A DNA stretch of 25,191 bases from contig CALSCQ010001058.1 of assembly GCA_943704525.1 (NCBI GenBank), positions 1 through 25,191 of the forward strand. Reading direction: 5' to 3'. The notes under the pieces are model-generated. The model made no database searches and was not told where the DNA came from. It was given only the letters and a program-made list of their open reading frames with translations. Both the position numbers and the translations under genes were made by a program. This stretch comes from Pigoraptor vietnamica. Its lineage: Eukaryota > Opisthokonta > Filasterea. This document shows, piece by piece, positions 1-25,191 of the stretch (positions are counted from its first letter, which is position 1; every line of letters starts with the position of its first letter).

Positions 1-22
1 GGGGGGGGCGGGGGGAAGGGGA

Positions 23-62
23 GTGGATGTCGGCGTAATACACACAGCCCATCGATTCCACC
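23..62 (-). repeat. Possible copy of the dispersed element downstream of the myosin exons
   Basis: On the minus strand: GTGGAATCGATGG, then TATTACGCCGACATCC. It shares both ends of the element but lacks several central bases. Weak; it could be chance. Confidence 0.3.
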
Positions 63-182
63 GGCTGAATGATGCATAGACACAAGCATCACAGGCATAC
101 ACAGCGCAGCATACGGACATGACAAAACAGCTGCCGGGCACAGGGCACACGACGACACACGGCGGCAATTCCGAATGCGCAC

Positions 183-3100
183 CTGTTCGAGCGAGAAGAT
201 GTGCTTGTTGAAGTACTGCTGGAGCTTCTCGTTGGCGTAGTTGATGCACATCTGCTCAAACGAGTTGACCTGCGGAACAAGAAGGCGTCGGGTCAGCAAC
301 GGCACCCGTCCGCGAACGTACGGCAACAGCAAGCTCGCACACGCATGGAGATGGCTAATAGCCATGCACACGAGAGCACACGTGCTACTAAGGGTACACA
401 TACATTGTGCGCAACCTATAATTTGCATGCGCACACAAGGCCCGCACACACACATGTGCAGACGAGTGAAGGGACGCACCTTGAAGTTCTCAAAGCCGAA
501 AATGTCGAGCACGCCGATCGAGAGGAAGCTCTCCTTGGTCGAGATGCTCGCGTTGATGCGCGCAATGATCCACGTGAAGGCGCGCGAGTACAGCGCCATC
601 GCAAGGGAATCGCGCGACTCCTCCGCCTGCGATCAAACAAACGACACAACGCGTAAGACATCGCACTCGACAATTTGCGGCGAAACGAGCTTTCTTCTCG
701 TCGCAGAAACAACAGCGCAACCCAATTCACTTCTACAGCCCCTCTTCTTCGTTCTCCTTCGGGAAAAAAAAAAAAGCAACTCCGCAATCCAAAACTCCAC
801 AGCCCCTCTTCCTTCGCACCTGCTGCACGTTGAGGGGCGTCGTGATGCTCTCCCCGCGCAGCGTCATCGTCTTGGCGGTGAGGTTCTCGCACAGCTGGTC
901 GGCGTCCACGCTGAGCATCGAAGCGGCGGCCTCGACGGCTGTGGCGAGGGCACTATTCAGCACTGCACTCACGGAAGAAACGTCGCCTTGCAAGGGACAT
1001 CGTGCATGCACACGCAGCGGGGTGGGAAGCGATGTGGACGACAGGGGAAGACACCACGCACCGTCCTTGTTGGCGATTTGCGCGCCTCCACTCGTGATAA
1101 AGTCGACGTTGCCGAGGTGGAGCAGCGAGGCAAGGAGCTTGAGGACGTCGTTCGTCTGGACACGGGTGGCGACATGTTGAGAGACGGTCGCACGCACTCA
1201 CGAACAGCACGCACGAGAGGTCCAAAGCGGCGACAGAGGCACACACATGGCGCTTGGACGCACAGCGCACCTGCTCAGGCGTGAAGCCCATCGTGTTCAT
1301 GCCGTGGCGCACGGCCTTCCAGTCCTCCAAGTCGTTGATCGCGGGATCCGAAATGACGCCACCACCTGCAACACCAAATCGCTCACGTGTTGAGTGTCGC
1401 GTTTTACACACACAGGCGCACACCGACAAAATGAAGACATTGCAAGTACGAAAAACACAGGCACACGGCAGTACCCACCCTTCACGTAGCGGTACGACTC
1501 GGCCTTCCCGAGGCGGAGCATGGCTGCACAAGGGGTTGGATCAACAAATGAAAGTGCAAACAAGCCGATATCATTGCTTGAGAGTACGAGTGCACGTGAA
1601 CAACAAAGCAACGCGACGCACCGCGCTCCTCGGCCGTGGCGCCCGCGAGCAGGCTGTAGAAGATGTGGTAGTTGCGCTCGCCGGGGTTCTGGCGGACGAC
1701 GCGGCCCTGCACGACACGACACGAGAGGTCAGAGGAGAGTCGCAGGACAACGAGCTAGCAATGGCAACCGCGGCCATGTTGAAACAACGAACGGGTAGCG
1801 CTCATGCACTGCCCGAGAGCACACGGAACGCGCGAGTGCAGAGGGGAATGTACCTTCTCAAGGAGATCTGTGGGACGCAAAGAGAGCAACGGGGCAAGTG
1901 CAGCGTCGAGAGGGCCGGTCAAGGAAAGACCACCATTGATTGCGACAAGCGAAAACAACAGCACAAACACGAACACACAGAATGCACACCATTCGCGCAG
2001 ACGCGCATCAACGCAAGGCGGGATACAGTCAATGATCCTGGCGCCCTCAATGTTGCCGCGGTCGGTGAACTGAATCTTGATGAACTTGCCAAAGCGCGAC
2101 GAGTTGTTGTTGTACACCGTCTTCGCATTGCCGAACGCCTGCGTGTGTCGCGCACAGAGGAAGAGGGAGAGAAGTGACGGAACGTGAGCGCGTGTGTCGC
2201 ACACAGAGGGAGACGAGAGAGAAGTGAGCGACGATTCACGCGTTTGACTGCATGACATGGCAGAATGCGCGCGCACAAATGCACACACACACGCACGCAC
2301 GCACGCACGCACGTATGCACGCACGCACGCAGCCCGCCTAAAAATGGGCGCCACAAAACGCACCTCGAGAATGGGCGATGACTCCAGGATCTGCTTTTCC
2401 ACGAGCGATTCCTTCGCGCTCAGCGTCGAGAGGTATTTGAGGATGAGCTTGGTCGACTCGGTCTTGCCGGCACCAGACTCGCCGCTGCGGGGGAAGAGGG
2501 GACGGCGAAGGTGAGTGTGTGGTGCGAATTTATGCGTGCGTGTGTTGTGCGTGTTCCACGTAGAAGTAACTCTGTAACACCCCTAATGGATTCCGACAAG
2601 GTCCATGCTCGTAAGACGGCGGGATTCGTCGCACGCTGCGGTGGCCCACCTGATGAGCACGCACTGGCTCGCGTTCGTCTTCCACAGCGCATAATACGAC
2701 TCGTTCGCGATGGCGTAAATGTGCGGCGGGAGTTCGCCGATGACCTTCTTGTTGTACGACTTGAGTATGCGGTCGTTGTATATGTCGAGGGGCTTATAGG
2801 GGTTCACGGCGCACAGGATAGAGCCAATGTACGTCTGCGGGTGCACGGGCGTGGAAGGGGAGTGTCATGCTTTGCGCATTCACACGCAGAGAGCACAAGC
2901 CTTTGCGGTAGAGACGCTAAACCCGAAAATATGCGCACGAACAGTCCCCTCACAATACGGCAGATGCCCCTATGAGTTACAGTAAGAGAACAAGCGACAG
3001 AATCTCGCGGCAAGCGAGCAAAGCAAACGCGGCGGACAAACCCGACACGCACATAGATCAGGTCCTTCGAGTAGCGCCTGCGAATGTTGTGAAGGATGGC

Positions 3101-3556
3101 GCCCTCGTGGAGATCGCCCAGCACGGCCATGTCCTCGACAGTGTCAATGCTCGACTGGTGCATGGGAAGCACCGCATCGCGCGTCGCCTTCGCGGCCTCG
3201 AGGTTGATCGTCTGTTGTGCGACAGAAAGAGGGGACGGGTGAGTGTCGTACGCAGGAACTAGATACACAAAGAGTGCGGGTGACTGGGTCGCAGACGGTG
3301 CTTGTGACGGCAGTAGAAAAGGCGCGCACACACGAGCGCACTCGAGAGAAAGCACACCGACCTCGCCATCCTCGGTCTTGATGACGAGCGCGCCGCCCTT
3401 GCTGTCGACGACTTTGCCGGCCTCCCACGTGATTTTGGTCTTGACCCACACCACGGAACCCTGCACGTGCACTAGCATGTGAGTGCTTCTCCCCGCTGAT
3501 TCTTCACATTAGAAATGCGAAAAGTGCTAAGCACGCACCTGCTCAACGAGCGCCAT
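183..3556 (-). CDS. Myosin heavy chain, motor domain (5' part; class X/VII-like)
   Basis: Actin-based motor ATPase. Fourteen exons on the minus strand, 5' to 3': 3539-3556, 3362-3460, 3053-3211, 2650-2834, 2364-2484, 2027-2138, 1854-1867, 1622-1706, 1479-1523, 1271-1365, 1062-1155, 820-962, 480-626, 183-269; joined they give 468 codons without a stop, still in phase at the last donor. The start is MALVEQ in an 18-nt first exon. Seen in order: an SH3-like N-terminus with a TEDGE motif, LHEGAILHN, YIGSILCAVNPYKP, P-loop GESGAGKT (exons 4/5), switch I NNNSSRFGKF, FTDRG, YLLEK, ERNYHIFY, LLASLLHLGNVDF, LRGESITTPLN, switch II DIFGFENF and NSFEQMCINYANEKLQQYFN. The rest of the motor, the neck and the tail lie beyond the left edge; I see no further exon in 1-182. 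The N-terminus most resembles MyTH4-FERM myosins (class X/VII), but without the tail the class is inference. The intron 1868-2026 looks U12-type, and a 14-nt micro-exon follows it. Confidence 0.93.
1854..1867 (-). other. 14-nt coding micro-exon of the myosin gene
   Basis: This exon supplies the end of one codon plus L-L-E-K. It is bounded by acceptor CCCACAG and donor GTACAT. Including it restores both the reading phase and the conserved YLLEK(G/S)RVV motif of myosins; skipping it breaks the frame. It is too short to be found by ORF searching. Confidence 0.85.
1868..2026 (-). other. Putative U12-type GT-AG intron in the myosin gene
   Basis: The donor on the gene strand is GTATCCCGCC, matching the RTATCC core of minor introns. 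A perfect U12 branch element TTTCCTTGACC lies at plus positions 1918-1927, with the branch A about 51 nt from the 3' splice site and no AG in between. Splicing joins the phase-1 codon to give IIDYLLEKGRVV, the conserved myosin sequence. The branch-to-acceptor distance is longer than in animals. Confidence 0.75.
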
Positions 3557-4169
3557 TTTCAGCGCAAGTCACCCAAAAGGGGCTCTAAATGGAAAGAAGG
3601 CGCAGAGCGAAAAGCACGAAATCGTGCCGCTAAAATTCCTAGTGAGCTTGAGATCAAACGCGGGCAGAAAAGCACACCCGGCAGACCCAAAACACACACG
3701 ACACGGTTGGCGTGTGCGTGGGAAACTTGAACGGGCTGTAATGCGGAGTTTGGGAGTGCGTGCGTGAGAGAGAGAGTGTGTGTGTGTGTGTGTGTGCGTG
3801 TGTGTGTGTGTGTGTGTGCGCGCAGGTGTCAGCGTTCGAATCGATTCGGCGTTGTTTACAGTTTCTCGTTCAGTTTTTGAAAATAATAAAATTTGCTCAC
3901 TATGGAAAATGTACCGAACGTGGCGGAGCAAAATAAAAGCGCCAGACAACGCCACGTGACATCACGTGAACTTTGTGGGCGCGCTTGACCCTCACCATGC
4001 GTTACACCATAACCCCGACCATAACCGCAGTCGAGCACTGCGTCTTATTACGTTTTTGTATGCACACGCGCACGCAAAGCAGAACCACGGCAAGAGACAA
4101 ACGCAGGCATACGCGGGGGCGCAAAGCGAGGCAAAATACGAGGACAGACGAGGACGGGCTTCCCCGCCG
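3557..4169. other. Intergenic spacer: LKB1 3' end and myosin promoter
   Basis: Both flanking genes are on the minus strand, so this holds the LKB1 3' UTR (right) and the myosin 5' region (left). Contents: an AG/GT microsatellite at about 3767-3823, an AT-rich patch at 3880-3940, the double E-box palindrome at 3953-3968, and on the minus strand an AATAAG polyadenylation-like hexamer (plus 4044-4049). Plus-strand AATAAA at 3885 and 3932 has no plus-strand gene to serve. No coding signal is seen. Confidence 0.6.
3953..3968. promoter_or_regulatory. Double E-box palindrome upstream of myosin
   Basis: CACGTGACATCACGTG: two CACGTG E-boxes head to head around a CRE-like TGAYRTCA core, palindromic except for one base pair. 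Its left edge is 397 bp from the myosin start codon. Read on the myosin sense strand it differs at one base from the site at 16059-16074 upstream of the nephrocystin-like gene. bHLH, bZIP or mixed binding is inference. Confidence 0.5.
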
Positions 4170-5477
4170 CTATTGTTGAGCGCACATTTGCGAAGTCCGC
4201 AGGGAAAAGCGCTTGACGGACGTTGTCTTGACATCGCGTGCGTGCGACTGCAGCGAGAAGCAGCGCTGGCGTGAGCCCGAGAACAAGTGGCATTCGTATA
4301 CAGCGCACATGCCCACCTTATCCGACGCACTCGACACGGAATCGCGCCGCTCCCTCCCCACACTCAGCTGCCCGACTGCGGGGAACAAGGTCAGCGAAGG
4401 GAGGACACACACAGCGCACTGAAGAGTACAGGACGCGCCGTGATTGCTCACTTTGTGCAGCGAGGTTGTTAATGGACTCCTGCGATCCGAGGTACACGTT
4501 CTCGAGGTAAGGAATGAGACTCGTGCCCTTGAATGGGTCGCCGTGAGTGCCCGCGGGAATGGGGACGGGCGGGGCGTTGCGCGGGTGCTCCATCACAAAC
4601 CACCTGCGTCACAGTGAGCGCGTGAGCAACAGCACTGATAAACGATACAACTCGTCACCAACAGATATAGAGAGAGCATTGCGAAATGGGCAGACACGCG
4701 ACGACAAGTCAAAGCTGCAGTCGTAGCGTCCATCGATTCCCACAGGGCACGAGAAAGGAGTTGCGAGTCACCCACGGGTGCTGCTTGATCCGCGGCACGG
4801 ACATTCGCGTGTGCTCGTTTACGTCCAGCATTCCTGCAAGCAAGGAAGCACAACAACATTAAAAACGACAGTACAGATATCTCGCCGCGAGCGCGGGAAA
4901 CAGTATTGGGATTTCACACTGACGGATTTTCGCGACTGTCGTTTAGTGCGCGTGCACGAGACGAATCCACTCATTGACTCACCGCGCAAGAGCTCGGTGA
5001 GGAGCGGATCGACGTCGCTCGGAATTGTGTACTCTCCCTTTCCAATGTTCTCGAACAGGTTGTAAATGTTGTCGCCCTCAAACGGATACTTGCCCGTCAC
5101 GATGTTATAGCTGCGGTCACACGGGGGAGAAAGAGGGCAAGTCAACCGAGTGAAAGTGAAACACAATTTGCAAGCGCCTAATAGAAGAACGCAGCGCGGC
5201 CATCGTCGCTGACGCACCATGCTAACGCCAAACATGATAACCGCGCTCATGCACCGTGTGCGCCCACGCAACGCGCCGAGAAGTGCGCAAGCGCATCACC
5301 CACAGGCTCACGCCGGCCGCCCACACGTCGACCTTGAAGCCGGAAAAGTGCTCGCAGCCATTGGCGATCTCCGGCGGCTGGAAGGCTGGCGATCCGCTGC
5401 TGCTGGTGCACGTGTCGCTGGGGTTGAAGCGGTCCAAGATCTGCATGACCCGTCGGTTGAGTTTTGTGTGATGCGAT

Positions 5478-5513
<36 letters not shown>

Positions 5514-6959
5514 ACACACACGCACATACACACGCACGCACACACACACACACAAACACAGGCGCACGCACGCAGCCGCATGCACGCATAGACACATCAG
5601 CCCAAAATGACGCGTGCATTATGCGTGGCATGCGAAAAAGAGGAGACGCACCTCTGCGACACCAAAGTCGGAGATCTTGAGAGTGCCGTCGCGCGTGAGG
5701 AGAAGGTTGCCGGGCTTGATATGTGCGCGATTTAAAGTGGATCAAGGGCACAATGACACGACCCCGCTTTTCTTCCAATACGCACACACAAGAAAACCCT
5801 CGGGCATTGAGACACACGGAAAGCAACACAGACATCACAACATGCCGAATATGCATCTAACGTGCGGATATCCCTGTGGACAATGCCGTGGTCGTGCAAG
5901 TACTCGAGGCCGTCCACTAGCTGTCGAAAGTAGCTGCAAATAAAAGTGACCGCATGAGAAAACAGTTCACGCTCTCGTTCGAACGCACACGAGCACACGG
6001 CGAGACTACTGCCCATGCCATCGTCAAAACTGTACAGACATTGTCGATACGCGTGCGAGGAGTCACAAGCGTACGATAAATCGGGACAAAGCGTCGAAAA
6101 AATGCCGAGCATGCAAATCGAACGCGCCCAAGTGTGTGCGGACAGCAGTCACATGGTCCACCCACTGGTGCCCCTGCCAGACGGGGAGGCACTTGTTCGG
6201 TGCGCTGTCGAGGATTTCCTGGAGCACGCTTGTGCAATACTCCAAAATCATATACGTGCACGCAAGCATAACAAAGGTCGCAGAAAGAAGGGAGAAGGCA
6301 GCAGAAGGCAGCGGAGGAGGACATGGTCAAGGACGTTTTGCGAGAATGCAATGAAACCATGATAGGAGGTGCACTCGCGGGATGCACGTGTGTGCGTGTG
6401 TGTGTGCGTGTGTGCGCGCCGTGTGTGCGTGTACGTTTCCGTGTGTGTATGCATGTGTGTGCATGTGTGGTGGTGCGTGTGCGCGCGCATATTAGCACTG
6501 GTTGGCGGATATATCTTCTGCTTCTCCTCGTTGTACAGTAGCTCCACCAGCTGGACGACGTGTTTGTGCCTTAGTCGCCGTAGAAGGCTGATCTCTCTGC
6601 GCACCGACAACACATAAAATACACGCGACCGCAGTTTCAGAACATAAACGCACGCATGCAACACGGGCGTCGTACACAACAACAACCCCAGGACAAGCAG
6701 GAAGCGACAGCGCGATATATGCAGCCGCAACGCACCGTTTTACGTTCTGTTCGCCGTTGGGGATGCGTCGTAGCTTTTTCTTCTTCATAATTTTGACGGC
6801 GACGCGCACAAGTGTGGTGCAGTCGATGGCTTCTTTTACCTTGCCATACGACCCTGCATACACACAGGCGCATTTCGTCAGTGCAACCGCACGTACACTA
6901 TGTTGTCCTCTCAAACCACGCTCACGCACACGCACACACAACACACACACGCACACACG

Positions 6960-6998
<39 letters not shown>

Positions 6999-7106
6999 GC
7001 ACACACACACGCACGCACACACACGCACACACACACACACCAGACACACACACACACACACACAGAGGCACACACACACGCACACACACACACAAACACA
7101 CACGAT

Positions 7107-7137
<31 letters not shown>

Positions 7138-7455
7138 CACACACACACACACACACACACCCTCACACACATACACACACACAACACCCTCCCACGCACT
7201 TACACTCATCCTAGCAACCAATCCAATCCCACCTTCGCCAAGCACATCCCCCAATATGTACGACCCGACCATCTTTGGTATTTTCCTTCGCGGCACATAG
7301 AGAATCTGCGACGAATTCATCCTCTGAAAGAACATGCTCGGCTCCGCGTCGTCGTCGTCGTATCGACCCCAATCTTCCGCGCCGAGCGAAAACTCGGCAC
7401 CATGCCCGCCGTGAGCCACTGGCGGCGGTCCATCGCTGCCTTCTTCGTCCTCCAT
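4170..7455 (-). CDS. STK11: LKB1/STK11 serine/threonine kinase, complete
   Basis: Master kinase that activates AMPK-family kinases, acting in animals with STRAD and MO25. Twelve exons, 5' to 3': 7233-7455, 6736-6853, 6513-6596, 6166-6255, 5872-5933, 5652-5722, 5304-5440, 4983-5110, 4776-4833, 4452-4603, 4317-4375, 4170-4247; total 1260 nt, 419 aa. The start is the ATG at 7455, with an in-frame stop two codons upstream. Seen: [19 protein letters not shown] (glycine loop, ~64-82), catalytic Lys95 in VAVK, then [34 protein letters not shown] (Asp193), DFG (211-213), [14 protein letters not shown] and [17 protein letters not shown], all diagnostic of LKB1. Numbering runs 17 ahead of human throughout Lys78-Asp194. 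The C-terminus has a KRFS phosphosite-like motif and ends CAQQ, a CAAX box in the place of human CKQQ. Two introns are AT-AC. The first ~60 residues are acidic and not conserved. Confidence 0.97.
5479..5572 (-). repeat. (CA/GT)n microsatellite in an LKB1 intron
   Basis: Imperfect CA repeat (GT on the sense strand) in the intron between the exons at 5652-5722 and 5304-5440, starting close to that intron's 3' splice site. Confidence 0.9.
5723..5871 (-). other. Second AT-AC U12-type intron in LKB1, at the catalytic loop
   Basis: The donor is ATATCCGCAC after CACAGGG; the acceptor CGCGCAC precedes ATATCAAGCCC. Splicing restores [11 protein letters not shown] across the active-site Asp193 codon (G|AT). 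The branch element CCCTTGAT lies at plus 5741-5748, its A 19 nt from the acceptor, a standard U12 spacing. Human STK11 has no intron here. Confidence 0.87.
6256..6512 (-). other. AT-AC U12-type intron in LKB1, same position as human STK11 intron 2
   Basis: The gene-strand donor is ATATCCGCCA after ...CAGAAGAT; the acceptor is GTGCAC before GTATATGATT. Splicing gives K-M-Y-M-I-L-E-Y-C with the intron inside the Met codon (AT|G, phase 2). No GT-AG pair preserves frame and motif. A U12 branch element TCCTTGAC lies at plus 6326-6333, 71 nt from the acceptor, with no AG between. The intron also holds a CA microsatellite on the sense strand. Confidence 0.85.
6385..6490 (-). repeat. (TG/CA)n microsatellite inside the LKB1 U12 intron
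   Basis: Imperfect TG repeat on the plus strand (CA on the sense strand), in the 5' half of the AT-AC intron 6256-6512. Confidence 0.9.
6922..7192 (-). repeat. Long (CA/GT)n microsatellite in LKB1 intron 1
   Basis: About 270 bp of near-continuous CA with scattered CG, CC and AG interruptions, reading GT on the LKB1 sense strand. It fills most of the first intron (6854-7232). The His/Thr- and Cys/Val-rich open frames across it are artefacts. Confidence 0.95.
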
Positions 7456-8804
7456 TCCCTATCCAACACACAGCGATGCAGCTCACACGTGTGCACACGC
7501 GCCCACTCGCGCACACGTAAGCTGCAAAGAGGGAAGCGTGGGCGCAGTGGCCCTTCGATTTGCGATTTGTTTTGGCTTCGGCGCCAATTGAAGAATCGAT
7601 GGAATGGGGCATGTCATACCCACCCCGTATGTAATTGGGTCCGTTGGGTGTCGCACACACAAGAAGTCACTGAGTCAAAGTCTCTTTATTAACACAAAAC
7701 GTGTCTCTGCTCTCTCTCTTAAAGCGTCCAGAATAGCCCCTGAAACCCCACGTCAAGTCCCCGTCATGCTGCAGAGTGTTGGAAATGGGGTCAGGCACAG
7801 TGAACGGACACAGGCGAAAGAGTGTGTGCGTGTCAATGTCCGTCAGACTGCACGAGGCATTTTGTTCTCATTCCTGCCGGGACGCGGCGGAGGGTTCTCC
7901 CAAGGCACAAGGCTCTTGGGTTCCGCCGGTACACCGGCCGTCGAGAAGAGAGTTGTGTTCATCAATCGGACAACTATGGGCATGCATGAGCATATCGAAT
8001 ACTCACCATATAAGTACACGTGCATCATCGCGAGGATCTCTCGCGCGCACCGCGCAAACTGCAGCAATAAAAAGATGATGAGGTGAGAATATGGTTCGAA
8101 AGTGAGAGCAGAAAACATTCGCAATTTGGAGATTTTTGACATGTGCATCAGGCAGCCAGATCTACTCATTCGTTCCCGCTTTTGGGGCGGGAAATCGTAC
8201 GGTAATTCCAATTAATAAAAAGATTCATCACCCGCACATTTCGAGAGCATATACGCGCGAGTGGAAAAGAGAAGCACAGAACAACAACGAAACCCACCAC
8301 GCAAACCGGCCTGTCGCCCGTTACACAAACAAACTTATCACTGCGACCGTAAAAGATTGGCAATGTAAGCAAGCGCTTCGCATTGAGACAAGAAACGAGA
8401 ATACGAGAGGGAAGGGTCAGACAGTATGAATACAGTACTCCACATAGTCTCTTCGGACAGCTCCAATAACAATGAGATCGTCACTCCCATTCGCTTCTGA
8501 TTTTGGAGACGACCAGTACAAAACAACACTCACCACGAGAGGCCAGATATTCCATGGAACATAGCTGCACCGGCCAAAGAAGAGGGAAAATAAGTCAACA
8601 TTGTACACTTTGCATCGTACTTTAGAGAAACGCGTGGGTCAGTGTGAAAGAGTGATTGGTTTTTCCACACGCATTCTTCGGACAGCAGTTGGATATGCAC
8701 ATTCGTCACTCCCCGTGAGAGAACGAAGCAATTCAGTTCTTCAAGGCAGTTTTTGTACTCACCGTGTGTAAGGTGTGGATGCAGCGACCAATTATAATGC
8801 TTTC

Positions 8805-8805
<1 letters not shown>

Positions 8806-8853
<48 letters not shown>
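8806..8853 (+). repeat. (TG)n microsatellite
   Basis: About 24 uninterrupted TG units in the LKB1-kinesin spacer. Confidence 0.95.
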
Positions 8854-8856
<3 letters not shown>

Positions 8857-8950
8857 ACGCGTCGCTCCCACGTGGACCCCGCCATTTCCGAGATCTCGCC
8901 AAAAGTTACCAACTGTTACTCATTTTGCGAGTTTTCCTTTTCGGGTTCGA

Positions 8951-8964
8951 GTTGCCCAGGCAAC
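8951..8964. promoter_or_regulatory. RFX X-box upstream of the kinesin
   Basis: GTTGCCCAGGCAAC is a perfect inverted repeat GTTGCC/GGCAAC with a 2-bp spacer, fitting RYYNYYNNRRNRAC. It lies 251 bp upstream of the kinesin ATG. RFX factors bind such sites in front of ciliary genes in animals. The site is symmetric, so it could also serve a minus-strand transcript. That RFX acts here is inference. Confidence 0.65.
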
Positions 8965-9215
8965 ATGTCGTGTTCCAAGCACATTTAGATTGAGCAACGA
9001 CTCGTTTCAGCACATATTTTGCGTGTCCGGGTCAATCCTCTGCGCCGAGTGCTCCAGTTCATAGTGACAGCACCGACGCTTTGGGTCCTTGGTCTTCTCC
9101 AAATCGCAGATTCCCTCCAAAACAACCGGCACTCTGAGTCTGTGTTCGTCTCTATCTTCACGCACGCGCTCTCGTTTGATCGGCTCCCCTGCACGCGGGG
9201 GCGGCGGTCGGAAAG

Positions 9216-9672
9216 ATGACGGACAACGTGAAGGTCGCGGTGCGCGTGCGGCCATTCATATCCGCTTGACGACCGAACTGTGTGTGCCTATTTCTGTGCT
9301 TCATCAAGCGAAGCTCGAGTGGAGTGTATTGTGTTTAACCGTGTGCGTATATGTGTGCGTGAATGGCAGTGAGTGTTTTGCTATAACACGTGTGCGTGAC
9401 AACCTATCGCCCGAGATCTTTCCCCTGTGTTCGATAAGTCCTTGACTGCGCATGGTGTTCACAATAGCCGCGAGAAGGACCGCAACGCCAAGCTCATCAT
9501 CAAGATGGAAGGCAACGCGACGTACATCTCGGATCCGAACGCGCCCGGCGAGAAGCCGAGGGAGTTTTCCTTTGACTTTTCGTACTGGTCGCACGACGGG
9601 TTCAAGGAGAGGGCCGACGGGTACCTCGAGCCCGCCAAATCGCAGTACGCCGACCAGGTGCGCCATAATGCG

Positions 9673-9707
<35 letters not shown>

Positions 9708-11388
9708 TGAGTGTGTGTGTGTGTGTGCATGCGTGTGTGTGTGTCTTAAGCACGGCAGGAAGGCTGTATGTTGTAAACTCACAGATGTGTCGCTGTAGGT
9801 CAAGGTGTTTGATGATCTCGGCCGCGGTGTGCTGAATAACGCGTGGGAGGGCTACAACTGCTCTCTGTTTGCGTACGGACAGACGGGCTCCGGCAAGTCG
9901 TGAGTGTCCGTGCACCAGCATCATGTGCTTGCGCGCAATGTGAATTGCAGAGCTCACGAGTGCACTTATGTAAGCGTGTCGGAGAGGGGTCAACGGAGTG
10001 CGGGGGGGAGATGCGTGCGCTGTGTGCGCTTGCAATGCTGCGGCGCACGCAGGGAGAGAGGGAGAATGGGCTGATGGAAGGCAGTCAAAAACGTTATGCC
10101 GCACACGCCCTCTCCACGTCCTGAATTCAGAGTGGCACGCATGCGACCCACGTTATTATGTTGTTAAATTTTGCATGCGCACAGGTACTCGATGGTCGGC
10201 TACGGCGCCAACAAGGGGATCGTGCCCGTCGTGAGCGAGGAGCTGTTCAAAGGCATTGAGAAGCACAAGGGGTCCACGCAGTTCCAGGTCACCTTCAGCA
10301 TGCTCGAGATCTACAACGAACAGGTCCGTTGCGCCGTGTGGCAGTGGTTGGCCAGCGCTCTCACGTGAGATGGCGTGTAGGAGACGCAGCGATTGTTGTC
10401 TGACTACGAGCACCAGCCTGTTTGTGTGTACTCCGAGTGTGTGTCTGCCCTTTTTGTGCGTGTGTGTGTGTCTGCCCTGTATGTGTGTGTGTGTGTGTGT
10501 GCGCGCGCTTATGTTTATGATAGTACCAATGCTAACTCCCACCCACGCTTGCACAGGTGCGCGATCTCCTTCAGCCCAAGGTCGAGAAGGGCGGCATGAA
10601 GGTCCGCGAGAATCCCAAGAAGGGCTTCTACGTCGAGAACCTCACCGTCGTCCCCGTGAACAGCTACGCCGAGATTGAGAAGCGCATCGCGGAGGGCACG
10701 CTGAACAGGACGGTCGCCGCCACGCAGATGAACGCGACGAGCTCGCGCGCGCACACGATCGTCGCGATCAATTTTGCCCAGAAGGCCAAGAACGACGTGG
10801 GTTTATGCGCTCGCTTGATTTTCCAACTGTGCGAGGCAGACGCACTCAACACACACACACACAACACACACACACACACACACACCGCTCACACGTCGCA
10901 TAGCCTTAGTCTCTGCACGCGGTAGTTCAGTCTTTGTTTGTTACTGGAGGTGTCTCCATTCAGTGCCAATCTGTGCTCGTGCGTAACCATAAGTGCAAAG
11001 CTTGCTGCATGATACATTAGTCGCATAAATTGTCGCTGAGAGCTCTCTCTTCTCTCTCCCTTCTCTCACCACGCGCAGCAAGGGCAAGAAATGCAGAAGG
11101 TCAGTAACATCAACCTCGTCGATCTCGCGGGGTCCGAGCGCGCCGATTCGACGGGCGCCACGGGTGACCGCCTTAAGGAGGGTTCCGCCATCAACCAGTC
11201 GCTCTCGACGCTCGGAAACGTCATTGCGGGTGCGTGTGCGCGTGCGTCGCATTTGTGCTGCGAGTTTGTCTGTGGGCTGTGCGCACTGTGGCAATGCCGC
11301 GCACGTGTGCGTGTAGCCGATGGGTAGGGATGGGAATAGTGCCATGGTCTGTCATTATGCAGCGAGAAGCTTCTATTCTCCTTGTCGG

Positions 11389-11458
<70 letters not shown>

Positions 11459-14043
11459 CGGCATGTTGCCTAATTCGAGATGCACGCACGCAGCGCTTGC
11501 GGACAAGTCCACGGGGAAGAAGAACGTGCTCGTGCCCTACCGCGACTCGATGCTCACGAAGCTTCTCAAGAACGCGCTCGGCGGCAACAGCAAGACCGTC
11601 ATGGTGAGGGTTTGAGGGTGTAGTGCATGCGTTGAGGGTGCGCTGTCTGTGCGTGGAGTGCGAGTGTCGTGCCTGTGTATACGCCTGCGTGTGGTGGGTG
11701 GTGGTGTGCCACAGTTTCATTTCGATAACGAATCTATCATTTTGGTGCCTCAGATTGCCGCCTTGAGCCCCGCCGACATCAACTTTGACGAGACGCTGTC
11801 GACCCTGCGTTTCGGTGCGTTGATTCTCTGTTCGCTGTGAACATAAGGCACTACATCAGCTAGTGAATCTTGCGCGCGCGCGCGCGTGCGTGTGCGTCTA
11901 TGCGTCTGTGCCTCTGATGTGACATTGTGTGTGTCTCCCTATGTGTCCTCGTCGACTTCTGACGGTCCCGCTCTGTCTTGCAGCGGATCGTGCCAAGCGC
12001 ATTAAGACGCAGGCCATCATCAACGAGAACCCGACGGAGAAGCTCATTCGCGAGGTCCGTTGCTCGGCGCGTGGGCGTGTGTGCGCTGTGTGCCTGTGTG
12101 TGTGTGTGTGTGTGTGTGTGCACGTGTGTGTACATCTATGCGTGTGTCTGCGTGTGCGTAATGTGTGTGCGCGTGTGCGCTGTGTTTGTTCTCCGACAAT
12201 TAACGATTATGTCGGTTCCTACGCAGCTCAAAGAGGAAAATGCACGCCTTCTCGCCATGCTCAAGGGAGGCAATGTGCCAGGCGGCGCCCCCGGCGGTGC
12301 CATGACCGAAGAGGGTGCGTGTGTGACGTGTGCATCGGACGGCGTTGTAGGTTCTGAAAGTAGGGAAGACGTCTTATGCGAACGGGGCACGAGTAGGCGA
12401 GGTCTCTTTTATTTTTCTGTTGGAGCAATGATTGAGGGCCACTGTGTTGGGCGGGCGCAGACATGGAGCGCATGCGCAAGCAACTCGAGGACGAAATTCG
12501 CTCCCAGCTCATGACGAACGAGCGCGAGATGACGGACATGAGCACGCTCGGCTTCAACGAGCGCCTGAAGGAGGCGCAGTTGCAGGTCGGTGCCCCGCCG
12601 TGACATCCGAAGAGTTGCTGTTGTGTATTTGCACTCTGCGACCTTCTCTGCACGCTGTTCTATGATGTCGGGGCGGGGGTTATTGCCGAGCTCTTACGCA
12701 TTCCATTTGTTGGGGGTAATGCTACTGCAATTCCGCTGATCCAATAACACACTACGTGCAGGCGAAGGCGGAGGACGACCGCGAGGCGAAGATTGCGGCG
12801 GAGAAGAAGGTGACGCCGCACTTCTGGAACCTCAACGAGGACCCGCAGCTCACCGCCGTCGTCGTCCACTTTGCCCGCCCGGGTGCGTGTCCCTGTCTCT
12901 TGTACGCGTGCAACACGACACTGCAGCGCCGTTATCCGAGCTTTTGTATAGTGTGCTGTCACTGTGACTCAGTCTGCTAGAGGTCCTATTGCCCCAAGTG
13001 CTTAGATATTGCCTCCCAGTTGTGTAGCTGTTCGTTTCCGTTGGCGTCGAAGACACTAATGGCATCGCTGCTCTGCAGGCACCACACGACTCGGTAACAA
13101 GAGCGCCGACCCCGTGCCGGAGATCGTTCTCGCCGGTCTAAGGTATGGTGCCGCGCCGCGCGTTTCTGCGAGGCGGCATGACATTCACTCATCTCCTACT
13201 GCGCTTGCCCTAAGCCAATAGTATCGCCGTCTTTTGCTTACTTTCTCTTCCTTTCGTTCGCAGCATCATGAAGGAGCACGCGGTGATTACAAACACCGAC
13301 AACAAGGTCAAGATTAAGCCGGCAACGCCCAACGCCAAAATCCTCGTAAATGGAGAGCCCATCACGGGGGAGGTGCGTTTTTGTGAACAATTGCAAGGAG
13401 CAGAACACGACGCAATGCACGCGCGCGAACGCAACGTGTTTCCACCTGTCGTCTGTCGCGCGCTCAATCATCTTTTTGCTGCCACACGCGTTCTTTCACA
13501 CACTCACGGCCTGTTCCTCCGAATTGCAGGTGGCGCTGAACGACAAGGACCGCATTGTGTTTGGCAGCAGCCACACGTTCATATTTGAGAACCCGAAGGC
13601 GCCCAACGACAAGCTCAAGGTGGAGCAGATTGACTGGGCGTTTGTGCAGAAGGAAATCGCAAAGCACTCTGGGTTCCAGCTGTCGGACGAGGACAAGGCG
13701 AAGGGTGAGTCACCGCACGCATTCCCCTCCATCCCGCTTTCACGCACGCAACACACACACACACACACACTCACACACACACAAACAGACATACACACAA
13801 TATGTGTCGTCCTCTCTGCACCTATCCGCCTTCGCGCAACTGTTTCAGCTGACGCACTGTTTGTCCTTTGCTCTCGCGCAGAGGATGCGCTTCTGCAGGA
13901 GGACCTCATCACGCTGCTTCCGATGGTCAACGAGGCAAACGCCATCAGCGAAGAGCTCAACAAGAAGGTGCGATATGTTTGCCTTGTTTTGTTTCTGTGT
14001 GCTCGTCTGGACACCGCTCTGTGTGTGTGCGTGCGTGCGTGCA

Positions 14044-14090
<47 letters not shown>

Positions 14091-16030
14091 CGTTAATGCG
14101 TTACAATTGTACTGACGTGCCATTGTTACCCTCCGCTACGCAGGTCTTCTTCGAGCTCACGCTCGTCTCGCCCGCCGCGCGTGGGCTGAAGGAAGGCCGC
14201 ACTGACGTCATGGTCAAGCTGCGCTCGCTCCTGAACGACAACCACTGGATGTGGTCACGTGCCAAGTTCCTCAACCGCAAGTACATTATGCAGGTGCGAT
14301 TGTGCGACGCACGTGACACCAGTGTTGTATTCTCTTGCTCTAGAGGTGTCTATGGGCGCGCGTCCGTGTCATAGCTGATTTATTATGCCTCGTTCGTAAC
14401 ATTTGGGCTGTTTTGTTTCGTAAGCGAACCGTGCTCACACTGCTGTTACGCGGCCTGCAGGAGATGTACCAGAACTATGTGGAGGGCGACGAGTGGGACC
14501 TCCCCCAGGACAAGGACCCCTTTTGGGAGCCCGCCGACATGGAGCAGCTCATCGGCAGCGTGCACGTGTACCCGCAGGTGCGTCGCGCGCTTGTGGTGCT
14601 GGGCGGAACCTGCGTGCTCGTTGGCCCTTCGTGTGTCAGGGTATGTGGGGTCCATACCTAATGCATCGTTGTTGTCGGGTTACGCAGAGTCTCTGCTACT
14701 GCATTGAGACGGACGAAACGGTCACCGTGACCGACTACAAGGGCGCCGATCAGGGCCAGCTCAAGGTAAATAGCCTCTCGCGTGTTTGTAAACACGTCTG
14801 CAGCCTACTTAGGGAGTTGAGTCAGCGTTGTCCAGAGCTCCTTCTGACTGTGAGTATGTGTGTGTGTGTGCGTGCAGGTTGAGATTGTGCCATGCAAGCC
14901 CGACGGCAGTGCCATTACCGAGGACGACGACAACTTCATCGAAGACCCCGAGGAACTCATCGGCAAGCCACTCGCGTTCAAGGTGGGCTCAGTGCATGTG
15001 TGGTAGCGTCTGCTTGTTGCATGGGTGTGCATGGGAGATATCAGAGTGATCCAACTAATGTGTTCTGCTTCCGCCCTCTCTAGTTCCGGATACCGTACGC
15101 GCGTGGCCTCCCGCAAAAGTACAGCAAGGGCATCTCGTGCAAGTTCAAGTTTTACCTGGACGAGACGGTCCACTCGACGAAGGAAGTGGTGGGTCTGCTG
15201 CACACACACACACACACACACAACACGCAACCGCGTCTCAATCCAACATGCATCTCAGTTCAGTGCGCTCTTCTTTCTGCTCTTTGCGACGCTGGGCATG
15301 TCTCACGCGGCGCCGCACATTCGCAGGTTGGCACTGCGAACCCGGACTTTGCGTACGAGAAGCTGTTCACCTTCAACGCCGTGACCGAGCAGTTCCTCGC
15401 TTATCTCAAGGACCAATCGGTGCTTATCGAGGTGTATGGGCGCCAGGATGACGGCAAGGTGCAGGGCGCTGCGGCTGCTCGCGGCGCAGCCAAGCCCGCT
15501 GATGTGAGTCTCCGTCGGTCGGTTGTATGGAGTGCAATCGGACTCTAATATGTTGCGGACTGTTCGTCGCTGTAGAAGCAACAAGGTACTGTGAAGGTGT
15601 CGAGCACGGCGGCTGCGATGGAGGCCAAGTACGAAGAGGAGAGGTACAAGCTGGCGTGCGAGGCTGCCACCATGCGGCGGCGGTTGGAGCGACTGGAGGT
15701 ATGCACTCTACATCAATAAGTCGTGTACAGTCTTCTCAAGCGTCAGTGTCTGTCATTACGGTTGGCATGTGACAGCATCTGATATCTTAAGGTGTTTGTG
15801 AATCTCAGGGCAAAATGAAGCGGATCCGCGCGCTGGCGGCCGAGGCGACAAAGAAGAAGCAGACGACGGTGGACCTCGTCAAGCTCAACCGCGCCATCAA
15901 CTGGACGGGCTATCGACTCAAGGCAATTGCGCGCATTGTCATCCAGGAGAAGAAGCTCGAGAAGCTCGCGAAGAAGGGCGGGCAGACCTTCTCGCACCAG
16001 AACATATCGGCGACGTGCACTGTACAGTAA
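9216..16030 (+). CDS. Kinesin-3 family motor with FHA domain, complete
   Basis: Plus-end microtubule motor of the KIF1/Unc-104/KIF28 type. Twenty-four exons: 9216-9257, 9463-9657, 9799-9899, 10185-10323, 10557-10796, 11079-11229, 11494-11603, 11754-11814, 11984-12054, 12227-12314, 12461-12585, 12762-12882, 13079-13142, 13264-13372, 13530-13704, 13882-13967, 14144-14293, 14461-14577, 14688-14765, 14878-14982, 15084-15188, 15327-15503, 15576-15698, 15809-16030; 984 aa, all junctions in phase. Seen: [14 protein letters not shown] then [10 protein letters not shown] (kinesin-3 hallmark), P-loop GQTGSGKS (~106-113), switch I NATSSRAH, switch [39 protein letters not shown], and neck helix [12 protein letters not shown]. 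An FHA domain follows (~465-570: [32 protein letters not shown]), then a conserved KIF1-like middle region and a basic C-terminal helix. I see no PH domain. The first intron is AT-AC. Confidence 0.96.
9258..9462 (+). other. AT-AC U12-type intron 1 of the kinesin gene
   Basis: The donor ATATCCGCTT directly follows the codons for VRPF; the acceptor GGTGTTCAC precedes AATAGCCGCGAG. Joined it reads VRVRPFNSREKDR, the conserved kinesin-3 sequence, in phase 0. The branch element TCCTTGAC is at 9439-9446, its A 17 nt from the acceptor, ideal for U12. No GT-AG alternative keeps both frame and motif. Confidence 0.88.
9674..9743 (+). repeat. (TG)n microsatellite in kinesin intron 2
   Basis: Slightly interrupted TG tract beginning 16 nt after the donor of the intron 9658-9798. 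Confidence 0.9.
11390..11456 (+). repeat. T67 homopolymer in kinesin intron 6
   Basis: Sixty-seven consecutive T in the intron 11230-11493, ending 37 nt before the acceptor. Phe- or Lys-homopolymer frames across it are artefacts. No retroposon body or target-site duplication is visible, so it is a simple homopolymer; its exact length in a sequence read is uncertain. Confidence 0.9.
12092..12180 (+). repeat. (TG)n-rich tract in kinesin intron 9
   Basis: Interrupted TG repeat filling much of the intron 12055-12226. Confidence 0.85.
14019..14088 (+). repeat. (TG)n microsatellite in kinesin intron 16
   Basis: TG repeat with TGCG interruptions in the intron 13968-14143. Confidence 0.85.
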
Positions 16031-16058
16031 CGCGAAGAATACACTACGTAACATTTAG

Positions 16059-16074
16059 CACGTGATATCACGTG
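16059..16074. promoter_or_regulatory. Perfect 16-bp double E-box palindrome
   Basis: CACGTGATATCACGTG, a perfect palindrome of two E-boxes, 428 bp before the nephrocystin-like ATG. A near-identical copy lies at 3953-3968, at a similar distance (397 bp) from the myosin ATG. Confidence 0.55.
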
Positions 16075-16103
16075 AGTTCATCCGGACATCGCGTGCAGGT
16101 GCG

Positions 16104-16117
16104 GTTGTCTTGGTAAC
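16104..16117. promoter_or_regulatory. RFX X-box upstream of the nephrocystin-3-like gene
   Basis: GTTGTCTTGGTAAC matches RYYNYYNNRRNRAC at all constrained positions, 385 bp upstream of the ATG and 29 bp after the double E-box. Nephrocystin-3 is a ciliary protein in animals, which fits RFX control; the assignment is inference. Confidence 0.55.
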
Positions 16118-16502
16118 TGGTAGGCGCGAAGGGGCGTGCGAACAGTCCACCCGGGGAATGTTGCTTGCTATGCATCAAGGCACATGCCACTCAAAAAAAC
16201 ACGTGTTCGAGAGTGCGTTGGTATGCGTGTGGGTGCTGTGTGTTCGTTGCGGTACTTGTTGAGGCGACGAGGGTAATTCGAACGCTTCAACGACGCGCAC
16301 AGTCCAACGTCACATCAGTGACAAGTGTGTGTGAGTGCGACGACGTTCTTTTAAAATCGACCACACAAGAGCGTTCGCGAGTTCCGGGAACTCGCTCGTT
16401 CGCAAGCAGGCTCATGGCTGTTTGAGGCGACGGCGTTTCGTTGCGGGCGACGTTTGACGCGTGACGTCGAGGCCTCTGCGTCCCTGCGTGCACGCGGCGA
16501 AC

Positions 16503-17075
16503 ATGTCGAACGGTCGCCTCACACCGCTGCAACACCGCCCCGAAGTCACGGGGGAGGTAAGCGTGCTCACCGTCGTCGTTTTTTGTGGTTTACAGGGGCT
16601 GTCCGTGTTGTGTGAAGTACAAAGTCCGTCACCCTAGTTGGCTCAAATCGTGCGTGCGTGTGAGTTTGCCGCAAATCTGTCGTACGGCGACCTCATTCAT
16701 TCCTGACCAAGTTTGCGGACACTCGTCCATTCTTCACTTCCACCCTTATTTTGGACGCGGCAGTTCGATGTGACGCTCTTGCGAATTTCCCGTAATGTCT
16801 GTCGTGTCTGCTTCTCGTAAACAAACCGTCGCCTTGTGTGTGAGCAGGTGAGGGCGAAGACGCCGTCGACGTCGCGGCCGGGCAGTGGGCGCGTGCGCCT
16901 TGAACCGCTATCCCGGGAAAAGCTCTCGAAATGGGTCGACAGATGGGCTCAAAAGGTTGCCGCGCAGCTTGACGAGACCCGCCAGGTGAGTGCTTGTGTG
17001 TGTGAGTGTGAGCTGGTGCCGGCAGTGTCTTGCGTGTAAATGTGCGTGTGTGCGTGCGTGTGCGTGTGCGTGTGC

Positions 17076-17106
<31 letters not shown>

Positions 17107-19098
17107 GGGGGGGGGGGTGCATGCGTGTGTATGTGGATGTACTCGTATAATGCGGCTGTGTAAATGGGCATGTGTGTGCATGAGTGTGCCCATGTTGTCG
17201 CTAAGTCACCAAATGTGTGCGCACAGGGCCACATTCGCATTTTCCTGTCCTCTCCTTTTCGGGGAATGGAGGAGGAGCGCGATCTCCTTACAAAGACATA
17301 CCTCCCTCAGCTGCGCCATATGTGTCAGGAGGCGGGGCTTGTTCTGCTCACGGTGGACTTGCGGTGGGCATTGCGAGGGACACACGACGGCCTTGACATC
17401 ATGAGCCACGTTCACGGGACATGCACTCACACATGATACTCATACACGCACGTGCACACATATACGCATGCGCAAACACACACACACGTGCACACGACAC
17501 TCTGCACACAAGCGCATTTCTCATATGGACTGTCGCACCCCACTCCACTCCTTTCATATCCGCGTGCGCTTCACTCACGATGAATGTGCTGTGCGGCAGA
17601 TGGGGCCTCACGCAAGCAGCCTCCGAAACGGCCGAGACCATCGTCACGTGCCTCCGACAGCTGGATCACTCGGACATATTCGTCGGTTTCTATGCGCAGC
17701 GGTGGGTGCCGTGAGAGCGAGAGAGACGTCTTGTCCACGTGCTCACGCTGCCTCTGCCTAGAGTAATCGATGGAATCTGTCTGCGCATGCGACTGGTCCG
17801 ATAGTGTGCTTGAACGTTGAAGGGTTGTCACTCGTTTGGCGGCACTCGTGCTATCTCCTCACGCCCCTGCCCTTATATTGCCCCGTCCTCTTCGCCCACT
17901 CTTCAACCGTAGTACTTCGTCTTTAGTTTGATGTTGCTCGCAAGCGCCCTCTCAATCCTCCCTCTTCATCCGCTATTCAGCTACGGGTGGCACCAGGACC
18001 CCAATGCACCCACAGACGCACTCCTCGCGCGAAACTTCGAGGTGGCGCGCGCCGAATTCCCGTGGATTGGAGACTACAGGTGGTGGTCCGCGCTCGGCGT
18101 GAATTGTTGTATACAGAGGAGGCGTGCGCACACTCGAATAGGTGGCAGTGATGCCACGTCTACTGGCAATCGTGGTGCTGACACGACGTCCATGTGTCGC
18201 GTGTGTTGTGCTTATTTCTTTTGTTGCTTTGCCGCGCGCAACGCTCCCCTGCGCCGTACTCACCCCCTGATGCCGTGCGAAGGGACCGGAGCGTGACGGA
18301 GCTCGAGTTCATCCACGCTTATCTCAACAACCCCAACCGGATGCCCACCATGTTTCTGTTCCGAGATGGCGCTCACGACGACCTCAAGTACGCGACGGAG
18401 CCCGAGGGAGAGAAGTGGGTCACTGGCACCTCGCGGTTGTTGTGCGTCCAAAAGTTTGCGCCATGCGTGTGCTCATGCGTGCGTCGTGCATTCGTGTGTG
18501 CGTTTGGTGTGTGCTTGTATTGCGCCGTCTTCAGAGTATTGTAATTAACCTTTATTCCGCCCTCTTTTCGTTAAGGAGCAAATACCGCGCCGAGTCGACG
18601 CATGCGAAGGACGCGCTTGATGACTTGAAGATGCGCGTGCGGTGCGCCGTGGATTCGTTCACCGTCGACAACTACCCCGAGCCGCGCACGGCAGCCGCAG
18701 AGATGTTCACGGCGCTCAAGTGAGTGGGGCTATCATCGTCTGTGATGTCGATGGACACACTTCTATGATTTACGCTGACCCGACATGTGTATCGAGGCTG
18801 TGCGTGCGTGTGCGCCTGTGGACGGTTTATGTTGGCGAACGGGCGTCATTTGGCTGTTTGGCCTCTCTCGTTCTTGGCATCTCTTGTCGCGAGTTCGCAC
18901 ACGTTGCATGCAAGACCACACGGCAGTGCGTTGGGCCATTTGGTGAGGGTCACTAGCTGACTGATGCATATGCGTGCGTGTGCGTTCAGGGCGCTACTGT
19001 CTTCAATTATTGCTGCGCGACAGCCGGTGGACTCCACCAAGACACAAGACGATCTGGCGCACGAGGTATGTGCCAGCGGCCGTTCCTTATACACACTC

Positions 19099-19151
<53 letters not shown>

Positions 19152-22100
19152 GCGCAGCTACTGCTAGCTCGCGCAATGGCACTCTATTCTCTATTCTCAC
19201 GTGTTTGATCGCTGTTGACATTCTCTCTCTCTCTCTCTCTCTCTCTCCCCCCCCCCCCCCCCCCCCGCCCAGGCGTTTGTCCTCTCGCGCTGCCGTTCGT
19301 ACGTTGGCGGGGAGGATATGATGCTCGCCATCGACCAACGGTCGGCACAGAACCCCATAATCATCACTGGACCTGCGGGCATCGGTGCGTCGGCGCATTG
19401 AATGCGTGCGCATAGTTTGTGTGGGTGTGCGTGTGTGTGTGTACGTGTGTGTGTGTGCGTGTGTGTGTGTGTGTGTGTGCGTGCTTGAATGGCTATGGAT
19501 ATATGTGGGAAAGGAGTGGCGTGTAAAGAGGATCGAGCTGCGATGCAGTATGAAAGACATTTGCGGTTACTAACAGCCTGTGCTGTCCCCCAGGCAAATC
19601 GGCGTTGCTCGGCAACTGGGTGTCGTCCCGCTTTCCCGACGGACAGCTGCCCGACAACCAGTGCCTCATGTGCGTAATATGGAACAGCTGTCTATTGTGT
19701 GCGCGTATGAGTGGAACAGCTGTCTATTGCGTGTGCGTATGAGTGGAACTGTTCTTTCTCTTGCGTGTGCGTATGAGTGGAACTGTTCTTTCTCTTGCGT
19801 GTGCGTATGAGTGGTTGTGAGTATGAGTGGAACTGTTCTTTCTCTTGCGTGTGCGTATGAGTGGAACTGTTCTTTCTCTTGCGTGTGCGTATGAGTGGGT
19901 GTGAGTATGAGTGGAACTGTTCGTTCTCTTGCGTGTGCGTATGAGTGGAACTGTTCGTCCTCTTGTGTTGCGTGGGACTGGAACTGTTCTTTCTCTTGTG
20001 CGTGCATGATTGAGTCGATGGAGAGTGTATGACACAAGGACTAAGATATCTTGCGTGCATGTGTTGTATATGCTGTAGTTCTTTTGTCAGAGTGCGCGCC
20101 CGTGCGTTCGTGCTTCAATGGAGCCGTTCTGACCCTTGATACCCCTTTCAAATAGCTACCACTTTGTCGGCTGCAATGAGTCGAGCACTCTCCCGGAGAA
20201 CATTCTGCTGCGTCTCGCCCAGGTGCGTAACACTCAATCTGATGCGCAACGCTCCGTTTTCCCCTCACCTCTCTCTCGTCCACCGCCCGCTCCTACTATT
20301 GGGAGTGTCCCCGCAAGTGGAGTCGATGGACACACGTCTATGACGTAAGCTAATCCGACATCTCACCCTCGCTCGCATACTCGCAGTCTCTCACGCGTGC
20401 CCTCCGGCGACCCGAGCGCGCCTACCCCGTGGAACTGGACAAGCTCAGCAACTTGGTCGCGGGGATGCTTGCGGAGGCGCGCACGAAGCGCGTGGGCGTC
20501 ACGTTTGTGCTCGACGGCCTCGACCAAATCGACGCGAGGAATGCGGCGCACCAGCTGCGGTGGCTGCCGCTGAAGTGGTGGGTTGGTCTGTCACTGTGTG
20601 TTGTGTGATGGGTATCCGGACATCATCCGCGAAGTCTAGACACCATCTACCCCATTGTCACATCGCACATTGTCCGCCGTTGATTTGTCGGTGATATGGC
20701 TTCATATTCTGATCTGCCGTTTCTCTCTCGTGTGTAGGAACGGCGCGCGCGTCGTGCTGTCGATGTCTTCCGAGGGCTCGGAACCCCTCAAGCGGGCGCT
20801 TGCCGCGCGGGGGTACAAGGCGATGGAGATTGAGCACTGGTCGCCGGAGGACATGCGCACGTTCCTCACGTCGCAGCTCAGCCGCTCTTCAAAGTCGCTC
20901 ACGCCGCAGCAGGAGGCGACGATACTCAAGGGCGAACAGAGCCGCTTCCCGCTGTTCCTCACGACGCTCGTCGACGAGCTCATCTCGTTCGGGTCGTTTG
21001 AGCGCATTGACGCGAAGATTGCCGAGTGCATGCGCTGCGAAAACGCGACGGCGCTGTTCGCGCACATCCTCCGCCGCATGGAGGACGACCTCGGGGACAA
21101 GCACAAGGCAATCGTTGGCGAGGTCATGTCCTGCTTGCACTTGTCGCACTTTGGCCTCAGCGAGGACGAGCTGTGCGCGGTTATGGGCATCGAGCAGACG
21201 CAGCTGCTTCCCCTCCTCTACTCGCTCCGCAACTCGCTCGTCTCGCGCTCCGGCCTGCTCGGTTTCTCGCACGGGCAGCTCCGCAAGGCCGTGGAGGACC
21301 TCTATGTCGTTGACCCCGTCAAGAAGGTCTCGCTCCCAGCAGGCGCAGCGGCCGCCTCCAAGCTCTGCTACTACTACAACGCCGCGCTCGCCGTGCTGCC
21401 GCCGATGCCGTCGACGTCAACGCCGGCGGAGGCGCAGGCCGCGGCCAGGTCCGTCGTGGACACAGCGAGGCGCGTTGCGGACGAACTCCCTTGGATTCTC
21501 GTCACGGCGCCGTCCGTTCGCTCGCAGCGCGACACGCACGAGAAGCTCGCGCGTTGCCTATCGGAGCCGCGGGTGTTTCTGTCCCTGAAGCGAACGGCCG
21601 AGTTCGACCTGGCGCGGTACTGGCGAGAAAGTGGGCTTGCGGGCGAGGGCATTGCGGCGGCACTGCGCGCTTCGTCGTCGTCGCTCGGGTGTGGGCCCTT
21701 GGAGGTGCTCGCCGCGGATTTTCAGTACGCAATCGCGCATTTTCTGTCGGAGCACGGCTACGTAGCACAGGCGCTCTCGTTTGCGCAGGAGTCACTGTCA
21801 CTGAGGGAAGCCGCGAAAGCGGGCGACGAGGCCGTGGGTCTCGCGCTGACGCTTCTCGGCAACGTGCTGTGGCACCAGAGCAAGTACCACGAATCGATCG
21901 ACGCGTTTGCGCGCGCGCTCAAGTGCCACGAGCGGAGGGGTTCGCAGAACACGCTCGAGTTTGCACTGACTATGGAGAGCATGTCGCGGTCGCTGCAGAG
22001 CACGGCCGAGTACCCCGCGGCAGAGGACCGGTTGAAGCAGGCGCTGGCGCTGAAGGAGAAGCTGCTCGGCCACGACCACGAAGACACGGCGACGACCGTC

Positions 22101-24512
22101 ACGAAGCTCGCGAGCCTCTACCTCGCGATGGGCAACCTGGAGACCTCGCTCTCCCTGCAGCGACGGGGGCTCAAGTCGCTCGAGACGGCGCTGGGCGACG
22201 AGCATCCGTACGTTGCCAACGCATGCTCGGCGCTCGCGGCCATACAGGACGCGCGCGGGGACCAGCAGAACGCGATCGACCTTGAGCGGCGAGCCCTCGG
22301 CATTCGCGAGGAGAAGTATGGGCCGGACCACCCCGACGTGGCGTACAGCTGCAACAAGATTGGTGCGCGGATGCACAAGCTGAAGAAGGACGTCGATGAC
22401 GCGACGGCGTTCTTTGAGCGCGCGCTGCACATCTACGAGGACAAGCTGGGAAGGGACCATCCGAACGTGGCCGATGTGCTCGAGAACCTGGCCGACGTCG
22501 CGCTTGAGAGGGACCAGTTTGACGAATCGCTGCGGATGATGGAGCGCGCGAGGGACATTCGGTACGTGCAGTCTGCGTGTGTGTGTGTGTGTGTGTGCGT
22601 GTGTGTGCGTGTGTGTATGTGTTGTACGTGCTTATTTGTGCATCTGTGAGCTTGCCTTACCTTCGTGCATGCGTGTGTCTATCTTCTTGCATGCCATGCT
22701 GACAGGCTGCACGTGCCTTTCATGTCACAGGGCGGAGAAGCTCGGCAAGCAGCACCCGATGTATGCGAATTCGCTCGCTTCGATCGCGCGGTGGCACGCG
22801 ACCAAGGGCGATTACGAGCCCGCGGGGAAGCTGCTCGAGCAGGCGACGGAGATCCTCACCAAGAGCCTCGATGAAGGTGTGTGCGCCTCTCCAACACTAA
22901 CTTCGAAAGCGAGCGTGCGCAATAACCACTGCTTTATACGCGCAATAACCACTGCTATACACGCAATAGCCACCGCATGCACACGCGCGCTCAACACACG
23001 CGCAACGAAGCGCGTTCGCTGTGTCGCAATCGCCTTGTTCCCCTTGCTGACCGTACAGTCGCCGCACGCAGAGCATCCGATTCTCGGCCAGCTCTTCGAC
23101 ACAATAGCGCAGCTGTACCAAGTCATGGGGCAATACGAAGTCGCCAAGACGATCTACGAGCAGGTGGGCTGTGACGACATGTGCGACACGCTCTCGTGTC
23201 GTGTGCGACATGCTTCCCTCCGCTTCGTTTTGAGAGGCCGTCATCGTTTTTTCCAAAAGCACTCTGTTTCGTACGCTTTCTTCCGATTGACATGCGTGCT
23301 GCGTGCGCAGGTGCTTGAGTTCCGAGTGAAGAAGCTTGGTCGCGAGCACACGGACGTCGCAACGACTCTCAGCAACTACGGCTTCCTCCTGCACACAATG
23401 GTGCGCCCCGTGCGTCCAACTGCGACGCTTCCGATTCCCGCTGCTCAGAGGAGCAAATCGTTTTCGTTCCATGTCCGCCATATGGCCTTTTTCGCAGCGG
23501 CATGAACACACGCGTCCCCCTCCCTCCCTCCCCCTTCCCCTCCCTCCCTCTTCTCTCTCCGCACGAGTGTAGTCGATGACACACGTTTATGATTCAAGCT
23601 GATCCGACGTCTCTCTCCGCACGCGCAGGGCAACGAGCAAGAGGCCCTCGAGTACTTGCAGCAGTCGATGAAGATCTGGATCAAGGCGGTGGGCGAGGTC
23701 CACCCGGCCGTCGCCACCGTCGCCGAGAACGTCGGTCACGTGCTCGTGTCGCTGCAACAGTACAGCTCTGCTGAGGAAGTGCTGAAGGAGGTGATATCCG
23801 TGCGCGAGAAGACGCTCGGCGCGGACAGCCTCGAAGTAGCGCAGGGCATGTGCAACCTCGCGCTCGTGTACCAATCGGCGCAACAGGTCGAAAAGGCCGT
23901 CGACATTTACGAGAAAGCCATTCCATTGTACGAGGCGAAGCTGGGAGAAGGTACGTGCGCGAGTTGCTGCGGTTGTTGTTGTGGGGTTGCGGTAGGAGAT
24001 GGCATACCATTTGCGTGCGGTGATATGAGCGTCCTTCTTACTTTCGGCGTGGACTGCTGCATGTTGCTTGCAGAGCATCCGACGGTCGCCACGCTCTACA
24101 ACAACACGGGGCAGCTGCTGCTCGACGCCGGCGAAACGGACATCTCGCACCAGCTGCTGCAAAAGGCCCTTGACATCCGCGTGAAGAAGCTCGGGGAAGG
24201 TGCGTGTCACGTGCAAGGTCCCGAGGGGAAACAGGGGTCTGCATTCGCCCCTCTTATTTGTTATCGAACGCAACACACGTCAGGCTGTGCTGAACTTCTT
24301 GTCTGTGCGAATCAAACTGACAGTATCCCATCGTCGTAGACCATCCCGATACGGCGCTGTCACAGTACGCCTTGGGCCGCTATTATCTTTCCGTGGGGAA
24401 CAGAAAGAAGGCGCGCACGCTCCTCGCAAAGTCCGTCGACACGTTTAGGGAGAAGCTCGGGGACGACCACGAGTACACTCAGGGCGCCATTTCGCACATG
24501 GCCATGTGCTGA
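16503..24512 (+). CDS. Nephrocystin-3-like protein: DUF4062-like, STAND NTPase and TPR domains
   Basis: Likely ciliary scaffold. Nineteen exons: 16503-16556, 16848-16985, 17227-17363, 17600-17701, 17981-18079, 18283-18414, 18576-18719, 18990-19065, 19273-19384, 19594-19669, 20156-20222, 20387-20577, 20738-22561, 22731-22876, 23072-23163, 23311-23400, 23629-23950, 24074-24199, 24340-24512; 1366 aa, all junctions in phase. Seen: a DUF4062/TIR-like start (HIRIFLSSPFRGMEEERDLL, VDLRWGLTQ, ~65-180), Walker A GPAGIGKS (327-334), IYHFVGCNESS, Walker B TFVLDGLDQID (~425), a NACHT-like helical region with ADELPW (shared with human NPHP3), then TPRs to the end, with repeated ALxIRExxxGxDHPDVAxxxxN-type units. 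Length is close to human NPHP3 (1330 aa from memory). It lacks the N-terminal Met-Gly myristoylation start and the long coiled coil of vertebrate NPHP3, so it could be a wider NPHP3/STAND-TPR family member rather than a strict orthologue. Confidence 0.92.
17041..17117 (+). repeat. (TG)n followed by G28 in the nephrocystin-like gene, intron 2
   Basis: TG/CG alternation running into 28 consecutive G (17090-17117), inside the intron 16986-17226. The G run is on the sense strand and could form a G-quadruplex in DNA or pre-mRNA. Confidence 0.9.
17767..17805 (+). repeat. Divergent copy of the dispersed intronic element
   Basis: Starts TCGATGGA and ends CTGGTCCGATA, aligning with gaps to the three stronger copies. 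It lies in intron 4 (17702-17980). Confidence 0.35.
18747..18786 (+). repeat. Dispersed ~42-bp intronic element, copy A
   Basis: Begins GTCGATGGACACAC, contains TCTATGATTTACGCTGACC and ends CGACAT. It lies in intron 7 (18720-18989), about 200 nt from the acceptor. Confidence 0.7.
19083..19156 (+). repeat. (CA)n(CG)n tract in intron 8
   Basis: CA repeat passing into alternating CG, just inside the intron 19066-19272; alternating purine-pyrimidine sequence of this type can adopt Z-DNA. Confidence 0.85.
19222..19266 (+). repeat. (CT)n then C20, polypyrimidine tract of intron 8
   Basis: About 12 CT units followed by 20 C, ending 6 nt before the acceptor AG at 19271-19272. It serves as an extreme polypyrimidine tract. 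Confidence 0.9.
19681..20013 (+). repeat. 32-36-bp minisatellite with higher-order structure in intron 10
   Basis: Units start GGAAC(A/T)G and end GTATGAGT or a variant of it. About nine full units of 32-36 bp and two 16-bp short units (GG..GTGAGTATGAGT) are present. Two consecutive 84-bp blocks (19745-19828 and 19829-19912), each 34+34+16, are nearly identical, so a trimer block has been duplicated. Serine/arginine-rich frames read on the minus strand here are artefacts of the repeat. Confidence 0.9.
20322..20363 (+). repeat. Dispersed ~42-bp intronic element, copy B
   Basis: GTCGATGGACACACGTCTAT, then GACGTAAGCTAATCCGACAT. It lies in intron 11 (20223-20386), ending 23 nt before the acceptor, so its CTAAT could be the branch site. 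Confidence 0.75.
23572..23612 (+). repeat. Dispersed ~42-bp intronic element, copy C
   Basis: GTCGATGACACACGTTTATG, then ATTCAAGCTGATCCGACGT. It lies in intron 16 (23401-23628), ending 16 nt before the acceptor; its CTGAT could be the branch site. Confidence 0.75.
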
Positions 24513-24955
24513 GGGGGGCTTACAAGGGCGTCGGGTTTCGTATTGCGTTGTCTGCTTGAATCGTTGGCGAATGAATTTCATATCGCTTTCATTTTTCAGT
24601 TCAGCGCTTTTCGTTCTCTCAATTTTGTGAAACATTCCGATTAACATTTGTCGGAAAATCATTCCATTGGAAAAACAGTGGTCCGCCTGTTTCTTTTTTT
24701 TTTTTTGGAAGTCTCGGCTGTTGCGGCGACGTCGGCGTGTTTATTCCCTTCCACGCTTTTCGATTTCTTTTCTTACGTAGTTTCCTTTCCGCGCTTCTCA
24801 CATCGTCTGTTAATTTCCAGTTTGCGACCTTAGCGCGAAGCGAAGCACACTCGAACGTTGCCCGCCTTCTCCTCTCGGTGCCCGCTCGCGTCTATAAGAC
24901 TCCTTTTCGCCCACGAAGCGTCAGTAGGACATGCAGCATTTCCACAGCAGCAACA
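24513..24955. other. Spacer: 3' end of the nephrocystin-like gene and promoter of the next gene
   Basis: T-rich, with a T12 run near 24694. No AATAAA is seen on the plus strand. A TATA-like TATAAGA begins at 24893. No coding signal is seen. Confidence 0.55.
24893..24899 (+). promoter_or_regulatory. TATA-like box of the fifth gene
   Basis: TATAAGA in a GC-rich setting, 63 bp upstream of the ATG at 24956, a plausible distance for a short 5' UTR. Confidence 0.4.
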
Positions 24956-25061
24956 ATGGAGAACCTCCCGGAGGACGCCTTTCGCGCCATTCTCGAGTTC
25001 GTGTTCGATAAGCCCTTCGACATAGAGAAGCACATCCACCTGCGCCTCCGGAGCATCTACG
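24956..25061 (+). CDS. First coding exon of an unidentified gene (partial)
   Basis: ATG in good context (CAACAATGG) opens 35 codons plus one base, starting MENLPEDAFRAILEFVF and ending LRLRSIY, followed by a clean donor GTAAGG at 25062. GC-rich codon use matches the neighbouring exons. The LPEDAFRAILEFVF stretch faintly resembles the start of an F-box, but this is not enough to name a family. The remaining exons lie beyond the window. Confidence 0.6.
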
Positions 25062-25134
25062 GTAAGGTGGTTCTCTCTCTTCTTCCGTGTGGTGGAGTCG
25101 ATGGGGGTTCAATTCCCACGACTGCCACGAACTG

Positions 25135-25191
<57 letters not shown>
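25062..25191 (+). other. Start of intron 1 of the fifth gene, ending in (CT)n
   Basis: The donor GTAAGG is followed by a short unique stretch containing GGAGTCGATGG and a tRNA B-box-like GGTTCAATTCC, then about 27 CT units from 25138 to the window end. Confidence 0.6.

What the first reader, a model, noticed from the sequence alone, without database searches (positions are those of the whole stretch)
6256..6512. LKB1 AT-AC intron conserved at the exact human STK11 intron 2 position
Seen: the exon ends AAGAT, the intron starts ATATCCGCC and ends GTGCAC, and the next exon begins GTATATG, giving K-M-Y-M with the intron at phase 2 of the Met codon. Known: human STK11 intron 2 is a U12 AT-AC intron after c.374, phase 2 of Met125, and its +1 A>G mutation causes Peutz-Jeghers syndrome. 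Here the residue is Met142, with a constant +17 offset from human. Inference: this minor-spliceosome intron predates the split between animals and this protist and has kept even its rare AT-AC termini.
Basis: partly seen in the sequence, partly recalled or inferred. Interest (0 to 1): 0.88.

Follow-up and report, generated by a model that had tools for sequence, protein, structure and literature searches.

The report
Minor introns with rewired start signal
An unnamed eukaryote with a small genome carries, in its LKB1 tumour-suppressor gene, a rare AT-AC intron at exactly the human position, but the start signal of this intron class differs by two letters in the introns found across its genome, alongside a change in the matching splicing RNA.

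Summary
Observation confirmed. Window 6512-6256 (minus) is an AT-AC intron of an LKB1/STK11 gene in the codon and phase of human intron 2 (c.374|375, Met125; here Met142). Seven of ten introns in my model lie at the human position plus 51 nt.

A second AT-AC intron in the gene (5871-5723) and a third in the neighbouring kinesin-3 gene (9258-9462) have the same donor. Genome-wide scans pairing the donor with branch motif TCCTTRAC gave 7 AT-type and 10 GT-type hits: 7 of 7 AT-type are GC at +7/+8 where GC, GT, TC or TT could match; 17 of 17 keep C at +6. Homology spans the join in 14 of 17; three have only an open join. U6atac, U12, U4atac and CENATAC were found, U11 was not. U6atac's donor-binding stretch differs from consensus only at the three bases facing +6 to +8: two pair with the new donor, the third mismatches, and computed pairing energy is not improved.

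Best reading: an ancient minor intron in a genome whose minor-intron donor code has changed. No RNA evidence was available.

The parts
6256..6512 (-). LKB1 intron 3, AT-AC, donor ATATCCGCC, end GTGCAC; same codon and phase as human STK11 intron 2
6326..6333 (-). TCCTTGAC, probable branch-point motif of intron 3; A lies 71 nt before the intron end
   Evidence: a weaker site nearer the end is not excluded
6513..6596 (-). LKB1 exon upstream of the intron (ends ...NEEKQK and AT of Met142)
6166..6255 (-). LKB1 exon downstream (begins G of Met142, YMILEYC...)
5723..5871 (-). LKB1 intron 5, a second AT-AC intron (ATATCCGCACG...GCGCAC) inside HRD|IKPGN; no human counterpart among the boundaries compared
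   Evidence: AT-AC ties with five slid junctions of the same score, none of which has GT-AG, GC-AG or AT-AC ends
5741..5748 (-). CCCTTGAT, probable branch-point motif of intron 5; A lies 19 nt before the end
9258..9462 (+). Kinesin-3 intron, AT-AC (VRVRPF|NSREKD), donor ATATCCGCTTG
9439..9446 (+). TCCTTGAC, probable branch-point motif of the kinesin intron; A lies 17 nt before the end
4376..7455 (-). LKB1/STK11 gene as modelled from its start codon through ten introns; the 3' end is not settled

Best explanation
The feature is a minor (U12-type) AT-AC intron that shares descent with human STK11 intron 2, in a genome whose minor-intron donor code has moved from RTATCCTT to RTATCCGC. Shown: position and phase match human; donor +1 to +6 and the branch motif TCCTTRAC are those of U12-type introns; U12, U4atac, U6atac and CENATAC genes are present; the minor introns found carry GC at +7/+8; U6atac differs from its consensus, in the first 29 positions, only at the three bases that face +6 to +8. 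Inferred: U11 reads RTATCCGC first (its 5' end should carry GCGG or GGCGG in place of AAGG); U12 pairs with TCCTTGAC; the first CAC downstream (a YAG in the GT class) is the 3' site; U6atac then replaces U11 with pairs at +4, +5, +7 and +8 around a C-C mismatch at +6.
For: Unique best junction and seven introns at human boundaries +51 nt. Genome scan ATATCC+[GT][CT]+gap+TCCTTRAC: 7 hits, all GC, reversed control 0. RTATCNGC+gap+TCCTTRAC: 17 hits (7 AT, 10 GT), all C at +6, control 2; GTATCCTT with the same gap: 1 hit, control 0. Homology spans the join in 14 of the 17: all 7 AT-type and 7 of 10 GT-type (two of these weak and SNRPE by eye); the kinesin join too. U6atac 81.4, U12 73.8, U4atac 64.0 bits, all over cut-off. 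U6atac GCC in place of AAG, U12 and the branch motif unchanged. CENATAC/CCDC84 E 4.1e-15.
Against: No RNA evidence. U11 not found at E<=1 or E<=10. By nearest-neighbour energy this U6atac pairs no better with the new donor (-2.5 to -3.5 kcal/mol) than canonical U6atac does (-3.3), since it loses +6; ATATCGGC would suit it best (-9.7) but is not used in any of the 17 hits. The branch A of the LKB1 intron is 71 nt from the end, against an optimum of 11-13 nt (PMC3584512 section 4). In the GT class only GC and TT were tested at +7/+8; its one TT hit was not examined. ATATCCGC is not over-represented as a plain 8-mer in the 232-kb sample (8 seen, 6.4 expected).
Confidence: 0.75

Rival explanations
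1. The intron is the ancient U12-type intron the reader describes, and GC at +7/+8 is only mutational drift in a GC-rich genome with no change in recognition.
For: G+C is 0.56 in the window and 0.55-0.63 in the sampled loci; duplex energies show no net gain from the U6atac change.
Against: Drift should leave a mixture, but 7 of 7 AT-type hits were GC where three other dinucleotides could match, and the GT class gave 10 GC against 1 TT. The T-rich branch motif has not drifted, and U6atac changed exactly at the facing bases.
Confidence: 0.15
2. An unrelated AT-AC intron arose or slid to the same place independently of human intron 2.
For: The gene has another AT-AC intron (codon 193) absent from the human boundaries compared, so such introns have been gained here or lost in our line.
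Against: Same codon, phase and AT-AC type, with six other introns also at human positions +51 nt.
Confidence: 0.04
3. The junction is misread and the intron is an ordinary GT-AG or GC-AG intron.
For: Such pairs exist in frame nearby (11 tested).
Against: The best scores 175 against 199 and damages the conserved KMYMxxEYC segment.
Confidence: 0.02

Closest known systems
Human STK11/LKB1 intron 2 (U12-type AT-AC; Peutz-Jeghers +1 A>G mutation; PMC12366057 and PMC8329584, passages; Hastings 2005 seen only as a reference)
   Same: Gene, codon, phase 2, AT-AC termini, U12-type branch motif
   Different: Donor here ATATCCGC; a published account says the human mutant donor still matches the consensus apart from the subtype change; branch A 71 nt from the end here
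U12-type introns in general (5' rule RTATCCTT, PMC2846911 section 11; branch-to-end optimum 11-13 nt, PMC3584512 section 4)
   Same: RTATCC at +1 to +6, TCCTTRAC, AT-AC and GT-AG classes, U12/U4atac/U6atac genes
   Different: GC instead of TT at +7/+8; branch-to-end distance 12-71 nt in ten AT-AC introns
Physarum polycephalum minor introns (Larue 2021, not held; recalled as signals that co-evolved with the machinery; passages in PMC10228655 call them divergent)
   Same: A lineage in which minor splicing signals have departed from the standard
   Different: Physarum has more than 20,000 such introns (PMC8329584, passage); here the branch motif is standard and the donor shift looks uniform in the introns found
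Acanthamoeba castellanii U12 introns (PMC2846911 section 11)
   Same: Lineage-specific C-rich sequence at the donor side
   Different: There a C-rich stretch follows the consensus donor; here +7/+8 themselves change

Membership tests
Ortholog of human STK11 intron 2 | Same gene, codon and phase | tested here: met
   CDS 425 = human 374 + 51, phase 2 of Met142/Met125
Ortholog of human STK11 intron 2 | Present in lineages between this organism and animals | not tested
   No eukaryotic genomes other than the window's own were available
U12-type intron | AT-AC or GT-AG termini | tested here: met
   AT-AC
U12-type intron | Donor RTATCCTT, tolerant only at +5/+6 | tested here: not met
   RTATCC met, +7/+8 are GC here and in the other minor introns found; hence filed as a variant
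U12-type intron | Branch motif TCCTTRAC | tested here: met
   TCCTTGAC at 6333-6326
U12-type intron | Branch point close to the 3' end (optimum 11-13 nt) | tested here: not met
   71 nt for this intron; 12-47 nt in nine other AT-AC introns
U12-type intron | Genome encodes minor snRNAs | tested here: inconclusive
   U12, U4atac, U6atac found; U11 not
U12-type intron | Removed by the minor spliceosome | not testable with these tools
   Needs RNA or snRNA depletion

The most novel reading that the evidence does not exclude
An independent rewiring of the minor spliceosome: U11 and U6atac have both been re-templated so that the minor introns of this genome start RTATCCGC, with U6atac keeping a mismatch at +6 that may hold a GC-rich helix near normal strength, and the 3' site is found by scanning up to about 70 nt to the first CAC. 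Surveys scoring introns against RTATCCTT would miss such lineages and call them minor-intron-poor.
Probability: 0.5. Interest if true: 0.85.

Novelty: new variant of a known kind. Interest (0 to 1): 0.72.

Why it matters
The minor-intron donor is one of the most conserved short signals in eukaryotic genes. A genome in which it appears to have changed as a class, with changes at the facing bases of U6atac, makes donor/snRNA co-evolution directly testable and suggests that calls of minor-intron absence made with RTATCCTT profiles may be wrong for some lineages. If the organism is a protist, the LKB1 intron also ties a human disease intron to an ancestor older than animals.

Tried and rejected
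Rejected: a GT-AG or GC-AG junction for the intron; ATATCGGC, the perfect complement of this U6atac, as the true donor (11 in the sample, one with TCCTTRAC within 420 nt; 0 of 17). Uninformative: k-mer over-representation of ATATCCGC in 231,560 bases (8 seen, 6.4 expected). A coding-score scan for further donors put the four known ones at ranks 2, 9, 10 and 15; two other candidates, L013 9003 and L021 8442, were read and show no branch motif in that scan; the rest were not followed. U11: Rfam RF00548 gave nothing at E<=1 or E<=10; the motif shared upstream of U12, U4atac and U6atac plus an Sm-like tail found only U12, with one hit in the reversed control. Taxonomy: EF-1alpha was sought for its opisthokont insertion (recalled), but the contig ends just after codon 77. 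A viral-contig scan for the U6atac core found 0. A text search for papers holding at least two of U6atac, ATATCCGC, RTATCCGC, AUAUCCGC and GTATCCGC listed one unrelated paper. Rfam and tRNA scans of the window were empty.

Full report
What the sequence shows. The window is contig C424 of an unnamed eukaryotic assembly of 32.5 Mb in 1395 contigs. On the minus strand from 7455 it carries LKB1/STK11. My hand-built model has ten introns; its kinase part matches human STK11 (8vsu, E 2e-141), 200 of 299 residues identical over an ungapped stretch. Among 2278 in-frame, stop-free junction pairs nearby, AT-AC at 6512/6256 alone scores best against human.

Orthology. Human intron 2 lies between c.374 and c.375 in Met125 (PMC12366057, passages). 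My positions 341, 425, 515, 648, 785, 913 and 971 are human 290, 374, 464, 597, 734, 862 and 920 plus 51 (human boundaries from passages of PMC9406140, except 862, recalled). I placed junctions by hand with homology as a guide, so small slides were my choice. The other three introns (codons 75, 193 and 375) do not fall at those human boundaries; human c.1108 (recalled) may correspond to the last, in an unaligned region. The one at codon 193 is again AT-AC (5871-5723); there AT-AC ties with five slid junctions of equal score among 1655 pairs, and is the only one of the six with standard ends.

The donor is unusual. The published 5' rule for U12 introns is RTATCCTT, with a T allowed at +5 or +6 (PMC2846911 section 11). 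Both LKB1 AT-AC introns and a third in the adjacent kinesin-3 gene (9258-9462) start ATATCCGC. I asked the whole genome for ATATCC, then G or T, then C or T, then 102-132 bases, then TCCTTRAC: 7 hits, all GC, reversed-pattern control 0. With RTATCNGC: 17 hits, 7 AT and 10 GT, all C at +6, control 2. GTATCCTT with the same gap: one hit, not examined, control 0. Other dinucleotides at +7/+8 were not tested in the GT class. At +9 the 20 introns read C 11, T 5, G 2, A 2 (tallied). Hits were nearly all on the forward strand (7:0 and 16:1), which I cannot explain, so counts may be lower bounds. In a 232-kb sample including the window, four AT-AC introns were recognised, three of them in the window, all ATATCCGC.

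Are the hits introns? All 7 AT-type loci were read, and homology spans each join: phosphatidylserine synthase 2, NSUN5, PWP2, beta-amylase, FH2 twice and MCM_bind. The kinesin peptide had no Pfam hit but aligns across its join to kinesin-3 chains. The ten GT-type hits were fetched in short pieces. Nine show an open join at a YAG. Of these, AP-1 mu and PP2A B55 match solved chains across the join, RasGEF and Ion_trans are clear Pfam hits, a transporter (EamA) and a WD-repeat protein are weak ones, and three (L042, L043, L049) have no Pfam hit. The tenth, L048, found no open YAG join by script, but by eye reads as SNRPE, VQPI|NLIFRYLQ, at a TAG (sequence; SNRPE letters recalled). So homology supports 14 of 17.

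Anatomy. In ten AT-AC introns the branch A lies 71, 19, 17, 14, 47, 47, 24, 36, 12 and 27 nt before the end, and the end is the first CAC at least four bases past the A in 10 of 10. The published optimum is 11-13 nt (PMC3584512 section 4). I had chosen the acceptors by frame and homology, so this is an observation, not an independent test, and a first-YAG rule was not tested. For LKB1 a weaker branch site nearer the end cannot be excluded.

Machinery. Rfam models find U6atac (81.4 bits), U12 (73.8) and U4atac (64.0), all over cut-off, and the U4atac and U6atac stretches folded form a continuous helix (-31.1 kcal/mol). CCDC84/CENATAC is present; its role in AT-AC splicing is recalled. U6atac reads GUGUUGUAUGA-GCC-GAGAGAAGG where the consensus reads GUGUUGUAUGA-AAG-GAGAGAAGG. 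By the standard pairing (recalled) these bases face donor +8, +7 and +6. G and C pair with the new C and G; the third, C, faces C at +6. U12 keeps the stretch that pairs with the branch motif (-7.1 kcal/mol) and that motif is unchanged, an internal control.

Against. Computed duplex energies show no net gain: this U6atac with the new donor -2.5 to -3.5 kcal/mol, canonical U6atac with it -3.3, canonical with canonical -5.7, this U6atac with the canonical donor -3.4, with ATATCGGCT -9.7, and a hypothetical GCGG U6atac with the new donor -8.7 to -9.7. The U6atac change is co-located with the donor change but only partly compensatory. U11, which reads the donor first, was not found. There is no RNA evidence.

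How it most likely works. U11 (not seen) reads RTATCCGC, U12 pairs with TCCTTGAC, the tri-snRNP brings U6atac, which displaces U11 with four pairs around a mismatch, and the first CAC downstream is joined (a YAG in the GT class). That the +6 mismatch keeps a GC-rich helix from being too stable is conjecture.

What is known. Larue and Roy (PMC10639083; abstract, sections 24 and 30, passages) survey over 3000 genomes and flag Cyanophora as possibly having transformed minor splicing machinery. Bartschat and Samuelsson (PMC2846911; abstract, section 11) find no U12 introns in Monosiga and a C-rich stretch after the donor in Acanthamoeba. Physarum is the precedent for altered minor signals (Larue 2021 not held; recalled, with passages in PMC8329584 and PMC10228655). 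Passages only were seen of PMC8199999, PMC6865273, PMC2831892, PMC9887622 and PMC3012662. One text search found no paper pairing U6atac with RTATCCGC in the held library. I file this as a new variant of a known kind.

Noticed in passing
L004, L006, L027, upstream of U6atac, U12 and U4atac: A shared motif GTCCCAYAAG lies roughly 65-75 nt upstream of all three minor snRNA genes, perhaps the snRNA promoter element of this organism; with an Sm-like tail it found only U12 again.
   Followed up: partly
window 2026 (-), myosin gene: An intron starting GTATCCCGCC appears to end CCCACAG, with TCCTTGAC 101 nt after the donor; a possible GT-AG minor intron with a slipped donor.
   Followed up: no
L048:1-371 (C914): A minor-type GT-AG intron in what reads as SNRPE, a gene named in PMC8329584 (passage) among human genes with U12-type introns; whether the position matches was not checked.
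   Followed up: no
L031 (C292:81757-84889): A beta-amylase gene interrupted by an AT-AC intron, which may help to place the organism.
   Followed up: no
L036 (C137:24165-24395): The first 77 codons of EF-1alpha, 95% identical to the yeast query, end at the contig end, so its opisthokont insertion could not be read.
   Followed up: partly
L003 (C1204:5329-5436): A second kinase exon 53% identical to part of the LKB1 query.
   Followed up: no
window, introns throughout: Many long TG/CA runs: 588 bases in runs of six or more units in the window.
   Followed up: no
G000: Gapped-pattern hits fell almost only on the forward strand (7:0 and 16:1) although the genes are presumably on both; perhaps the reverse scan of gapped patterns is incomplete.
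   Followed up: no
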